Positions 1 through 64,000 of a stretch of 64,000 bases of DNA are shown piece by piece. This DNA is from Sandarakinorhabdus cyanobacteriorum. Lineage in GTDB: Bacteria > Pseudomonadota > Alphaproteobacteria > Sphingomonadales > Sphingomonadaceae. A model generated the notes under the pieces. The model was not told where the DNA came from. It saw only the letters and a list, made by a program, of their open reading frames with translations, and did not search any database. Each line of letters starts with the position of its first letter. Positions within the stretch are counted from its first letter, which is position 1. The stretch spans positions 1 through 64,000 of the forward strand of contig NZ_NOXT01000124.1 of assembly GCF_002251755.1 (NCBI RefSeq), in the 5' to 3' direction. Both the position numbers and the translations under genes were made by a program.

Positions 1-155
1 GCGGACTTGGCCCGCGCGCAGCACCCACGCCCCGCACCAGCCATCCAGAATCACCACCGAAATGGCCCCAACTTGTGCACTGCATAATGCGCAAACGATT
101 CGCCCGTCGGGCCAGCGCGCAACCGGCGACAGAAGGCCAAGCATCTCAAAACATG

Positions 156-187
156 AAAAAAAAGGCCCGGAACCACAGTTCCGAGCC
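156..187 (-). terminator. Rho-independent terminator for a leftward transcript
   Basis: Read on the minus strand, a 10-bp stem (GGCTCGGAAC with GTTCCGGGCC, one U-G wobble) closes a UGUG loop and is followed by eight T residues. On the plus strand the wobble becomes a C-A mismatch and the A-run precedes the stem, so it is directional. The transcript it ends must start between here and parE. No convincing gene lies there. The rest of positions 1-350 shows nothing recognisable. Confidence 0.75.
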
Positions 188-350
188 CAGTAAATCCTTG
201 GGGAGGATCGCCATATCGGCAGGGCCCTTTTGCATCGCACAACGTGACGAAACAATGCGCGAAACTGCGTAGGCGCTGCGCAAAACGTCGCAGCTATGCC
301 GCACAGCCAAGCCGCTGGCCCCCTGCCGCGCTGCCGCCTATACAGAGGCC

Positions 351-2342
351 ATGTCCGATCTGTTTGCCGCCACGCAAAGTTCCACCGATTATGATGCCAG
401 CCACATCGAGGTGCTCGAAGGCCTGGAGCCCGTGCGCCGTCGCCCCGGCATGTATATCGGCGGCACCGACGAACGCGCCCTCCACCATCTCGCCGCCGAA
501 GTGCTCGACAACGCGATGGACGAGGCGGTGGCCGGCCACGCCACCCGCATCGAGGTGACGCTGGATGCCGACGGCAGCCTGACCATCGCCGACAATGGCC
601 GCGGCATCCCCATCGATCCGCACCCGCGCTTCCCCGACAAGTCGGCGCTGGAAGTGATCCTCACCATGCTGCATTCCGGCGGCAAGTTCAGCGGCAAGGC
701 CTATGCCACCAGCGGCGGCCTGCACGGGGTGGGCATCAGCGTCGTCAACGCCCTGTCCGATGAAACGGTGGTGGAGGTCGCCCGCAACCGCGAGCTTTAT
801 CGCCAGCGCTTTTCGCGCGGCCTGCCGCTGGGCCCGATCGAAAGCCTGGGCACCGTGGCCAACCGGCGCGGCACCACCGTGCGCTTCCACCCTGATGCCG
901 AGATTTTCGGCCCCGATGCCAATTTCCGCCCGGCCCGCCTCTACAAGCTCGCCCGGTCAAAGGCCTATCTGTTCGGCGGTGTCGAAATCCGCTGGCGCTG
1001 CGCCGCCGAACTGGCCACGGCCGATGTGCCGGAAACCGCCGTCTTCACCTTCCCCGGTGGCCTTGCCGACCATCTGAAGGAACGGCTGGAAAACCGCCCG
1101 CTGGTGGTGCCCGATCTGTTCGCCGGCCGCACCGATCTGGCCGCCGGCCCCGATGGCAAGCCGATGGGCGCCGTCGAATGGGCCTGCGCCTGGCCGCAAT
1201 ATGGCGAAGGCGCCGCCAGCTATTATTGCAACACCATCCCGACGCCGGATGGCGGCACCCACGAAGCCGGTCTGCGCCTGGCGCTCACCCGCGGGCTCAA
1301 GGGCTTTGCCGGCCTCACCGGCAACAAGAAGGCCGGCGAACTGTCGGGCGAAGACGTGTTCGCCGGCGCCGAGATCATGCTGTCGCTGTTCATCCGCGAC
1401 CCGCAGTTCCAGAGCCAGACCAAGGACCGGCTGACCAGCCCCGAAGCCACCCGGCTGGTCGAAAACGCCATCAAGGACCATTTCGACCATTGGCTGACCG
1501 GCAGCGGGGAACGCGGCAAGGCGCTGCTCGCCTTCGTGGTGGAACGGATGGAAGACCGGCTGCGCCGCCGCGCCGAAGCGCTGGTCAAGCGCAAGACCGC
1601 CACCAGCAAATCCTCGCTGCGCCTGCCCGGCAAGCTCACCGATTGCGCCCGTGATGACGCGGTGGGCACCGAGCTGTTCATCGTCGAAGGCGATTCGGCC
1701 GGCGGCAGCGCCAAGCAGGCGCGTGATCGCAACACCCAGGCCATCCTGCCGATCCGCGGCAAGATATTGAACGTCGCCAGCGCCAACACCGCCAAGATCG
1801 GCGCCAACAGCGAAATCGCCGATCTCATCCAGGCGCTGGGCTGCGGCACGCGCGACAAATACAACCCTGAACATCTGCGCTATGAACGCATCGTCATCAT
1901 GACCGATGCCGATGTGGACGGCGCCCATATCGCCACCTTGTTGATGACCTTCTTCTTCCGTGAAATGCCCGGCCTGGTGCGCGATGGCCGGCTCTATCTC
2001 GCCCAGCCGCCGCTCTATCGCCTCGCTGCCGGCGGCACGGTCGCCTATGCCCGCGACGATGCCCACCGGGCCGAGCTGATGAAGACCACGTTTGCCGGCA
2101 AGTCCAAGGTGGAGGTCAGCCGCTTCAAGGGCCTGGGTGAAATGAACCCGTCGCAGCTGAAGGAAACCACCATGGACCCGGCGCGCCGCAGCCTGATCCG
2201 TGTGAAGCTGCCCGAAAGCCCGGATGGCCGCGCCGATGTCGCCGATCTGGTGGAACGGCTGATGGGCCGCAACCCCGAACACCGCTTCCACTTCATCCAG
2301 AGCCACGCCACCTCGATCGAGGCGGATGCGATTGATGCTTAG
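351..2342 (+). CDS. parE: DNA topoisomerase IV subunit B
   Basis: ATPase and TOPRIM subunit of topoisomerase IV, which with ParC decatenates daughter chromosomes. The 663 residues are full length for an alphaproteobacterial ParE. The GHKL ATPase motifs are visible: E50 and N54 in EVLDNAMDEA, DNGRGIP near 81, and the lid GGLHGVG. The TOPRIM metal site is EGDS at 446-449 plus the acidic D519/D521/D523 triplet in DADVDG. KGLGEMNP follows, as in GyrB and ParE. It lacks the long insertion typical of proteobacterial GyrB, and the length favours ParE over GyrB. It converges on the next gene; the stops overlap in TTAG. parC is not in the window. Confidence 0.95.
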   Translation: MSDLFAATQSSTDYDASHIEVLEGLEPVRRRPGMYIGGTDERALHHLAAEVLDNAMDEAVAGHATRIEVTLDADGSLTIADNGRGIPIDPHPRFPDKSALEVILTMLHSGGKFSGKAYATSGGLHGVGISVVNALSDETVVEVARNRELYRQRFSRGLPLGPIESLGTVANRRGTTVRFHPDAEIFGPDANFRPARLYKLARSKAYLFGGVEIRWRCAAELATADVPETAVFTFPGGLADHLKERLENRPLVVPDLFAGRTDLAAGPDGKPMGAVEWACAWPQYGEGAASYYCNTIPTPDGGTHEAGLRLALTRGLKGFAGLTGNKKAGELSGEDVFAGAEIMLSLFIRDPQFQSQTKDRLTSPEATRLVENAIKDHFDHWLTGSGERGKALLAFVVERMEDRLRRRAEALVKRKTATSKSSLRLPGKLTDCARDDAVGTELFIVEGDSAGGSAKQARDRNTQAILPIRGKILNVASANTAKIGANSEIADLIQALGCGTRDKYNPEHLRYERIVIMTDADVDGAHIATLLMTFFFREMPGLVRDGRLYLAQPPLYRLAAGGTVAYARDDAHRAELMKTTFAGKSKVEVSRFKGLGEMNPSQLKETTMDPARRSLIRVKLPESPDGRADVADLVERLMGRNPEHRFHFIQSHATSIEADAIDA

Positions 2343-2713
2343 CGGGGGCGGCTGACCGCAGGATTGCCCTCCGCCACATGGCCATCGGGCACATCGCGGT
2401 TCACCAGCGCGCCGGGCTGGATCACGCAATCCGCCCCTACGGTGATGCCGGGCAGGATGATGGCGCGCGCGCCCACCTGGCTGCGCGGGCCGACATAGGT
2501 GTCGAGATAGATGCCGCGCGTGAGATCGTGGGTCAGCACCACCACCTCTTCGCCGATCATCACATCGGCGGCGATATGAATGCCCTTGGGCCAGGTGCGG
2601 TCGATCAGGGCGGTTTCGGCAATCCAGGCGCTGGGATGCACGTCCATCTTCCACAGATGCTTGCGCACCTGGGCCTGGATCATCTGCTTGAAACTCTTGC
2701 GCCGTGCCATCAT
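2339..2713 (-). CDS. Left-handed beta-helix acyltransferase
   Basis: A 124-residue hexapeptide-repeat protein of the serine acetyltransferase/WcaF type, expected to form trimers and acylate a hydroxyl or amino group of a sugar-like substrate. Seen directly: repeated [IV]-G-x-x-x-x turns (ADVMIGEEV, TYVGPRSQVG, ILPGITVGADCVI), a candidate catalytic His in LTHD, and the family ending DVPDGHVAEGNPA. The start is one of two adjacent ATGs; longer in-frame starts exist at 2740 and 2767, and none has a strong ribosome site. A second acyltransferase of the same fold begins just to the right in the opposite direction, which suggests surface-glycan modification. The substrate is unknown. Confidence 0.8.
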   Translation of the reverse strand: MMARRKSFKQMIQAQVRKHLWKMDVHPSAWIAETALIDRTWPKGIHIAADVMIGEEVVVLTHDLTRGIYLDTYVGPRSQVGARAIILPGITVGADCVIQPGALVNRDVPDGHVAEGNPAVSRPR

Positions 2714-2787
2714 GCCCCCGATGGCTTCAGCCTTTTTCATGGCCAGCCGCAATTTACAAGCCGGCACATCGGCCGTTACATGCCGCC

Positions 2788-3252
2788 ATGGCTCTTGGCT
2801 CGCTCAACCAGTTGCGCCCGCTGCGCCTGTTCCTCACCGGCCTGCGCCGGCGCTGGCTGGAATGGCGCGACGGCATCCGCATTCACCCCACAGCCAGCAT
2901 CTCGCTGTCCAGCCGCTTCATCGGCGGCCAGCCCGGCGGCATCACCGTGGGCGCCGATACGCTGGTGGCGTTCAAGACACTGCTTGATGCCCGCGATCTC
3001 GCCACCGGCACCGTCAAGCCGATCCGCATCGGCGAACGCTGCTTCATCGGCGGCGGCAGCACCATCCTGCCCGGCGTCACCATCGCCGATGAAGTGATCG
3101 TCGCGGCCGGCGCCGTGGTGTTTGATGATGTGCCCGCCCGCTGCATCGTCGCCGGCAACCCGGCCCGCATCGTGCGTCACGACATCAAGGTCGGCCGCTT
3201 CGGCCGGCTGGACGGCGCCAACGATAACACCCGGCGGATGTACAAGCTCTGA
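2788..3252 (+). CDS. Left-handed beta-helix acyltransferase
   Basis: A 154-residue hexapeptide acyltransferase, related in fold to the divergent neighbour but longer at both ends. Hexapeptide turns are seen at RIGERCFIGGGSTILPGVTI and DEVIVAAGAV, followed by the conserved close DVPARCIVAGNPARIV. The start was placed at the ATG opening MALGSLNQL, because the frame upstream runs through the neighbouring gene's 5-prime end and looks non-coding. The C-terminal tail RRMYKL is basic. The gene for an SGNH hydrolase follows 14 bp downstream, so a small acyl-group addition/removal operon is an attractive but unproven reading. The acceptor substrate cannot be told. Confidence 0.8.
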   Translation: MALGSLNQLRPLRLFLTGLRRRWLEWRDGIRIHPTASISLSSRFIGGQPGGITVGADTLVAFKTLLDARDLATGTVKPIRIGERCFIGGGSTILPGVTIADEVIVAAGAVVFDDVPARCIVAGNPARIVRHDIKVGRFGRLDGANDNTRRMYKL

Positions 3253-3266
3253 TCGGCGCGCTGCTC

Positions 3267-3845
3267 ATGGCTGCAGCCGTGTCAGCGCCAGCCCCGCCCT
3301 GCCGCCTGCTGATCATAGGCGATTCGCTCGCCGACGAATGGCAGGCACCGCCGCCGCCCGGCTGGGCCGTCGCCCGCCACGGCTGGCCGGGGCAGCGCGC
3401 CACCGAAATCGCCCCGCGCCTGCCCGGCCTCATCGCCCGCCACCGCCCCCAGGCCCTGCTGATCATGGCCGGCAGCAATGATGCCCGCGCCGCCGCGCTG
3501 TGGCCAGCGGGCGATGCCATCCCGGCCGCCGCCACCGCCATCGCTGCCATGGCCCAAACGGGCACGGCCAGCGGCACCAAGGTGATTGTCGCACGGCTGG
3601 CGCCGCTGGGGCCGCAGCCCTGGTGGCGGCAATGGCTCATCGGCACGCGCCAGTCCGCCGCCATGGCTGCCATCGAAGCGCGCCTGCAGCTGCCACCCGG
3701 CACCGCCCGCCTTGCGTCACCCAACGACAAGGCGCTGCGCCGCGATCATCTCCACTACAATGCCGCCGGTTATGCCCGGCTCGCCGCCGATCTCGCCCGG
3801 CTGCTGCCGCCCTGCCCGGTTCAGGCCGCGATCGCCGCCTCATAG
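3267..3845 (+). CDS. SGNH/GDSL-family hydrolase
   Basis: A 192-residue serine esterase of the SGNH superfamily. Block I is LLIIGDSLADEW with nucleophile S20, block III is GSND at 69-72, and block V is D160-x-x-H163 in DHLHYN, so the catalytic set looks complete. No clear signal peptide is seen, although the N-terminus is alanine-rich. It follows the plus-strand acyltransferase closely. Its last 25 bp overlap the end of the convergent ABC-F gene in another frame. Likely substrates are acyl esters on a glycan or lipid; this is inferred from family and neighbours only. Confidence 0.8.
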   Translation: MAAAVSAPAPPCRLLIIGDSLADEWQAPPPPGWAVARHGWPGQRATEIAPRLPGLIARHRPQALLIMAGSNDARAAALWPAGDAIPAAATAIAAMAQTGTASGTKVIVARLAPLGPQPWWRQWLIGTRQSAAMAAIEARLQLPPGTARLASPNDKALRRDHLHYNAAGYARLAADLARLLPPCPVQAAIAAS

Positions 3846-5686
3846 GCTTCGGACGCGGCCAGCCACTGCTCTTCAGCGGCGCTGATTTCGGCATCCAGCG
3901 CCCCCTTCCGCAGCATCAGGGCAGTGATGTCGGCCGGGGCCTGGGTCATCTGCTCTTCAACCGATTCGCGGTCGGCGATCAGCCGGTTCAGCTTCGTCTC
4001 GGCCGCCAGCATCGCCTTGCGCAGCGGCTGTGCCGCCTCGCGCCGGGCGGCGGCCTGGCGCCTTGCCTCCTTGGGATCGATGCGCGGCGCCTTGGCGGCC
4101 GGGGCCGGCGCGGCATTGCCGCCGCTGCTGCCGCCCAGCACCAGCGCCTCATAATCATCGATGCTGCCATCAAATGGCGTCGCTCGGCCGCTGTCCACCA
4201 GCACCAACCGGTCGGCCGTGGCCTCGATCAGGTGGCGGTCGTGGCTCACCACCACCACCGCGCCCTCATAGCCGGCCAGCGCCTGCACCAGCGCCTGGCG
4301 GGCATCGATGTCGAGGTGGTTGGTCGGTTCGTCGAGCACGATCAGGTGCGGCGCATCGCGCGTCACCAGCGCCAGCGCCAGCCGCGCCCGCTCGCCGCCG
4401 CTCATCGTGCCGATCTTCTGCTCGGCCGTCGGCCCGCTGAAACCAAAGCGCCCCAATTGCGCCCGCACCGCCGCCGGGGCCGCGCCCTTCATCGCCCGGC
4501 TCATGTGCTGCAGCGGGGTGGCGTCGCGGTCGAGCTCCTCCACCTGATATTGGGTGAAATATCCCACCTTCAGCTTGCCCGTCGCGTTGCGCGCGCCGGC
4601 CATCGCCGGCAACTGGCCGATCATCAGCCGCGCCAGCGTCGTCTTGCCATTGCCGTTACGCCCCACCAGCGCCAGCCGGTCATCGGGATCAAGCCGCAGA
4701 TCAAGGCCACCCAGAACCGGCTTGCCGTCATAGCCCACCTCCGCCTGGTCCAGCGTCACCAGTGGCGGCCGCAGCGGCTGTGGCGAGGGGAAATCAAAGG
4801 TCAGCGTCGGGTCCGTCGCGGCTTCGGCCACCGGCTGCATGCGCGCCAGGGCCTTGGCCCGGCTCTGCGCCTGCTTGGCGGTGGAGGCGCGGGCACTGTT
4901 GCGCGCGATATAATCCTGCAGCTTGGCCCGCTGCGCCGCCTGGGCCGCCCGCGCGGCCTCCAACTGCGCCAGCCGTTCGGCGCGCTGCCGTTCGAAACTG
5001 TCGTAATTGCCGACATAAAGCTGCATCTTGCCGGCCTCCAGATGCAGGATATAGCCGGCCACCCGATTGAGCAGATCGCGCTCGTGGCTGATCAGCACGA
5101 TGAGGCCGGGGTAGGACAGCAGGAAATCCTCCAGCCACAGCGCCGATTCCAGATCAAGATGGTTCGACGGTTCGTCGAGCAGCAGGATGTCGGGCCCGGT
5201 GAACAGCAGGCTGGCCAGCGCCACGCGCATGCGCCAGCCGCCCGAAAAACTGTCGAGCGGCCGGGCCTGCATCGCCTCGTCAAAGCCCAGGCCCTTCAGG
5301 ATGCGCGCCGCCCGCGCCGGCGCGGTATAGGCATCGATCGCAATCAACCGCTCGTGCAGATCGGCCAGCCGCTCCGGCGGTGCCCCGGCCTCTTCCTCGG
5401 CCAACAGGGCGGCGCGCTCGGTGTCCGCCGCCATCACCATATCAAACGCGCTGGCGCTGCCCGATGGCGCATCCTGCTTCAACCAGCCCAGCCGGGCAGC
5501 GCGCGGCTTGTCGATGCGGCCGCCATCCGGCTCGATCACGCCGGCCATCGCCTTCATCACCGTCGATTTGCCGGCGCCGTTGCGGCCCACCAGCCCCACG
5601 CAGCCGCGCGCCGGCAGCGTGGCCGATGCGCCATCGATAATCGCGCGGCCGCCCATGCGGATGATGAGATCGTTGACTGAGAGCAT
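3821..5686 (-). CDS. ABC-F family ATPase, Uup/YheS-like
   Basis: A soluble protein with two ABC ATPase cassettes and no membrane domain, 621 residues. Cassette 1 has Walker A GRNGAGKST (34-42), signature SGGWRMRVAL and Walker B ILLLDEPSNHLD. Cassette 2 has GRNGNGKTT, SGGERARLAL and LIVLDEPTNHLD. The signature of the first cassette reads SGGW rather than SGGE, as in many Uup/YheS-type proteins. The C-terminal 90 residues are charged and helical, resembling the Uup coiled coil that binds DNA or the ribosome. ABC-F proteins act on ribosomes; the exact subfamily is uncertain. The second ABC-F gene in this window (ettA) is clearly a different branch. Confidence 0.88.
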   Translation of the reverse strand: MLSVNDLIIRMGGRAIIDGASATLPARGCVGLVGRNGAGKSTVMKAMAGVIEPDGGRIDKPRAARLGWLKQDAPSGSASAFDMVMAADTERAALLAEEEAGAPPERLADLHERLIAIDAYTAPARAARILKGLGFDEAMQARPLDSFSGGWRMRVALASLLFTGPDILLLDEPSNHLDLESALWLEDFLLSYPGLIVLISHERDLLNRVAGYILHLEAGKMQLYVGNYDSFERQRAERLAQLEAARAAQAAQRAKLQDYIARNSARASTAKQAQSRAKALARMQPVAEAATDPTLTFDFPSPQPLRPPLVTLDQAEVGYDGKPVLGGLDLRLDPDDRLALVGRNGNGKTTLARLMIGQLPAMAGARNATGKLKVGYFTQYQVEELDRDATPLQHMSRAMKGAAPAAVRAQLGRFGFSGPTAEQKIGTMSGGERARLALALVTRDAPHLIVLDEPTNHLDIDARQALVQALAGYEGAVVVVSHDRHLIEATADRLVLVDSGRATPFDGSIDDYEALVLGGSSGGNAAPAPAAKAPRIDPKEARRQAAARREAAQPLRKAMLAAETKLNRLIADRESVEEQMTQAPADITALMLRKGALDAEISAAEEQWLAASEAYEAAIAA

Positions 5687-5732
5687 GGCCGCGCCCCTAG
5701 CAGGCGGGCGCGCGCCCGGCTAGGCTGCCGCC

Positions 5733-6203
5733 ATGATTGATCGTCGCCTGATGCTCGCGCTCCCGCTGCTGGCCGCCCCTGCCCCCACCCCGGCCTTCGC
5801 CCATCCAGCCAACAGCATGGCCGCCGCCATCGCCGCCGGCTGGACGGCGCGCGGCGTGCGCTTCACCGCCGATCAGGTTGCCGCCCGCATGGCCGGCCGC
5901 ACCGGCAAGGCCGCCCTGCTGGCACTGGCCGGCGCCACCGAAGGGGCCGATGGCGACGAGGTTGAAACCATCATCGAGATTGTTTGGGACGCCGGCACAC
6001 AGGGCCCATCCTGGCCGCTGCTGCTGCGCGATCTCGCCGCCGGCCTGCCCGGCGTGCTGCAGGATCAGGCCGGCGACTGGTGGCTGCTCACCGCCCACGA
6101 CAATGGCCGGTTCACGGTGCGCCATCCCCTCACCGGCGAAACCCGCATGCTCGCCGCCCCAACCGTGCAACTCATCGGCCGCCCCCTCATCGCCGGCGCC
6201 TGA
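5733..6203 (+). CDS. Exported protein resembling a C39-like domain
   Basis: A 156-residue protein with a probable signal peptide (MIDRRLMLALPLLAAPAP, cleavage near AFA-HP). The mature part has alternating helices and strands. A stretch such as GDWWLLTAHDNGRFTVRHPL recalls the peptidase-like C39 domain at the N-terminus of some type I secretion ATPases. The catalytic cysteine is absent, so any such domain would be inactive. This resemblance is by eye and weak. It is divergent from the ABC-F gene with a 46-bp gap. Function is unknown. Confidence 0.6.
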   Translation: MIDRRLMLALPLLAAPAPTPAFAHPANSMAAAIAAGWTARGVRFTADQVAARMAGRTGKAALLALAGATEGADGDEVETIIEIVWDAGTQGPSWPLLLRDLAAGLPGVLQDQAGDWWLLTAHDNGRFTVRHPLTGETRMLAAPTVQLIGRPLIAGA

Positions 6204-6236
6204 TCCCCGCTCCGAAGCAAGGCCACCACGACCGAC

Positions 6237-6588
6237 GATCCTCCCCCTCTGGGGGAGGTGGCGCCGCAGGCGACGGAGGGGGCAAGCCAGCGGTCACACC
6301 GGCCCATGATTCTCCCCCTCTGGGGGAGGTGGCGCCGCAGGCGACGGAGGGGGCGCCGCCAGCAATCACGCCGGCCCATGATCCTCCCCCACTGGGGGAG
6401 GTGGCGCCGCAGGCGACGGAGGGGGCTCCACCAGCAACCACGCCGGCCCATGATCCTCCCCCTCTGGGGGAGGTGGCGCCGCAGGCGACGGAGGGGGCTT
6501 CGCCAGCAATCACGCCGGCTTGACGTGAAGGCCCAGCACCGCCCCCTCCGCCTCGCGGCGCTCGGCACCTCCCCCAGAGGGGGAGGAT
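6237..6588. repeat. Tandem array of a dispersed GC-rich repeat, four direct units and one inverted
   Basis: Four head-to-tail units of 71-72 bp begin at 6237, 6308, 6380 and 6452. Each contains the palindrome CTCCCCCTCTGGGGGAGG, then GTGGCGCCGCAGGCGACGG and AGGGGGC, then a spacer containing CCGGCCCATGAT. A fifth, shorter and diverged copy lies in inverted orientation at about 6541-6588. Open frames cross the block, but they only translate the repeat. Relatives occur singly at about 16270-16348, 16423-16477, 38671-38718 and 56609-56652. The block fills the gap before the convergent M28 gene. Confidence 0.9.
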
Positions 6589-6665
6589 GTTCAGCGCCGA
6601 GCAGCCATGGGCAACCGCCCTGCTCGCTTGGGAAGATGCCAACCCCGCATGCCGGGGATTGATCC

Positions 6666-8018
6666 TCAAGGCTTGACCGGGCTCACGCTCACAAAATTCC
6701 CCGCATCCCCCGGAAAGGCAATCGGGCTTTCGCTGCCATCGGCCGCCACCGCCGATACGCCAAAGAACCAGTCATCGATCACCACGCCTTCCAGCGTCAG
6801 GCTGGTGGCATCGGCGGGCGCCATGCGGCTGTATTGCCATTGCGGCGCCGTGGTGTCGCGCCACCAGATCTTGTACCCGGCCGCGCCCTTCACCGGCGTC
6901 CAGCTCACCTTGGTGTCGGGGCTCACCTGGCCGGTGATGGTCACCGCCGGCGGCATCGGCGCCCGGGCCAGCGCCGCAAGCGCCGCCACGTTCAGCTTCG
7001 TCACCTTGGCCAGATACTGGAAATCCACACCATCGATCAGATCGCCATAACGCCGGCCGTTTTCCACCCGCACATTCTGGTGCTGCCGGCCATAATGCTC
7101 CACCGCCTCGGTGATGCGCACGGCGGGGTAACCGGCCTCCAGCATCCGCGTCTGGTCGCCGCCCCGGCCAAAGCGGTCGGTGCGATACACCATCTTCACA
7201 TCCAGGCCGTTGATGTTGTGATCGGCCAGGCTGTCAATGAAGCGCGCCAGGTTGCGCGAAGGGCTGTCCACCTCTCCACCATTGTAGCGGCGGCGATTGG
7301 CCTGGGCCGGGGTTTCCACCGCCTTGGTGCCTTCGGAAAACACCCGGACATGGCCCGAATCCTTCATGCCCGATGCGCCGGTCGAATTGCCCACGATATC
7401 GTTGTTCAGCACGGCTTCCACCGTCCAGCCATGGGCGCGGGCGAAATCGGCGAGCACCTTGCCGCCATTGAGCCCCTGTTCCTCGCCCGACAGCACAGCA
7501 TAGACGATGGTGGCCGGGAATTTGTGCCGGCTCAGCACCCGCGCCGCCTCGATCACGGCGGCGGTGCCGCTGCCATCATCATTGGCGCCCGGCGCATCGC
7601 CCTTGGAATCCAGGGGGTCGCTGTTCCGGCTGTCGATATGGGCCGACATGATGATGAACCGGTCCGGCTCGCTGGTGCCGGGCTGGATGGCCAGCACATC
7701 CACAATCTCCGTCGGGGTCGGCAGCCGGTCGCCAGTCACCACCTCCGATGGCTTGATGATCTCAAGGCAGTTGCCGCAGGCCGCGCTGAAGCCCTTGAAC
7801 CGCTCCTCTGCCCAGCGCCGCGCCGCGCCGATCCCGCGCGTCTGGCTGCTGGTGTCGCTGGCGCTGTGGCGCGTGCCAAAGCCCACCAGGCTGGTGATAT
7901 TGGTCTTCAGCTCCGCCTCGCTGACCGCTTGTGCCAACTGCCCCGGCGCCGGATCAGCCGCCAGCGCCGGCACCGCCATCCCGGCCAGCAACACCGGCAC
8001 CCACACGCGCTTCATCAT
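6666..8018 (-). CDS. Secreted M28 family zinc peptidase
   Basis: A 450-residue extracytoplasmic aminopeptidase-like enzyme. The signal peptide is MMKRVWVPVLLAGMAVPALA with cleavage after ALA. The di-zinc site is readable: H127 in SAHIDS, D147 in GANDDGSG, the E179-E180 pair in SGEEQG, D207 in NNDIVGN, and a late His in EAVEHYGRQHQN. About 80 C-terminal residues (TKVSWTPVKGAAGYKIWW onward) look like a fibronectin type III domain, an add-on common in secreted hydrolases. It probably releases amino acids from peptides in the periplasm or medium. A second M28 enzyme lies at about 35-36 kb and is not a close copy. Confidence 0.9.
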   Translation of the reverse strand: MMKRVWVPVLLAGMAVPALAADPAPGQLAQAVSEAELKTNITSLVGFGTRHSASDTSSQTRGIGAARRWAEERFKGFSAACGNCLEIIKPSEVVTGDRLPTPTEIVDVLAIQPGTSEPDRFIIMSAHIDSRNSDPLDSKGDAPGANDDGSGTAAVIEAARVLSRHKFPATIVYAVLSGEEQGLNGGKVLADFARAHGWTVEAVLNNDIVGNSTGASGMKDSGHVRVFSEGTKAVETPAQANRRRYNGGEVDSPSRNLARFIDSLADHNINGLDVKMVYRTDRFGRGGDQTRMLEAGYPAVRITEAVEHYGRQHQNVRVENGRRYGDLIDGVDFQYLAKVTKLNVAALAALARAPMPPAVTITGQVSPDTKVSWTPVKGAAGYKIWWRDTTAPQWQYSRMAPADATSLTLEGVVIDDWFFGVSAVAADGSESPIAFPGDAGNFVSVSPVKP

Positions 8019-8054
8019 CTCATCTGCCCCTGTTTGAACTTTGCAAACCCGCTA

Positions 8055-8870
8055 TCAGCCCGCCGCTCCGGTGAGGAAGGCGACCAGTTCGCGCACCTTG
8101 GCCTGGCGCCATTGCGGGGTCGGCGCGGTCAGCCACCATTGCCCGCCAGCCGGCACCCCATCCTCCAGCAGCACGACCCGTCCCGCCGCCACATCGGCCA
8201 TGGCCAGCAGGGCCGGCACCCGCGTCTTGCCCAGCCCGGCCGCCGCCGCATCAATGGCCAGGCCCGGATCAGCCAGCGTCAGCGCGCTTTCGACGCACGG
8301 CGTTTCGGGATCAAGCGGATGGGCGATGCAGGGTGCATCCAACCCGGCACCGGGGGCGGCCACGGTCACCAGCGCCTCATCGCCCAGGGTGCGGCCATGG
8401 ATCCCCTCCGCCTGCGGCTCGCCGCCGAAATGGATCGCCAGATCCAGATTGGCCTGGGTGAAATCCACCTCGCCGGCCTCATGCGCGTTCACCGAAAAGC
8501 GCAAATCCCGGTGCAGCCGGCCATAATCCGCCAGCTTCGCCGTCAGCCATTTCGCCACCAGCGCCCGCGGTGCCGCCAGGTTGAGCACCTTGCTCGATTG
8601 GCCGGCCTGCAGCAGCCGCACCGCCTCTTCAAAGGCCAGAAACCCCTGCTGCAACGCCGGCAGCGCCTGCTCGGCCTCCGGCGTCAGCTCCAGATTGCGG
8701 GTCAGCCGGCGGAACAGCACGACGCCCAGCGTTTCCTCCAGCGCGCGGATCTGCTGGCCCACCGCCGCCGGCGTCACCGCCAACTCGTCGGCCGCGCGGG
8801 TGAAGCTCAGATGCCGGGCCGAAGCCTCGAACACGCGCAGGGCATTCAGGGGCAGATGGGTCCGCTTCAT
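8055..8870 (-). CDS. LysR family transcriptional regulator
   Basis: A 271-residue LysR-type activator/repressor. The winged HTH occupies the first 60 or so residues (LNALRVFEASARHLSFTRAA, then TPAAVGQQIRALEETLG), and the rest is the inducer-binding domain. The N-terminus MKRTHLPLNALRVFEA matches the GcvA/AmpR-like branch. The start was set at this Met because the upstream extension is cysteine- and arginine-rich and unlike the family. It is somewhat short (usual length 290-310). It sits between an M28 peptidase gene and apaG on the same strand; its target is not evident. Confidence 0.88.
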   Translation of the reverse strand: MKRTHLPLNALRVFEASARHLSFTRAADELAVTPAAVGQQIRALEETLGVVLFRRLTRNLELTPEAEQALPALQQGFLAFEEAVRLLQAGQSSKVLNLAAPRALVAKWLTAKLADYGRLHRDLRFSVNAHEAGEVDFTQANLDLAIHFGGEPQAEGIHGRTLGDEALVTVAAPGAGLDAPCIAHPLDPETPCVESALTLADPGLAIDAAAAGLGKTRVPALLAMADVAAGRVVLLEDGVPAGGQWWLTAPTPQWRQAKVRELVAFLTGAAG

Positions 8871-8901
8871 GGCCGCATTCTGGCCGGCGCCGGGCCGGCG
8901 A

Positions 8902-9318
8902 TCAATGCACCGCCGGCCGATCGCCCGGCACTTCCAGCACAAAGGCCGGAATATCGATGGAAAAGCGCGTGCCGTCCTCCGCCATCATCTTGTAGCGGCC
9001 TTCCATGCGGCCGTGGCGCGTGGCGAGCGGACAGCCGGACACATAATCATAGGCCCCGCCCGGCGGGATCAGCGGCTGCACACCCACCACGCCATCGCCG
9101 GCCACTTCTTCCACCCGGCCATCGCCATCGGTGATCAGCCAGTGCCGCGCCATCAGCCGCACCGATGCCTCCCCGTGATTTTCCACCCGCACATGATAGG
9201 CCCAGACGAAATAGCCGCGATCGGGATCAGACTGGTCGGGCAGGAAATGCGGCGCCACCCGCACCGTGAGCGCCCCGGTGGTGGCGCTGTAGGGGAACAT
9301 CTGCCCGATCACGCTCAT
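8902..9318 (-). CDS. apaG: ApaG protein
   Basis: A 138-residue ApaG-type protein with a fibronectin III-like beta-sandwich. Conserved features are seen: YFVWAYHVRVENHGEASV, LMARHWLITDGDG, VVGVQPLIPPGGAYDYVSG and the Met-rich MEGRYKMM. ApaG is associated with cobalt/magnesium tolerance and dinucleoside tetraphosphate levels in enterobacteria; its biochemical role is not settled. Its ATG overlaps the stop of the upstream metZ (ATGA), so the two are translationally coupled. The metZ-apaG pair is a recurrent arrangement in alphaproteobacteria. Confidence 0.92.
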   Translation of the reverse strand: MSVIGQMFPYSATTGALTVRVAPHFLPDQSDPDRGYFVWAYHVRVENHGEASVRLMARHWLITDGDGRVEEVAGDGVVGVQPLIPPGGAYDYVSGCPLATRHGRMEGRYKMMAEDGTRFSIDIPAFVLEVPGDRPAVH

Positions 9319-10523
9319 AAGCCGGCTTCCTTCAAGGCCTGATCCAGATCCTCGATCAGGTCGTCCGGGTCTTCCAACCCGATGGACAGACGCAACATCC
9401 CTTCGGTGATGCCCATCTCCTCGCGCACCGCGTCCGAAACGCTGGCATGGGTGGTGCTGGCCGGATGCGTCATCAACGAACGCGAATCGCCCAGATTGTT
9501 AGAAATATCGATGATCGACAGGCCATCCAGCAGCGCCTGCGCCTGGGGCCGCCCGCCATCCAGATGCATGGCGATGATGGTGCCCCCCGCCTTCATCTGC
9601 CGCATGGCCAGATCATGCTGGGGATGGCTGGCAAGGCCCGGATAAACGAGGCGCGGCACCCGGCCCTCGAGGAACTGGGCAACCTTCAGCGCATTGTCAC
9701 ACTGCCGCCGCACGCGCAGGTCCAGCGTCTCCAGGCTCTTCAGCACCACCCAGGCATTGAACGGCGACAGGTTCGGCCCGGTGTGGCGCGCAAAGGCCAG
9801 GTATGTGTCGTTCATCCACTGCGCGCTGCCGCAAACGGCGCCGGCCAGCACCCGGCCCTGCCCGTCCATCAGCTTGGTGGCGCTATAGGCGACGATGTCG
9901 GCACCCAGTTCCAGCGGCTTCTGCACGATGGGGGAGGCAAAGGCATTGTCCACCATCACCAGTGCGCCGGCGTCATGGGCGATATCGGCAATGGCCCGGA
10001 TATCGCACAGATCAAGGCCGGGATTGGTCGGCGTTTCCAGGAAAAACGCCTTGGTGTTCGGCCGCCGCGCCTTGGCCCAGGCTTCGGTGTCGCGCGCGTC
10101 AACAGTGGTCGTCTCGATGCCAAAGCGCGGCAGGATCGTATCCACCAGCACCCGGCACGAACCAAACAGCGCCCGCCCGGCCACCAGATGGTCCCCGGCC
10201 GACAGGGTCGAAAGCAGCATGCCGGTCATTGCCGCCATGCCGCTGGCCGTGGCCCGCGCCGCCTCTGCGCCCTCGATCAGCGCGATGCGCTGCTCCAGCA
10301 TCTCCACGGTCGGATTCTGCAACCGGCTGTAGGTCATGCCCGGCCGTTCGCCGCGGAACCGCGCCGCCGCCTCCTCGGCATTGTCGTAACAATAGCCGGA
10401 GGTCATGAAGATGGCTTCGCTGGTTTCACCCACCTCCGTGCGCATGGTGCCGCCGCGCACCATCTGCGTGGCGGGGCGCCACCGCTTCACGATTTCGGGA
10501 TTCTGTCCGGCCGTCCGCTTCAT
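9315..10523 (-). CDS. metZ: O-succinylhomoserine sulfhydrylase
   Basis: A PLP enzyme of the Cys/Met metabolism family (402 residues) that makes homocysteine from O-succinylhomoserine and sulfide in methionine synthesis. Fold-type I marks are the PLP lysine K217 in YSATKLMDGQG, D192 in VMVDNAFASP and the phosphate-contact region SGMAAMTGMLL. The start was set at the Met opening MKRTAGQNPEIVKRW; a start ten codons upstream is possible. DGQGR after the lysine is typical of MetZ rather than MetB or MetC. No SAM-II riboswitch was recognised in the short leader, although these regulate met genes in many relatives. A perfect palindrome lies about 75 bp upstream. Confidence 0.9.
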   Translation of the reverse strand: MKRTAGQNPEIVKRWRPATQMVRGGTMRTEVGETSEAIFMTSGYCYDNAEEAAARFRGERPGMTYSRLQNPTVEMLEQRIALIEGAEAARATASGMAAMTGMLLSTLSAGDHLVAGRALFGSCRVLVDTILPRFGIETTTVDARDTEAWAKARRPNTKAFFLETPTNPGLDLCDIRAIADIAHDAGALVMVDNAFASPIVQKPLELGADIVAYSATKLMDGQGRVLAGAVCGSAQWMNDTYLAFARHTGPNLSPFNAWVVLKSLETLDLRVRRQCDNALKVAQFLEGRVPRLVYPGLASHPQHDLAMRQMKAGGTIIAMHLDGGRPQAQALLDGLSIIDISNNLGDSRSLMTHPASTTHASVSDAVREEMGITEGMLRLSIGLEDPDDLIEDLDQALKEAGL

Positions 10524-10595
10524 GAAAAAACGATAATTCACGCTGCGCTGCAACGCAATGAAGCGACAGGCATTCTTGCCAAAGCGTCACATGAA

Positions 10596-10614
10596 ATTGA
10601 CAGTTTCTGTCAAT
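10596..10614. promoter_or_regulatory. Perfect inverted repeat upstream of metZ
   Basis: ATTGACAG and CTGTCAAT flank a 3-nt spacer. The site overlaps the last codon of the RND transporter gene and lies just ahead of metZ. The minus strand contains TTGACA, a possible -35 element, but no good -10 box follows at the usual distance. It could be an operator for metZ or a weak hairpin. No protein can be assigned. Confidence 0.4.
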
Positions 10615-13600
10615 CCGGCTGGACATCCCCGCCCGCCGGCTTGCCCCGCACGATCAGCAGATACATCACCGGCGTCACCACCCGGCTGAGCAGCGTCGAC
10701 GAGACCAGCCCGCCAATGATCACCCACGCCAAGGGGCCATAAAGCCCGGAACCCGACAGGGCGAGCGGCAGCAGCCCGCCAATCGCCGTCACACTGGTCA
10801 ACAGCACCGGCAGGAAGCGCACCTCGCCCGCCTCTTCGATGGCTTCGCGCAGCGGCCGGCCGGCCGCCCGTAGCTGGGTGGTGAAATCCACCAGCAACAG
10901 GCTGTTCTTGATCTCGATCCCGATCAGCGCCACGAAGCCGATCACGGCGGTATAGCTCAGCGAATTGCCGGTGAGGAACAGCGCCACCAACCCGCCAAAC
11001 AGGCCCAGCGGGATCACGCCCGCCACCACCAGCGTCTCGCGGAACCGGCCAAACTCGATCACCAACACCGCCAATATGCCAAACACCGCCAGCGCGATGA
11101 TCGGCCCCAGCCCACCAAAGCTGCGCGCCGCCGTCTCCGCCTCGCCGCCAATGTCAAAGCGATAGCCTTCGGGCAGCTTCACCTTTTGAATGGCGTCCAC
11201 CACCGCCTGGTTCACCTTGGCGGTCAGATAACCATCGGCGATCTGGGCATCGACATAAACGATGCGGCTCTGCCGGTCGCGGTTGATGCGCGGCGGCGCC
11301 GAATCCAGATAGGGCGCCGCAATCTCGCGCAGCGGCACCGTTCCCCGGCTGCCCGGCACATAGATATCATCCAGCACCCGCACATCATGGCGCTCCGCCA
11401 GCGGCAGCCGCACCACCACGTTGTAACTGTCGCCCTCCACATCGCGGAAACGGCCGGCATTCTCGCCCGCCAGCGCCAGCCGCAGCGCCCGGCGCGGTGC
11501 CCCCGGCGCCACCCCCAACAGGGAGGCCTTGTCATTGTCCAATCCCAGGTTCAGCCGCGGCTGGTCCACCGCCACGGCGTTGCGCACATCCCGCGTGCCC
11601 GGCACGGCGCGCATCACCTGCTCCACCTCGCCCGCCAGCCGCTTCAACACCGGCAATTCCGGCCCGACGATGCGGATCTGGATCGGCGCATCGATCGGCG
11701 GCCCGTTCTGGAAGATCTTCACCACATATTGGGCGTTGGGGTCCGCCGCCAGCCGCGTGCGCAGCCGGTCCACCAGCGCCGGGCTGCCCTCGTCCCAGCG
11801 TTTCAGCACCACCAGCACCTCGCCGATGTTGCTGCGCTGATCAAAATTGCGCTGGTTATAGAAAATCTGCGGATTGCCGCGGCCCACATTGCTCATCACG
11901 CCGGCAACATCGGCCTCACCCTTCAGCGCGGCCTCCACCGCCTGCACCGCGCGGTCGGTGCCGGGAATGGCGGTGCCCTCGCTCGCCGTCACCTGCACCA
12001 GGAAATAGGGGGTTTCGGCCGGCGGAAACAGGCTGGACCCAATCAACGGCACCAGGCCAAAGCCGGAAATGATCAGCGCGGTGGCCGCGATCATCGCCCG
12101 CCGCGGATGCGTCAACCCCCAGTGCAGCACCGGCTGATAAAACCGGTGGATGCCCACATTCACCGCCTGCAAAAACCGGTTGCCATGCTCGCTCTCGCTG
12201 CGCGGCAGGATGCGGCTGGCCAGGAACGGCACGATGGTCAAGGACACCAGCAGCGACGCCGCCACCGTGCCCAGCACAGCCACCGGCAGGCTGCGCGTGA
12301 ACTTGCCCGCCCCTTCCGGCAACTGCGTCAACGGCAGAAAGGCAAACAGCAACACGAAGGTGCAGCCGATCACCGCCACCGCAATCTGGGTGGTGCCATC
12401 GATCGCCGCCGTCTCCCGCGGTTTGCCCATGCGCAGGTGGCGGGCGATATTGTCGGTCACCACGATGCTGTCGTCCACCAACAGGCCCAGCGCGATGATG
12501 AAGCCGGAAATCGCCAGCTGGTTCAATGTGAAGCCGCTCCACGCCAGCACCGCCACGCCCATCGCCAGCGACAGCGGCACCGAAATCATCACCACCAGGC
12601 TGGCGCGAAAGCCCAGCGGCAGCAGCGTGATCAGCACCAGGCCCAACGCAATGCCGAAATCCCGGCCGAGCTGGCTCAGCTTGCGGGCAATGTCGTCGCT
12701 CTGGTCAAAGGCCACGGCCATCTGCACATCGGGCGGCAACAGCGGGCGATAGGCATCGGCCGCCTTCACCGCCGCATCGCGGATGTCGAGCACGTTGAGC
12801 CCATCCTTCTGGGTCAGCGTCACCCACACCGCACGCTTGCCATTGTAACGGGCAAAATGCGGCTGCTCCTCATAGGCCCAGCCCACGGTGGCGATATCCT
12901 TCACCCGCACGATGCGGCCATCCTGGGCCCGCACCGGCTCGTCGGCCAGCTCCGCCACCGATTTGTAGGCGCCGCCAGCCTGCACGTTCAGCCGCGCTTC
13001 GCCGGCCTGCACCGCGCCCGGCGGCAGATCCTGGCCGCCACCCTTCAGCGCATCGGTCACCGCGGTCGCCGGGATGCCCAGCTGCGCCATGCGCCCGGTG
13101 TCCAGCGCCACGCGCATTTCCGGCGTCGGCAGCCCCCACACCCGCGTGGCGCGCACCCCCGGCACCCGGATCAGCCGCTCGCGCAAATCCTTGGCAATCT
13201 TCTCCAGCCGGCGATAACTCGCCGTGTCCGACACCAGGGCAAATTGCAGCACGGCCGCTTCCGTGGTGCGGGTCTTCTGGAACTCCAGCCGGGTCAGCGC
13301 CGAAGGCAGCGTCTGCCGTATGGCGTTCACCTCGCGCACCACCTCGTCATAATTTTTCTCAGGATCGCCGTCCCAGCTGAACTCGGCGGTGATCACCGCG
13401 CTGCTGTCGGTCGATCGCGACTGCACGCGCACAATGCCGTCCAGCCCCTGCACCACATCCTCGATCGGCTTGGCGATGGTCGATTCCATGTCGGCCGGCT
13501 CGGCGCCCGGCACGGTGGCGACGATGTTGATGAACGGCGACGGGAAATGCGGATCAACCGAACGCGGAATGCTGAAAAAGGCCGAAACCCCCAGCGCCAT

Positions 13601-13666
13601 CAGCGCCAGGAACACCACCAGCGTGATCTGCCAGCGCTGGATGGCAAACCGGATGATGCCGCTCAT
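10610..13666 (-). CDS. RND efflux transporter, inner-membrane subunit
   Basis: A 1018-residue AcrB/MexB-superfamily proton antiporter. The N-terminus has the usual first membrane segment (FAIQRWQITLVVFLALMALG). The central membrane block carries the family's proton-relay aspartate region LGLLVDDSIVVTDNI, and a second block of helices ends the protein. Two large periplasmic loops are present. SRSTDSSAVITAEF in the porter region and the moderate length suit the HAE1-like group or a neighbouring branch. It overlaps its membrane-fusion partner by ATGA. No outer-membrane TolC gene adjoins, so the channel is presumably encoded elsewhere. The substrate is unknown. Confidence 0.92.
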   Translation of the reverse strand: MSGIIRFAIQRWQITLVVFLALMALGVSAFFSIPRSVDPHFPSPFINIVATVPGAEPADMESTIAKPIEDVVQGLDGIVRVQSRSTDSSAVITAEFSWDGDPEKNYDEVVREVNAIRQTLPSALTRLEFQKTRTTEAAVLQFALVSDTASYRRLEKIAKDLRERLIRVPGVRATRVWGLPTPEMRVALDTGRMAQLGIPATAVTDALKGGGQDLPPGAVQAGEARLNVQAGGAYKSVAELADEPVRAQDGRIVRVKDIATVGWAYEEQPHFARYNGKRAVWVTLTQKDGLNVLDIRDAAVKAADAYRPLLPPDVQMAVAFDQSDDIARKLSQLGRDFGIALGLVLITLLPLGFRASLVVMISVPLSLAMGVAVLAWSGFTLNQLAISGFIIALGLLVDDSIVVTDNIARHLRMGKPRETAAIDGTTQIAVAVIGCTFVLLFAFLPLTQLPEGAGKFTRSLPVAVLGTVAASLLVSLTIVPFLASRILPRSESEHGNRFLQAVNVGIHRFYQPVLHWGLTHPRRAMIAATALIISGFGLVPLIGSSLFPPAETPYFLVQVTASEGTAIPGTDRAVQAVEAALKGEADVAGVMSNVGRGNPQIFYNQRNFDQRSNIGEVLVVLKRWDEGSPALVDRLRTRLAADPNAQYVVKIFQNGPPIDAPIQIRIVGPELPVLKRLAGEVEQVMRAVPGTRDVRNAVAVDQPRLNLGLDNDKASLLGVAPGAPRRALRLALAGENAGRFRDVEGDSYNVVVRLPLAERHDVRVLDDIYVPGSRGTVPLREIAAPYLDSAPPRINRDRQSRIVYVDAQIADGYLTAKVNQAVVDAIQKVKLPEGYRFDIGGEAETAARSFGGLGPIIALAVFGILAVLVIEFGRFRETLVVAGVIPLGLFGGLVALFLTGNSLSYTAVIGFVALIGIEIKNSLLLVDFTTQLRAAGRPLREAIEEAGEVRFLPVLLTSVTAIGGLLPLALSGSGLYGPLAWVIIGGLVSSTLLSRVVTPVMYLLIVRGKPAGGDVQPD

Positions 13667-14727
13667 TTGGCGGCACCCGCAACCGCCACCACCTGGCCAT
13701 CGCGCAGCCGGTCAACGCCGGTCACCACCACCTGCTCGCCCGGTGCCAGGCCGGCGGTGATCACCACCCCATCGCTGCCCACCGTGCCCAGGCTCACCAG
13801 CCGGCTGCGCACACGCTTGCCCGCCGGCTCAAAGACATAGACGAACCCCTCGTCGGCGCGCGCGCCAAACACCGCAGTGGCCGGCACGCGGATCGGCGCC
13901 CCCGGCAACGCCGCGCCCAGCAGCAGCCGCGCCCGGCCAATCTGGCCCGACGCCAGCCGCGCATCGGCCGGCAATTTCACCTCGATGCGGAAGGTGCCGG
14001 TGCCATCATCACCGCGCGCACCCACCTCGCTCACCACCCCGGCCAGCGCCTGATTGCCCAGCGCCGGAATATACACCTCGGCGCTCTGCCCCACCTTCAC
14101 CCGCGCCGCATCCCGGTCCGCCAGCGGCAGCCGCAGCACAAAGCCCTGGCCCAGCTCACCCAGCGTCAGCACCGGCACGCCCGGCTGGGCAATCTGCCCC
14201 GGCTCGCCCGGCCGCGCCAGAATCACCCCGGCCGATGGCGCCGCCAGCGTCGCCAACTGCACATCAAACCCGCTCGCCCGCGCCCGCGCCGCCGCCGCCG
14301 CCATGGTGGCGCGCGCCTGCTCCACCCGCGCCGCCGTCACCCAGCCCTTGGCAAACAAATCCTCGGCGCGGCGAAGGTCAGCCTCGGCCCGCACCACCTC
14401 GGCCCGGGCAGAGGCGACATTGGCGCCCAGCGCCGTGGTGTCCAGCCGCGCCAGCACCTGGCCGGCACGCACCCGGTCGCCCTCGCGCACCAGAATCGCG
14501 GCGATGCGGCCGGGCGTGTTGAAACTCAACGGCGTCTCGCGCTTCAGGCGCACGGTGCCCGAAACCTCCAGCCGGGCGCTGGCATCGGCCGGGGCCGCTG
14601 CCACCAGCCGCACCGGCGCCGCCGGTTCCGTCACCGGTTTTGGCGCATCCTTGCTGCCACAGCCAGCCAGCAGCAACGCCGGGCCACACGCCATCATCAG
14701 GATCGAAAAAACCGCTGTCTTCGCCAT
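13663..14727 (-). CDS. RND efflux membrane-fusion lipoprotein
   Basis: Periplasmic adaptor of the pump encoded immediately downstream. From the chosen start the protein is 354 residues with a lipoprotein signal ending LLLAGC (acylated Cys23). The barrel-sandwich half motif GRIAAILVREGDRVRAGQVL, a helical hairpin rich in Ala/Arg (about 90-140) and the returning lipoyl half (LAAPSAGVILARPGE) are seen in order. The start was moved 41 codons inward from the longest frame to give this clean lipobox. The upstream 150 bp hold a candidate operator. The RND gene starts within its stop codon, so the two are one operon. Confidence 0.9.
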   Translation of the reverse strand: MAKTAVFSILMMACGPALLLAGCGSKDAPKPVTEPAAPVRLVAAAPADASARLEVSGTVRLKRETPLSFNTPGRIAAILVREGDRVRAGQVLARLDTTALGANVASARAEVVRAEADLRRAEDLFAKGWVTAARVEQARATMAAAAARARASGFDVQLATLAAPSAGVILARPGEPGQIAQPGVPVLTLGELGQGFVLRLPLADRDAARVKVGQSAEVYIPALGNQALAGVVSEVGARGDDGTGTFRIEVKLPADARLASGQIGRARLLLGAALPGAPIRVPATAVFGARADEGFVYVFEPAGKRVRSRLVSLGTVGSDGVVITAGLAPGEQVVVTGVDRLRDGQVVAVAGAAK

Positions 14728-14830
14728 GCGCTGCGCCCGCTGTTCTGGTCGGTTCCCGGGCAGCCACCACCGGCTGCCAGCTTTTGATTCCGACTCAAGA
14801 GTATCGGGATGCGCGCCCCGGCGCAAGACT

Positions 14831-14847
14831 TTTGAGCGATGCTCAAA
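14831..14847. promoter_or_regulatory. Candidate operator upstream of the RND operon
   Basis: A perfect inverted repeat, TTTGAGC-GAT-GCTCAAA, lies about 100 bp upstream of the membrane-fusion gene. A related half (GACTCAAGAGT) occurs about 40 bp closer to it. Such spacing suits a dimeric TetR- or MarR-type repressor, but no regulator gene is adjacent, so this is a guess from symmetry. Confidence 0.4.
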
Positions 14848-14901
14848 CATGTCGCAGCCGGCCGGCGCCTCTCCCCCTCGGCGCCCAACCGACCTGCCGC
14901 G

Positions 14902-15225
14902 TCAGTCGCGGATCACCAGTGCGTTGATCGTCAACGCCACACCATCATCATCGGCCGTGCCCGGCTCCACCACCAGCTCGGCCAGGATATGGCCGGGGAT
15001 ACTGATATCCAGATCCGGCGCCACGGCCACCACATGCGCCAGCGCCGCCGCCGCGCCCGGCCCGTCAAAGCGGATGTCCAGCTCATGCCGACCACCGGTC
15101 AGCGTCAGGCTGGCCCAGTCGCGGCAGCGCAGCTCCTCGATCAGCAGGCGCACGCCCAACGGCGTCACCATCCCGGCCACGGCGCGCAGGATCGCCGCCT
15201 GCACCCGATCAGCGTGCGGTCGCAT
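14902..15225 (-). CDS. Conserved hypothetical protein, 107 residues
   Basis: I do not recognise a named family. The protein begins MRPHADRVQAAILRAVAGMV and has a mixed alpha/beta pattern with no signal peptide or membrane segment. RLLIEELRCRDWASLTLTGG and the acidic ending GTADDDGVALTINALVIRD are notable. Its start overlaps the end of the upstream small DNA-binding-like gene by 17 bp, so the two are co-translated. The pair is divergent from an S24 repressor gene, so a regulatory or phage-derived role is possible but unproven. Confidence 0.6.
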   Translation of the reverse strand: MRPHADRVQAAILRAVAGMVTPLGVRLLIEELRCRDWASLTLTGGRHELDIRFDGPGAAAALAHVVAVAPDLDISIPGHILAELVVEPGTADDDGVALTINALVIRD

Positions 15226-15421
15226 GGGCCACCTCCCGACCGGCGGCGGCCGTCTCGCCCGTGATATGGGCCAGCACGCGGGCCCGGGTCGCGGCCCGAG
15301 GTTCCCGCCCGCGGCGCAGATCAAAGACGAAGCGCGGATCGCCGGCCACAAGCCGGCCAAAGCGCGAGGGCGGAACATGATTGGCGCGAAGATATTTTTC
15401 CACGACAGGCAACAGGCTCAT
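15209..15421 (-). CDS. Small putative DNA-binding protein
   Basis: A 70-residue basic protein. The segment VEKYLRANHVPPSRFGRLVA followed by GDPRFVFDLRRGREP reads like a degenerate lambda-repressor-type HTH: two helices, a turn and a recognition helix. The proline in the turn is shared with many small alphaproteobacterial proteins that I recall being annotated as hypothetical. It opens the minus-strand pair divergent from the S24 peptidase/repressor gene with a 152-bp AT-rich control region between. It may be a partner or target of that repressor. Confidence in the function is low. Confidence 0.6.
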   Translation of the reverse strand: MSLLPVVEKYLRANHVPPSRFGRLVAGDPRFVFDLRRGREPRAATRARVLAHITGETAAAGREVAHATAR

Positions 15422-15504
15422 GTCGTCAACTCCCTACAACTATGGACTATATTCCGTCCGATCCCTCGCGATTCGGTTGGAATACCTGTTTATCGAAATT
15501 AAAA

Positions 15505-15520
15505 TCCTACTAATCTAGGA
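15505..15520. promoter_or_regulatory. Candidate repressor site in the divergent control region
   Basis: TCCTA-CTAATC-TAGGA is a perfect short inverted repeat in an AT-rich stretch (15422-15573) between the small HTH-like gene and the S24 regulator. A second symmetric pair, TATTCC (15450) and GGAATA (15479), lies 24 bp apart. Placement between divergent genes suits autoregulation by the S24 protein. Confidence 0.4.
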
Positions 15521-15573
15521 AAAAAACTACTGCTATGGGTCCGCTCGCGGATCAGAGAGGAGGTCCGTGGGTC

Positions 15574-16251
15574 ATGGACAGCATCGCCATCCGGCAACGG
15601 CTGGACGCGCTGATCACGTCACGCGGCGAGGATTATGCCTCGCTCTCGCGGCGTCTTGGGCGCAACGCCAGCTATATCCAGCAATTCATCAAACGCGGCG
15701 TCCCACGCCGCCTCTCCGAATCCGATCGGCGCATCCTCGCCCAGCATTTCGGCATCGCCGAACATCTGCTCGGCGGCCCCACCGATCGCGGCCACACCCT
15801 GCTGCCCCGCCCCGGCCTCGCCCGTGCCGCGGAAGACTATGTGCTCATCCCCCAATACCAGGTCCGCGCCTCCGCCGGACCCGGCGCCCTGCCCGACGGC
15901 GAACGCCCCTCGGCCGCCATCGCCTTCCAGGCCGGTTTCATCCGCGACATCGCCCCCGGCGCGCCCGACCAGCTCGCCATCCTCAGCGTCGATGGCGACT
16001 CCATGTTCCCCACCCTCGCCAACGGCGACCAGATCCTCATCGACACCGCCGATCGCACCCCCTCCCGCGACGGCATCTACGTCCTGCGCGTCGACGATGC
16101 CCTCATGGTCAAACGCCTCTCCCTCAACCCCGCCACCCGCCGCCTCACCATCCGCTCCGACAACGAAGCCTACCCCTCCTGGCCCGATTGCGACCCCACC
16201 GCCGTCCATATCATCGGCCGCGTCGTCTGGGTCGGCCGCAAACTCGGCTAG
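15574..16251 (+). CDS. S24/LexA-like transcriptional repressor
   Basis: A 225-residue two-domain regulator. An N-terminal HTH is seen at about 5-60 (SLSRRLGRNASYIQQFIKRG). A C-terminal S24 peptidase fold follows, with the autocleavage dyad S143 in VDGDSMFPTL and K180 in DDALMVKRLS, and a candidate Ala-Gly cleavage bond at 101-102 (RASAGPG). Proteins of this kind lose repression when RecA filaments stimulate self-cleavage. The start was chosen for the ribosome site GAGGAGG about 12 nt upstream; an in-frame ATG 39 bp earlier is the alternative. No phage structural genes adjoin, so it may be a chromosomal stress regulator or a phage relic. Confidence 0.85.
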   Translation: MDSIAIRQRLDALITSRGEDYASLSRRLGRNASYIQQFIKRGVPRRLSESDRRILAQHFGIAEHLLGGPTDRGHTLLPRPGLARAAEDYVLIPQYQVRASAGPGALPDGERPSAAIAFQAGFIRDIAPGAPDQLAILSVDGDSMFPTLANGDQILIDTADRTPSRDGIYVLRVDDALMVKRLSLNPATRRLTIRSDNEAYPSWPDCDPTAVHIIGRVVWVGRKLG

Positions 16252-16849
16252 GATTTTGCCTAGCGTTCACCTCTCCCCCTGGGAGGGAGGCCTGCCCCGG
16301 ACCTGATCCGGGGTCGAGAGACGCCGAAGGCGGCCCGGGTGAGGGGTGGCTGCAAGAGAGGCTCCGGCGGCCAGGGGCGAGGCCCCTGGACCCATACGTT
16401 CCACGCGTACACGCCCAACGCAGATCCTCCCCAAACGCGTTTGGGGAGGGGGACCGCCGGAACGGCGGTGGAGGGGCCATACCCAAAACCTGCCACCAAC
16501 AGCCCAATCGCGGTCACCACCACCGCCAGGCTGCCGTCACCAACCCAGCATCCGCGGTCACCGCCACCTCCAAATCGGTCACCAAACGCCCCAGTTTCGC
16601 CACGCCACCCCACCAGCGAATCCCAACACCACACCCACCGGGCCCGTCCACAAACCGAAAATCACAACCAAACCAACCAGATAACCCCACCCCTGTCCTA
16701 CACACCCCCAAACTGCGACACTCCCCCCGCTCCTTGACAATCAGCCGACAAGAAAATACCGTCCCAAAGTCGTTTGGGGCGGTGGCAGCCCCGGCAAAGG
16801 CAAGGGCTGGCGGAGGGGCCCGGCGCAAGCCAAACCCGCACATCAATGT
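16252..16849. other. Gene-free stretch with repeats and strong C/A strand bias
   Basis: No gene is supported here. Two relatives of the dispersed GC-rich palindromic repeat lie at about 16270-16348 and 16423-16477. Between about 16500 and 16740 the plus strand is rich in C and A. It contains four copies of the core GTCACC at 21-23 bp spacing (from about 16512 to 16582), a degenerate 21-bp repeat. TTGACA at about 16735 could be a -35 element. Open frames on either strand have low-complexity products. Confidence 0.6.
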
Positions 16850-17149
16850 TCAGTACCCGCTGATCAACATGTCCAGCGCATTGAGGATCGCAACATCATG
16901 TTGCGCCAACGAGCCCACGACGGGTCCACAATCGCGTAACTGCAGCACCGCAGCATATTGCGTGACCATCACATAGCGCGCGCCATCGATGTCAAATTCC
17001 GGATTAAGCCGACGTGCCGGAATTGGCGCACGCCCAGGTGGCTGCAAAGGCACGACAAAGCGCGTATTCAACCGATTCAGCAGGTCCGACTGGCAATCGA
17101 GCAGCAGACTGCCGTCGCCAACCCCGGCATAGACATCAAACCGTGCCAT
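16850..17149 (-). CDS. ccdB: CcdB family toxin
   Basis: A 99-residue toxin of the CcdB family, which poisons DNA gyrase. Family features are seen: N-terminal MARFDVYAG, LLLDCQSDLLNRLNTRFVVP, the mid-protein ARRLNPEFDIDGARYVM, and the C-terminal helix AILNALDMLISGY, which in CcdB carries the GyrA-contact residues; Trp-Gly-Ile of the F-plasmid toxin is replaced by Ser-Gly-Tyr. Its ATG overlaps the antitoxin stop (TGATG), the classic coupled arrangement. The chromosomal setting suggests a stabiliser or relic. Whether it is still toxic cannot be told from sequence. Confidence 0.85.
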   Translation of the reverse strand: MARFDVYAGVGDGSLLLDCQSDLLNRLNTRFVVPLQPPGRAPIPARRLNPEFDIDGARYVMVTQYAAVLQLRDCGPVVGSLAQHDVAILNALDMLISGY

Positions 17150-17385
17150 CAGAACTGGCGGAACCGCGCCAATGGCAAACCATTTGCCTCAACATAGGCG
17201 TTGGACGAGTCTATTGCCGCCTGGTTTTCCGCTAGCCAACGCTCGGCCCGCTGCTTCGATACCTGCTGGGCGATACCCTGCTCGCAGGCTTGTGACAGGT
17301 TGATGCCCAGTGCCCTGGCCTCTTCAACCAACGCCCGATCGAGTGACACATTGGTTGGCTTCCGCACCGTCACTGCCGTCGCCAT
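17149..17385 (-). CDS. ccdA: CcdA family antitoxin
   Basis: A 78-residue antitoxin. The N-terminal ribbon-helix-helix (VTVRKPTNVSLDRALVEEAR, then ALGINLSQACEQG) binds DNA, and the C-terminal acidic/aromatic tail (AERWLAENQAAIDSSNAYVE, then GLPLARFRQF) should wrap the toxin. The start was set at the Met preceded by GGAGG with 5-nt spacing; two earlier in-frame ATGs lie inside the operator-like repeat. It is first in the operon, as expected for antitoxin-led autoregulation. Confidence 0.87.
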   Translation of the reverse strand: MATAVTVRKPTNVSLDRALVEEARALGINLSQACEQGIAQQVSKQRAERWLAENQAAIDSSNAYVEANGLPLARFRQF

Positions 17386-17395
17386 CCAAGCCTCC

Positions 17396-17416
17396 ATGCG
17401 CATAATTCATGCGCAT
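17396..17416. promoter_or_regulatory. Candidate CcdA operator
   Basis: Two copies of the self-complementary octamer ATGCGCAT are separated by 5 bp, immediately upstream of the ccdA ribosome site. Ribbon-helix-helix antitoxins usually bind such paired short palindromes to repress their own operon. The site's sequence and position support that reading; binding is inferred. Confidence 0.55.
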
Positions 17417-17467
17417 CATATCGCACCGGACCAGCCGCGACAACCAGGGCCTCACCCAAACAAATGG

Positions 17468-17490
17468 GGGCAGGGACTGCGTCCCTGCCC
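17468..17490. terminator. Hairpin downstream of nrdB
   Basis: GGGCAGGGAC and GTCCCTGCCC form a perfect 10-bp stem with a 3-nt loop, 25 bp past the nrdB stop codon. On the minus strand it is followed by a T-rich but broken run (CCATTTGTTT). It probably ends the nrd transcript. Confidence 0.6.
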
Positions 17491-17514
17491 GCCGCAGGCC
17501 CCCTTCTTCCGTCC

Positions 17515-18567
17515 TTACTCCGCAGCCACCCCCAGCAGCCCGCCCTGGCGGTCATCCGTGTTGGCCGGCACGGCTTCGCTGGCGGCCTTGGCGGCCTTGC
17601 GGGCGTCGAAGGCAGACCAGACTTCGTTCCAGTCGCCCTTGGTGGCGGCCTTGGAATATTCGGTGGCGCGGGCTTCGAAGAAGTTGGCGTGTTCCACACC
17701 GTTGAGCAGCGGCGTCAGCCACGGCAGCGGGTGTTCGTCGATCATGTAGATCGGCTGCAGGCCAAGCTGCTTCAGGCGCCAATCGGCGATGAAGCGCACA
17801 TATTTCTTGATGTCCTTCGGCGTCATGCCCGACACCGGGCCCATTTCGAAGGCCAGATCGATGAACGCGTCTTCCAGGCGCACGGTGCGCTGGCACACAT
17901 CGGCGATGTCGTCGCGGATGCGGTTGGTCAGCACCCCGGTTTCGGCGCAGAACGTGTGGAACAGCTTGATGATGCCTTCGCAGTGCAGCGATTCATCGCG
18001 GACGGACCAGGAGACGATCTGCCCCATGCCCTTCATCTTGTTGAAGCGCGGGAAGTTCATCAGCATGGCGAACGAGGCGAACAGCTGCAGCCCTTCGGTG
18101 AAGCCGCCGAACATCGCCAGCGTCTTGGCGATATCCTCGTTGGAGGAAACGCCAAACGTGTTCATATAATCATGCTTGTCGCGCATCTCCTTGTAATTCA
18201 GGAACGCGCTATACTCGCTTTCGGGCATCCCGATCGTGTCGAGCAGGTGGCTGTAGGCCGCGATGTGGATCGTCTCCATGTTGGAGAACGAGGTCAGCAT
18301 CATCTTCACTTCGGTCGGCTTGAACACGCTGCCATATTTGTCGTGATAGCAATCCTGCACCTCGACATCGGCCTGGGTGAAGAAGCGGAAGATCTGGGTG
18401 AGCAGGTTGCGCTCGTGATCGGTCAGCTTCTGGGCCCAGTCACGGCAATCCTCGCCCAGCGGCACTTCCTCCGGCATCCAGTGGATCTGCTGCTGGCGCT
18501 TCCAGAAATCATAAGCCCAGGGATATTCGAACGGCTTGTAGCTCTTGGAGGCTTGAAGGAGCGGCAT
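17515..18567 (-). CDS. nrdB: Ribonucleotide reductase class Ia, beta subunit
   Basis: The radical-generating subunit of aerobic ribonucleotide reductase, 350 residues. Di-iron ligands are visible: D67, E98 and H101 in METIHIAAY, E158, and E192/H195 in RDESLH. Y105, four residues after H101, is the expected tyrosyl-radical residue, which supports class Ia rather than the Tyr-less Ic type. No ATP-cone is fused to its N-terminus. It lies downstream of nrdA on the same strand but separated from it by a small unrelated AT-rich gene. The acidic C-terminus normally docks in the alpha subunit. Confidence 0.95.
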   Translation of the reverse strand: MPLLQASKSYKPFEYPWAYDFWKRQQQIHWMPEEVPLGEDCRDWAQKLTDHERNLLTQIFRFFTQADVEVQDCYHDKYGSVFKPTEVKMMLTSFSNMETIHIAAYSHLLDTIGMPESEYSAFLNYKEMRDKHDYMNTFGVSSNEDIAKTLAMFGGFTEGLQLFASFAMLMNFPRFNKMKGMGQIVSWSVRDESLHCEGIIKLFHTFCAETGVLTNRIRDDIADVCQRTVRLEDAFIDLAFEMGPVSGMTPKDIKKYVRFIADWRLKQLGLQPIYMIDEHPLPWLTPLLNGVEHANFFEARATEYSKAATKGDWNEVWSAFDARKAAKAASEAVPANTDDRQGGLLGVAAE

Positions 18568-18594
18568 AAATTTTTTCCTACCCGTTGAATTTGT

Positions 18595-18987
18595 TCAGGC
18601 AAACACTGGATTCAGAATATCAAAGTATTCTTTTGCCAACTTCTCTGCTGCCGATTTCGATATTCCGCTGACGTAACCAACATCTAATTTTACATGCCAG
18701 TTCAGTCGTTTCCTCTCTGAATCGGAAATGGAATTAATTTTTTCTATCATGCTGTCTAAAATTTCATCTTGGCTATCTTCTAAACGAATTCTGAATTTTT
18801 CGTGATCTTGAATGATGCAATCCCATTCAACTTTCCAATAGCGCTTTTCACTTCGAACAACCAACATTGGCTTTCTCAGCTTAGCGCAAGACATGAAGTA
18901 GGCATTTACTGCATGAAAGGTATTGCCTTCAACCAACAGATAATTCTTCTGCGTCGAGGCAGCATTGGAAGCTTTATTCGCATTCAT
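18595..18987 (-). CDS. AT-rich gene of unknown function between nrdA and nrdB
   Basis: A 130-residue protein I do not recognise. It starts MNANKASNAASTQKNYLLVE behind a good ribosome site (GAAGAGG). It is rich in Lys, Asn, Ile and Ser, with aromatic patches (KRYWKVEWDCIIQDHEKFRI) and a helical acidic segment (SQDEILDSMIEKINSISDSE). No signal peptide or membrane helix is seen. Base and codon use differ sharply from the GC-rich neighbours (AAT, ATT, AAA and TTA/TCT codons are common), the mark of recent transfer. It sits exactly in the nrdA-nrdB junction, co-oriented, with two strong hairpins on its nrdA side. It resembles neither an intein nor a known homing endonuclease. Confidence 0.75.
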   Translation of the reverse strand: MNANKASNAASTQKNYLLVEGNTFHAVNAYFMSCAKLRKPMLVVRSEKRYWKVEWDCIIQDHEKFRIRLEDSQDEILDSMIEKINSISDSERKRLNWHVKLDVGYVSGISKSAAEKLAKEYFDILNPVFA

Positions 18988-19017
18988 TACACTAACCTCT
19001 TCCAATGCCGATTGGGA

Positions 19018-19092
19018 GGGGGATTGGGCAATGGGTCGTGGAGTCCATGGCCCAATCCCCCTGTCCCTCCGGCCGGGCAGCATCCCGGCCGG
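19018..19092. repeat. Two adjacent strong hairpins between nrdA and the AT-rich gene
   Basis: The first has perfect 12-bp arms (GGGGGATTGGGC at 19018 and GCCCAATCCCCC at 19050) around a 20-nt loop. The second is CCGGCCGGG at 19069 with CCCGGCCGG at 19084, loop CAGCAT. Neither is followed by a T-run on the minus strand. They could attenuate or process the nrd transcript, or mark the edge of inserted DNA. Confidence 0.6.
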
Positions 19093-19137
19093 TGCGCTGC
19101 CCGGCGGGATGGCCGGGCAAGGCGGCGCCGCCTGCCG

Positions 19138-21087
19138 TCACTGGCAGGCCAGGCATTCGTCATAATCGCGGCGTTCCACCTGGATCACCGGGGCTTCCGC
19201 CGTGTTGTCGGCCTCCACCCCGCCGGCAAAGCCAGCGCGCTGCACGCTCATGGAGCGCAGATAGTAAAGCGATTTGATGCCCAGCTCCCAGGCACGATAA
19301 TGGAGCATGAGCAGATCCCACTTCTCCACATCGGCCGGGATGAACAGGTTGAGGCTCTGCGCCTGGTCGATATAGGGCGTGCGGTCCGCCGCCAGCTCGA
19401 CCAGCCAGCGCTGATCAATCTCGAACGCGGTGCGATAGGTGGCCTTTTCCTCCGGCGTCAGAAACTCCAGATGCTGCACCGAACCGCCGCGCTCCAGGAT
19501 GGAGTTCCACACCGCGTCGCTGTTTTTCGCCTTGGAAATCAGCAGCTTTTCCAGATAGGGGTTCTTCACCACAAAGCTGCCCGACAGCGTCTTGTGGGTA
19601 TAGACATTGGCCGGGATCGGCTCGACACAGGCCGACGTGCCGCCGCAGATGATCGAGATGCTGGCCGTCGGCGCGATCGCCATCTTGCAGCTGAACCGCT
19701 CCATCACGCCCATGTCGGCCGCATCCGGGCACGGGCCGCGCTCGGCCGCCAGCGTCATCGACGCCTGGTCCACCTGGGCGCGGATATGCTTGAAGATGCG
19801 CATGTTCCAGCTCTTGGCCATGGCGCTTTCAAACGGGATGCCGCGCGCCTGGAAGAAACTGTGCAGGCCCATCACGCCCAGGCCCACCGACCGCTCGCGC
19901 ATCGCGGCATAGGCGGCGCGGTGCATCGCCGGCTCGGCCCGGTCGATATAATCCTGCAGCACATTGTCGAGGAAGCGCATGCAATCCTCGATGAACTGCG
20001 GGTGGCCGTTCCACTCGTCCCACGTCTCGATGTTCAGGCTCGACAGGCAGCAAACGGCGGTGCGGTCGTTGCCCAGATGGTCGGGCCCCGTCGGCAGGGT
20101 GATTTCCGAACAGAGGTTGGACGTCGACACCTTCAGCCCCAGATCGCGCTGGTGCTTGGGCATGGTGCGGTTCACCTCGTCGATGAAGATGATATAGGGC
20201 TCGCCGGTCGCCAGCCGGGTTTCGACCAGCTTGGTGAACAAGCCGCGCGCATCCACCTCGCCGCGCTTCTCGCCGGTCTTGGGGCTGACCAGGTCAAACT
20301 TGGTGCCGTCGCGCACCGCTTCCATGAACTTGTCGGTCACCAGCACGCCGTGGTGCAGGTTCAGCGCCTTGCGGTTGAAATCGCCCGACGGCTTGCGGAT
20401 TTCCAGAAACTCCTCGATCTCCGGGTGCGAGATGTCGAGATAGCAGGCCGCCGAGCCGCGGCGCAGCGAGCCCTGGCTGATCGCCAGCGTCAGGCTGTCC
20501 ATCACCCGCACGAACGGGATGATGCCGCTGGTCTTGCCATTCAGGCCCACCGGCTCGCCAATGCCGCGCACCCGGCCCCAATAGGTGCCGATGCCGCCCC
20601 CGCGCGAGGCGAGCCACACATTCTCGTTCCAGGTGCCGACAATGCCCTCCAGGCTGTCCGACACGCTGTTCAGATAGCAGCTGATCGGCAGGCCGCGGCC
20701 GGTGCCGCCGTTGGAGAGCACCGGAGTCGCCGGCATGAACCACAGCTTCGACACATAGTCATAGATGCGCTGGGCATGATCGGCATCATCGGCATAGGCC
20801 GCCGCCACGCGCGCAAACAGATCCTGATAGGATTCGCCCGGCAGCAGATAGCGGTCGTCCAGCGTGTCCTTGCCGAAATCGGTCAGCAGCGCATCGCGGC
20901 TGCGATCGACCGTCACCGGGAACTTCCACGGCATGATTTCGCTGGTGCCGGGCCGCGACTGCGCCGCCGCAGCGGCAGCCGCTGCCAGCACGCCCTGGGC
21001 CAGGTTGGCCGCCAGCGCGTCGCCGCCCTCTTCAGTGCGCTCCGGGGTCAGAGTGGCGCTGCTGTCTGTCATTCGAAACTCGCTCAT
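19138..21087 (-). CDS. nrdA: Ribonucleotide reductase class Ia, alpha subunit
   Basis: The catalytic subunit, which reduces nucleoside diphosphates; 649 residues. Active-site residues align with the enterobacterial enzyme: C137 and C347 (or C346) as the redox pair, and N324-x-C326-x-E328 in SNLCSEI, where C326 carries the thiyl radical. The C-terminal shuttle pair is CLAC in DECLACQ at the very end. The first 50 residues are a low-complexity Ala-rich leader and no ATP-cone (about 90 residues in E. coli) is present, so dATP feedback through that domain is missing. Upstream DNA holds a cluster of three GANTC sites and CACAACTTGTG at 21221, a weak candidate NrdR box. Confidence 0.95.
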   Translation of the reverse strand: MSEFRMTDSSATLTPERTEEGGDALAANLAQGVLAAAAAAAAQSRPGTSEIMPWKFPVTVDRSRDALLTDFGKDTLDDRYLLPGESYQDLFARVAAAYADDADHAQRIYDYVSKLWFMPATPVLSNGGTGRGLPISCYLNSVSDSLEGIVGTWNENVWLASRGGGIGTYWGRVRGIGEPVGLNGKTSGIIPFVRVMDSLTLAISQGSLRRGSAACYLDISHPEIEEFLEIRKPSGDFNRKALNLHHGVLVTDKFMEAVRDGTKFDLVSPKTGEKRGEVDARGLFTKLVETRLATGEPYIIFIDEVNRTMPKHQRDLGLKVSTSNLCSEITLPTGPDHLGNDRTAVCCLSSLNIETWDEWNGHPQFIEDCMRFLDNVLQDYIDRAEPAMHRAAYAAMRERSVGLGVMGLHSFFQARGIPFESAMAKSWNMRIFKHIRAQVDQASMTLAAERGPCPDAADMGVMERFSCKMAIAPTASISIICGGTSACVEPIPANVYTHKTLSGSFVVKNPYLEKLLISKAKNSDAVWNSILERGGSVQHLEFLTPEEKATYRTAFEIDQRWLVELAADRTPYIDQAQSLNLFIPADVEKWDLLMLHYRAWELGIKSLYYLRSMSVQRAGFAGGVEADNTAEAPVIQVERRDYDECLACQ

Positions 21088-21279
21088 GTCTTTTTTCGCC
21101 CCTCAATCATAGGAGGGGAACAAACCGGGGTCACGTCTCTTTGTTGCCGCAGCAACATTTGTCCCCGATATACACAGCAACCCCGCCCGGCTGCTGTTCT
21201 GTCCCCCGCCCCGCAACCACCACAACTTGTGTCTGATGGTCGCCGAAACACCATCAATAGTGCCACAGCCGAGTCACGA

Positions 21280-21342
21280 CGCAAGTCCATTGTTTGCTTG
21301 ACGTGCCCCGAAATGGTTGAATCGGCGGCGATTCATCCACAG
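21280..21342. repeat. 63-bp direct repeat, left copy
   Basis: This matches the right copy (from 21987) at 59 of 63 positions in the same orientation. It contains TTGACGTGCCCCGAAATGGT and the small palindrome GAATCG-GCGG-CGATTC, whose arms are two GANTC sites; a third GANTC (GAGTC) is at 21271. It lies about 190 bp upstream of nrdA. Confidence 0.9.
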
Positions 21343-21501
21343 GCCGCGGGCCCGTCCTTGGCCAATCAAGGGCTTGCCGGCAAAGAGTGACTTGTGATGG
21401 CAGGTACGGGGAATTTTTGGCGGAGCGCCGTCTTCATCGAGGCCGCATGCACACGCAAAAGTCGAAGGACTTTGCCCAACCTGACCTGCAGGTACGCCTT
21501 C

Positions 21502-21550
21502 AAAAAACCAATGGCGGCCAGCCAAACCGGAGGTGATCCGGCTGGCCGCC
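21502..21550 (-). terminator. Rho-independent terminator of the small HTH gene
   Basis: On the minus strand, GGCGGCCAGCC pairs perfectly with GGCTGGCCGCC (11 bp) across a 16-nt loop, then ATTGGTTTTTTG. It begins 17 bp past the stop codon of the small HTH gene. Confidence 0.85.
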
Positions 21551-21567
21551 CTCGGTATATGTCTATA

Positions 21568-21756
21568 CTACAGAGGCAACTGCTGCTGCACTCCGACACC
21601 ACGCTTGCCTGTGTTGATCTCAGACACACGCCCTTGATTCCAGCCGAGTTCGGCTGCGATCACGTGTTGAAACCAACCCTCCGCCAGCCGACGACGGACA
21701 TAGAGGACGATCTCGTCGGTGAAGGGGGCTGGATTTTCCGGATTGAACTTAAACAT
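21568..21756 (-). CDS. Small helix-turn-helix protein
   Basis: A 62-residue protein. FTDEIVLYVRRRLAEGWFQ and HVIAAELGWNQGRVSEINTG form a recognisable HTH (helix, AAELG turn, recognition helix NQGRVSEIN), similar to Xre and ParB-type motifs. No effector domain is present. The ribosome site AAAGGAGCT is 6-7 nt before the ATG and lies inside a small hairpin (GCTCC-TAAA-GGAGC), which could limit translation. It has its own terminator and sits inside the interval bounded by the 63-bp repeats. It probably binds the large inverted repeat just upstream. Its biological role is unknown. Confidence 0.72.
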   Translation of the reverse strand: MFKFNPENPAPFTDEIVLYVRRRLAEGWFQHVIAAELGWNQGRVSEINTGKRGVGVQQQLPL

Positions 21757-21785
21757 TGAGAGAGCTCCTTTAGGAGCCGGCTTGA

Positions 21786-21832
21786 CGTCAATCGGTCAGC
21801 GTGCGCATTGTGCGCAGGCCGACCGATTGACG
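21786..21832. repeat. Large inverted repeat upstream of the small HTH gene
   Basis: CGTCAATCGGTC (21786) and GACCGATTGACG (21821) are perfect 12-bp arms. The 23-nt interior holds TGCGCA-TTG-TGCGCA, an inner stem. It could be a dimeric operator for the HTH protein or the 5-prime structure of an RNA read to the right. Confidence 0.75.
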
Positions 21833-21883
21833 ATCACGCGTGCCGGACGTGAAACTGCCGCGTGAAATTCAGAGGCCCGGTTG

Positions 21884-21914
21884 AAGGCAGCCCGCGCCAA
21901 CGGGCTGCCTTTTT
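21884..21914 (+). terminator. Rho-independent terminator facing right
   Basis: AAGGCAGCCCG, a 6-nt loop CGCCAA, and CGGGCTGCCTT form an 11-bp stem followed by TTTTTCCTTTT on the plus strand. No plus-strand protein gene precedes it, so it may end a small RNA starting near the large inverted repeat. Promoter elements for that RNA are not clear. Confidence 0.8.
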
Positions 21915-21986
21915 CCTTTTGACCAGCGCAAAGTGTTGCTGGCGGGCTCCGAACTCGCGGTTAATATTTACGTCACCAGATTCCAG

Positions 21987-22049
21987 CGCAAGTCCATTGT
22001 TCGCTTGACGTGCCCCGAAATGGTCGAATCAGCGACGATTCATCCACAG
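21987..22049. repeat. 63-bp direct repeat, right copy
   Basis: Same orientation as the left copy, with four substitutions. It likewise carries GAATC and GATTC, with another GATTC at 21979. It ends about 165 bp before the fumarase gene. The remaining intergenic DNA on either side of the cassette shows no further gene. Confidence 0.9.
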
Positions 22050-22213
22050 AAGCAAGGCTCCATTCGCCTGACCGTGGGCTAGCCCACGGCTTATGAAAAT
22101 CCGCCACAGCAGCGGCCCAAACTTTACCCGCTGCGCCAGCCGGCCTATCAGTTGGGCCAAGGCTGTGGCCAAGCGCCGCGCCGCGTGTCGATGCCAGTTC
22201 AGGAGGCAAACCC

Positions 22214-23734
22214 ATGACCGTGATCCGCGAGGAAGATGTCATCGAATCCGTTGCCGATGCGCTGCAATATATCAGCTATTTCCACCCGATGGATTATATC
22301 CGGGCACTGGGCACCACCTATGAGCTGGAACAGTCCCCGGCGGCCAAGGATGCCATCGCCCAGATCCTCACCAACAGCCGCATGTGCGCCGAAGGCCATC
22401 GCCCGATCTGCCAGGACACCGGGATTGTTGTCGCCTTCGTGAAGATCGGCATGAACGTCCGCTGGCAAGCCACGAAAACTGTTCAGGAAATGGTGAACGA
22501 AGGCGTGCGCCGCGCCTATCTCCATCCGGAAAACAAGCTCAGGGCCTCCATCGTCGCCGATCCCGCCTTCACCCGGGTCAACACCCGCGATAACACGCCG
22601 GCCGTTGTCCACATCGAAATGGTGCCGGGCGATCATGTCGAGATCATCGTCTCGGCCAAGGGCGGCGGATCGGAGAACAAGGCCAAGTTCGCCATGCTGA
22701 ACCCCAGCGATTCCATCCGCGACTGGGTGGTCAACACCGTGCCGTTGATGGGCGCCGGCTGGTGCCCGCCCGGCATGCTCGGCATCGGTATCGGCGGCTC
22801 GGCGGAAAAGGCCATGCTGCTGGCCAAGGAATCGCTGATGGACCCGATCGACATGGCCGAGCTGAAGGCCCGCGGCCCCAACAGCCCGATCGAGGAGCTG
22901 CGCATCGAGCTGTATGACGCGGTCAACGATCTCGGCATTGGCGCGCAAGGGTTGGGCGGCCTGTCCACCGTGCTCGATGTGAAGATCCTCGACACGCCGA
23001 CCCACGCCGCCTCCAAGCCGATCGCCATGATCCCCAATTGCGCTGCCACCCGGCACGCCCATTTCACCCTGACCGGCAACGGCCCGGCCTATCTGGAGCC
23101 GCCGGCGCTGGAAGACTGGCCAAAGGTGAACTGGACGCCGGACAAGGCGTCGAAGCCGGTCAATCTCGATACGCTGACCCCGGCCGAAGTGGCCAGCTGG
23201 AAGCCCGGCGACCGGCTGCTCCTCAACGGCAAGATGCTCACCGGCCGCGACGCCGCCCACAAGCGCATGGTCGACATGCTGGCCAGGGGCGAGACGCTGC
23301 CGGTCGATTTCACCAACCGCGTCATCTATTATGTCGGCCCGGTCGATCCGGTGCGCGACGAGGTGGTTGGCCCCGCCGGCCCCACCACCGCCACCCGCAT
23401 GGACAAGTTCACCGAAACCATGCTGGCCAAAACCGGCCTCATCGCCATGATCGGCAAGGCCGAACGCGGGCCAGCCGGGATCGAGGCCATCGCCCGCCAC
23501 AAGGCCGCCTATCTGATGGCCGTCGGCGGCGCCGCCTATCTCGTCTCAAAGGCCATCAAGGGCGCCCGCGTGCTGGCCTTTGAGGATCTGGGCATGGAGG
23601 CGATTTACGAATTTGATGTCAAGGACATGCCGGTGACTGTTGCGGTCGATTCCGAAGGCACCAGCGTCCACAAATCCGGCCCGGCCGACTGGCGCGAACG
23701 CATTGCGGCGGCGCGGGCAAAACAGCCAGCATGA
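22214..23734 (+). CDS. Fumarate hydratase, class I (iron-sulfur)
   Basis: An oxygen-labile [4Fe-4S] hydro-lyase converting fumarate and malate in the TCA cycle; 506 residues, full length for the one-polypeptide class I form. The three cluster cysteines can be placed at C66 (RPICQDTG), C184 (GAGWCPPGMLG) and C276 (PNCAATRHAHF); their spacing of 118 and 92 matches that of E. coli FumA. The C-terminal domain contains NRVIYYVGPVDP and TTATRMDKFTE. A strong ribosome site (AGGAGG) precedes the ATG. A small exported-protein gene overlaps its stop (ATGA). A tartrate dehydratase assignment is less likely. Confidence 0.93.
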   Translation: MTVIREEDVIESVADALQYISYFHPMDYIRALGTTYELEQSPAAKDAIAQILTNSRMCAEGHRPICQDTGIVVAFVKIGMNVRWQATKTVQEMVNEGVRRAYLHPENKLRASIVADPAFTRVNTRDNTPAVVHIEMVPGDHVEIIVSAKGGGSENKAKFAMLNPSDSIRDWVVNTVPLMGAGWCPPGMLGIGIGGSAEKAMLLAKESLMDPIDMAELKARGPNSPIEELRIELYDAVNDLGIGAQGLGGLSTVLDVKILDTPTHAASKPIAMIPNCAATRHAHFTLTGNGPAYLEPPALEDWPKVNWTPDKASKPVNLDTLTPAEVASWKPGDRLLLNGKMLTGRDAAHKRMVDMLARGETLPVDFTNRVIYYVGPVDPVRDEVVGPAGPTTATRMDKFTETMLAKTGLIAMIGKAERGPAGIEAIARHKAAYLMAVGGAAYLVSKAIKGARVLAFEDLGMEAIYEFDVKDMPVTVAVDSEGTSVHKSGPADWRERIAAARAKQPA

Positions 23735-24201
23735 AACATGGACGGGATATTGTGAAAATGTTGTTTTCAACGCTTCTGCTGCCCCTTTTGGCCCTGCAGG
23801 CCAGCCCTGCAGCCAGCCAGCCCGACCCGGCCAGATTGCCGCCAAAGACCGAAACCATGATCGCGCTGGCAGTGGCGGAAGCCCGCTGCACGGGCCGGCA
23901 CCAACAGATGGTGGCGCGTTATCGCCCGGATGTGGCGCAACGCCTGGCCGCACCATTGCGACAGGCCGGCCAGGTCATGGCTGCCCGCTACCAGGCGGTG
24001 CATGGCGCGGATTGGCAAGCGGCGCTGGCCGCCGATCTGGTGGCAGCGCGCACCCGATTCGAGCAGCAGGCCAGGCAGCCGGAATTCTGCAAGGCGCAGG
24101 CCATGATCGCCCGCACCCTCAGCCGCAGCCACGACGATCAGCCCAACGGCCTGCGCGGCACCAATGCCGAGATGGATCTCTATCGTCTGGCAGCGCGCTG
24201 A
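23731..24201 (+). CDS. Hypothetical exported protein
   Basis: A 156-residue protein with a probable signal peptide (MLFSTLLLPLLALQASPAAS; an alternative start at that Met is as good as the coupled ATG). The mature part is helical with two cysteines (ARCTGRH and PEFCKAQ), which may form a disulfide. A YQAVHG motif followed by a helix also occurs, as YRSLHG, in the lipoprotein encoded 1.3 kb downstream, so the two may be distant paralogues. No known family is recognised. It is translationally coupled to the fumarase stop codon. Confidence 0.6.
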   Translation: MKHGRDIVKMLFSTLLLPLLALQASPAASQPDPARLPPKTETMIALAVAEARCTGRHQQMVARYRPDVAQRLAAPLRQAGQVMAARYQAVHGADWQAALAADLVAARTRFEQQARQPEFCKAQAMIARTLSRSHDDQPNGLRGTNAEMDLYRLAAR

Positions 24202-24272
24202 ACCATCGCCTGCCGTGCGATCGCCGGCGCATCGATTTCGCTGACGGCTTGCGCCGCGCTGCCATCACCGCC

Positions 24273-24959
24273 ATGGCAGTGGCGATGACCGCCTCCCCCT
24301 TGCCTGGCCGCCCCGCCGCCGTCCTGTTCGACATGGATGGCCTGCTGCTCGACACCGAGCGGCTGATCCGCGATGCCATGCTGGCCGTGATGGCGGATCT
24401 GGGCTTTGCCATGGTTGCCGACGATTATGCCCTGCTGATCGGGCGGCCCGAACCGGCCAGCCGGGCGATCATGCTCGAACGTTTTGGCCCCGGCCTGGAT
24501 TATGACGCGATGCGGGCCGAGGTGCGGCAGCGCATCCGCGATGAATGGGGTCCATTGAGGCCGCTCAAGCCCGGCGCCGGTGCACTGGTAGGCCAACTGA
24601 AGGATAGCGGCTTACCATGTGCCGTGGTCACCAGTTCCGAACATGATCTGGCCCGCAGCCTTCTCGGCCCTGTCGGACTGCTGGAGCATTTCGTCACGAT
24701 TATTGGCTGTGATGATGTCGACCGCGGCAAGCCGCATCCCGATCCCTATCTTGCCGGAGCCGCCCGGCTTGGCTTCGACCCCGCCCAATGCCTCGCCCTG
24801 GAAGACAGTCACAACGGCGTCCTCTCCGCCCATGGCGCCGGCTGCCAGGTGGTGATGGTGCCCGATCTTCTGCCCGCCACGCCCGACATACGCGCCCGGT
24901 TGCTGGCGGTTGCCCCCGATCTCGACACCGTGGCCGCCTGGCTGCGCGCGGCAGGCTGA
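24273..24959 (+). CDS. HAD superfamily phosphatase
   Basis: A 228-residue haloacid dehalogenase-like hydrolase of the beta-phosphoglucomutase/phosphatase branch. The four motifs are present: nucleophile DMDGLLLDTE, VVTSSEHD, lysine GKPHPDPYLAGA, and acidic EDSHNGVLSA. The cap domain lies between motifs I and II (about 30-90). The start is uncertain: ATGs at 24273 and 24285 are both in frame and neither has a good ribosome site. A hairpin (GCCAGGC with GCCTGGC) 5 bp after the stop may end the transcript. The substrate is unknown; sugar phosphates or phosphoglycolate are usual. Confidence 0.85.
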   Translation: MAVAMTASPLPGRPAAVLFDMDGLLLDTERLIRDAMLAVMADLGFAMVADDYALLIGRPEPASRAIMLERFGPGLDYDAMRAEVRQRIRDEWGPLRPLKPGAGALVGQLKDSGLPCAVVTSSEHDLARSLLGPVGLLEHFVTIIGCDDVDRGKPHPDPYLAGAARLGFDPAQCLALEDSHNGVLSAHGAGCQVVMVPDLLPATPDIRARLLAVAPDLDTVAAWLRAAG

Positions 24960-25038
24960 CGCAGCCAGGCATGTTCAGCCTGGCGCAAGCCGCCAACGGC
25001 TTCAGTGCCGCCACAGCACCTGAGGGAGAGGGACTATC

Positions 25039-25602
25039 ATGGCGGGACGGATCGGCATGGCAGCAGCAACAGCGCAACGCTGGGCACTGCTGGCGGCGAG
25101 CCTTGCGCTGGCAGCCTGCACGGCAAATGACGCCCCGCCGCGCCCCATCGCCATCGCCCCGGCCCCTCTGCCACCGGCCATGCTGGCGCCCGCACCGGCC
25201 CCGACGCCCGAACCGGAACGGGCCGCCAGCGCCGAGGTCATGTGGGCCTTGCGCGGCGGCCTGAACGTTGCGGCACTGATCTGCAATGATCGTTCGATCA
25301 CAGACAATTACAACCAGATGCTCAAGAGCCATCGCAGCTTGCTGAACGATGCCTATGCCGCCGAGCAGGCGCGCTATCGCAGCCTGCACGGGCAGGCCGG
25401 GGCGGCCCGCCACGATGCGGCAATGACCAGGCTCTACAATGGTTTCGCCAGCCTGCCCGATCGCCGCCGCGTCTGCACCATGGCGAGCCGCATTGTCGCC
25501 GATGCCGTCACCATGCCATCCGATATGCTGGCCCGCAGCGCCCGCCGCGCGCTCAGCACGCTGGAACCAGGCGCGGTGCAACTGGTGCTGAGCGGCAACT
25601 GA
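25039..25602 (+). CDS. Hypothetical lipoprotein
   Basis: A 187-residue protein with a lipoprotein signal ending LALAAC. A proline-rich linker (about 35-65) and a helical domain with two cysteines (LICNDRS and RRVCTMA) follow. The YRSLHG motif recalls the exported protein beside fumarase. The ribosome site GAGGGAGAGGG is strong. Family and function are not recognised; probably anchored to a membrane on the periplasmic side. Confidence 0.6.
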   Translation: MAGRIGMAAATAQRWALLAASLALAACTANDAPPRPIAIAPAPLPPAMLAPAPAPTPEPERAASAEVMWALRGGLNVAALICNDRSITDNYNQMLKSHRSLLNDAYAAEQARYRSLHGQAGAARHDAAMTRLYNGFASLPDRRRVCTMASRIVADAVTMPSDMLARSARRALSTLEPGAVQLVLSGN

Positions 25603-25606
25603 GCCA

Positions 25607-26878
25607 TCAGCCCAGCGCCGCCACCAGCGCGTCGTAGGCCGGGATCGTCACCCCCATGTTGCCGCGGTTGCTGGCCACCGGGTGACTGCCCAGCCGGGCG
25701 ATCACCACGCCGGCCGCCCGATCAACATAAATGCCCTGGCCATGCACGCCCAGCGCCATGGCCTGGCCGCCGGCGCGGTGCCACCATTGGCTGGCATAGC
25801 TGCCATCGGGGTTGCCGGGATAGTTCACATGGGCAAAGGCGGCCGGATCGCCGCCCCGGAAGATCCGCGCCACCACCGCCTGCGGCACGATCTGGCGCCC
25901 GTTCCAGCGCCCGCCCAGCCGCATCATTTCCCCCACCCGGGCGATATCGCGCAGGGATGCCATCAGCCCGCCACCGCCAAAGGCGGTGCCCAGCCGGTCC
26001 ACAGCGATGGCCGCATCCGCCTCCATCCCCATCGGCTGCCAGAACCAGTCGCGGATCAGCGCGGCCAGCGGCAGGCCGCTCACCCGCTCCACCAGCCATT
26101 GCAGCGCGGTGGTGTTGGGCGTGCGATAGACGAAATCCCCACCGTGCGGCACATCCTGCCCCAGGCTGGCGACAAAGGCGAAATGCCCATCCGGCCCGTC
26201 ATAGCCGGCCAGGCGGGGCATCCACGCCCCGGCAATGCTCATGCGCTGCACGTCCGACAGGCCCTGCTGCCCGGCGACATAATCTTCCGAGAAAGCAAGG
26301 CCAGTGCGCATGTCGAGAATCTGGCGCACCGTGGCATTGCCCAGGCCCGATCCTTGCAGCTCAGGCACATAGTTGGCGGCCTTCGCATCATCTGTCAGCT
26401 TGCCTGCCGCAATCAGCATCTCGGCCGCCAACCCGACAAAGCTTTTCGTCACCGAAAACAGGATATGCTGCGTGTCGGGCCGGGTCACACCGAACCAGCG
26501 TTCATACACCACCCGGCCATGGTGCAGCACCAGAATGGCGTCCGTATAGGTCGCCGCCAGCGATTGCCGCCAGCTCATGGCCTGCCCGGCCAGCGTGGTC
26601 AGCGTCACATCGTCCAGCTCATCGCGCAGCGCCAATGGCAGCGGGCTCACGTCGCCAGCGCGCGGGATGGCGGCCGTCGGCACCAGTTCGCGCATATGGG
26701 AAAAGCCCCAGCGATACTGGGGAAAGCGCCACATCGATCCATCATCCCAGCGCACCTGGGTGGCGGCCGGCGGCGGCGATCCCGCCATCCAGCCCATCGC
26801 CACCGGATCGCTGGCGGCGGCATCCATCATGTTTTCATGGGGATAGCCTGCAACATGCGCAGATGATGTGAAGTTCAT
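25607..26878 (-). CDS. Serine hydrolase, class C beta-lactamase family
   Basis: A 423-residue penicillin-binding-protein-like hydrolase. The catalytic S142-x-x-K145 motif is SVTKSFVGLAAEML; a YxN-type element is probably VYRTPNTTAL; the HxG-like close is near GVHGQGIYV. No signal peptide is obvious from the chosen start, although later Met residues exist. Relatives act as esterases or amide hydrolases more often than as true beta-lactamases. It diverges from the exported RidA-like gene with a 95-bp gap. Confidence 0.85.
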   Translation of the reverse strand: MNFTSSAHVAGYPHENMMDAAASDPVAMGWMAGSPPPAATQVRWDDGSMWRFPQYRWGFSHMRELVPTAAIPRAGDVSPLPLALRDELDDVTLTTLAGQAMSWRQSLAATYTDAILVLHHGRVVYERWFGVTRPDTQHILFSVTKSFVGLAAEMLIAAGKLTDDAKAANYVPELQGSGLGNATVRQILDMRTGLAFSEDYVAGQQGLSDVQRMSIAGAWMPRLAGYDGPDGHFAFVASLGQDVPHGGDFVYRTPNTTALQWLVERVSGLPLAALIRDWFWQPMGMEADAAIAVDRLGTAFGGGGLMASLRDIARVGEMMRLGGRWNGRQIVPQAVVARIFRGGDPAAFAHVNYPGNPDGSYASQWWHRAGGQAMALGVHGQGIYVDRAAGVVIARLGSHPVASNRGNMGVTIPAYDALVAALG

Positions 26879-26973
26879 GTCGCCCCGGTCGCCCGCACAG
26901 GCAACCCCTCCCCTTGGTGTTGTGTGCCAGCGATGCTAGGCCTGCACCACACGCCCGGCAAGGAGGCCCCGTC

Positions 26974-27489
26974 ATGCGCACCGCCCTATTCTCGCTCGCC
27001 CTGCTGCTCGCCATCCCGGTCGCTGCCAAGACGCCGGCCGCCACGCCGGAGCAGCGTCTGGCCGCCGCCGGCCTTACCCTGCCGCCGCCAAATGCGCCGA
27101 TCGGCCTCTATGTGCCCGCCGCGCGCGTGGGCAAGCTGTTGTTCCTGGCCGGCCATGGCGAATGCCCGGCCGGCGCCGCCGGCCGCCTGGGCGACACGAT
27201 GGATGTCGCCGCCGGCAAGGCCAATGCCGCCAAGGTGGCGCTGTGCATGCTGGCGACGATCAAGGCCCAGCTGGGCGACCTCTCCAAGGTGAAGCGCGTC
27301 GTGAAGGTGATGGGCCTCGTCAACGCCACGCCCGAATTCACCCAGCATCCGGAGGTGATGAACGGCTTTTCCGAAGTGATGGTCACCGCCTTTGGCGATG
27401 CCGGCAAGGCGCCCCGCGTCGCCGCCGGCGCCGGCAGCCTGCCGCGCGGCTGGCCGGTGGAGGTGGATGCCATCATCGAGGTGAAATGA
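26974..27489 (+). CDS. RidA-like protein with a signal peptide
   Basis: A 171-residue YjgF/YER057c/UK114-family protein. RidA enzymes hydrolyse reactive enamines/imines released by PLP enzymes. The core is seen in GKLLFLAGHGECPAG, LATIKAQLGDLSKVKRVVKV and the C-terminal APRVAAGAGSLPRGWPVEVD, which keeps an arginine near the position of the catalytic Arg. Unusually for the family, the N-terminus is a signal peptide (MRTALFSLALLLAIPVAA) and a Pro/Ala linker, so the protein should be periplasmic. The start was chosen at that Met; a longer frame lacks support. Confidence 0.82.
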   Translation: MRTALFSLALLLAIPVAAKTPAATPEQRLAAAGLTLPPPNAPIGLYVPAARVGKLLFLAGHGECPAGAAGRLGDTMDVAAGKANAAKVALCMLATIKAQLGDLSKVKRVVKVMGLVNATPEFTQHPEVMNGFSEVMVTAFGDAGKAPRVAAGAGSLPRGWPVEVDAIIEVK

Positions 27490-27530
27490 CGCCCGGCACA
27501 TTCTGCCACGGCCATTGACCTTGCCATTAG

Positions 27531-30380
27531 TTGCGCGCCACAACCATGGCCGGGTCGCTGGAACATTGGCCAAGGGAATATCGTTTGATTCGCACCTGTC
27601 TGCCGCCGGTTGTGGCGGCCCTGCTGGCCTCCACCGCGGCCATCGCCGGCACCGAACCGCTGTATCAGCCCGCCCCGGCCTGGGTGCAGCCGGCGGCCAT
27701 TCCAACCACGCCCGGCCTGCCGCCCCTGGTGCTGTTCGACAGCCAGCAGCGCTATGAAGGCGCGTCCAGCTGGTCCTACAGCGATGTCGTCCGCCGCATC
27801 GCCAATGCCGAGGAGCTGGGCAAGCAAACTTCCCTCACCCTGCCCTGGGTGCCCGACAAGGGCGATCTCATCATCCACAAGCTGGAGATCATCCGCGCCG
27901 GCCAGATGATCGATCTCATCGCCAAGGGCCAACGCTTTGCCGTGCTGCGCCGCGAAGCCAATCTGGAACAGCAGATGGTGACAGGCGTGCTCACCGCCAC
28001 GCTGGATGTGGAAGGGCTGCAGGTGGGCGACATGCTGCGCCTCGCCTATTCCATCACCGGCAGCGACAAGGCGCTGGGCGGCCATGTCCAGGGCGCCGGC
28101 TTGCTGCTGCCCCAGCCAACCCGGCTGGGCTTTGGCCGGCTGCTGCTGAGCTGGCCGGCCGGCAAGGCGCCCGGCTATCAGGCCCTGCAATCCGGCATCA
28201 CGCCCCAGATCAGCACGGCTGGCGGCTATCAGCAGATCAGCTATTCGCTGCCCGTGGCCAAGCCGGCCGAAATCCCCACCAATGCGCCCGGCCGTTTCAA
28301 GCGCCCGCCGCTGGTGGAGGTTTCAAGCTTTGCCAGCTGGGCAGAGGTCGCCAGCGTCATGGCCCCGCTTTATGCCACCAGGGGCCTGATCAAGCCGGGC
28401 AGCCCGCTCAAGGCCGAAGTGGCCGCGATCATGGCTGCCACCCCCAACCCGCTGGAGCGCACCCAGCGCGCCCTGCAACTGGTGCAGGACAAGGTGCGCT
28501 ATCTCGCCGTCACCATGAATGGCGGCAATTATGTGCCGCAATCGCCTGATCAGACCTGGTCGGCCCGCTATGGCGACTGCAAGGCGAAAACCCTGCTGCT
28601 GCTCGCCCTGCTGCACGAAATGGGGATCGAGGCCGAAGCCGTGCTGGCCAACATCGGCCAGGGCGATCTGGTGTCGGTGCGCCTGCCCAGTGCGCTGGCG
28701 TTCAACCATGTGCTGGTGCGTGCGCAGGTGAACGGGGAAAGCCTGTGGCTGGATGGCACCAGCAGCGGCGACCGGCTGGCCGACATCCGCGACACGCCGC
28801 CCTTCTTCAACGTGCTGCCGCTGCGCGCCAAGGGCGCCAGCCTGATGCCGCTGAAGATGCACCCCAATGGCCGGCCCAGCCTGTCGGTGGACATGGTGGT
28901 GGATGAAAGCGCCGCCATCGATCTGGATCCGGTGGCACAGGTGAAGCTGGTGCTGACCGGCCGTGGGGCCGTGCAATATAACGCGGCCGCCGGCGGCCTG
29001 GGGCCGAAGGAAACCCATGATCTGATCGCCCGGCTGCTGCGCAACCAGCTGGGCAATGTCGATGTTGGCAAGGCCGCCGCCAGCAGCGATGCCGAAGCCG
29101 GCACCGTCACCATCACCGCAAGCGCCGTGCTGGATGAACAATGGCAGGCCGATGGCCAGCGCCACACACGCGCGCTCGACAAGCTGCTGGGCCGCATCGA
29201 CTGGAAGGTGGATCGCGGCCGCCCGGCCTGGGCGCAAATCCCGGTGATGACCGATCTGCCCAGTGGCGTGGCCTGGAACCTCACCGTCAAGCTGCCCGAC
29301 AATGGCCGCGGCATCACGCTGGATGGCACACCGGGCTTTGATGGCACCATCCGGGGTGAAAGGCTGGTGCGCAGCGCCAGCCTGGCTGGCAGCACGGCCA
29401 CCATGACCGAACGGATGGACAGTTTTGGCCTCGAAATCCCGGCCAGCGCCGTGGCCGCCGAACGGGATCGGCTGGCTAAGGCCAAGGCCAGCGCGCCGCG
29501 CCTGATCGCCACCCGCGAGGCCCGCCGCTATTTCGATGTGAATGGCCAGGATCCCGCCGGCGCCACCCAGATTGCCGCCGCCGAAGCGATTTTCGCCGAT
29601 CAGATCGCCATCGATCCCGACGATGCCGACAGCTGGCAGGCACGCGGCCGCTTCCGCTACAACGCCGGCAATTTCGCCGGCGCGCGCGATGATTATCGCA
29701 AGGCGGTCGAACTGGCCCCCACGGCCCAGCGTCACCTCAATCTTGCCAATGCGCTGGGCAAGCTGGGCGATGCCGTCGGTGCCCTGGCCCAGGCCCAGGC
29801 AGGCCATGATCTGGATCCGGCCAACGGCCGCGGCATTGAAACCCTGGCCATGACGCTGGCCGAACAGGGCAAGCTGGCCGATGCGCTGGCCCTGTTGGAT
29901 GAACGCATCGCCGTCGGCGGCGAAGAAAAGGAAGATTACGAGATCAGCCGCGCTGCGCTGCAAGGCGAATTTGGCGATGTGGCCGATGCGCTGGCCATGC
30001 TGGACCGGCTGATTGCCGCCACGCCGGGCAACTGGCGCCTGCACAATGCCCGCTGCTACATGAAGGCCCAGCGCAAGCAGCAGCTGGACAGCGCCATCAC
30101 CGATTGCAGCAAGGCGCTGGAACTGGGCGGCAACGCCGGCGTGCTCGATTCCCGGGCGCTGGCCTGGACGCAACTGGGCCAGAACGACAAGGCGCTGGCC
30201 GATGTCGATGCCGCGCTGGCGCTTGAACCCGACCTGCTGGAAAGCCGCTTTCTGCGCGCCGCGCTGCTCGCCCGCCTTGGCCGTGCAGCCGAAGGGGCCC
30301 GCGATCTGGCCATCGCCCGCCGCCTCGACCCGCAGGTTGACCGCATGTTCGCCCGCTATGGGATCACCTTGAAGAAATGA
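27531..30380 (+). CDS. DUF3857-transglutaminase-TPR exported protein
   Basis: A 949-residue extracytoplasmic protein. After a signal-like segment (PPVVAALLASTAAIA) comes a DUF3857 beta-sandwich (about 70-240) and a transglutaminase-like domain. The triad can be placed at C350 (YGDCKAKT), H393 (AFNHVLV) and D408 (LWLDGTSSG). A second beta-domain follows, then about 250 residues of TPR-like helical repeats (from about 690) with GNFAGARDDYRKAVELAPTA as a clear unit. Such proteins probably cross-link or cleave envelope proteins, or serve as scaffolds; substrates are unknown. The next gene starts in its stop codon (ATGA). Confidence 0.85.
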   Translation: MRATTMAGSLEHWPREYRLIRTCLPPVVAALLASTAAIAGTEPLYQPAPAWVQPAAIPTTPGLPPLVLFDSQQRYEGASSWSYSDVVRRIANAEELGKQTSLTLPWVPDKGDLIIHKLEIIRAGQMIDLIAKGQRFAVLRREANLEQQMVTGVLTATLDVEGLQVGDMLRLAYSITGSDKALGGHVQGAGLLLPQPTRLGFGRLLLSWPAGKAPGYQALQSGITPQISTAGGYQQISYSLPVAKPAEIPTNAPGRFKRPPLVEVSSFASWAEVASVMAPLYATRGLIKPGSPLKAEVAAIMAATPNPLERTQRALQLVQDKVRYLAVTMNGGNYVPQSPDQTWSARYGDCKAKTLLLLALLHEMGIEAEAVLANIGQGDLVSVRLPSALAFNHVLVRAQVNGESLWLDGTSSGDRLADIRDTPPFFNVLPLRAKGASLMPLKMHPNGRPSLSVDMVVDESAAIDLDPVAQVKLVLTGRGAVQYNAAAGGLGPKETHDLIARLLRNQLGNVDVGKAAASSDAEAGTVTITASAVLDEQWQADGQRHTRALDKLLGRIDWKVDRGRPAWAQIPVMTDLPSGVAWNLTVKLPDNGRGITLDGTPGFDGTIRGERLVRSASLAGSTATMTERMDSFGLEIPASAVAAERDRLAKAKASAPRLIATREARRYFDVNGQDPAGATQIAAAEAIFADQIAIDPDDADSWQARGRFRYNAGNFAGARDDYRKAVELAPTAQRHLNLANALGKLGDAVGALAQAQAGHDLDPANGRGIETLAMTLAEQGKLADALALLDERIAVGGEEKEDYEISRAALQGEFGDVADALAMLDRLIAATPGNWRLHNARCYMKAQRKQQLDSAITDCSKALELGGNAGVLDSRALAWTQLGQNDKALADVDAALALEPDLLESRFLRAALLARLGRAAEGARDLAIARRLDPQVDRMFARYGITLKK

Positions 30381-30979
30381 GCCTGACCGACCGTGACAGC
30401 CTGCCCGCCATCCTGGCCCATGCCTGGGGCCTGCTGGTGCGCGGCGGCGCCGACCGCAAAAGCCCGCTGCACACGCCGGTGGTGTGCAGCGCCGATGCCG
30501 ATGGCCTGCCCCAGGCCCGGGTGATGGTGCTCAGAAAGGCCGATCCCACCGCCGCCACCCTGCGCTTCCACACCGATGCGCGCAGCCCCAAGGTGGCCGA
30601 ACTGGATGGCAAGCCAGTGGCGGTGCTGGCCTATCACCCAACCGAACAGATGCAGCTGCGCCTCGCCGGCACCGGCCGCGTGCTGACCGATGGGGAAACC
30701 GTCGATGGCATCTGGAACCAGTCCACCCTCTTCGCCCGCCGCTGCTACCTCGCTGAATCCGCCCCCGGCACCCCCCTGCCCGGCCCGTCCTCCGGACTGC
30801 CGGCCTGGATCGAGGGCCAGCAGCCAACGCCCGACCAGATCATCCCGGCCCGCGCCAATTTCGCCACCCTGTGGGTGGAGGTGACGGCGATCGACTGGCT
30901 CCACCTCGCCAACAGCGGCCACCGCCGGGCGCTGTTTCGTGCGTGCGATGGCTGGGCGGGGGAATGGCGGGCGCCGTGA
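30377..30979 (+). CDS. Pyridoxamine 5-phosphate oxidase-like flavoprotein
   Basis: A 200-residue split-barrel protein related to PNPOx. FMN-binding-type segments are LPQARVMVLRKAD and LRFHTDARSPKVAEL, and the C-terminal dimer region is VEVTAIDWLHLANSGHRRAL. It is shorter than PdxH and lacks the characteristic C-terminal RLHDR-type PLP-site motif, so vitamin B6 oxidation is doubtful; an FMN-dependent oxidoreductase of unknown substrate is more likely. It is translationally coupled to the upstream DUF3857 gene. Confidence 0.8.
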   Translation: MSLTDRDSLPAILAHAWGLLVRGGADRKSPLHTPVVCSADADGLPQARVMVLRKADPTAATLRFHTDARSPKVAELDGKPVAVLAYHPTEQMQLRLAGTGRVLTDGETVDGIWNQSTLFARRCYLAESAPGTPLPGPSSGLPAWIEGQQPTPDQIIPARANFATLWVEVTAIDWLHLANSGHRRALFRACDGWAGEWRAP

Positions 30980-31004
30980 TCCCGGCGCCCGCCCGCCCGC
31001 GGCG

Positions 31005-31728
31005 TCAGGCGGCAACCACCCGTGCGCGCCGCCGCAGCCCGTGGCCGGTCAGGCCAAAGCCCAGGCCAGCTCGATGGCTCAGGCACACCCGCAACGCCGT
31101 TGAAGGTGACGCCGTCGATGCCCCAGTTGTCGCCGCCAGACCGGCTGATGCTGACCTGATCAAACGGATCATCCGAGGTGAAACCGAAATAGCCGACCCC
31201 GCCATTGACCGTGGTCGGAGCGTTCAGCACTTGCCCGCCCGCGCCATTGAAGCTGATCGACAGCAAGGGGTTCAGACCGCTTTCCACGCCTGTGAAAAAG
31301 AAGCCGAAGCTGTTTGATGGCCGGTTGAGTGAGAAGGTGGCCGTGCCACCCGGAAAGCCCAGCCAGCGTGCATTGTCGGTGTTGGATTCGATGGTGCTAT
31401 ATCCATGCAGGCCCGTTCCCGGCGGGTTGAGCTGCATATTGGTGACGCCAGACCGGCCCGGCCCAAGGTCGACTGCAGCCAACGCAACATTGGCTCCAGG
31501 CATTGCGAAGCCGGCATTGAAGCCAAGCCCGACCAGGTCGAAATAATTGGTCAGCACGGGTCCATAGCCCGCGGCAGCCGCCAACAAGCCGGCCTGTGCC
31601 ACCGAGGCATTGGCACTGCCGCCACCAACCACCTCGCCATCATCCAACCCCGAGTAGCTGGTCACTGCCGCAAGGGCATGGGATGACAGCAACGCGGCCA
31701 CGGCCGCGCCGAACAACTTCGTCTTCAT
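31005..31728 (-). pseudogene. PEP-CTERM exported protein, frameshifted at the sorting tail
   Basis: An exosortase-type surface protein of about 235 residues. A signal peptide (MKTKLFGAAVAALLSSHALA) behind AGGAG, a Gly/Asn-rich beta domain, and then VPEPSSW are seen. The expected hydrophobic anchor does not follow. After the Trp codon (about 31066) the frame leaves the family pattern, and the missing tail GFGLTGHGLRRRARVVAA is found in another frame ending at 31005. Compared with the second PEP-CTERM gene here, about 11 nt are lost between the Trp and GFGL. As read, the protein would continue with an unrelated basic tail and lack a membrane anchor. A real mutation or an assembly error are both possible. 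Confidence 0.75.
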
Positions 31729-31836
31729 GATGTTCTCCTGTTGAACCAGTGATGCGAAGGGGCAAAAGGGGATCGGCCACGGCCACCCCCCCGAAAGCAG
31801 CCGCGCGCATGCGAAAAAAAATGTGAAGCGGATCTT

Positions 31837-31871
31837 GGCCGGTCAGCCCGATCGCAGACGGGCTGGCCGGC
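31837..31871 (-). terminator. Hairpin downstream of the TetR-VOC gene
   Basis: On the minus strand a 13-bp stem with one internal mismatch (GCCGGCCAGCCCG with CGGGCTGACCGGC) begins at the stop codon. A run of eight T residues lies about 15 nt further on. It should separate this gene's transcript from the co-oriented PEP-CTERM gene. Confidence 0.6.
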
Positions 31872-32903
31872 TCATGATTTCAGGGCCTCGCGCCAGGCAT
31901 CCGGCGATGAACCCGCCCGATAGGCTGCCTGCATGTCGGGCGTCAGCAGCTCGACCATGAACCGGTTTTCCAGCCAGAATTCGATCACATCGAACAACCC
32001 GCCGCGCGAACAGCGAACCGAACGCCACCCCTCCTGAGCGGCAAGCGCATGGAGTTCCGCCTCGCCCAACTGGGTGGCAAGGGCAAGATGGACACCCGCC
32101 GGCCCCGGATCGGCCCGATCGCGGCTGTCGAACATCGCGTCGTCCTGCCCAGGCACCAGGCAGGTGGTGGCGGGATACACCTCGATCGCAGACCCATGGG
32201 CATCGCCAGCCAGCACCACCAGGGCACCCGGAACGGGATCGAACGGCATGACCTGGCCCGACCAGATTGCCGCCAGCACACGTGCAACCCGCGGCGGATC
32301 AACCGCCGGGATCGGCGCGTGGAAAATGCGGCCTGATGTGCGGCCGGCGGCAGCGGCGAACAACGCCTCGATCGCCTGCGCCGCCGCCTCACCAGCCTCC
32401 TCGCCGCTCAGCCCCCAATATTCGCGCATCGTCAGCCAGGCGGTCGCCGATTGCAGCAGTTGCACCGTCGCCGCCAGCCGTGTGGCCTGGGGTTCCGGCA
32501 AGTCACCCGCACCGTCCCGAACAGCCGCCCGGATGGCCTGCATGCGCTTCTGATTGGCCGCCAGGGTCATGGCCCGCCCCTGTTCAGACAACACCATCCC
32601 CCGCATGATCGTCGCCTCCTCATCGAATTTGGGAAAAGCCCGGCGCGCAAAGGCCGCCAGTGCGGCGGCGGTGTCCGGAAATTGCTCCTGATTGATGCTC
32701 TGCTTGTGACGGGCCCACCACGCCTCCAGCATCAATTCGCGTGTGGCAAAATGGCGATAGATGGTGCGCTTGGCGATGCCCGCGGCATCGGCCACCATCT
32801 CAATGCTCAACTCGGCAAGGCCGGTATCGGCCAGGCAATTGCCCACCGCATCCAGAATCAGATCCGTGGTGGCAGCCTTCTGCTGCTGGCGCAGATTCGG
32901 CAT
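31872..32903 (-). CDS. TetR-type regulator fused to a VOC-like domain
   Basis: A 343-residue protein. Residues 1-60 are a TetR HTH (LSIEMVADAAGIAKRTIYRH, then FATRELMLEAWW) and about 60-185 is the helical ligand domain. From about 193 it changes to a second fold: GRIFHAPIPAVDPPRVARVL, AIWSGQVMPFDPVPGALVVL, AIEVYPATT, RCSRGGLFDVIEFWLENRF and VELLTPDM. This segment matches what I know as a free-standing VOC (glyoxalase-like) protein. The fusion suggests that the second domain senses or modifies the inducer. The start is uncertain: an ATG eight codons upstream lies inside the operator-like repeat, and neither has a ribosome site. Confidence 0.8.
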   Translation of the reverse strand: MPNLRQQQKAATTDLILDAVGNCLADTGLAELSIEMVADAAGIAKRTIYRHFATRELMLEAWWARHKQSINQEQFPDTAAALAAFARRAFPKFDEEATIMRGMVLSEQGRAMTLAANQKRMQAIRAAVRDGAGDLPEPQATRLAATVQLLQSATAWLTMREYWGLSGEEAGEAAAQAIEALFAAAAGRTSGRIFHAPIPAVDPPRVARVLAAIWSGQVMPFDPVPGALVVLAGDAHGSAIEVYPATTCLVPGQDDAMFDSRDRADPGPAGVHLALATQLGEAELHALAAQEGWRSVRCSRGGLFDVIEFWLENRFMVELLTPDMQAAYRAGSSPDAWREALKS

Positions 32904-32906
32904 TTG

Positions 32907-32943
32907 TGTCACTTGATGTGCCTTCATGTCACTTGGTGTGACA
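32907..32943. promoter_or_regulatory. Candidate operator of the TetR-VOC gene
   Basis: TGTCACTTGRTGTG occurs twice in the same orientation, at 32907 and 32927, 20 bp apart. The second copy extends into an inverted repeat, TGTCAC-TTGGT-GTGACA. The pair overlaps the start of the TetR-VOC gene, the usual place for self-repression. Binding by that protein is inferred. Confidence 0.55.
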
Positions 32944-32995
32944 CGAAATGGCCGACATGGCAAGCGCCATGGCCAGAACATGGCTCCCAAACGCA

Positions 32996-33031
32996 TTCGG
33001 GCGGGCTCGGCCATTGCCAAACCCGCCCGAA
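32996..33031. terminator. Hairpin downstream of ettA
   Basis: TTCGGGCGGG and CCCGCCCGAA are perfect 10-bp arms around a 16-nt loop, 20 bp past the ettA stop. No T-run follows on the minus strand, so termination strength is uncertain. Confidence 0.5.
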
Positions 33032-33051
33032 CATGATTTCAGATCAAGGCT

Positions 33052-34731
33052 TTAGCGCGTCAACTTCTTGTACGTCAGCGCGTGCGGACGGTCGGCCGCA
33101 TCACCCAGCCGGCGGCGCTTGTCTTCCTCATACATCTCGAAATTGCCTTCGAACCACTCGACATGGCTGTCGCCTTCAAAGGCCAGGATGTGGGTGGCAA
33201 GGCGGTCAAGGAAGAAGCGGTCGTGGCTGATGACCACGGCGCAGCCGGCAAAGCTTTCCAGCGCCTCTTCCAGCGCGCGCAGGGTTTCGACGTCCAGATC
33301 GTTGGTCGGTTCGTCGAGCAGCAGCACGTTGCCGCCCTTCACCAGCATCTTGGCCATGTGCACGCGGTTGCGTTCACCGCCCGAAAGCTGGCCAACCTTC
33401 TTCTGCTGGTCCACACCCTTGAAGTTGAACGCGCCGACATAGGCGCGGGTCAACACCTCGTTCTTGCCGAAATAGAATTTGTCATTGCCCTGGGAGATTT
33501 CCTCCCACACCGTGGCAGTGGGGTTCAGGGCGTCGCGGCTCTGGTCAACATAGGCCAGCTTCACCGTGTCACCGATGGTGATGTCGCCGCTGTCCGGCGT
33601 TTCCTGGCCGGTGATCATGCGGAACAGCGTGGACTTGCCCGCCCCGTTCGGCCCGATCACGCCCACGATGCCGCCTGGCGGCAGGCTGAAGCTCAGATTT
33701 TCAAACAACAGCTTGTCACCATAGGCCTTGGAGACATTGTTGACCTCGATCACCTTGTTGCCCAGCCGTTCCGGGATCTGGATCAGGATCTGCGCTTCGC
33801 CCAAGCGGCGGTTGGCCTGCTTTTCCACCAGTTCGTCAAAGGCCTTGATACGCGCCTTGCTCTTGGTCTGGCGCGCCTTCGGGCTGGCCCGGATCCACTC
33901 CAGCTCCTGCTTGATGGCCTTTTCGCGGCTGGCGTCCTCGCGCTCTTCCTGCGCCAGGCGCTTCTGCTTGGCCTCCAGCCAATCCGAATAATTGCCTTCA
34001 AACGGAATGGCGCGGCCGCGATCCAGTTCCAGCACCCACTTCACCACATTATCAAGGAAATAGCGGTCGTGGGTGACCAGGATCACCATGCCCTTATATT
34101 CCTGCAGGTGATTTTCCAGCCAGGCGACGCTTTCGGCATCGAGGTGGTTGGTCGGTTCGTCGAGCAGCAGGATTTCCGGCTTTTCCAGCAGCAGCTTGCA
34201 CAGCGCCACGCGGCGGCGTTCCCCGCCCGACAGGCTTTCCACGCCCCAATCGCCGGGCGGGCAGCGCAGCGCGTCCATGGCGATTTCCAGCTGGTTGTCC
34301 AGCGTCCACCCGTCCACGGCGTCGATCTTTTCCTGCAGATCGCCCATCTCGGCCATCAGGGCATCGAAATCGGTGTCGTCCTGCGGATCGGCCATTTCGG
34401 CGCTGATGGCATTGAACCGGTCCACCAGGTCGGCCACGCCGCGCACGCCGTCCATCACGTTCTGCTTGACGGTCTTGTTGGGATCCAATTGCGGTTCCTG
34501 CGGCAGATAACCCACGCGCACGCCTTCGGCCGCCCAGGCTTCGCCCTGATATTCCTTGTCGATGCCGGCCATCACCTTCATCAGCGTCGATTTGCCGGCG
34601 CCGTTGGGGCCGATGATGGCGATCTTGGCGCCCGGCAGGAACGACAGGGTGATGTCGCGGAAACAGGGCTTCTGGGCGCCGGGATAGGTCTTGGAAAGAC
34701 CCTTCATCACGAACGCATATTGATAGGCCAC
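33052..34731 (-). CDS. ettA: Energy-dependent translational throttle protein EttA
   Basis: An ABC-F ATPase that binds the ribosomal E site and gates entry into elongation according to ATP/ADP; 559 residues, the usual EttA length. Walker A GPNGAGKST (41-49) recurs in the second cassette. Signatures are SLSGGERRRVALC and LSGGERNRVHMAK, and Walker B motifs are ILLLDEPTNHLDAES and VLLLDEPTNDLDVET. An arm insertion follows the first Walker A. The start is a GTG (then AYQYAFVMKGLSKTYPG), because the family N-terminus is matched exactly from there and the longer frame is not homologous. The C-terminus stays close to the second cassette, unlike Uup. Confidence 0.95.
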   Translation of the reverse strand: MAYQYAFVMKGLSKTYPGAQKPCFRDITLSFLPGAKIAIIGPNGAGKSTLMKVMAGIDKEYQGEAWAAEGVRVGYLPQEPQLDPNKTVKQNVMDGVRGVADLVDRFNAISAEMADPQDDTDFDALMAEMGDLQEKIDAVDGWTLDNQLEIAMDALRCPPGDWGVESLSGGERRRVALCKLLLEKPEILLLDEPTNHLDAESVAWLENHLQEYKGMVILVTHDRYFLDNVVKWVLELDRGRAIPFEGNYSDWLEAKQKRLAQEEREDASREKAIKQELEWIRASPKARQTKSKARIKAFDELVEKQANRRLGEAQILIQIPERLGNKVIEVNNVSKAYGDKLLFENLSFSLPPGGIVGVIGPNGAGKSTLFRMITGQETPDSGDITIGDTVKLAYVDQSRDALNPTATVWEEISQGNDKFYFGKNEVLTRAYVGAFNFKGVDQQKKVGQLSGGERNRVHMAKMLVKGGNVLLLDEPTNDLDVETLRALEEALESFAGCAVVISHDRFFLDRLATHILAFEGDSHVEWFEGNFEMYEEDKRRRLGDAADRPHALTYKKLTR

Positions 34732-34900
34732 GGGCTCGGCTCCGAATTCAGAAGGTGGGAATGTGGCGCCGCCTTTAACCGAAGGCCGGCCAACGCGCAA
34801 ACCGGGCAAATCGCCCGCGCATGCGCAATTCACCAGCTTGCCGGCAGGCCGGCAAACCCCCAGCAGGGCACATCATCCGAACCCGCAAAAAGGCCCGCCC

Positions 34901-36268
34901 ATGCGCCCTCTGCTCCTCGCCGCCCTGCTGCTCGCCGCCCCGGCACTGGCCCAGCCTGCAGGCCGCATCGAAACCGCCGTGCGCCTGCGCGATGCGGCGC
35001 TGGCCGCCAACCCGGCCTGGCCGCTGCTGGTTGACCTGACCGACAATGTCGGCCCCCGCCTCGCCGGCACGGAGGCGGAAGGCCGTGGCCGCGGCTGGGC
35101 AAAGGCCGCCATGCAGAAACTCGGCCTCACCAACATCCGAGAGGAAGCCTTTCCCATCACCGTCTGGGAACGCGGCCAGGAACAGGCCAGCATCATCGGC
35201 AGCAACCACCGGCTGGCCATCGCGGCGCTGGGCGGCTCCGGTGCCACGCCGGCCACCGGCATCACCGCACCGGTCAGCTGTTTCGACAATCTCGCCGCCC
35301 TGCGCGCCGCCCCCGAAAGCGAAGTGAAGGGCCGCATCATCTTCATCGATCACCGCATGACCGTCACCCAGGATGGCAGCAGCTATGGCATCAACGGCGC
35401 CGTACGGCGGGCCGGCCCGGCGCTGGCAGCGCAAAAGGGGGCCGCCGCCGTGATGATCCGCAGCCTGGGCACCGATTATCACCGCAACCCGCACACCGGC
35501 TCCACCAGCTTCCCGGCCGGCACCGCGCCCATTCCGGCCGTCGCCCTGGCGCTGCCCGATGCCGAACTCGTCGCCCGCCGCTGCGCCGCCGGCCGGCTGG
35601 AGGTGAAGCTCATCTCCACCCCCACCAGCCGCCCCGGCCAATCGGCCAATGTCTCCGGCGAAATCCCCGGCAGCGTCGCCAATGAGGTCGTCGTGCTCGG
35701 CGGCCATCTCGACTCGTGGGACATCGGCCAGGGCGTGTTCGATGATGGCGCCGGCGTGGCCATCACGCTGGCGGCCGCTGCCACCATCAAGGCCGAAACC
35801 GCCCGCACCGGCCAAAGCCCACGCCGCACCATCCGCGTCGTGCTGTGGGGTTCCGAAGAAATCGGTGTTGTCGGCGGCCGCGCCTATGCCGAAGCGCACA
35901 GGCAAGAACAAATCGTGCTGGCCGGCGAAAGCGATTTCGGCGCCGATCGCATCTGGCAAGTGGGATCAAGGGTTGCCGAAGCTGGCGTGCCGCTGTTCGG
36001 CGAGATCGGCGCCGTGCTGGCGCCGCTGGGCATCCAGCCCGATGCCGGCAACAAGGCCGGCGGTGGTGCCGATGTCGGCCCGCTGGCGGCGCTGGGCACC
36101 GGCGTCTTGTCGCTCAATCAGGACGGCACACGCTATTTCGATGTCCACCACACCCCCGATGACACGCTGGACAAGGCGGACCGCGCCCAGCTCGATCAGA
36201 ATGTCGCGGCGTGGACGGCGGCGATCTGGCTTGCGGCCAGCGACGACCGGCCGCTGCGCACGAAATAG
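34901..36268 (+). CDS. Exported M28 family peptidase
   Basis: A 455-residue zinc carboxy/aminopeptidase of the plasma glutamate carboxypeptidase-like M28 group. The signal peptide is MRPLLLAALLLAAPALA. The metal site is H269 (GGHLDSWD), D281 (VFDDGAG), E319/E320 (GSEEIG), a later Asp in ESDFGAD, and the final His in YFDVHHTPDD. A protease-associated-type insertion lies between about 120 and 250. The start was set at the signal peptide Met; a perfect hairpin (TTGCCGGC with GCCGGCAA) lies 45-65 bp upstream. It differs in layout from the M28 enzyme at 6.7-8.0 kb, which has a fibronectin-like tail. Confidence 0.9.
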   Translation: MRPLLLAALLLAAPALAQPAGRIETAVRLRDAALAANPAWPLLVDLTDNVGPRLAGTEAEGRGRGWAKAAMQKLGLTNIREEAFPITVWERGQEQASIIGSNHRLAIAALGGSGATPATGITAPVSCFDNLAALRAAPESEVKGRIIFIDHRMTVTQDGSSYGINGAVRRAGPALAAQKGAAAVMIRSLGTDYHRNPHTGSTSFPAGTAPIPAVALALPDAELVARRCAAGRLEVKLISTPTSRPGQSANVSGEIPGSVANEVVVLGGHLDSWDIGQGVFDDGAGVAITLAAAATIKAETARTGQSPRRTIRVVLWGSEEIGVVGGRAYAEAHRQEQIVLAGESDFGADRIWQVGSRVAEAGVPLFGEIGAVLAPLGIQPDAGNKAGGGADVGPLAALGTGVLSLNQDGTRYFDVHHTPDDTLDKADRAQLDQNVAAWTAAIWLAASDDRPLRTK

Positions 36269-36272
36269 AGGC

Positions 36273-36401
36273 TCAATCCTTGTGATGGAACGGGTCTTGC
36301 CGTTCGCGGCGCATGCGCTCGCCGAACGCGCCGATCAAGGCCCCGAGCAGCAGCGAGAACAGCACAAAGGTGATGTCGGAGGATAGCAGGGATTCCATCA
36401 T
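36273..36401 (-). CDS. Small membrane protein, 42 residues
   Basis: The minus strand encodes MMESLLSSDITFVLFSLLLG followed by ALIGAFGERMRRERQDPFHH and KD before TGA. It has one hydrophobic helix (about 10-26) and a charged, basic then His-rich cytoplasmic tail, a typical single-pass small protein with the N-terminus outside. It begins with two adjacent ATGs; the upstream ribosome site is weak. Third-position GC is high, consistent with real coding. It converges on the M28 gene with a 4-bp gap. Function is unknown. Confidence 0.55.
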   Translation of the reverse strand: MMESLLSSDITFVLFSLLLGALIGAFGERMRRERQDPFHHKD

Positions 36402-36624
36402 TGGGGTACGCCTTACACGGGATATTTCGCCGGCCTTTTACCCCATCGCGACCGCAGCGACCAGCCCCAGTAGCTTTTGTTAACCATGGAAACCAGACGC
36501 AACATATTGGTAAACATGGCATTTCCGGAGGCAGCGGTTCGCCGGCAGGATTGACGGAGCCGGGCGCTGTTGTAACGTGCGGCAACCAAAGGGGTTTTGG
36601 CCCCGGGGTTTTTGGGGAACGGGC

Positions 36625-38349
36625 ATGACAAATCGGGCAATCATCGGGCGCGGCGTGGTGGGCATGGCGGCACTGCTGCTGGCGGGCACGGCCGGTGCGA
36701 CCGAATTCCGCATCACCATGCCGACAGCCGGTGTCGATGCCAGCACAGATGGCCGGCTGATCCTGATCATCACGCCCGATGCCACCAGGGAGCCGCGCTT
36801 TCAGGTCAAGCTCGGCGCCGATGCGCCGCAGGTGCTGGGCATCAATGTCGATGGTCTGAAGCCCGGCGGCAGCGCGACGATCGGCAAGGGCGTGCTGGGC
36901 TATCCGGCCGAAGATCTGGCCCAGGTGCCGGCCGGCACCTACACGGTGCAGGCCGTCCTCCACAAATATCAGACCTACAATCTGGCGACCGGTCACAGCG
37001 TGAAACTGCCGGCCGCCCGCGGCGCCGGCCAGAACTGGCGCGAAGAGCCGGGCAACCTCCTCTCCGAACCGATGAAGGTGACGTTTGATCCGGCCAGCAA
37101 ATCGGTCGTCACCATCCCGCTGACCAAGGTCATCCCGCCGGTGGAGCAGCCGAAGGACAGCGAATTTGTCCGCCATTTCAAGATCAGATCAGAACGCCTG
37201 AGCAAATTCTGGGGCACCGATGTGTTCATCACCGGCCATGTGCTGGTGCCCAAGGATTTCGACAAACACCCCGAGGCGCGCTACCCGCTGATCATCAACC
37301 ACGGCCATTTCCCGGCCGATTTCGGCGGCTTCCGCACCACGCCGCCCGATCCCAACACCCCGTGCGTGCCGGCCCCGCGCTTTTCCGAACCCTGTTACAA
37401 CCGGATCGAGGAGCAGGAGGCGTTTGATCTCTACAAGCGCTGGACGTCCGACAGTTTTCCGCGCTTCCTCATCGTCGAGATTGACCACAGCAATCCCTAT
37501 TATGACGACAGCTATGCGGTGAACTCCGCCAATCTCGGCCCCTATGGCGATGCCATCATGAAGGAATTCGTGCCGGCGCTGGAGGCCAGGTTCCGCGGGC
37601 TGGGCCAGGGCTGGGCGCGCTTCACCTATGGCGGCTCCACCGGCGGGTGGGAGGCGCTCGCCGTCCAGATGTTCTATCCCGATGAATTCAACGGCGCCTT
37701 TGCCGCCTGCCCCGATCCCATTGATTTCCGCCAATATACCAACATCAACCTCTATGCCGACAAGAACGCCTTCTGGCGCGTTGGCCCGTTCGGCAAGGTG
37801 CCGCGCCCGGCCCACCGCAACTATCTCGGCCATGTCGATTACACGGTGGAACAGGAACAGCGGCTGGAACTGGTGCTGGGGGACAAGTCACGCTCTGGCC
37901 AGCAGTGGGATATCTGGGAAGCGGTCTATTCCCCGCAGGGGCCCGATGGCTATCCCCAGCGCATCTTCAACAAGCGCACCGGCGAGATTGATCCCAAGGT
38001 CGCCGAATATTGGCGCGAAAACTTCGATCTCGTCCACATCATGAAGCGCGACTGGAAAACGCTGGGCCCCAAGATCCGCGACAAGGTCTTCCTCTATGTC
38101 GGTGACATGGACAATTATTATCTCAACAACGCCGTCTATCTGGCGGAGGATTTCCTGAAAACCGCCGATCCGCCCTTCCTGGGCGAAATTGCCTATGGTG
38201 ACCGCGCCGAACATTGCTGGAATGGCGATCCCAATCAGCCCAACAAGATCAGCCGCCTGCGGTACCACACCATGTATGTGGACAAGATCCTGAAACGCAT
38301 CGAAGCCGCCGCACCCAAGGGGGCTGATCTGACGAGTTGGCGTTACTGA
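36625..38349 (+). CDS. Large exported esterase/alpha-beta hydrolase
   Basis: A 574-residue protein with a signal peptide (GVVGMAALLLAGTAGA). After an N-terminal beta domain (about 20-200) comes an alpha/beta-hydrolase domain. HGHFPADFGGF resembles an oxyanion-hole loop, and the nucleophile elbow is YGGSTGGW with S338. An acid is likely near YVGDMDNYY, and a candidate catalytic His is in DRAEHCWNG. Overall it looks like the esterase-D-like/putative-esterase group rather than a lipase. The start was chosen at the Met before the signal peptide. The next small gene starts in its stop codon (TGATG). The substrate is unknown. Confidence 0.8.
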   Translation: MTNRAIIGRGVVGMAALLLAGTAGATEFRITMPTAGVDASTDGRLILIITPDATREPRFQVKLGADAPQVLGINVDGLKPGGSATIGKGVLGYPAEDLAQVPAGTYTVQAVLHKYQTYNLATGHSVKLPAARGAGQNWREEPGNLLSEPMKVTFDPASKSVVTIPLTKVIPPVEQPKDSEFVRHFKIRSERLSKFWGTDVFITGHVLVPKDFDKHPEARYPLIINHGHFPADFGGFRTTPPDPNTPCVPAPRFSEPCYNRIEEQEAFDLYKRWTSDSFPRFLIVEIDHSNPYYDDSYAVNSANLGPYGDAIMKEFVPALEARFRGLGQGWARFTYGGSTGGWEALAVQMFYPDEFNGAFAACPDPIDFRQYTNINLYADKNAFWRVGPFGKVPRPAHRNYLGHVDYTVEQEQRLELVLGDKSRSGQQWDIWEAVYSPQGPDGYPQRIFNKRTGEIDPKVAEYWRENFDLVHIMKRDWKTLGPKIRDKVFLYVGDMDNYYLNNAVYLAEDFLKTADPPFLGEIAYGDRAEHCWNGDPNQPNKISRLRYHTMYVDKILKRIEAAAPKGADLTSWRY

Positions 38350-38663
38350 TGGCTCGCCAGCCGCGTCGCCCTGCCCGGGAACCGGTCACGCCAACCCCCG
38401 TGGCGGGGCCGCTGCCTGGCCTGTATCGCGTGCAGCGCAACCAGATGCTGCAGGCGGTGCTGCTGCCGCTGCTCTTCTGGCTGTTGCCCTGGCCCCAGCC
38501 GCTGCGCCTCGTTGGCATCATCCTGTCGCCACTGGCACTGGCGCTGAACCTGCTGCTGATCTGGCTGATCAAGTGCCCGGCCTGTGGCAAGCGGCTGATG
38601 GTGAACGGCCTCACCATCTTTCCCCGCCACAAATGCCCGCACTGCCGGCAAGTCGTGGCATGA
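38349..38663 (+). CDS. Small membrane protein with a zinc ribbon
   Basis: A 104-residue protein. A proline-rich N-terminus is followed by two close hydrophobic segments (about 35-75: LLPLLFWLLPWP and LALALNLLLIWLI). The C-terminal cytoplasmic zinc ribbon has cysteine pairs CPACGKRL and KCPHCRQ. It is coupled to the esterase gene by a one-base overlap. I do not recognise a family; such proteins may be membrane-anchored binding modules. Confidence 0.65.
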   Translation: MARQPRRPAREPVTPTPVAGPLPGLYRVQRNQMLQAVLLPLLFWLLPWPQPLRLVGIILSPLALALNLLLIWLIKCPACGKRLMVNGLTIFPRHKCPHCRQVVA

Positions 38664-38670
38664 TATAGGT

Positions 38671-38718
38671 CCTCCCTGCCCGCAGGGCGGGGAGGTGGCG
38701 CCGAAGGCGACGGAGGGG
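38671..38718. repeat. Single copy of the dispersed GC-rich repeat
   Basis: CCTCCCTGCCCGCAGGGCGG begins a palindromic head and is followed by GGAGGTGGCGCCGAAGGCGACGGAGGGG. This is the same architecture as the tandem array at 6.2-6.6 kb, with a different palindrome core. It lies between convergent genes. Confidence 0.8.
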
Positions 38719-38760
38719 CCACTGGCGTCGGGGCGCAACGCAAAGCCCCCCAACCCCTCT

Positions 38761-40818
38761 TCACCCGCCGCGCAGCATGGCCACGCCGGCATCCCGATCA
38801 AACAGATAGAGCAACAGCCGCGCCGCCTGCCCGCGCGCACCGTCCAGCCCGCCATCCCGGTCCAGCAACAGCCGCGCATCGGCCCGCGCCATGCCCACAT
38901 AGTGCTGCACCCGGACCGGATCGGCAAAGCGGAATGCCTCCTCCCCCGATTGGCGCGTGCCCAATATCTCGCCCGCCCCGCGCAGCTTCAGATCCTCCTC
39001 GGCAATGCGAAAGCCGTCATTGGTCTCCCGCATCAGCTTCAGCCGGCTGCGCGCCGTTTCCGACAGTTCGTCCCCCCGCAGCAGCAGGCAGCGCGACAGG
39101 CCGCTGCCCCGCCCCACCCGGCCACGCAACTGGTGCAACTGTGCCAGGCCAAAACGCTCCGCCGCCTCGATGATCATCAGCGTGGCGTTGGGCACATCCA
39201 CCCCCACTTCGATCACCGTGGTCGCCACCAGCAGCGCGAGGCGCCCGGCGGCGAAATCCGCCATCACCGCGTCTTTCTCCGGCCCCTTCATCTGGCCGTG
39301 CACCAGCCCCACGCGCGCTTCGCCCAGCCGCGCCTTCAAAAACGCCGCGCGCGTGGTCGCCGCCGCCTCGTCCGCATCCTCGCTGCCTTCCACCAGCGGG
39401 CACACCCAATAGGCCTGGCCGCCACCCTCAACATGCCGCGCCAGCCCGGCGATCAGCTCCTCCAGCCGCTCCGGCCCCATCACCCGCGTCTCGATCGGCT
39501 GCCGGCCGGGCGGACGCTCGTCGATCATGCTCTGGTCCATCTCGCCAAAGCGGGTCAGCGCCAGGCTGCGCGGGATCGGCGTGGCCGTCATCGCCAGCAC
39601 ATGTGGCGGCGTGCGCCCCTTGGCCGCCAGCGTCAGCCGCTGCGCCACGCCAAAGCGGTGCTGTTCGTCCACCACCACCAGGCCAAGATCATGATAATCC
39701 ACCGCCTCCTGGAAGATGGCGTGGGTGCCGACCAGCAGGTTGATGCGCCCCGCCGCCAGATCGGCCAGCAACTGCTCGCGCACCTTGCCCTTGTCCCGCC
39801 CGGTCAGCAGCGCGATGCGGATGCCCAAATCAGCGCCCAGCTTGATCAGCGTCGCATGATGCTGGCGCGCCAAAATCTCGGTCGGCGCCAGCAACGCCGC
39901 CTGCGCGCCCGATTCAATCGCGGCCAGGCAGGCAAACAGCGCCACCAGCGTCTTGCCCGAACCGACATCGCCCTGCACCAGCCGCAGCATCGGCTCGGCC
40001 TGCGCCATGTCCCCCAAAATCTCGCCGATCACCCGGGTCTGCGCCCCGGTCAGCGGCCAGGGCAGCCGGCTGCGCAGTGCGTCGGCCAGTTGCCCGGTGC
40101 CCGGCAGCGCGCGGCCCTTGCGGCTGCGCGCCCGCTGCCGCACCAGCATCAACGCCAGTTGGTTGGCCAGCAACTCGTCATAGGCCAGGCGGTCGCGGCC
40201 CCTTTCCATCCGGTGCGCCGCGGCCAGGCTCTCGGCAAAGCCGGCCCAGCCCTGCCGCGCCAGCACGCTGGGTTCGATCCATTCCGGCAGCGCGGGCACC
40301 CGGCCCAGCGCCTCGGCCACCAACTGGCCCATGCGCCGGTTGGTCACCCCTTCGGTCAGTGGATAGACCGGCTCGCGCGTCTGCCCCGGCGGGCCGGCAT
40401 CCATCGCCGCCACCTCGGGATGGGCGATCTGCAACTTCTGGCCATAACGGTCGAGCTTGCCGGTGATGCGCTTTTCGACGCCAATCGGCAGCCGCGTCTG
40501 CGCCCAGCTCGCCGTCTGCCCGAAATAGACGAGGTCCACCCATTGCCCGCCCCGGTCCACCGCCGCGACGCGCAGCGGGCTGCGCGGCCCGCCCCGGTCA
40601 TGCCGCGCCGGGGTCAGCGGCACGATCACCGGCTGCCCCACCAGCGTCTCGTCCAGCCGCTCCACCGACTGGCGCTCGATCATCATCGTCGGCAGGTGAA
40701 AGGCCAGATCGATCACCCGGGCGATCTTCAGCCGCGCCAATTGCCGCACCTGCGCCGATCCAACGCCCTTCAGGGCGCTGACTTCGGCGAACAATGGGTT
40801 GAGGATATCCGGGCGCAT
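38761..40818 (-). CDS. recG: ATP-dependent DNA helicase RecG
   Basis: A 685-residue branch-migrating helicase that regresses stalled forks and processes Holliday junctions. The N-terminal wedge/OB domain is followed by superfamily 2 motifs: Walker A GDVGSGKT, the DEQH box in VVVDEQHRFGVAQR, motif III TATPIPRSLALT, and C-terminal motif VI QLHQLRGRVGRG. RecG-typical GETLARQHHA-like motif Ia appears as TEILARQHHATL. It converges with the small zinc-ribbon gene and diverges from sdhE with an 80-bp gap. mfd, which shares the helicase module, lies just beyond sdhE. Confidence 0.95.
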   Translation of the reverse strand: MRPDILNPLFAEVSALKGVGSAQVRQLARLKIARVIDLAFHLPTMMIERQSVERLDETLVGQPVIVPLTPARHDRGGPRSPLRVAAVDRGGQWVDLVYFGQTASWAQTRLPIGVEKRITGKLDRYGQKLQIAHPEVAAMDAGPPGQTREPVYPLTEGVTNRRMGQLVAEALGRVPALPEWIEPSVLARQGWAGFAESLAAAHRMERGRDRLAYDELLANQLALMLVRQRARSRKGRALPGTGQLADALRSRLPWPLTGAQTRVIGEILGDMAQAEPMLRLVQGDVGSGKTLVALFACLAAIESGAQAALLAPTEILARQHHATLIKLGADLGIRIALLTGRDKGKVREQLLADLAAGRINLLVGTHAIFQEAVDYHDLGLVVVDEQHRFGVAQRLTLAAKGRTPPHVLAMTATPIPRSLALTRFGEMDQSMIDERPPGRQPIETRVMGPERLEELIAGLARHVEGGGQAYWVCPLVEGSEDADEAAATTRAAFLKARLGEARVGLVHGQMKGPEKDAVMADFAAGRLALLVATTVIEVGVDVPNATLMIIEAAERFGLAQLHQLRGRVGRGSGLSRCLLLRGDELSETARSRLKLMRETNDGFRIAEEDLKLRGAGEILGTRQSGEEAFRFADPVRVQHYVGMARADARLLLDRDGGLDGARGQAARLLLYLFDRDAGVAMLRGG

Positions 40819-40898
40819 GGCTATGCCCCATCAGATAGCACCGCGCTGGCCATTTGAAACGCCCGCGCGGCATTATCGTTTGTGAAGAGGCCAGTGCC

Positions 40899-41183
40899 AT
40901 GAACGACAATCTGCCCGATGATCTGGCCCTGCGCCTTCGCCGCGCCAAATATCGCGCCTGGCACCGCGGCACCAAGGAAGCCGATCTGGTGGTCGGCGGC
41001 TTTTTCGACCGGCATCATGCCAGTTGGGACGAAGCCGCCATGGCCTGGTTTGAAGTGATCCTGCAGGAACAGGATGTCGATATCCTCGCCTGGGCCTTTG
41101 GCACCACGCCGCCGCCGGCCTATCTCGATGGACCGTGGATGCAGGCGCTGATGAAGCTGGATTTCGTCGAGATCAGCCGCTGA
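40899..41183 (+). CDS. sdhE: Succinate dehydrogenase assembly factor SdhE
   Basis: A 94-residue Sdh5/SdhE-family protein that promotes covalent FAD attachment to the succinate dehydrogenase flavoprotein. The family motif RGTKEADLVVGGFF corresponds to the RGxxE region that contacts the flavoprotein. A helical bundle and FEVILQEQDVDILAWAFG follow. The start was set at the Met of MNDNLPDDLALRLRRAKY, since a longer frame lacks family similarity. It precedes mfd with only 4 bp between and diverges from recG, an arrangement I recall from other alphaproteobacteria. Confidence 0.92.
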   Translation: MNDNLPDDLALRLRRAKYRAWHRGTKEADLVVGGFFDRHHASWDEAAMAWFEVILQEQDVDILAWAFGTTPPPAYLDGPWMQALMKLDFVEISR

Positions 41184-41187
41184 AGCG

Positions 41188-44100
41188 ATGATCGATCCAG
41201 CCCGCCTTGCCACGGCGCCGCGCGCGCTCACGCTCGCCCGTTGCGGCGAAGGCTATCTGCCCTGGCTGATGGCCGATCTGGCGCGCGCCGCCAAGGGCCG
41301 GGCCTGGTTCATCGCTGCCGACGAGGCACAGGCCCGCAGCCTTGCCGAAGCCGCCGGCTATTTCGCGCCGGAAATAGAGGTGGTGCTGCTGCCGGCCTGG
41401 GATTGCCTGCCCTATGACCGCGCCTCACCCTCGCTGAAAACCGCGTCAGACCGGGTCGCCGCCTTTGCCGCGCTGGCTGATGCGCCGACCGGCGCGCAGC
41501 TGGTGGTCACCACCGTCAACGCCATCACCCAGCGCTGCCTGCCAAAGGCCCGCATCGCCAGCCTCTCGGCCCGGCTGAAGCCTGGCAGCCGCATCGACCG
41601 CAACGCGCTGGCGCTGAAACTCGCCGCCAACGGCTATGTCCGCGTTGATACGGTGGTGGAACCGGGCGAATATGCTCTGCGCGGCGGCCTTGTCGATGTG
41701 ATGCCCTCGGGCGCCGATTTCGGCCTGCGGCTCGATTTCTTCGGTGACGAGATTGAAAGCATCCGCCGCTTCGATCCCGCCAGCCAGCGCAGCCTCGGCC
41801 CGGCCGATGGCTTCACCCTGCTGCCGGTCTCCGAAGTCCTGCTCGACGAAGCCCGCATCAAGGCCTTCCGCGCCGGCTGGCTTGAGCGGTTCGGCGCCAC
41901 CGCCACCGCCGATCCGCTCTATGAAGCGGTCAGCGACGGGCGCCGGCTGGCCGGCATGGAACATTGGCTGCCCCTGTTCGAACCTGGCCTTGTCACCCTG
42001 TTCGACTGGCTGGGCAGCGATGATGTGCTGGTCAAAAGCGGCGGGGCCGACAAGGCCGCGGCCGACCGGTTCGACGCCATCGCCGATTATCACGACAACC
42101 GCGTCGCCGCCCTCAGCGCCAAGAAGGGCAGCTATCGCCCGCTGGCCGCCGACGCGCTCTATCTCGCCCCGGCCGAATGGGCGGAACGTCTGGCCGCTGC
42201 CCATGTCCACGCCGCCAGCCCGCACGCCGTGCCCGATGGCACGTTGAACGCCGTTGATTGCGATGCCGTGCCCGCCCGCGATTTCGCCCCCGAACGCGTC
42301 GCCCAGGCCAATGGCGGCCCGCCGGTCTATGCCGCGATCCGGGCGCATGTCGAACAATCCCGCGCCGCCGGCGACCGGGTGATCCTCGCCAGCTATTCCG
42401 CCGGCGCGCGCGAGCGTCTGTCGGGCCTGCTGATCGACGAAGGCGTCGCCCGCATTGCCCAGGCCGATCATTGGCAGGAGGCGCTGGGCCTCGCCGCCGC
42501 CGGCAACATCGTCCTCACCGTGCTGCCGCTTGATCATGGCTTCACCAAGACGGAGCCGCGCGGCCGCATCCTGGTGTTGACCGAGCAGGACATGCTGGGC
42601 GACCGCCTGGTCCGCAAGGCGCGGTCGGCGCGCAAGGCCGATGCCTTCATGGCCGAACTGGCCATGCTCACCCCCGGCGATCTCATCGTCCACCGCGATC
42701 ATGGCATCGGCCGTTATGACGGGCTGGTTGCCATCCCCATCGGCGGCAAGCCGCATGATTGCGTCGCGCTCTCCTACGACGGCGGCGACAAGCTCTATGT
42801 CCCGGTCGAGAATATCGACGTCCTCTCGCGCTATGGCAGCGACTCGGAAGGCGTCGGCCTCGACAGACTGGGCGGGGTGGCCTGGAGCACGCGCAAGGCG
42901 CGAATGAAGAACCGCATCCGCGAAATCGCGGGTGAACTTCTCGCCACCGCCGCCGCCCGGGCCCTGCGCGAAGGCGAACCGGTCAGCATCGATCCCCACG
43001 GCCTGGCGGCGTTCGTTGACCGCTTCCCCTATGCCGAAACCGATGACCAGCTGAAGGCCATTGGCGACGTGATCGACGATCTCACCTCCGGCAAGCCGAT
43101 GGACCGGCTGGTCTGCGGCGATGTCGGCTTCGGCAAGACCGAGGTTGCCCTGCGCGCCGCCTATGCCGCCGCGCTGTCGGGCATGCAGGTCGCCGTCGTC
43201 TGCCCCACCACCCTGCTCGCCCGCCAGCATTTCCAGAATTTCCGCGACCGCTTCCGCGGCCTGCCGGTGGAGGTCAGGCACCTCTCCCGCCTCGTCACCA
43301 CCGCCGATGCCAAGGCCGCCCGCGATGGCATTGCCGACGGCACGGTGGACATCGTGGTGGGCACCCATGCCATCCTCGCCAAGGGCATTGATTTCAAGCG
43401 CCTCGGCCTTGTCATCGTCGACGAGGAACAGCGCTTCGGCGTCGTCCACAAGGAACGGCTGAAGGCGCTGAAGGCCGATGTGCACGTGCTCACCCTCACC
43501 GCCACGCCGATCCCGCGCACCCTGCAGATGGCGCTGACGGGCTTGCGCGAAATGTCGATCATCGCCACCCCGCCGGTCGACCGGCTGGCGGTGCGCACCT
43601 ATGTCATGCCGTTCGATCCGGTGGTGCTGCGCGAGGCGCTGCTGCGCGAACATTATCGCGGCGGCCAGAGTTTCATCGTCGTCCCGCGCATCTCCGACAT
43701 TCCCGATGTGGAGGAATTCCTGCGCGGCGAGGTGCCGGAGGTGAAGCCCATCGTCGCCCACGGCCAGATGGCGCCATCCGAAGTCGAAGAGCGCATGAGC
43801 GCCTTCTACGACAAGCAATATGATGTGCTGCTTTCGACCACCATCATCGAGAGCGGCCTCGACATTCCCTCGGCCAACACGCTGATCGTCCACCGCGCCG
43901 ATCGCTTCGGCCTCGCCCAGCTTTACCAGATCCGCGGCCGCGTCGGGCGCGGCAAGACCCGCGCCTATGCCTATCTCACCACCGCCGCGGGCCAGACCAT
44001 CACCGAAGGCGCCGAAAAGCGGCTGCAGGTCCTTTCCCAGCTCGACACGCTCGGCGCCGGCTTCCAGCTCGCCAGCCATGATCTTGATCAGCGCGGCGCC

Positions 44101-44799
44101 GGCAATCTGCTGGGCGACGAACAATCCGGCCACATCAAGGAAATCGGCTTCGAACTTTATCAATCGATGCTGGAAGAGGCGATCCTGGAGGCCAAGGCCG
44201 AAGCCGCCGGCATGAAGCCACCGGCCGAAGCCTTCTCACCCCAGATCACCGCCGAGGTGCCGATCCTCATCCCCGATCATTATGTGCCCGACTTGAACGT
44301 GCGCATGGCGCTCTATCGCCGCCTCAACGAGCTGGAGGGCCGGCCCGGCATCGATGCGCTGGCCGCCGAAATGATCGACCGGTTCGGCAAGCTGCCGATG
44401 GAGGTGGAAAATCTCCTCGCCGTCATCGAGATCAAGCTGGCCTGTGTCACCGCCCGTGTCGCCAAGCTGGAAGCCGGCCGCAAGGGCGCGCTGGTCAGCT
44501 TTGTCAGCGATGCCTTTGCCAACACCGATGGCCTGATGGCCTGGATCGATCGGCTGGGCGCCCGCGCCAAGATCCGGCCCGATCAGAAATTGTTCATCGC
44601 CGCCGACTGGGGCGACGACAAGACCCGGCTGAAAGGCGCGCTCAGCATCGCCTCCACCCTCGCCAAGCTGTCCCAGGGCGCGGTGGTGAAGCCCAAGGAA
44701 CCAGCAAAACCGACGGGCAAGCCGCTGCCGCCCAAGCCTGTTCCCCCGAGGGCACCCATGCGCCCGGCGGTGTTCAAATCAAAGCTTGGCGGGCGTTAG
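41188..44799 (+). CDS. mfd: Transcription-repair coupling factor Mfd
   Basis: A 1203-residue translocase that displaces RNA polymerase stalled at DNA damage and recruits UvrA. In order: an N-terminal UvrB-like region (about 1-330), an RNA polymerase-interacting Tudor-like domain (LTPGDLIVHRDHGIGRYDGL, near 490-560), and a RecG-like motor with Walker A GDVGFGKTEVA, DEEQRFGV, TATPIPRTLQMALTGLREMS and QIRGRVGRGKTRAYA. A C-terminal autoregulatory domain ends in a Pro/Lys-rich tail. Length is normal. It is probably co-transcribed with sdhE. The gap after it holds a foldback repeat. Confidence 0.95.
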   Translation: MIDPARLATAPRALTLARCGEGYLPWLMADLARAAKGRAWFIAADEAQARSLAEAAGYFAPEIEVVLLPAWDCLPYDRASPSLKTASDRVAAFAALADAPTGAQLVVTTVNAITQRCLPKARIASLSARLKPGSRIDRNALALKLAANGYVRVDTVVEPGEYALRGGLVDVMPSGADFGLRLDFFGDEIESIRRFDPASQRSLGPADGFTLLPVSEVLLDEARIKAFRAGWLERFGATATADPLYEAVSDGRRLAGMEHWLPLFEPGLVTLFDWLGSDDVLVKSGGADKAAADRFDAIADYHDNRVAALSAKKGSYRPLAADALYLAPAEWAERLAAAHVHAASPHAVPDGTLNAVDCDAVPARDFAPERVAQANGGPPVYAAIRAHVEQSRAAGDRVILASYSAGARERLSGLLIDEGVARIAQADHWQEALGLAAAGNIVLTVLPLDHGFTKTEPRGRILVLTEQDMLGDRLVRKARSARKADAFMAELAMLTPGDLIVHRDHGIGRYDGLVAIPIGGKPHDCVALSYDGGDKLYVPVENIDVLSRYGSDSEGVGLDRLGGVAWSTRKARMKNRIREIAGELLATAAARALREGEPVSIDPHGLAAFVDRFPYAETDDQLKAIGDVIDDLTSGKPMDRLVCGDVGFGKTEVALRAAYAAALSGMQVAVVCPTTLLARQHFQNFRDRFRGLPVEVRHLSRLVTTADAKAARDGIADGTVDIVVGTHAILAKGIDFKRLGLVIVDEEQRFGVVHKERLKALKADVHVLTLTATPIPRTLQMALTGLREMSIIATPPVDRLAVRTYVMPFDPVVLREALLREHYRGGQSFIVVPRISDIPDVEEFLRGEVPEVKPIVAHGQMAPSEVEERMSAFYDKQYDVLLSTTIIESGLDIPSANTLIVHRADRFGLAQLYQIRGRVGRGKTRAYAYLTTAAGQTITEGAEKRLQVLSQLDTLGAGFQLASHDLDQRGAGNLLGDEQSGHIKEIGFELYQSMLEEAILEAKAEAAGMKPPAEAFSPQITAEVPILIPDHYVPDLNVRMALYRRLNELEGRPGIDALAAEMIDRFGKLPMEVENLLAVIEIKLACVTARVAKLEAGRKGALVSFVSDAFANTDGLMAWIDRLGARAKIRPDQKLFIAADWGDDKTRLKGALSIASTLAKLSQGAVVKPKEPAKPTGKPLPPKPVPPRAPMRPAVFKSKLGGR

Positions 44800-44829
44800 C
44801 CCCGATTGCGTTTTGCTGGAATCCCAAAC

Positions 44830-44915
44830 CCGCTCATGCCGAGCTTGTCGAGGCACCGAGCGCGCTTGGAGCGTGCCTCGACAAGCTCGCCCTTCGGCGG
44901 GCTCAGCATGAGCGG
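44830..44915. repeat. REP-like foldback element
   Basis: An 86-bp imperfect palindrome. The outer arms are CCGCTCATGC and GCATGAGCGG, and the inner perfect 15-bp arms are GAGCTTGTCGAGGCA (44840) and TGCCTCGACAAGCTC (44874). It lies between the mfd stop and a convergent membrane-protein gene. Similar elements are widespread between genes in sphingomonads, from general knowledge. It could also act as a bidirectional terminator. Confidence 0.85.
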
Positions 44916-44937
44916 TTCAATCAAACTGCAATCAAGT

Positions 44938-45300
44938 CTAGGCCGCGTTCATCGCCCAGTTCAGCAGCACCAGAAAGGCACTGCCGCCCAGCAGCGCATG
45001 CAGCGCCAGGCTCATCCCAAGCACATCCGGGCGCGGCTTGGCCATGATGCCGGCAAACAGCCCGCTGAACACCGCAAAGCCCAGCAGCACCAGCGCGATC
45101 GTGGCATTTTGCTTCAGATCGGCATCACCGCGGCTGCGCGCGGTGATCAGCATCACCACCTCCAGGCCGCCAAAGCCCAGCAGGAAATGGATCGCCTGCA
45201 CCGCCTTGGGCGGGCGTTTGCCCGACAGGAAATACCAGCCCAGCGCCAGCCCCAGCGCCACCACGGTGCCATAGATGATGATCGGCAACCAGATCTGCAT
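44938..45300 (-). CDS. Four-helix membrane protein of unknown function
   Basis: A 120-residue protein with four predicted membrane helices (LPIIIYGTVVALGLALGWYF; AIHFLLGFGGLEVVMLI; ATIALVLLGFAVFSGLFAGI; LALHALLGGSAFLVLL). Short basic loops contain SGKRPPKAV and ARSRGDADLK. No known family is recognised. It follows the next gene on the minus strand by 3 bp, so the two are very likely one operon. Confidence 0.65.
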   Translation of the reverse strand: MQIWLPIIIYGTVVALGLALGWYFLSGKRPPKAVQAIHFLLGFGGLEVVMLITARSRGDADLKQNATIALVLLGFAVFSGLFAGIMAKPRPDVLGMSLALHALLGGSAFLVLLNWAMNAA

Positions 45301-45303
45301 CGC

Positions 45304-46215
45304 TCAGATCCTCTCCTCAACCGCCCCTGCCGGCGCCTTATCACCGGGCACCAATTTCAGCCACAGCCGATAACGGCCCGCCGGCCCGGCCAGCGCAAAC
45401 GGCACCTGCAGCACGGCCCGGCTGATCAGGCGGCGCGCTGCCTCGGGCTGGGCCGCCATCCCGTCCGTCCACATGATCTGGCGGATCATGCCATTGGCAT
45501 CGCTGGTCACCACCATGTTCACCCGCAGCCCGCCCGGCGGCAGCACCAGGCCAAATTCCTGCCGGGCCAGCCCCACGGCCAGCCGCTGCTGCACCAGCGC
45601 CCAGGCCTGGCCGGGCTGCGCCATCGGCACCACCGCCCCCGGCGCCAGCGCAACCGTGGCGGCGGCCGGGCCCGAACAGGCCACCGCCTCCCGCCGCGCC
45701 ACCACCGGCCACCACCAGCCCGGCCGCCATCGCAGCTTCATGCAGCCGCCGATCTGATAATCATCATAACTGCCGCTGTTGCCAAACAGCCCGCCCACCC
45801 GGTGATGGCCGCTGCTCGGCGCCTCGCCCGGCACCGGCGTGGTGCGCACATGATAGCTCTTGTGCCCGCGCCGCCCGCGCGAGACATATTTGTCGGTCAC
45901 CTGCACCACCACATCGCGCGCCGGGCTGCCCGGCATGGTGGCATTGGCCAGATGCAGCAGCGTGCCGCCAACCAGGCCGCCGGCCAGCACGGCCGCGACC
46001 ACGCCGCCAAAGGGATTCTTGCCCTGCCGGCGCTGCGCCGCGCCAGCGGCATCCCAGAACGGCAGCGAGGCGATGATGCCGAGCGTTGCCGCCACGGTGG
46101 TGGCCCAGCCCCAGCCATCACCCAAGGGCTCCGGCCAGGCCGTGATGATGGCCAGCACGCACAGGCCGGCCGCCACAAACAGCGGCGTCGAACTGGGCAT
46201 GGACAGGCGCGACAT
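45304..46215 (-). CDS. Membrane protein with a TonB-like C-terminal domain
   Basis: A 303-residue protein. There are three hydrophobic segments near the N-terminus (about 12-95), a Gly/Arg-rich middle (TDKYVSRGRRGHKSYHVRTT) and a C-terminal domain. In the latter, VGLARQEFGLVLPPGGLRVN, MVVTSDANGMIRQI and AARRLISRAVLQVPF resemble the alpha/beta fold of TonB/TolA C-termini. The longer open frame upstream overlaps a divergent gene and was rejected. It is upstream of the four-helix membrane protein in the same operon. The function is not known. Confidence 0.6.
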   Translation of the reverse strand: MSRLSMPSSTPLFVAAGLCVLAIITAWPEPLGDGWGWATTVAATLGIIASLPFWDAAGAAQRRQGKNPFGGVVAAVLAGGLVGGTLLHLANATMPGSPARDVVVQVTDKYVSRGRRGHKSYHVRTTPVPGEAPSSGHHRVGGLFGNSGSYDDYQIGGCMKLRWRPGWWWPVVARREAVACSGPAAATVALAPGAVVPMAQPGQAWALVQQRLAVGLARQEFGLVLPPGGLRVNMVVTSDANGMIRQIMWTDGMAAQPEAARRLISRAVLQVPFALAGPAGRYRLWLKLVPGDKAPAGAVEERI

Positions 46216-46281
46216 CCGATCAGCATAGCCGCGCCGGGCCAATTTGCCACCATCGCGGCACGCCGCCGAAACGGCTAGATC

Positions 46282-46833
46282 ATGGCCATGACCACGCCGC
46301 CTTCCCGCTTTGCCGGCCGCGACCCGGCCGAACTGCGCGCGCATCTTGCCCGTTACTGGAAGATGGAGGCCGGCAATGTGCTGGCGGTGCCGCTGCTTGT
46401 CTGGTTCCTGGTGTGGAACGCCGGCGACCAGCCCGATCTGGCGGCCGGTCTGGCAGCGGCAGCCTGTGCCGTTCTGCTGGTCATCGGCACGGCCGCCTGG
46501 CGGCTGGTGCTGGCCCGGCTGGATGGCCGGGCAGACGCGGCCAATGGGCTGCTGGCCTTCTGCGCCCGCGCCGAAATCCCGGCCCTGCTGCTGCTGGTGG
46601 TGGCCAGCATCGCCACCGGCCTCGCCATCGCCGCCAACGGCTGGCCCCCGCGCACCATCGCCGCCGCCGGTCTCACCCTGCTGGCCTGGCTCGAGTATGT
46701 GAATTATTATCACTGGCAGCTGCAGAATTTCGACAGCGCCATTGATTTCAAGCGTTTGCTTGCCGGGCGCGGCCTGCGCCGGGCGCATATGGGCAAGGCC
46801 GTCAGGGCCTGGCGCCGCGCCCGGCGGCAGTAA
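46282..46833 (+). CDS. Membrane protein of unknown function
   Basis: A 183-residue protein. A soluble N-terminal 30 residues (FAGRDPAELRAHLARYWKME) is followed by four hydrophobic segments (about 33-48, 55-72, 95-112 and 120-136), and then a basic C-terminal tail ending AVRAWRRARRQ. ATG codons at 46282 and 46288 are both possible starts. It diverges from the TonB-like gene and converges on a PEP-CTERM gene 6 bp away. I see no family link. Confidence 0.65.
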   Translation: MAMTTPPSRFAGRDPAELRAHLARYWKMEAGNVLAVPLLVWFLVWNAGDQPDLAAGLAAAACAVLLVIGTAAWRLVLARLDGRADAANGLLAFCARAEIPALLLLVVASIATGLAIAANGWPPRTIAAAGLTLLAWLEYVNYYHWQLQNFDSAIDFKRLLAGRGLRRAHMGKAVRAWRRARRQ

Positions 46834-46839
46834 GCCGTA

Positions 46840-47397
46840 TCAGGCGCTAACCACTCTCAACCGGCGCCGGCGCAGCATCATGCCCGACAGGCCAAAGCCG
46901 GCCAACAAAATCGCCCAACTGGCCGGTTCCGGCACGGTGCCAAGATTGCCATATTGCACCTGGGCCATGCCCAGGTCGGTTGAAAACGGGTCAACCATTT
47001 CGCCGGCAAACGTCACGCTGGCGATGCGTTCGCTGCCGCTGGTGGCAAAGCCGGCATAGGTGAACGCCCCGCCGCCAAAGATGGAACCCATCGGCACCGT
47101 GAAATCATAGCTGCCGAGGTTGGTGTTCACCCGGATCGGCTGGTTGCGCGAATTGGGGTTGAAGCGGCCAAAGGTGAAACCGGCAGGAATATATGGGAGC
47201 GAAAAGGCACCTGTCACACTGAAGGTCGTATCGCCGAGCACAGAGGTGAACTGGCCATTCTGGCTGCCGCTGACCGGCAGGGTCGTCAACGGCCCCATCG
47301 CGGCCAGGCTGGCCGGATCCGCCACAAAGCTGACCTGGGCCTACGCCTGCAGCGCCACCAGTGCCAGGACCACAACTTGCATCAAGCGCATCATCAT
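46840..47397 (-). pseudogene. PEP-CTERM exported protein with an amber codon in the signal peptide
   Basis: Reading from three tandem ATGs, the frame gives MMMRLMQVVVLALVALQA, then TAG at 47341-47343, then AQVSFVADPASLAAMG and a full Ser/Gly/Asn-rich exported domain. It ends with an intact sorting tail VPEPASWAILLAGFGLSG followed by MMLRRRRLRVV. The stop sits exactly at the expected signal-peptidase site. Without readthrough no signal peptide would be attached; a downstream Met at 47325 could give only a cytoplasmic fragment. Nonsense mutation, amber suppression or a sequencing error are all possible. Confidence 0.75.
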
Positions 47398-47537
47398 CCC
47401 CCCAATATTGTCCAATTTATTGTTCTATAGTTAATTTCATTACCGATTTCTTGCAGTATCAACAGCGATGTCACCAGCCTGCGGCCCAGTGCCCGGCGGG
47501 GTGGCGCTGGCGGCCAAGGCGCGTATAACGCCCGTTC

Positions 47538-48947
47538 GTGAGTGATGATCTGCGTCTTGACCCGCGTGCCGACGAGGCGCCGGATGCGCTGCAGGAAGGC
47601 CGGCTGAGCCGGGCCTTCGTGGCCGAAGTCGCCGCTGTGCTGGACAGCGGCGACGATGATGCCCTGCGCGCGCTGGTCAGCCCGCTGCACCCGGCCGACG
47701 TGGCCGATCTGTTTGGCGCCATTCCGGTGGATGCCCGCGCGCCGCTCGCCGATGCGCTGGGCGAGCTGCTGAACGCCGAGGTGATTGCCGAGCTGGACGA
47801 TTATGTCCGCGAGGATGTGCTGGAGGCGCTGTCCCCCGGCGAGGTGGCCGAAGTCGTCACCCAGCTCGACACCGACGATGCGGTGGCGGTGATCGAGGAT
47901 CTGGAGGCCGACGAACAGCGCGCCGTGCTGCGCGCGCTGGCCCCCGAAGACCGGGCCGACATCGAAGCCGCGCTGAATTATCCGGAGGAATCCGCCGGCC
48001 GCCTGATGCAGCGCGACCTCGTTGCGGTGACCGAGAACATGAGCGTGGGCGCGGTGATCGAACGCATCCGCGCCAGCATCGATCCGGCCACGGATTTCTG
48101 GGAAATTTTCGTGGTGGATATCGCCGGCCGCCCGGTGGGGACGATGCGGTTGAGCTGGCTGCTGACCGCGCCGCCCGATCTGATGGTGGGCGACGTGATG
48201 AAGCGCGAGCAGACGCTGATCCCGGTGGCCATGGACCAGGAAGAGGTGGCGCTGCAATTCCAGAAATATGCGCTGATCTCCGCCGCCGTGGTCGATGCCT
48301 GGGGCAAGCTGGTTGGCGTCATCACCGTGGACGACGTTGTGCACATCATCCAGGCCGAAGCCGGCGAGGATGCGCTGAAACTGTCGGGCGCCGGCGATGG
48401 CGACATCAACGAGCCGGTGGTCGAAAGTTACAAGGCGCGGGTGCGCTGGCTGGCGGCCAATCTGGGCACGGCAATGATCTCATCGAGCGTGATCGCGCTG
48501 TTTGAACCGACGATCGAGAAACTGGTGACGCTCGCCGCGCTGACCCCCATCGTCGCCAGCATCGGCGGCAATGCCGGCACGCAGACCATGGCGGTGGCGG
48601 TGCGCGCCATCGCCACCAAGCAGCTGACCGACAGCAACACCCGCCGCACCATCTGGCGCGAGGTGCGGGTGGCGATGCTGAACGGCCTGACCATTGCTGC
48701 CTTGCTGGGGCTGGGCGTGGGCATCCTGTTCAACAGCGTCAACCTGGGCGGGGTGATTGCCGCGGCGGCCCTGTTCAACATCATGGTGGCGGGCCTCGCC
48801 GGTGTGCTGGTGCCGCTGGCGCTGACCCGGCTGCGCACCGATCCGGCCGTGGCCAGTTCCATCTTCGTGACGATGACGACCGACACGATGGGCTTCCTGG
48901 GCTTTCTGGGCCTCGCCGCGCTGGTGGGTGTCGCAAACCTGCAATGA
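47538..48947 (+). CDS. mgtE: Magnesium transporter MgtE
   Basis: A 469-residue magnesium-gated Mg2+ channel. An N-terminal superhelical MgtE_N domain (about 30-135) is followed by two CBS domains (about 140-265; NYPEESAGRLMQRDLVAVTE and VVDAWGKLVGVITVDDVV) and five membrane helices, with the conserved pore region LTPIVASIGGNAGTQTMAVA. The start is GTG with family-like sequence from there. The 140 bp upstream is AT-rich, but I could not identify an M-box or other magnesium riboswitch. The next gene overlaps its stop by ATGA. Confidence 0.95.
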   Translation: MSDDLRLDPRADEAPDALQEGRLSRAFVAEVAAVLDSGDDDALRALVSPLHPADVADLFGAIPVDARAPLADALGELLNAEVIAELDDYVREDVLEALSPGEVAEVVTQLDTDDAVAVIEDLEADEQRAVLRALAPEDRADIEAALNYPEESAGRLMQRDLVAVTENMSVGAVIERIRASIDPATDFWEIFVVDIAGRPVGTMRLSWLLTAPPDLMVGDVMKREQTLIPVAMDQEEVALQFQKYALISAAVVDAWGKLVGVITVDDVVHIIQAEAGEDALKLSGAGDGDINEPVVESYKARVRWLAANLGTAMISSSVIALFEPTIEKLVTLAALTPIVASIGGNAGTQTMAVAVRAIATKQLTDSNTRRTIWREVRVAMLNGLTIAALLGLGVGILFNSVNLGGVIAAAALFNIMVAGLAGVLVPLALTRLRTDPAVASSIFVTMTTDTMGFLGFLGLAALVGVANLQ

Positions 48948-49354
48948 CCCTTAACCTGACCAAGGTGGCCGCCGGCTGCCCGGATATCGAGACGTTGGCG
49001 GCGCGGCAGGCGCATTGGTGGGGCCAGGGCCGCGCCGGGGCGCACACGCGGTTCATGCCGAAGCGCGCCGACGAACTGATCGGCGGATCGATCTTCTGGA
49101 TCATCGGCCACCGGCTGGTGGCGCGGCAGACCATCGTGTCGATTGCCATGGCCGAAACGCCGTGGGGCATGAAATGCGCCATCGAACTGCAGCCGGGCCC
49201 GGTGCCGGTGGAACCACGCCCATGCCGTGCCCACCAGGGCTGGCGCTATCTGGCGGCCGAAGATGCCCCGCCCGATCTGGCTGCCGGCGCCGATCCGGGC
49301 GAAGCCCTGCCGCCAGCCATGCTGCGCGAACTTTTGGCGCTGGGGCTGGTTTAG
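48944..49354 (+). CDS. DUF1489 family protein
   Basis: A 136-residue protein matching the alphaproteobacterial DUF1489 family from general knowledge. Features are RFMPKRADELIGGSIFWIIG, HRLVARQTIVSIAMAE, CAIELQPGPVPVEPRP and RAHQGWRYL. No enzymatic motif is known. It is translationally coupled to mgtE. Its TAG stop codon is supplied by the left end of the foldback element that follows. Confidence 0.85.
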   Translation: MTLNLTKVAAGCPDIETLAARQAHWWGQGRAGAHTRFMPKRADELIGGSIFWIIGHRLVARQTIVSIAMAETPWGMKCAIELQPGPVPVEPRPCRAHQGWRYLAAEDAPPDLAAGADPGEALPPAMLRELLALGLV

Positions 49355-49542
49355 AGCGTTTTCCGACCAATCTGGATCGGTGGCACGGCGGCGAATTTGG
49401 TTCAGGGCAAGAAGCGAGGAGGGCGCGATGCGGCGGGCATCGTAACCGACGAGCGACGCAGCCCTGGGCCAAATTCGCCCTGCCCCGCAGGGGTCGCCGG
49501 AACGGCGATGACGCTGATCCAGATTGGTCGGGAAATGCTCTA
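49352..49542. mobile_element. 191-bp MITE-like foldback element
   Basis: The terminal inverted repeats are 27 bp with 25 matches (49352-49378 and 49516-49542; core CGACCAATCTGGATC). Inside, a second pair (GGCGAATTTGG at 49390 and CCAAATTCGCC at 49469, within 19-nt arms with 17 matches) would extend the foldback. No coding capacity or transposase is seen. Both ends read TAG outward, and these are the stop codons of the two convergent neighbouring genes. No clear target-site duplication could be identified. The core is familiar from repeats in other alphaproteobacterial genomes. Confidence 0.8.
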
Positions 49543-50187
49543 GCGCCCGCCGTTCGCCAGCCGCATGTCGAGATAGCTATCCACCTCGCCCATCAGCGGC
49601 TCCATCTCCTGCGCGAAGAAATGGTTCGCGCCCGGAATGGTGCTGTGGTGGATGGTGATGTGCTTCTGAGTCTTCAGCTTGTCGACCAGCTTCTGCACGG
49701 CGCTGGTCGGCACCACCTCGTCGGCCTCGCCATCGATGATGATCCCGCTCGACGGGCAGGGCGCCAGGAAGCTGAAATCATACATGTTGGCCGGCGGCGC
49801 GATCGAGATGAAGCCCTTGATCTCCGGCCGGCGCATCAACAGCTGCATGCCGATCCAGGCGCCAAAGGAAAAACCGCCCACCCAGGTGGTCTGGGCTTCC
49901 GGGTTGAACTGCTGCAGCCAGTCGAGCGCGGAGGCCGCGTCCGACAATTCGCCAATGCCGTTGTCGAATGTGCCCTGGCTGCGGCCGACGCCACGGAAAT
50001 TGAAGCGCAAGGTGGCAAAGCCGCGCTTCACGAAGCTTTGATACAGCGCCAGCACGATGGGATGGTTCATCGTGCCCTGGGCCGGGTGCGGCTGCAGCAG
50101 GATGGCCACCGGCGCGCGCGGGGTGGTGCCAGGCTGGTAACGGCCTTCAAGACGCCCTTCCGGGCCGGCGATGATCACTTCAGGCAT
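49540..50187 (-). CDS. Alpha/beta hydrolase of the YpfH/CocE-like group
   Basis: A 215-residue serine hydrolase. Its nucleophile elbow is GGFSFGAW, oxyanion-type start LLQPHPAQGTMNH, acidic region IIDGEADEVVP and final His in GANHFFAQ. FNFRGVGRSQGTFDNGIGE is characteristic of a conserved bacterial family annotated only as alpha/beta hydrolase. No signal peptide. The start was set at MPEVIIAGPEGRLEG; the longer frame overlaps the divergent desulfurase gene. Its stop codon is formed by the right end of the foldback element. Confidence 0.85.
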   Translation of the reverse strand: MPEVIIAGPEGRLEGRYQPGTTPRAPVAILLQPHPAQGTMNHPIVLALYQSFVKRGFATLRFNFRGVGRSQGTFDNGIGELSDAASALDWLQQFNPEAQTTWVGGFSFGAWIGMQLLMRRPEIKGFISIAPPANMYDFSFLAPCPSSGIIIDGEADEVVPTSAVQKLVDKLKTQKHITIHHSTIPGANHFFAQEMEPLMGEVDSYLDMRLANGGR

Positions 50188-50253
50188 GGGTTTCCTGATT
50201 CTGGCTGTAAAGGGAGAATTGCGCCCTATATGGCGCGCGAAGGCCCCGTTGCA

Positions 50254-51324
50254 ATGAAAAGCCACATCTACCTTGATCACGCCGCCACCACGCCGGTGCT
50301 GCCTGCTGCCATCAATGCCATGGCCGCTGCCGCCGCGCTGCCCGGCAACCCGTCCAGCGTGCACGCCGCCGGCCGCGCCGCCAATGGCCTGATGGAAACC
50401 AGCCGCGATGCCATCGCCGCCGCGCTGGGCTGCACGCCCGAACAGATCATCTTCACCAGCGGCGGCACGGAAGCGCTGGCGCTGGCCATCCAGGGCAGCG
50501 GCCTGCCGCTGATCGCCAGCGCCACCGAACACAGCGCCGTGCTGGCGGCGCGCGATGATGTGGTGATTGCCCCGGTGCTGCCATCCGGCCTCATCGATCT
50601 CAACGCGCTGGAACGCCTGCTCAAATCCGGCCCGGCGCTGGTGGCGGTGCAGGCTGGCAACAACGAAACCGGCGTGTTGCAGCCGCTGGCCGATGTCGCC
50701 GCCCTCACACACCGGCATGACGGCCTGCTGCTGGCCGATTGCGTGCAGAGCGCCGGCAAGCAGCCCTTGCCCGACGGTGCCGATTTCATCGCCATTTCCG
50801 GCCACAAGCTGGGTGCCCCCATGGGCATTGGCGCGCTGATCGCCCGTGATCCGGCCCGGCTCCAGCCCGTGCAGCGCGGCGGCGGGCAGGAACGCGGCCA
50901 CCGCGGCGGCACCCCGAATCTCCCCGGCATCGCCGCATTGGCCGCCGCCCTTTCCCAGCCGCACGACTGGGCCGCCGTCGCCGCCCGCCGCGCCGCGCTC
51001 GAAGCCCGCCTCACCGCCGCCGGTGCCATCATCCACGGTGCCGCCGCCCCGCGCCTGCCGCACATCAGCAGCATCGGCCTGCCCGGCATGGCGGCCAGCA
51101 CCCAGGTGATGCGGCTCGATCTCGACGGGTTCATGGTGTCGGCCGGCGCTGCCTGTTCATCGGGCAAGGTCAAGACCAGCCATGTGCTCTCCGCCATGGG
51201 CCTGGGTGCGGCGGCCGGTGAAGCGATCCGCATCTCTTTGTCGCCGGCCACCACCGACGCCGAACTAAACGCCTTCGCCGCCGCCTGGGCGGCGCTGGCC
51301 ACCCGCCTCGGAAACCGTTCATGA
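50254..51324 (+). CDS. Cysteine desulfurase, first of a tandem pair
   Basis: A 356-residue class V aminotransferase-fold enzyme that moves sulfur from cysteine to an active-site thiol. The N-terminus is IYLDHAATTPV, the PLP lysine is K185 (SGHKLGAPMG), and the sulfur-accepting cysteine is C301 in SAGAACSSGKVKTSHVL, a short-loop (NifS/IscS-like) context. It ends in overlap with the next desulfurase (ATGA). An in-frame ATG eight codons earlier is an alternative start. The low identity to its neighbour suggests different partners rather than a recent duplication. Confidence 0.88.
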   Translation: MKSHIYLDHAATTPVLPAAINAMAAAAALPGNPSSVHAAGRAANGLMETSRDAIAAALGCTPEQIIFTSGGTEALALAIQGSGLPLIASATEHSAVLAARDDVVIAPVLPSGLIDLNALERLLKSGPALVAVQAGNNETGVLQPLADVAALTHRHDGLLLADCVQSAGKQPLPDGADFIAISGHKLGAPMGIGALIARDPARLQPVQRGGGQERGHRGGTPNLPGIAALAAALSQPHDWAAVAARRAALEARLTAAGAIIHGAAAPRLPHISSIGLPGMAASTQVMRLDLDGFMVSAGAACSSGKVKTSHVLSAMGLGAAAGEAIRISLSPATTDAELNAFAAAWAALATRLGNRS

Positions 51325-52451
51325 CCATGCCCCTCTATCTAGATTATGGCGCCACCACCCCGCTCGATCCGGCGGTCGCCGCCGCCATGGAGCCGTGGGG
51401 CATCACCGGCTTTGGGAACCCGCACAGCGCCCATCTGTGGGGTTACAAGGCCAAGGCCGCGGTGGAGGCCGCCCGCGCCCACGTCGCCGCGCTCCTCAAT
51501 GCGCCGTCCGAAGCCATCGCCTTCACCAGTGGCGCCACCGAAAGCAACAATTGGGCGCTGAAGGGCCTGCTCACCGCGCCGGGCCAGACCCGCCGCCGCA
51601 TCGTGACGCTGGCGACCGAGCACAGCAGCGTGCTTGAAACCGCCCATTATCTCGCCGGCATCGGCGCCCAGCTCAGCATCGTCCCCGTCCGCGCCGATGG
51701 CCTGGTCGATCTGGGCGATCTGTCCCGCGCGCTGGGGGAGGATGTCGCCCTCGTCTCCGTCATGGCGGTCAACAACGAGATTGGCGTCGCCCAGGATCTG
51801 GCCGCCATCGGCCAGCTGGCCCACAGCGTCGGCGCCGTCTTCCATGTCGATGCCGCGCAAGGCTTCGGCAAGCTGCCCATCGATGTGGAGGCAATGGGCA
51901 TCGATCTGCTCAGTCTCACCGCCCACAAATGCCATGGGCCCAAGGGCGTCGGCGCGCTTTATCGCCGGCCGTTCACCAGCATCACCCCACTGCTCCACGG
52001 CGGCGGCCAGGAAGATGGCCGCTCCGGCACGCTGCCAACCGCGCTCATCGTCGGGCTGGGCGAAGCCGCCCGCATCGCCGCCGCCCGCATGGCCGCCGAT
52101 CACGCCCATGCGCTGGCGCTGCGCACCGCCCTGCTCGCGGCCCTCACCGTCCCGCACCAGGTCAACGGCAGCCTTGACCGGCGCTGGCCCGGCAATTTGA
52201 GCCTCAGCTTCCCCGGCGTCGCCGTGCCACTGATCCAGCGCCTGCCCGGCCTTGCCATCTCGGCCGGATCGGCCTGCGCCGCCGTCACCGGCCGCGCATC
52301 GCATGTGCTGACCGCGCTTGGCCTGTCCGAACCCCAGGCCAAGGCCTCGTTGCGCCTCGGTTTCGGCCGCTTTACCACGCTGGCCGAGATCGACGCCGCC
52401 GCCGCCCAGATCAACGCCGTGGTCGCCGCCCATCTTGCCGAATTCGCCTGA
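51321..52451 (+). CDS. Cysteine desulfurase, second of a tandem pair
   Basis: A 376-residue desulfurase. N-terminal LYLDYGATTPLDPAV, HSSVLETAHYLAGIG, PLP lysine K203 (LTAHKCHGPKG) and persulfide cysteine C319 (SAGSACAAVTGRASHVL) are seen. The HKCHGPKG form is closer to IscS than is the HKLGAPMG of its neighbour. It is followed 20 bp later by a ferredoxin gene, as in isc clusters, but no iscU, iscA, hscA or hscB is present. The pair probably feeds iron-sulfur or thio-cofactor assembly; the precise route is unknown. Confidence 0.9.
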   Translation: MTMPLYLDYGATTPLDPAVAAAMEPWGITGFGNPHSAHLWGYKAKAAVEAARAHVAALLNAPSEAIAFTSGATESNNWALKGLLTAPGQTRRRIVTLATEHSSVLETAHYLAGIGAQLSIVPVRADGLVDLGDLSRALGEDVALVSVMAVNNEIGVAQDLAAIGQLAHSVGAVFHVDAAQGFGKLPIDVEAMGIDLLSLTAHKCHGPKGVGALYRRPFTSITPLLHGGGQEDGRSGTLPTALIVGLGEAARIAAARMAADHAHALALRTALLAALTVPHQVNGSLDRRWPGNLSLSFPGVAVPLIQRLPGLAISAGSACAAVTGRASHVLTALGLSEPQAKASLRLGFGRFTTLAEIDAAAAQINAVVAAHLAEFA

Positions 52452-52471
52452 TCGCGGCACATCTTCAGGCC

Positions 52472-52804
52472 ATGATCCGCATCCGCTTCCTTTCGGCCGA
52501 TGGTGCCAGCGAGACCCTCGTCGATGCCCAGCCCGGCGACCGGCTGCTCGATCTGGCCCAGGCCCATGGCCAGCCGCTGGAAGGCACCTGCGAAGGCGCG
52601 ATGGCCTGCTCCACCTGCCATGTCCATCTCGTCGGCGGCGATGTCGCGGCGCTGCCGCCGCCGTCGGAGGAGGAGGAGGACATGCTGGATTTCGCCGCCG
52701 GCGCCAACCGCCAGAGCCGGCTGGCCTGCCAGATCAAGCTGGTCGCCGGCATGGCCGCGCTGGACGTGAAAATGCCGCGCGGCGTGGTGGACATGAGCCG
52801 TTGA
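52472..52804 (+). CDS. 2Fe-2S ferredoxin, adrenodoxin type
   Basis: A 110-residue electron carrier. Cluster ligands are C40, C46, C49 (GTCEGAMACSTCHVHL) and C86 (RLACQIKL), the C-x5-C-x2-C pattern of the Isc/adrenodoxin family. An acidic stretch (SEEEEDMLDF) contacts partner enzymes in this family. Placed directly after two cysteine desulfurase genes, it probably supplies electrons to sulfur transfer or to cluster assembly. No ferredoxin reductase is nearby. Confidence 0.92.
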   Translation: MIRIRFLSADGASETLVDAQPGDRLLDLAQAHGQPLEGTCEGAMACSTCHVHLVGGDVAALPPPSEEEEDMLDFAAGANRQSRLACQIKLVAGMAALDVKMPRGVVDMSR

Positions 52805-52812
52805 CTCGAAAG

Positions 52813-52834
52813 TTCACACTGAATTCACATTGAT
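52813..52834. promoter_or_regulatory. 11-bp direct repeats upstream of the LpoB-like gene
   Basis: TTCACACTGAA is followed at once by TTCACATTGAT, about 84 bp before the start. Tandem 11-bp repeats are the binding format of OmpR/PhoB-type regulators. This is a position-and-spacing argument only; no regulator can be named. Confidence 0.35.
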
Positions 52835-52917
52835 TCCGGTTTGCCAACGTGGAATGCTTCCCGCCAACCGGCAAACGGGTCGCATCTTTGGTTTTCCTTT
52901 GCGAGGGGTAGGAACGC

Positions 52918-53559
52918 ATGCGTAGTTTGATGGGCCTCATGATGCGTGGGGCAGTGCTGGGCGCCCTGGTGGCCAGCGCCGCCACACCGGTTGCCGCCCA
53001 GAAAAAGGGCCAGGGCGCGGTTGACATTGATCCGCAGAACCGTGGCCTCGTCGCCGGCACCGGCATCGAAATGCGCGACATCATCGGCATGTCCGATCGC
53101 ATCGTGCGCGATCTGTTGCAGCGGCAGGATATTGTCGGCACCCCGGTGCCGCCGCGCGTGATCCTCGAAGGGTCGCGCATCCGCAATCAGTCGAGCCAGC
53201 GCATCGACACCGATCTCTTCTCCGACCAGTTGCGCGCCCAGTTGATCCGCGCCGCCGCCGGCAAGCTGCGCTTCCTGTCCCGCGAGAATATCCAGGACGT
53301 GATGGAAGAGCGCGAGCTGAAGCGCCAGGGCCAGACCGATGTTGGCACGCGCGGCATGACCAAGGCGGTTGCCGGCACCGATTATCGCCTTGTCGGCCGC
53401 ATCACCAGCCAGGACAGCCGCAACAACACCACCGGCATGACCCAGCGCGCCATCCAGGTCATCTTCGAGCTGATCGACATGGAAACCACGGAAACGGTCT
53501 ACATCTCCGAACCGTTCGTCGTGGTCCGCGCCTCGCGCGACGACGTCGTCTATCGCTGA
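52918..53559 (+). CDS. LpoB-like penicillin-binding-protein activator
   Basis: A 213-residue exported protein with a signal peptide (MRGAVLGALVASAATPVAA) ending without a lipobox cysteine, unlike enterobacterial LpoB, which is a lipoprotein. The mature region matches the LpoB/CsgG-like fold: SSQRIDTDLFSDQLRAQLIR, LRFLSRENIQDVMEEREL, GTDYRLVGRITSQDSR and FELIDMETTETVY. LpoB stimulates PBP1B peptidoglycan synthesis in E. coli; here the partner is unknown. The three downstream genes are co-oriented and all encode exported proteins, forming an envelope cluster. Confidence 0.8.
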   Translation: MRSLMGLMMRGAVLGALVASAATPVAAQKKGQGAVDIDPQNRGLVAGTGIEMRDIIGMSDRIVRDLLQRQDIVGTPVPPRVILEGSRIRNQSSQRIDTDLFSDQLRAQLIRAAAGKLRFLSRENIQDVMEERELKRQGQTDVGTRGMTKAVAGTDYRLVGRITSQDSRNNTTGMTQRAIQVIFELIDMETTETVYISEPFVVVRASRDDVVYR

Positions 53560-53670
53560 TCTTCACCGGGGGGCTGGCTGGGTCAGCGGCCGCACCCCCC
53601 GCCCAGAACCGGCCAGCCCGCGGGCAAAGGGGCAAGGCCGGCAGGATCTGACCATGTTGTGGGGGGACAA

Positions 53671-55113
53671 ATGAAGCACGGATTCCAAATTGCCATCATG
53701 GCTGCCTTGGCCAGCAGCAGCGCCCTGGCGCAAACCCGGGCCGTGGTGCCGCCCGCTGCGGGTGACGCTGCCGCGCCGGCGCCTGTCGCAGCGCCAGCAC
53801 CGGCCCCGGCCGCCGACACTGCCGCCGTGGACCCGAAGGCCCGCGCCAAGCAGATCGCCGCCTGGAAGCGCCAATATGGCGAAGGCCCCTATCCTGATGA
53901 AACCGAGGCTTTTCTGGCCAACAAGCCCGATGCGCTGAAGCCCTATTGGTCCAACCTGTGGTTTGGCGGCGAACGCAATGCCGTGGTCAATTTCCAGCGC
54001 CTTGGCCTCGCCGCGATGGAAGTCGGCGATTATGCCACCGCCGAAAAGGCCTTTGACCAGGCGCTGCAGCGCATTGAAACCGTCTACGCCAAGGATGCGC
54101 TGGCCAGCCGCGCCCGCGACACCTTCGCCAAGGAAGCCAACAAGGATTTCAAGGGCGAACCCTATGAGCGCGCCATGGCCTATTATTACCGCGGCCTGCT
54201 CTATTTGCGCAAAGGCGATTACGGCAATGCCCGCGCCAGCTTCAAGGGCGCCGAATATCAGGACACGGTGTCGGAAGCCGAAGAATTCCAGTCCGATTTT
54301 GCCGTGATGAACTATCTGATCGGCTGGTCCACGCGTTGCATGGGCGAAAGCGATGGCAAGGCCGATTTTGATGTCGCCGCCCTGGCCCAGCCCGGCATCA
54401 CCGTGCCGCCCAAGGACCATAATGTGCTGATGATCGCCGAAACCGGCGCTGGCCCGATCAAGGCGCAGGATGGCGCCATGAAGGAAAAGCTGGTCTTCCG
54501 CATTCCCGAAGCCAACCCGCCGGAAAAACAGACGCTGTTCCAGTTCGCCTCCACCGGCCTGAAGCCCGAGGTGGCGCCCGCGCTGCAGATGTCCAGCCTC
54601 GGCTTCCAGGCCACCACCCGTGGTGGCCGTGCCATTGATGGCATCCTGAAGGGCAAGGCCAATTTCAAGCAGACCACCGGCGCCATCGGCAGCGGCGCCA
54701 TGAACATGGGCCTCGCCATGATGGGCCAGGGCGGCGATGCCGGCACCGCCGGCGCGGTGATGGCTGGCGTCGGCGCCCTGTTCTCGATGTTCTCGTCCGC
54801 CGCCAAGGCCGATGCCGATATCCGCTATTGGGATCAGCTGCCCGATGGCCTGTCGATCGCCACCGGCGTCGCCAAGGGCCCGGCCAAGGTCGATGTGCGC
54901 TTCATGGGCGACACTGGCCCGCTCGACATGAAACCCGCTGTGGTGATGCAGGGCGGTGACAAGGCCTGCCAAGTCGTCTGGACCCGCTCGCGCTCGGCAC
55001 TCGTATCTGGGGATGTGCCCGGCGATGATGCCCGGGTGAAGGCCGCCGTCGCCAAGCGCAAGGATGCGGTTGCCAAGAACAAGTTGCTGCGAGAGACTTT
55101 GGCGCAGCTGTGA
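53671..55113 (+). CDS. COG3014-like exported TPR protein
   Basis: A 480-residue protein with a signal peptide (MKHGFQIAIMAALASSSALA), a Pro/Ala linker (about 25-50), then a helical TPR-like domain. YERAMAYYYRGLLYLRKGDY and GNARASFKGAEYQD are one clear repeat, preceded by DYATAEKAFDQALQRIE. A Gly/Met-rich hydrophobic segment (GAMNMGLAMMGQGGDAGT) and a C-terminal beta-rich part follow. The pattern fits the uncharacterised COG3014 proteins that, as I recall, neighbour LpoB and YcfL homologues in gammaproteobacteria. Probably a periplasmic scaffold for cell-wall synthesis; inferred from context. Confidence 0.72.
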   Translation: MKHGFQIAIMAALASSSALAQTRAVVPPAAGDAAAPAPVAAPAPAPAADTAAVDPKARAKQIAAWKRQYGEGPYPDETEAFLANKPDALKPYWSNLWFGGERNAVVNFQRLGLAAMEVGDYATAEKAFDQALQRIETVYAKDALASRARDTFAKEANKDFKGEPYERAMAYYYRGLLYLRKGDYGNARASFKGAEYQDTVSEAEEFQSDFAVMNYLIGWSTRCMGESDGKADFDVAALAQPGITVPPKDHNVLMIAETGAGPIKAQDGAMKEKLVFRIPEANPPEKQTLFQFASTGLKPEVAPALQMSSLGFQATTRGGRAIDGILKGKANFKQTTGAIGSGAMNMGLAMMGQGGDAGTAGAVMAGVGALFSMFSSAAKADADIRYWDQLPDGLSIATGVAKGPAKVDVRFMGDTGPLDMKPAVVMQGGDKACQVVWTRSRSALVSGDVPGDDARVKAAVAKRKDAVAKNKLLRETLAQL

Positions 55114-55130
55114 GCCCGAGGAGACGTGAG

Positions 55131-55610
55131 ATGATGCGTGCCCTGTTCCTTTCCAGCCTGGCGGTTGCTGGCGCCGCGATGGCGGTGCCGGCCGCTGCCG
55201 CCGAAAACCGCGTGGTCACCTGCGACACCTGGAAGGCCCGTGCCTTTGGCGATTCGGCCGGCCCGGCGCTGGTCGCCAACGTCGCCTCCTCGATGACGCC
55301 GATTGATCTCAATGCCGTGCAGTTCACCGATCGCAAGCTCGGCCGCCGCATCATCATCGAAGGCGTGCAGGCGGTGCGCAATCCCAATCAGGGGCTGAAG
55401 GTGTTCGTGCGGCTGGTCAACTGCAAGAGCCAGCCGATCACCGTGCAGCTGCGCACCAACTTCCTTGATGCCAACCAGATGCCCACCGAACAGCCGTCGG
55501 CCTGGCGCACCGTGTTTCTCAGCCCCCGCGCCACCGCCGGTTACGAGGAAAACAGCATCGCTGGCGGCAAGGTTGGCGCCTTCTATGTCGAACTGAGGCC
55601 GAACCTGTGA
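55131..55610 (+). CDS. YcfL-like exported protein
   Basis: A 159-residue protein with a signal peptide (MMRALFLSSLAVAGAAMAVP, cleavage near AAA-EN). The beta-rich mature domain contains RRIIIEGVQAVRNPNQGLKV, FVRLVNCKSQPITVQLRTNF and TAGYEENSIAGGKV, resembling the YcfL/DUF1425 family found beside lpoB in enterobacteria. Two cysteines (VVTCDTW and LVNCKS) may form a disulfide. The ribosome site is GAGGAG about 7 nt upstream. The next gene's ATG overlaps its stop (TGATG). Confidence 0.72.
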   Translation: MMRALFLSSLAVAGAAMAVPAAAAENRVVTCDTWKARAFGDSAGPALVANVASSMTPIDLNAVQFTDRKLGRRIIIEGVQAVRNPNQGLKVFVRLVNCKSQPITVQLRTNFLDANQMPTEQPSAWRTVFLSPRATAGYEENSIAGGKVGAFYVELRPNL

Positions 55611-56461
55611 TGCGCGCCCTGCCCTTCCTGGCCCTGGCCATTGCTGCCCCGGCCTTTGCCCAGGCGCCGCCGCCCTCGGGCTCGCTCTATCGCGATGGCC
55701 AGCCGGCCGTGCTCACGCCGCCACCGGTGATCGTGCGCGACCGGTCAGGCGCGTTCCGCAGCCGTTATCAGGCGCTGAAATCGCCCACGATGATGCTGCT
55801 CTGGAACCGCCGCTTCTCGGATGAAGTGCAGTCGGAATATGTGACCCGTGGCACCGTGACCCGCAGCGCCGAAGGCGTGGCTCTGGGCTCGTCCAACAGC
55901 ACGGCCGTCGCCGGCTATGGCATTGCCGCGCGCAGTTCCAACAGCGCCGGCTATGCCGCCGGCACCAGCACCACCGATGTCACCGTGGGCCGCACCCGCC
56001 TGCGGGAGGTGCAGCCAGGCGCCAACCTGGATGCCGAGGATGATGCCGCGGTGGAAACCGCCTTCACCGAACGGCTGCAGGCTGCCGGCGTGCGCTTTGT
56101 CGATCGCTCCATCGCCATGCGCACCAAGGGCGCCAGGTCCGATGTCAGCGGTGATGCCAATATCCAGACACTGGAAACCGACGCGCTGATGGCCCGCACC
56201 AGCGTGCTGATCGAGGTGCGGCAGATCGTGGCCAGCGATTCGCCGATCGGCACCAAGTTCCGCATCGAGGTGAAGAATCTGAAGACCGCCGCCGTGCTCG
56301 CCAGCTTCACCAGCATCGGCGTGCCCGACATGCCGCGCCCCGGCCTGGTCGCCGGACCCGGCGGCTTCCAGCGCGCCGCGCCGCAACGGCCAACCCCGGC
56401 GCAGATCGGTGCCGAGCTGGCCAACGAGGTGATGGAGCGGCTGGCAAGCACGCTGCGCTGA
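55610..56461 (+). CDS. Exported protein of the LpoB cluster, unknown family
   Basis: A 283-residue protein with a signal peptide (MRALPFLALAIAAPAFA). A Ser/Gly/Ala-rich low-complexity segment lies at about 85-125 (VALGSSNSTAVAGYGIAARS), between an N-terminal strand region (PTMMLLWNRRFSDEV) and a C-terminal domain with FTERLQAAGVRFVDRSIAMR and LMARTSVLIEVRQIVA. The C-terminal part resembles the alternating helix/strand CsgG/LpoB fold in outline, so it may be a diverged LpoB-type subunit. It is translationally coupled to the YcfL-like gene and ends the cluster. Confidence 0.6.
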   Translation: MRALPFLALAIAAPAFAQAPPPSGSLYRDGQPAVLTPPPVIVRDRSGAFRSRYQALKSPTMMLLWNRRFSDEVQSEYVTRGTVTRSAEGVALGSSNSTAVAGYGIAARSSNSAGYAAGTSTTDVTVGRTRLREVQPGANLDAEDDAAVETAFTERLQAAGVRFVDRSIAMRTKGARSDVSGDANIQTLETDALMARTSVLIEVRQIVASDSPIGTKFRIEVKNLKTAAVLASFTSIGVPDMPRPGLVAGPGGFQRAAPQRPTPAQIGAELANEVMERLASTLR

Positions 56462-56467
56462 ACTGCT

Positions 56468-56567
56468 GGGGTGGGAGCCGGGAACGACCCAGAGCGGGTT
56501 CGTTACGGCTGCTTCCTTCCGGACCTGACCGGGTTGGCGAGCGCACTGTCCGCCCGGCTCCCGCAGC
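56468..56567 (-). ncRNA. ffs: Signal recognition particle RNA (4.5S type)
   Basis: The minus strand contains the SRP RNA core GGTCAGGTCCGGAAGGAAGC followed by AGCC, which forms the Ffh-binding symmetric loop and GGAA tetraloop region. The ends pair as GGGAGCCGGG with CCCGGCTCCC (10 bp). The size of about 100 nt suits the bacterial short form without an Alu domain. The exact ends are estimated from the terminal stem. It is transcribed against the flanking genes, between the LpoB cluster and dnaX. Confidence 0.93.
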
Positions 56568-56608
56568 GCATATGGCGGGCCACCGGCCAAAGTGCAAGAG
56601 CCGAACGC

Positions 56609-56652
56609 GATCCTCCCCCTCTGGGGGAGGTGCCCGCAGGGCGGAGGGGGCC
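56609..56652. repeat. Single copy of the dispersed GC-rich repeat
   Basis: GATCCTCCCCCTCTGGGGGA is the exact palindromic head used in the 6.2-6.6 kb array, followed by a shortened body (GGTGCCCGCAGGGCGGAGGG). It lies between the SRP RNA gene and dnaX, upstream of the SRP gene on its own strand. Confidence 0.85.
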
Positions 56653-56708
56653 ACCGCGCCCCCATCCAGCACGTGACGCCACCCGCCCCGCCCGCTACAA
56701 CAGCGCCG

Positions 56709-58364
56709 ATGTCCGACGAATCCGATATCGCCTTCCCCGGCCTTGATCTTCCGGCCACGGCCACAGCGCCGGCGGCCTATCGGGTGCTGGCGCGCAAATA
56801 TCGGCCGGCCAGCTTTGATGCCCTGCTGGGCCAGGATGCCATGGTGCAAACGCTGGGCAACGCCATCGCCCGCGGCCGGCTGGCGCAGGCCTGGCTGCTG
56901 ACCGGGGTGCGCGGGGTCGGCAAAACCTCCACCGCCCGCATCATCGCCAAGGCACTGAACTGCATCGGCCCCGATGGCCAGGGCGGCCCCACAATATCCC
57001 CATGCGGGCAATGCGAACCCTGCACCGCCATCGCCGCCGGCCGCCATATCGACGTGGTGGAAATGGACGCCGCTTCCAACACCGGGGTGGATGATGTGCG
57101 GGAGATCATCGAGGGCGTGCGCTATGCCGCCGTCTCCGCCCGCTACAAGATCCACATCATCGACGAAGTCCATATGCTGTCGAAGGCGGCGTTCAACGCG
57201 CTCCTGAAAACGCTGGAGGAACCGCCGCCGGGCGTGAAATTCATCATGGCCACCACCGAGGTGAACAAGGTGCCGGCCACGATCCTGTCGCGCTGCCAGC
57301 GCTTTGATTTGAAGCGCATCCCGGCCGACATGCTGGCCGGCCATTTCGCCCGCATCCTCGATGCCGAAGGCGTGGCGGCCGAAGCCGATGCGCTCGCCCT
57401 GATTGCCCGCGCCGCCGAAGGCAGCGTGCGCGACGGACTTTCGATCCTGGATCAGGCAATTGCCCATTCGGGGGAAACCATCACGGCGGCCGCCGTGCGC
57501 GACATGCTGGGCCTGGCCGACCGGTCGGCGGTGCGCGATCTGTTCGGCCAGGTGCTGGCCGGCGATGTGCCCGGCCTGATGGCCGCCATCGCCCGCCAAT
57601 ATGATCTGGGCCAGGATCCGGCCCAGCTGCTGCGCGAACTGCTCGATCTGGTGCACGGCATCACCCGGCAGCGCATGGCCCCCCGCCACGATCCTGCCCT
57701 GTCGGCCGAGGAACAGGCCGCGCTCGACAATTGGGCCAAGGCGCTGGGCTTCCCGCGCCTGTCGCTGCTGTGGCAGATGCTGCTGAAGGGCCTGGAGGAG
57801 GTGAACCAGGCCCCGGTGCCGCTGCAGGCCGCCGAAATGGCGCTGCTGCGGCTGTGCCACGCCGCCGATCTGCCCGATCCCGGCAGCCTCATCCGGCAGC
57901 TGCAACAGGATCGGTCACCGGAAGCGGGCGCGCGGGCACCGGCACCCGGCCCGGCCACCACCAGCGCGCCGGTTGCGGCCACCGCAGGCCCGGCTGCGGC
58001 CACGCTTCCCGCCGATTTTGCCACGCTGGTCGCCCTGTTCCGACAACGGGGAGAGGCGCGGCTGGCGCACTATCTCCACGACGAAATCCGCCTGATTGCC
58101 TGCACGCCACCATCGCTCAGCCTCGCCGCCACCGGCCTGCCCGGCGACGTGAAGGCCGCCATCGCCACCTGCCTCGCTGGGTGGACCGGCACCAAATGGC
58201 ACGTTGAATGGCACGCCGATGGCGGCGGGCCCACCTTGCGCGAGATCGAGATTGCCGAAGGCAAAGCCTTGATCGAAAAGATGAAATCCGATCCGGTCGT
58301 GGCCGCATTGAAGGCCGCATTCCCGGATGCCGAAGACCCAGTCCCCCTCGCCCGGAGCGCCTGA
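56709..58364 (+). CDS. dnaX: DNA polymerase III subunits tau/gamma
   Basis: The clamp-loader ATPase of the replisome, 551 residues. Walker A is GVRGVGKTS (66-74). The zinc site is C85, C99, C102 and C105 (CGQCEPC). Walker B region IIDEVHMLSKAAFNALLKTL, sensor 1 ATTEVNKVPATILSRCQRFD and an arginine-finger context SRC are all present. After a Pro/Ala linker (about 405-435) the C-terminal tau domain is present. I found no obvious slippery A-run for a gamma frameshift. The start matches the family N-terminus after a short acidic leader. The next gene, ybaB, lies 3 bp downstream, a widely conserved pairing. Confidence 0.95.
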   Translation: MSDESDIAFPGLDLPATATAPAAYRVLARKYRPASFDALLGQDAMVQTLGNAIARGRLAQAWLLTGVRGVGKTSTARIIAKALNCIGPDGQGGPTISPCGQCEPCTAIAAGRHIDVVEMDAASNTGVDDVREIIEGVRYAAVSARYKIHIIDEVHMLSKAAFNALLKTLEEPPPGVKFIMATTEVNKVPATILSRCQRFDLKRIPADMLAGHFARILDAEGVAAEADALALIARAAEGSVRDGLSILDQAIAHSGETITAAAVRDMLGLADRSAVRDLFGQVLAGDVPGLMAAIARQYDLGQDPAQLLRELLDLVHGITRQRMAPRHDPALSAEEQAALDNWAKALGFPRLSLLWQMLLKGLEEVNQAPVPLQAAEMALLRLCHAADLPDPGSLIRQLQQDRSPEAGARAPAPGPATTSAPVAATAGPAAATLPADFATLVALFRQRGEARLAHYLHDEIRLIACTPPSLSLAATGLPGDVKAAIATCLAGWTGTKWHVEWHADGGGPTLREIEIAEGKALIEKMKSDPVVAALKAAFPDAEDPVPLARSA

Positions 58365-58367
58365 ACC

Positions 58368-58694
58368 ATGCCCAGCCTTGATGAATTGATGAACGCCGCC
58401 CGCAACGTCCAGCAGCAGATGGCCCGCGCCCAGGCCGAACTCGACAATATCCTTGTCGAGGGCGCGTCCGGCGGCGGCCTCGTCAAGGTCCGCGCCACCG
58501 CCCGCGGCGCCGTCCGCGGGGTGGAGATCGATCCCAGCCTGCTCACCGCCGATTCCAAGGAAATGCTGGAAGATCTGGTGGTTGCGGCGTTCAACGACGC
58601 CAAGAACAAGGCCGATCAAGCCGGCAGCGCCGAAATGTCAAAGCTCACTGCCGGCATGCAACTGCCCCCCGGCTTCAAACTGCCCGAATTCTGA
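58368..58694 (+). CDS. YbaB/EbfC nucleoid-associated protein
   Basis: A 108-residue dimeric DNA-binding protein of the YbaB/EbfC family. The N-terminal amphipathic helix (LMNAARNVQQQMARAQAELD) is followed by a beta-sheet (GGGLVKVRATARGAVRGVEI) and a C-terminal helix (LEDLVVAAFNDAKNKADQ), which form the tweezer-like DNA-binding dimer. It follows dnaX directly. recR, which often comes next, is not found downstream here. Confidence 0.92.
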   Translation: MPSLDELMNAARNVQQQMARAQAELDNILVEGASGGGLVKVRATARGAVRGVEIDPSLLTADSKEMLEDLVVAAFNDAKNKADQAGSAEMSKLTAGMQLPPGFKLPEF

Positions 58695-58708
58695 GGAGGA
58701 CACGACCC

Positions 58709-59803
58709 ATGCGCCAGATCCAATCGACCATCACCGATGATGGCAAGCTCATCCTGGCGCTGGCCGACGTGCCCGAGCCGCAGCCCGGCCCCGGCGAGAT
58801 CAAGCTGAAGATCGAAGCCGCGCCGATCAACCCGTCTGACATCGGCCTGCTCACCGGTGCAGCCGACATGCGCGAAGTGACTGCAATCGCAGGCGGAATC
58901 ACCGCACCCGTGCCGCCTGCCGGGATGCGCGCCATGGCCGCGCGCATCGGCCAGGCCATGCCCTGCGGCAATGAAGGCGCTGGCACCATCGTTGCCGCCG
59001 GCGCCGGTGCAGAACATCTGATCGGCCGCCGGTGCGCCATCATTGGCGGCGCGACCTATGCCGATTATCGCGTGGTCAAGGCCGAGGAGGCATTGCTGCT
59101 CCCCGAAGGCGCGACCGCCGAGCAAGGTGCCTCCTGCTTCGTCAACCCGCTGACGGCGCTGGGTTTTGTTGAGACGATGCGCGCCGAAGGCCACAGCGCC
59201 ATCGTCCACACGGCCGCCGCCTCCAACCTCGGCCAGATGCTGGTCAAGATCTGCGCGGCCGATGGCATCCCGCTGGTCAATATCGTCCGCTCGGCCGAAC
59301 AGGTGGCCCTGCTGCAGGGCATCGGCGCCACCCATGTGCTGGATTCGACTGCGCCTGATTTCATGGCGAACCTGATCGCCGCCTGCACCGAAACCGGCGC
59401 GACGCTGGCCTTTGATGCGATTGGCGGCGGCCAGCTGGCTGGCCAGATCCTCACCGCCATGGAAGCCGCGATCAACGCCCGCGCCGGCGGCTACAGCCGC
59501 TATGGTTCTGAAATATTGAAACAAGTCTATATCTATGGCGGGCTCGACATGGCGCCGACCAGCTTCAACCGCGGCTTTGGCATGGCCTGGGCGATGGGCG
59601 GCTGGCTGCTGTTCCCGCGCATGCGCATGTTCGGCGGTGCCACCTATGCCCGGTTGAAGCAGCGGGTGGCTGATGAACTGACCACTACCTTTGCCAGCCA
59701 CTACAGCCACCGGGTCAGCCTGGAGGAGATGGTGACGCCGGATGTCGTTGCCGGTTGGTATCGCCGGGCCACTGGGCAGAAATATCTGGTCGTGCCCGGC
59801 TGA
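58709..59803 (+). CDS. MDR-family oxidoreductase, quinone reductase/enoyl reductase-like
   Basis: A 364-residue medium-chain dehydrogenase. The GroES-like N-terminal part shows VPEPQPGPGEIKLKIEAAPI and NEGAGTIVAAGAG, and the cofactor domain has VHTAAASNLGQMLVKICAAD and DAIGGGQLAGQIL. The catalytic zinc ligands of alcohol dehydrogenases are not seen, so NADPH-dependent reduction of quinones or enones is more likely than alcohol oxidation. A strong ribosome site (GAGGAGG) precedes the ATG. It occupies the place downstream of ybaB usually held by recR. The substrate is unknown. Confidence 0.83.
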   Translation: MRQIQSTITDDGKLILALADVPEPQPGPGEIKLKIEAAPINPSDIGLLTGAADMREVTAIAGGITAPVPPAGMRAMAARIGQAMPCGNEGAGTIVAAGAGAEHLIGRRCAIIGGATYADYRVVKAEEALLLPEGATAEQGASCFVNPLTALGFVETMRAEGHSAIVHTAAASNLGQMLVKICAADGIPLVNIVRSAEQVALLQGIGATHVLDSTAPDFMANLIAACTETGATLAFDAIGGGQLAGQILTAMEAAINARAGGYSRYGSEILKQVYIYGGLDMAPTSFNRGFGMAWAMGGWLLFPRMRMFGGATYARLKQRVADELTTTFASHYSHRVSLEEMVTPDVVAGWYRRATGQKYLVVPG

Positions 59804-60496
59804 TCACTGCCACAGGCAGGCGTCAATCCCCTCGTCCCGCACCACTTTCACCCGCTTTTCGATGCGGCGGGCATAGCGCTTGACGCTCTTCGACGGCTTG
59901 ACCGCGCTGCGCTTGATCGGCTGCGGCAGGATGGCGGCCAGCCGGGCGGCCTGGCGGGCGCTCAGCTTGTCGGCAGTGGTGCCGAAATAATGTTCGGCCG
60001 CCGCCTCCATGCCATAGATGCCGGGGCCCATTTCCACAATGTTCAGATAGACTTCCATGATCCGCGGCTTGCCCCAGACCAGTTCGATCAGCAGGGTGAA
60101 ATAGGCCTCCAGGCCCTTGCGCACATAGGAACGGTCCGGCCACAGAAAGGCGTTCTTGGCGGTTTGCTGGCTGATCGTCGAGCCGCCGCGCAGTTTCTTG
60201 CCCTGCACATTCGCCGTGGCGGCGGCCTGGATGGCCTCCAGATCAAAGCCGTTGTGGCGGCAGAAATTGGCATCCTCCGCCCCGATGACCGCGCGCGGCA
60301 GCGCCTTGGTCATCGCGGTCAGCGGCACCCATTCCCGCTCCACATGCTGGCCGTTGATGGCATCGCGCGCCTGCAACCAGGTGATCGGCGGCGCCACAAA
60401 GCGATAGAGCACCACCCAGGCAAGGCTGAGCACCACAAGCGCCAAGGCCAGCCCCGCCAGCCAGCCCAGCACAGTCTTGATCATCCGTCCGATCAT
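59804..60496 (-). CDS. mtgA: Monofunctional peptidoglycan glycosyltransferase
   Basis: A 230-residue GT51 enzyme that polymerises lipid II into glycan strands. The single N-terminal membrane anchor is GWLAGLALALVVLSLAWVVL. GT51 motif 1 is GAEDANFCRHNGFD, with catalytic E74; motif 2 is RGGSTISQQTAKNAFLWPDR; motif 3 is RKGLEAYFTLLIEL. No transpeptidase domain follows. It converges on the oxidoreductase gene with abutting stops and lies downstream of rpoH on the same strand with a 45-bp gap. Confidence 0.94.
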   Translation of the reverse strand: MIGRMIKTVLGWLAGLALALVVLSLAWVVLYRFVAPPITWLQARDAINGQHVEREWVPLTAMTKALPRAVIGAEDANFCRHNGFDLEAIQAAATANVQGKKLRGGSTISQQTAKNAFLWPDRSYVRKGLEAYFTLLIELVWGKPRIMEVYLNIVEMGPGIYGMEAAAEHYFGTTADKLSARQAARLAAILPQPIKRSAVKPSKSVKRYARRIEKRVKVVRDEGIDACLWQ

Positions 60497-60541
60497 GGTG
60501 CCATCTGCGGCGGCAGGGTGGCCGCCGTCAATGCGGCAGCC

Positions 60542-61456
60542 TCACACCTGTTCCAGCAGCAGGCGCTGATCGGTGGCCGCCTGTTGCATCGCCTTGGCCA
60601 GTTTTTCAAAGGCGCGCACCTCGATCTGGCGCACGCGTTCCCGGCTGATGCCATAGCGTTGCGACAGATCCTCCAGCGTTTCCGGTTCATCGATCAGGCG
60701 GCGCTGGGTCAGGATATCGCGCTCCCGCTCGTTCAGTGTCGCCATCGCCTGCACCAGCAGCGTGTGGCGCTGGTCCCGCTCCTCGCTGTCAGCCAGCAGT
60801 TCGTCGGCCAGCGGACCATCGTCGGCCAGCCAATCCTGCCACTCGCCTTCGCCTTCCTCGCGCAGCGGGCTGTTCAGGCTGGCATCGCCGCCATGGCCCA
60901 TGCGCCGGTTCATGGTGACGACTTCATCCTCGGCCACGCCCAGGGTGGTGGCGATCTGCTCCACCTGTTCGGGCCGCAGATCACCATCTTCCACGGCGCC
61001 GATCTTGCCTTTCAGGCGGCGCAGGTTGAAAAACAGCTTCTTCTGGGCCGCCGTGGTGCCGATCTTCACCAGGCTCCACGAGCGCAGGATATATTCCTGG
61101 ATCGCCGCCTTGATCCACCACATGGCATAGGTGGCGAGGCGGAAGCCCTTTTCCGGATCAAATTTGCGCACGCCCTGCATCAGGCCGATATTGCCCTCGG
61201 CAATCAGTTCGTTCACCGGCAGGCCATAGCCGCGATAGCCCATGGCGATGCGGGCCACGAGGCGCAGATGGCTGGTGACCAGCTTGGTGGCGGCGGCTGG
61301 ATCCTGATGCTCCTGCCAGCGGCGGGCCAGCATATATTCCTGTTCCGGGCTGAGCAGCGGGAACTTGCGGATTTCCGCCAGATAGCGGTTGAGCCCAGCC
61401 TCCGAACCCAGCGCCGGGATGCTGTTCTGTTTCACTGCAGGCAGGTTCGAACTCAT
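60542..61456 (-). CDS. rpoH: RNA polymerase heat-shock sigma factor RpoH
   Basis: A 304-residue group 2 sigma factor directing heat-shock promoters. Region 2 (LVARIAMGYRGYGLPVNELI, FRLATYAMWWIKAAIQEYIL) and region 4 (TLEDLSQRYGISRERVRQIE) are intact. The RpoH box that separates it from RpoD appears as TAAQKKLFFNLRRLKGKIG. The gene starts 4 bp after the rluD-like stop on the same strand, so the two form one operon. No thermometer-like structure could be judged from the short leader, which lies inside the upstream gene. Confidence 0.96.
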   Translation of the reverse strand: MSSNLPAVKQNSIPALGSEAGLNRYLAEIRKFPLLSPEQEYMLARRWQEHQDPAAATKLVTSHLRLVARIAMGYRGYGLPVNELIAEGNIGLMQGVRKFDPEKGFRLATYAMWWIKAAIQEYILRSWSLVKIGTTAAQKKLFFNLRRLKGKIGAVEDGDLRPEQVEQIATTLGVAEDEVVTMNRRMGHGGDASLNSPLREEGEGEWQDWLADDGPLADELLADSEERDQRHTLLVQAMATLNERERDILTQRRLIDEPETLEDLSQRYGISRERVRQIEVRAFEKLAKAMQQAATDQRLLLEQV

Positions 61457-61460
61457 CGTC

Positions 61461-62423
61461 TCACTCCTGTCCGGTCCCGTCGAGGCGACCGATCAATGCC
61501 ACCATATCGGCTGGCAGGGGGCTTTCGAAACAAAGCTTTTCTTGGGTGACTGGATGCACAAATCCCAGCGTCGCGGCGTGCAGCGCCTGGCGGGCAAAGC
61601 CCAGATCCTTGAGAATCGGTGCCAGCTTGCTAGGCGTGCGGCTATAGACAGCATCGCCCAATAACGCATGGCCGATGGACGCCATGTGAACGCGGATCTG
61701 GTGGGTGCGGCCGGTTTCCAGCCGGCATTCGACCTGCGCGGCACCCGAAAAGGCGGCCACCGTGCGGAAATGGGTGACGGCATGCTTGCCGCGGCCATCC
61801 TTCACGATCGCCATCTTCTGCCGGTTGGTGCTGCTGCGCGCCAGCGCGCCTTCGATGCGGCCGGCCGGCGGCACCGGCACGCCGCCGACGATGGCGGTGT
61901 AGCGCCGCTCCACATCATGGGCGGCAAATTGCGCGGCCAGGCCCTCGTGGGCCTTGTCGGTCTTGGCGACCACCAGCAGGCCCGATGTGTCCTTGTCGAT
62001 CCGGTGGACGATGCCCGGCCGGGCAACACCGCCGATGCCAGACAGCCGGCCGGCACAATGGTGCAGCAGGGCGTTGACCAGCGTGCCATCCAGATTGCCG
62101 GCGGCCGGATGCACCACCAGCCCGGCCGGCTTGTCCACCACCAGCAGATGATCATCCTCGAATGGGATGGTGAGCGGAATATCCTGGGCTTCGTTGTCGG
62201 CAGCGCGCGGGGCGGGCACCACCAGGGCCAGCGCCTCCCCGCCCTTCATCTTGGTGGCCGGGTCCCAGATCACGCCGGCGGCGGCGCTCAGGCGGCCGCC
62301 CTGCACCAGATTCTTCAGCCGCTCCCGGCTATACTGGGGCAGAGCATCGGCCAGCGCCTTGTCCAGCCGCTGGCCGGCGGCCGTGGCCGGCAAGGTGATG
62401 TTTATCGACAATTCAGCCCCCAT
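61461..62423 (-). CDS. rluD: RluA/RluD family pseudouridine synthase
   Basis: A 320-residue rRNA pseudouridine synthase. The N-terminal S4 RNA-binding domain (RLDKALADALPQYSRERLKN) and catalytic domain are present: D143 in HRIDKDTSGLLVVAKT is the nucleophilic aspartate, with DHLLVVDKPAGLVVHPA and TGRTHQIRVHMASIGHALLG nearby. The S4 domain and length fit RluD (23S positions 1911/1915/1917) better than RluA. It heads the rluD-rpoH unit. It diverges from the JAMM peptidase gene with a 17-bp gap, so the two promoters must overlap the genes. Confidence 0.9.
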   Translation of the reverse strand: MGAELSINITLPATAAGQRLDKALADALPQYSRERLKNLVQGGRLSAAAGVIWDPATKMKGGEALALVVPAPRAADNEAQDIPLTIPFEDDHLLVVDKPAGLVVHPAAGNLDGTLVNALLHHCAGRLSGIGGVARPGIVHRIDKDTSGLLVVAKTDKAHEGLAAQFAAHDVERRYTAIVGGVPVPPAGRIEGALARSSTNRQKMAIVKDGRGKHAVTHFRTVAAFSGAAQVECRLETGRTHQIRVHMASIGHALLGDAVYSRTPSKLAPILKDLGFARQALHAATLGFVHPVTQEKLCFESPLPADMVALIGRLDGTGQE

Positions 62424-62440
62424 GGCTTAGCCATGTTGGC

Positions 62441-62845
62441 ATGAAACTGCAGATATCAAGCAGCTTGCACCAAAATTTGCTGGACTGGGCAGCTGCCAGC
62501 CCGGCGACCGAAATCTGTGGCCTGCTGGTGGGGCGCGGCAATTGCGTTGAGCGGTTGGTGCCGGCCCGCAATGTCGCCCCCGATCCGGCCCGCAGCTTTG
62601 AAATTGATCCGGCCAGCCTGCTCGGCGTCCATCGCGAGGTGCGGGCGAATGGCCAACAGGTGATCGGCCATTGGCACAGCCATCCCAATGGCCGGGCCGA
62701 GCCATCGGCGCGCGATGCGGCGCGGGCGCTGGACAATGGCCAGATCTGGTTGATCCTGGCGGGCGGTGGCGCCACCGCCTGGCAGGCCCGCAGCAGCGGG
62801 GCCGGGCCGGCCCGGTTCGAAGCCGTCACGCTGGAGCTATGCTGA
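62441..62845 (+). CDS. M67 family JAMM metallopeptidase
   Basis: A 134-residue zinc protease of the Mov34/MPN fold. The complete JAMM signature is seen: E24 (EICGLLVG), then H79-S80-H81-P82 and P88-S89-x-x-D92 (GHWHSHPNGRAEPSARDAAR). Bacterial members trim sulfur-carrier proteins or other small beta-grasp proteins. No such carrier gene adjoins, so the substrate is unknown. It overlaps the cold-shock gene (TGATG) and starts the operon that ends with chpT. Confidence 0.88.
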   Translation: MKLQISSSLHQNLLDWAAASPATEICGLLVGRGNCVERLVPARNVAPDPARSFEIDPASLLGVHREVRANGQQVIGHWHSHPNGRAEPSARDAARALDNGQIWLILAGGGATAWQARSSGAGPARFEAVTLELC

Positions 62846-63072
62846 TGGCCAGTGGCGCGGTGAAATGGTTTGATGGGAAGAAGGGCTTCGGCTTCATCAC
62901 GCCTGATCTGGGGCCGCGAGATGTGTTTGTGCATGTATCGGCGGTGATGGCCGCCGGGCTTGGCAGCCTGCGGCCGGGCCAACGCCTTGATTTTGAACTG
63001 GCGCAGGATGGTGACGGGCGGCTGATCGCCCTGGGCCTGAAGGCCCGCGATGATGGGGAGGAGGGGCAATGA
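62845..63072 (+). CDS. Cold-shock domain protein
   Basis: A 75-residue OB-fold RNA chaperone. The RNP1-type motif KGFGFITPD follows SGAVKWFDGKK, and the RNP2-type motif is DVFVHVSAV; LRPGQRLDFELAQDGDG completes the barrel. The C-terminal ten residues are acidic. The start was placed at the second of two in-frame ATGs, since the ribosome site GGAG lies 8 nt upstream of it. It overlaps the genes on both sides, so its output is tied to the JAMM peptidase and ChpT. Confidence 0.92.
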   Translation: MASGAVKWFDGKKGFGFITPDLGPRDVFVHVSAVMAAGLGSLRPGQRLDFELAQDGDGRLIALGLKARDDGEEGQ

Positions 63073-63605
63073 CCGATACCACGCAATTTCTGGTACGCTG
63101 GCTGTGCCATGATCTGGCCACCCCCATTGCCAGCGTGATGACCGCCAGCGAACTGCTGGACGATGACACGCCCGATCCGGAAATCAACGAATTGATCATG
63201 GCCGGTGCCCGCCGGCTTTCGGCCCGGCTGCGGCTGGTGCGGCTGGCACTGGGCGCGGCCGACAGTGCGATGTCGTCGGCGGCCCTGGGCAAGCTGGTGC
63301 GCGAAGGCCTGCCCGATGCCCGGGTGGATTGGCAATTTGCCGGCGATGCCGCCGACGGCATGGCCCCGCTGGTGGCCGGTTGCGCGATGCTGACAGCCGA
63401 TCTCAACCGCCTGCGCGGGCTGACGGTGACCAACCTGGGCGTGCAGGCCGATGGCGATTGCACCTGGCCCGATTCGGTGGCGGCGGTGTTTGCCGGGGCG
63501 CCGCCAAGCTGCAACCGCAGCGCCGTTGCGGCCATGCTGATGGCGGCAGGCGCCCGCACGGGCAAGACAATCAGCTGCGATTCCAGCGGTTTGCACTGGC
63601 AGTAG
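63069..63605 (+). CDS. chpT: Histidine phosphotransferase ChpT
   Basis: A 178-residue phosphotransferase that passes phosphate from the hybrid kinase CckA to CtrA and CpdR in alphaproteobacterial cell-cycle control. The phospho-acceptor is H14 in WLCHDLATPIASVMT. The first 80 residues form the dimerising helical hairpin (PEINELIMAGARRLSARLRL), and the rest is a degenerate GHKL-like domain without clear N, G1 or G2 ATP-binding boxes, as expected for ChpT. It overlaps the cold-shock gene by ATGA. cckA and ctrA are not in the window. Confidence 0.88.
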   Translation: MTDTTQFLVRWLCHDLATPIASVMTASELLDDDTPDPEINELIMAGARRLSARLRLVRLALGAADSAMSSAALGKLVREGLPDARVDWQFAGDAADGMAPLVAGCAMLTADLNRLRGLTVTNLGVQADGDCTWPDSVAAVFAGAPPSCNRSAVAAMLMAAGARTGKTISCDSSGLHWQ

Positions 63606-63613
63606 CTGCGGCG

Positions 63614-63685
63614 CAACATTTTTTGTTGCAGCGCACAAAACCCCTTGAAGCCGTCAGGGCGCGCGCTTATGTTGCATTGCAGCAA
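63614..63685. promoter_or_regulatory. Candidate PhaR sites upstream of the phasin gene
   Basis: GCAACA-TTTTT-TGTTGC (63614-63630) is a perfect inverted repeat. A second TGC-rich near-palindrome, TTGCATTGCAGCAA (63672-63685), lies just before the ribosome site. The alphaproteobacterial regulator PhaR binds TGC-rich repeats of this kind at phasin promoters. The first repeat could alternatively help end chpT transcription. Confidence 0.5.
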
Positions 63686-63702
63686 GAGCACGGAGACGCG
63701 CC

Positions 63703-64000
63703 ATGACGGCCAAGACCACGACCGACAAGCCTGCAACTGCGGCGAAAGCCCGGCGCCCGGCGAAGAAGAGCGTGGCCAAGGCCGCCGCGACCACCGAAGC
63801 CCTTGTTGCCGAGACTGCTGTTTCCCCCGCCCCGGCGGAGCAAGCGGTGGTCGCCGAGCCTGCGCCCAAGAAGAAGCGCAGCGCTCTGGTCATTCCCTTC
63901 GCCACCGCTTTCACCAAGGAGTCCCCCATGGCCACCGCATTTGAAACCACCCAGGAAACCGTTCGCAACGCCGCCGAGACCGCGATGAACAATGGCAAGG
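63703..64000 (+). CDS. Phasin family protein, 5-prime part
   Basis: The gene runs off the right edge after about 99 codons. The first 60 residues are a Lys/Ala/Pro-rich tail (AKARRPAKKSVAKAAATTEA and APKKKRSALVIPF), like histone H1-type extensions on some phasins. Then a helical region begins (AFETTQETVRNAAETAMNNG), as in granule-coating phasin domains. Phasins cover polyhydroxyalkanoate granules; the basic tail may also bind DNA. The ribosome site is CGGAG. The assignment is partial because the core domain is outside the window. Confidence 0.7.
   Translation, partial: MTAKTTTDKPATAAKARRPAKKSVAKAAATTEALVAETAVSPAPAEQAVVAEPAPKKKRSALVIPFATAFTKESPMATAFETTQETVRNAAETAMNNGK

Follow-up and report, generated by a model that had tools for sequence, protein, structure and literature searches.

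DHHA1 domains bind nucleic acids or nucleotides and carry a glycine-rich GGGH loop. Intrinsic terminators and mRNA-stabilising hairpins have a strong GC-rich stem that follows a coding region, and in T4-like phages homing and other mobile DNA occurs in nrd regions. The homing endonucleases and other mobile DNA of these phages are the subject of an article in Virol J (2010, 7:290, PMC2988022). Here we compare with these systems a small gene, termed gene X, that lies between nrdA and nrdB of Sandarakinorhabdus cyanobacteriorum, and a hairpin that stands in front of it. Gene X resembles the mobile DNA of T4-like phages in being a foreign gene in an nrd region. It differs from their homing DNA in that it occupies the spacer, matches no nuclease family and has relatives that are mostly proteins of plasmids or conjugative elements; no nuclease or intein domain was listed for it in Pfam, PHROGs or NCBIfam at E up to 10. 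Its predicted structure could be superposed on DHHA1 domains over about residues 11–130 by both Foldseek and VIA-align, but identity to DHHA1 proteins was 3–18% in the VIA-align rows, scores were weak, no profile matched, and gene X lacks both a DHH catalytic domain and the GGG motif, which occurs in none of 11 sequences (gene X and 10 aligned relatives). The hairpin shares the strong GC-rich stem after a coding region with terminators and stabilising elements, yet it has no direct T run, a conserved loop sequence and a set place behind nrdA. By sequence, gene X is most readily compared with two-domain proteins of plasmids and conjugative elements: it shares with their C-terminal domain the invariant positions C, P, W-D-x-I, G and A, whereas it is AT-rich, has no N-terminal domain and resides in a housekeeping operon.

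An AT-rich gene between nrdA and nrdB

In the window, i.e., the whole stretch of 64,000 nucleotides that was analysed, three genes follow one another on the minus strand: nrdA, encoding the large chain of ribonucleotide reductase (21087–19138, 649 aa), gene X (18987–18595, 130 codons) and nrdB, encoding the small chain (18567–17515, 350 aa). A preliminary description of this DNA had reported a 130-residue gene of deviating base and codon usage between the two nrd genes and in the same orientation, preceded by a good ribosome site and with strong hairpins on one side. All of these features were recovered. The frame was intact and Pfam confirmed both nrd genes. GC content was 38.9% in gene X compared to 66.3% in the window, and GC at codon positions 1/2/3 was 0.44/0.32/0.41, as opposed to 0.57/0.38/0.86 for nrdB and 0.62/0.45/0.87 for nrdA, so that the third position alone contrasted 0.41 with 0.86–0.87. 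When 21,203 stretches of 393 bp were sampled over the 64 kb (step 3), those below 45% GC formed one cluster only, with starts at 18415–18694, over gene X. A GAGG motif on the minus strand (18996–18999), 8 nt 5′ of the ATG, is the likely ribosome-binding site of gene X; AGGA (18576–18579, minus strand) is found 8 nt 5′ of the nrdB ATG, and 27 bp separate the gene X stop from the nrdB start. The 201 nt from 18940 to 19140 folded with a z-score of –7.45, and none of 200 shuffles was equally stable.

Among 20,000 first-order Markov sequences simulated at the same composition, only 3 had no stop within 129 codons. Reading can be extended 5′ of the ATG up to 19083 (162 aa); since this added part is genus-conserved spacer, translation likely begins at the ATG at 18987. 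This codon is enclosed by a stem of 10 nt with full complementarity on the minus strand (18962–19008, arms 18962–18971 and 18999–19008), which also touches the ribosome site; it could limit translation of gene X or have arisen by chance. A consensus scan of 18500–19200 found no sigma-70-type promoter or terminator. Transcription together with ribonucleotide reductase, given as a must in the preliminary description, would follow from the layout. Judged by gene order, transcription would most likely start at the nrdAB promoter, and translation would proceed from the gene's own ribosome site.

Empty sites and insertion

The genus sample comprised 24 genomes, five of them below 95% completeness (lowest 75%). 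NrdB was matched in 22, and the nrdA–nrdB spacer was readable in 21 (unreadable in G307). Gene X was present in one of these 21 spacers, its own; the other 20 measured 122–716 bp with 63–73% GC. Likewise, when the 24 genus genomes were searched with the profile of the gene X protein family, the source genome alone matched; some of the 23 others are 75–81% complete. Because gene X is absent from the 20 other spacers and has no profile match in the 23 other genomes, it is probably a recent arrival in this bacterium. The spacer common to close relatives stops at CCCAATCG, and an AT-rich stretch with no counterpart in the genus (18568–19008, strand unassigned) starts directly after it; its right edge falls somewhere from the gene X stop to the nrdB start. 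A search of 18540–19060 revealed no duplication flanking the insertion. The comparison of spacers proposed in the preliminary description thus yielded 20 empty sites and a defined left edge.

In two of the 21 readable genomes (G300 and G313), the spacer holds a gene for a TonB C-terminal domain (L014, 2560–2880, minus strand; L029, 1199–1489, plus strand), assigned by Pfam TonB_C with E-values of 1.6e-15 and 1e-14. Both genes stand behind the same hairpin as gene X; the nrdA–nrdB slot has therefore housed other small genes. As a separate observation, the NrdB matches were split across frames in G167 (two pieces, L024/L027) and G308 (four pieces, L026 and L030–L032), which may reflect frameshifts or assembly errors.

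An unnamed two-domain family

Searches of Pfam, PHROGs, NCBIfam, PADLOC and PDB sequences gave no match above chance for gene X. The Pfam scan at E up to 10 returned two non-DHHA1 families at 0.11 and 0.14, and the weak Pfam, PHROG, NCBIfam and PDB sequence matches, all confined to single stretches with E of 0.046 or worse, were rejected. To this extent the earlier statement that no family is recognised held for Pfam, PHROGs, NCBIfam and PADLOC; an unnamed homologous family was found nonetheless. Among 298 genomes of the bacterial family, three matched: the source genome itself and two others, both weakly (E about 1e-4). The two non-self proteins (218 and 253 residues) are full-length, located elsewhere than in the nrd spacer, and align with gene X through their C-terminal halves. 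BLASTP against these first two relatives was good in one case (E 3e-9) and poor for the G291 member (E 0.029). Plasmid records contributed five more members covering most of the query, from Sphingomonas (WP_020997454.1 on pCADAB1), Sphingopyxis, Blastomonas (WP_069052174.1 on pBSY18_1) and, twice, Azospirillum. Profile searches added G677 from 398 phylum genomes (E 2.8e-9) and G1261 and G1152 from 396 order genomes (E 4.7e-38 and 3.2e-32), while the copy in the window was the sole match in 385 class genomes. The family profile had no PDB sequence match. A Peptoclostridium match (L004) covering residues 92–128 with 43% identity, inside an unrelated-looking 293-aa frame, was rejected as chance.

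The family is rare, and its full members are proteins of about 200–250 residues with two domains. Gene X (18595–18987, minus strand) is equivalent to the C-terminal one: alignment and profile searches both support the homology, identity to the relatives is 17–25%, and C34, P40, W55, D56, I58, G104 and A118 (gene X numbering) are invariant over the 11 aligned sequences. The N-terminal domain, with its SAHxSEAxAAxxGFR region, is missing from gene X, and the DNA upstream is genus-conserved spacer. Counted up to the column of gene X residue 14 (alignment A3), 75–96 residues precede the shared domain in all 10 relatives, compared to 13 in gene X. This N-terminal domain had no Pfam match in the members scanned. 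Partial matches to it were numerous on plasmids, among them those of Rhizobium and Bradyrhizobium, and by sequence it seems to pair with other C-terminal parts too. L038 (3040–3975), which shares only this domain, was excluded from the family alignments.

Five of the 10 relatives are on plasmid records, four lie beside conjugation genes and one (G291) does neither; gene X itself is found between nrdA and nrdB. ArdC, a transglycosylase and a relaxase with DUF3363 are encoded near the G1261 member, and ParB, DUF736 and again a relaxase with DUF3363 near the G1152 member. The G175 member precedes a T2SSE ATPase (TrbB-like on reading) and a CagE_TrbE_VirB protein; the neighbourhood of the G677 member includes a relaxase, a coupling protein and also a transglycosylase. 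On the plasmid records, the Sphingopyxis and Blastomonas members are one or two small genes away from mobF, and the Sphingomonas plasmid was typed as conjugative. No transfer genes were seen in the 8.6-kb stretch of each of the two Azospirillum members. The G291 member has guaA on one side and an endonuclease III-like gene on the other; no transfer gene was recognised in 17 kb around it (two neighbours were scanned with Pfam). None of the surroundings read contained an nrd gene beside a relative. The foreign origin claimed for gene X was thus upheld by composition, by its absence from the 20 other spacers, by the lack of a profile match in the 23 other genus genomes, and by relatives that are mostly plasmid or conjugative-element proteins.

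Predicted structure of the gene X product

Structures were predicted with AlphaFold2 from an alignment of 6 of the 11 sequences. The gene X model reached a pLDDT of 82.1 and a pTM of 0.76, with residues 1–12 below 50; a full-length relative reached 87.0 and 0.84. In the model, gene X would form one whole domain with a clean boundary from about residue 13. A Foldseek search of the PDB with gene X returned archaeal RecJ rows first (E 4.7e-3 and up), the C-Ala domain of alanyl-tRNA synthetase among the top ten, and NrnA in 20th place. With VIA-align, PAP phosphatase ranked first (Z 6.6, rmsd 3.9, 98 aligned), followed by RecJ-type and NrN rows at about 6. The model of the relative gave a concordant picture: RecJ-type rows led in Foldseek (best E 8.3e-4) and PAP phosphatase in VIA-align (Z 7.0, rmsd 3.8, 92 aligned). 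RecJ, NrnA, PAP phosphatase and C-Ala all contain DHHA1 domains.

The best Z-scores of 6.6 and 7.0 fall within the background quoted for VIA-align (7–8), and unrelated folds scored nearly as high, among them biotin ligase and a designed protein (both 5.8) and aspartate kinase (5.6) for gene X, and the archaeal protein 3ueb (6.3) and a mitoribosomal chain (6.1) for the relative. The DHHA1 Pfam profile matched neither gene X (E up to 10) nor the relatives scanned, and a viral structure library gave no match below E 1e-3. We therefore treat the DHHA1 likeness of the model, which is weak, as a lead rather than as membership. The structural and profile searches suggested in the preliminary description have delivered one whole domain and an unnamed family, along with fold matches that are weak.

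A conserved hairpin behind nrdA

Between nrdA and the AT-rich stretch lies a 56-nt hairpin on the minus strand (19012–19067) with up to 21 pairs and a 10-nt loop containing TCCACGAC. Two further GC-rich hairpins (19098–19119 and 19069–19092, within 19069–19119, minus strand) were seen in the fold between nrdA and this element. The 56-nt hairpin was ungapped in 20 of the 21 readable genus spacers and absent in G314. The 20 genus rows (alignment A8) came from a locus search in which CCACGA had to precede a C-rich arm. Part of the TCCACGAC loop word is therefore constant by construction in them; the word alone is unremarkable, with three occurrences in the window and 1.4 expected. Bases paired in 92.6% of A8 cells, compared to 48–55% when partners were slid by 1–3 columns. 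The covariation score of 0.341 (shuffled mean 0.127) and the 51 cells changed on both sides (17.1 in shuffles) were each reached in none of 500 shuffles. Two other measures were not above shuffles: pairs changed on both sides numbered 8 of 21, which 85 of 500 shuffles attained (mean 6.5), and further pair types numbered 18, attained by 239 of 500 (mean 17.4). When seven genomes of three other genera were added to the 20 genus rows (alignment A10, 27 rows, fitted to the structure), 13 of 21 pairs were changed on both sides, which 3 of 500 shuffles reached, while the 30 further pair types were not clearly above shuffles (mean 26.9, 57 of 500). On the nrd strand there were 32 G–U pairs versus 16 A–C mismatches, 11 of the latter at one pair; this excess points mildly to an RNA of the nrd strand rather than to a DNA cruciform. 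Rfam gave no match to the hairpin within 17000–22000, the only three matches in that range being sub-threshold (E 0.43–0.91).

A model built from the hairpin (R1) matched 17 of 199 bacterial-family genomes at E 0.1. In 11 of the 17, the best match lay between nrdA and nrdB and had the TCCACGAC loop; the other six were GC-rich hairpins elsewhere. These six (G001, G006, G031, G100, G176 and G192) and a further match in G003 had no nrd match on their loci and were rejected, and TCCACGAC was absent from the matched stretches examined of the non-nrd matches. A cut-off of 3.6e-6, chosen so as to remove 8 antisense rows, left 27 of the 35 R1 matches that had been aligned at first; this choice, like the word search behind A8, favours the hairpin. 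A second model (R2) recovered the hairpin in each of the three other genera, in 5 of 6, 2 of 2 and 2 of 3 genomes (9/11). In G267 and G1303, which were outside the set used to build R2, it had the same loop and again lay between nrdA and nrdB. Under stricter filters, R2 matched 4 of 176 order genomes, three with the element and from genera already known; a weak match in G1144 was rejected, its locus having no nrd match. In total, the hairpin was found in 29 genomes of four genera (the A10 rows plus L073 and L074), always between nrdA and nrdB.

In 21 of 27 spacers its 5′ end lies 57–79 nt past the stop of nrdA, and 92–224 nt past it in the remaining 6, while the distance to nrdB varies from about 43 to 443 nt. 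Because the former range is narrow and the latter wide, the hairpin is tied to nrdA. A run of four T directly after the stem was seen in none of 27 genomes; L008, L022 and L029 have four or more T 7–9 nt later. Among the papers listed by literature searches, no title or abstract opening described this hairpin or the gene X protein. We propose the hairpin as a candidate new cis-acting RNA, which may serve as a signal for stabilisation or processing and thereby set how much of each subunit is made. It lies outside the first claim of the preliminary description and is a more testable discovery than gene X.

Origin and role of gene X

Taken together, the data are best explained if gene X is a captured C-terminal domain of a conjugative-element protein, co-expressed with nrdAB as a passenger and probably binding nucleic acids or nucleotides, to which we assign a probability of about one half. 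The gene would have been acquired horizontally as only the C-terminal domain of a protein otherwise found mostly on plasmids and conjugative elements, and comparison places its entry site in a non-coding spacer, behind the conserved hairpin after nrdA. Its product, likely a working one as judged from the sequence, would probably be a small protein of DHHA1-like fold that binds nucleic acids or nucleotides, as the weak structure matches suggest; nucleic-acid binding is the likeliest activity in light of the model. Such a passenger would be expressed while dNTP synthesis is on, with no dedicated part in ribonucleotide reductase. Loss of the N-terminal domain may mean that gene X has lost its function. 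The main rival is a dying remnant, the truncated, non-functional tail of a two-domain gene that landed by illegitimate recombination and whose decay is yet to come. The 13 residues that stand in place of 75–96, the occurrence in one of 24 genus genomes and the stem enclosing the start codon would all fit such a fate. We nevertheless consider it somewhat unlikely, as gene X has an unbroken frame (equalled by 3 of 20,000 simulated sequences), its predicted domain is complete and cleanly bounded, and start and ribosome site stand directly before that domain.

A role selected at this site, for instance as anti-phage or anti-plasmid cargo or as a nucleotide-pool regulator that gains from co-expression with ribonucleotide reductase, would agree with the location inside nrdAB, with nucleotide or nucleic-acid binding as made plausible by the fold matches, and with the other small gene, encoding a TonB C-terminal domain, behind the same hairpin in 2 of 21 readable genus spacers. 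We regard it as improbable: PADLOC matched none of six members of the protein family, no phage record matched, no relative came from viral contigs in four pattern-based scans, and no nrd gene accompanied the relatives whose surroundings were read. The defence, phage or homing role that the preliminary description had raised likewise found no support. An ancient, native place of gene X in the nrd operon, with loss in relatives, is highly improbable. The shared orientation and the tight spacing to nrdB (27 bp) would suit this origin, but composition contrasts with nrdA, nrdB and the window, the 20 other spacers lack the gene, the 23 other genus genomes gave no match, and of 298 bacterial-family genomes only three match, its own included, the other two with full-length genes elsewhere. 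A wider proposal joins gene and hairpin, the latter as an undescribed cis-acting RNA setting the expression of both subunits in a group of related genera, and gene X as a nucleic-acid-binding domain of a conjugative element that came to rest directly behind it and is controlled by, or acts on, that RNA. We view this combination as improbable.

Under the captured-domain reading, one domain from a protein of plasmids or conjugative elements can stay in an essential operon and would be expressed with it. The covarying RNA structure tied to nrdA would, if true, offer a new and directly testable way into the balance that bacteria keep between the two subunits of the enzyme that makes DNA precursors.
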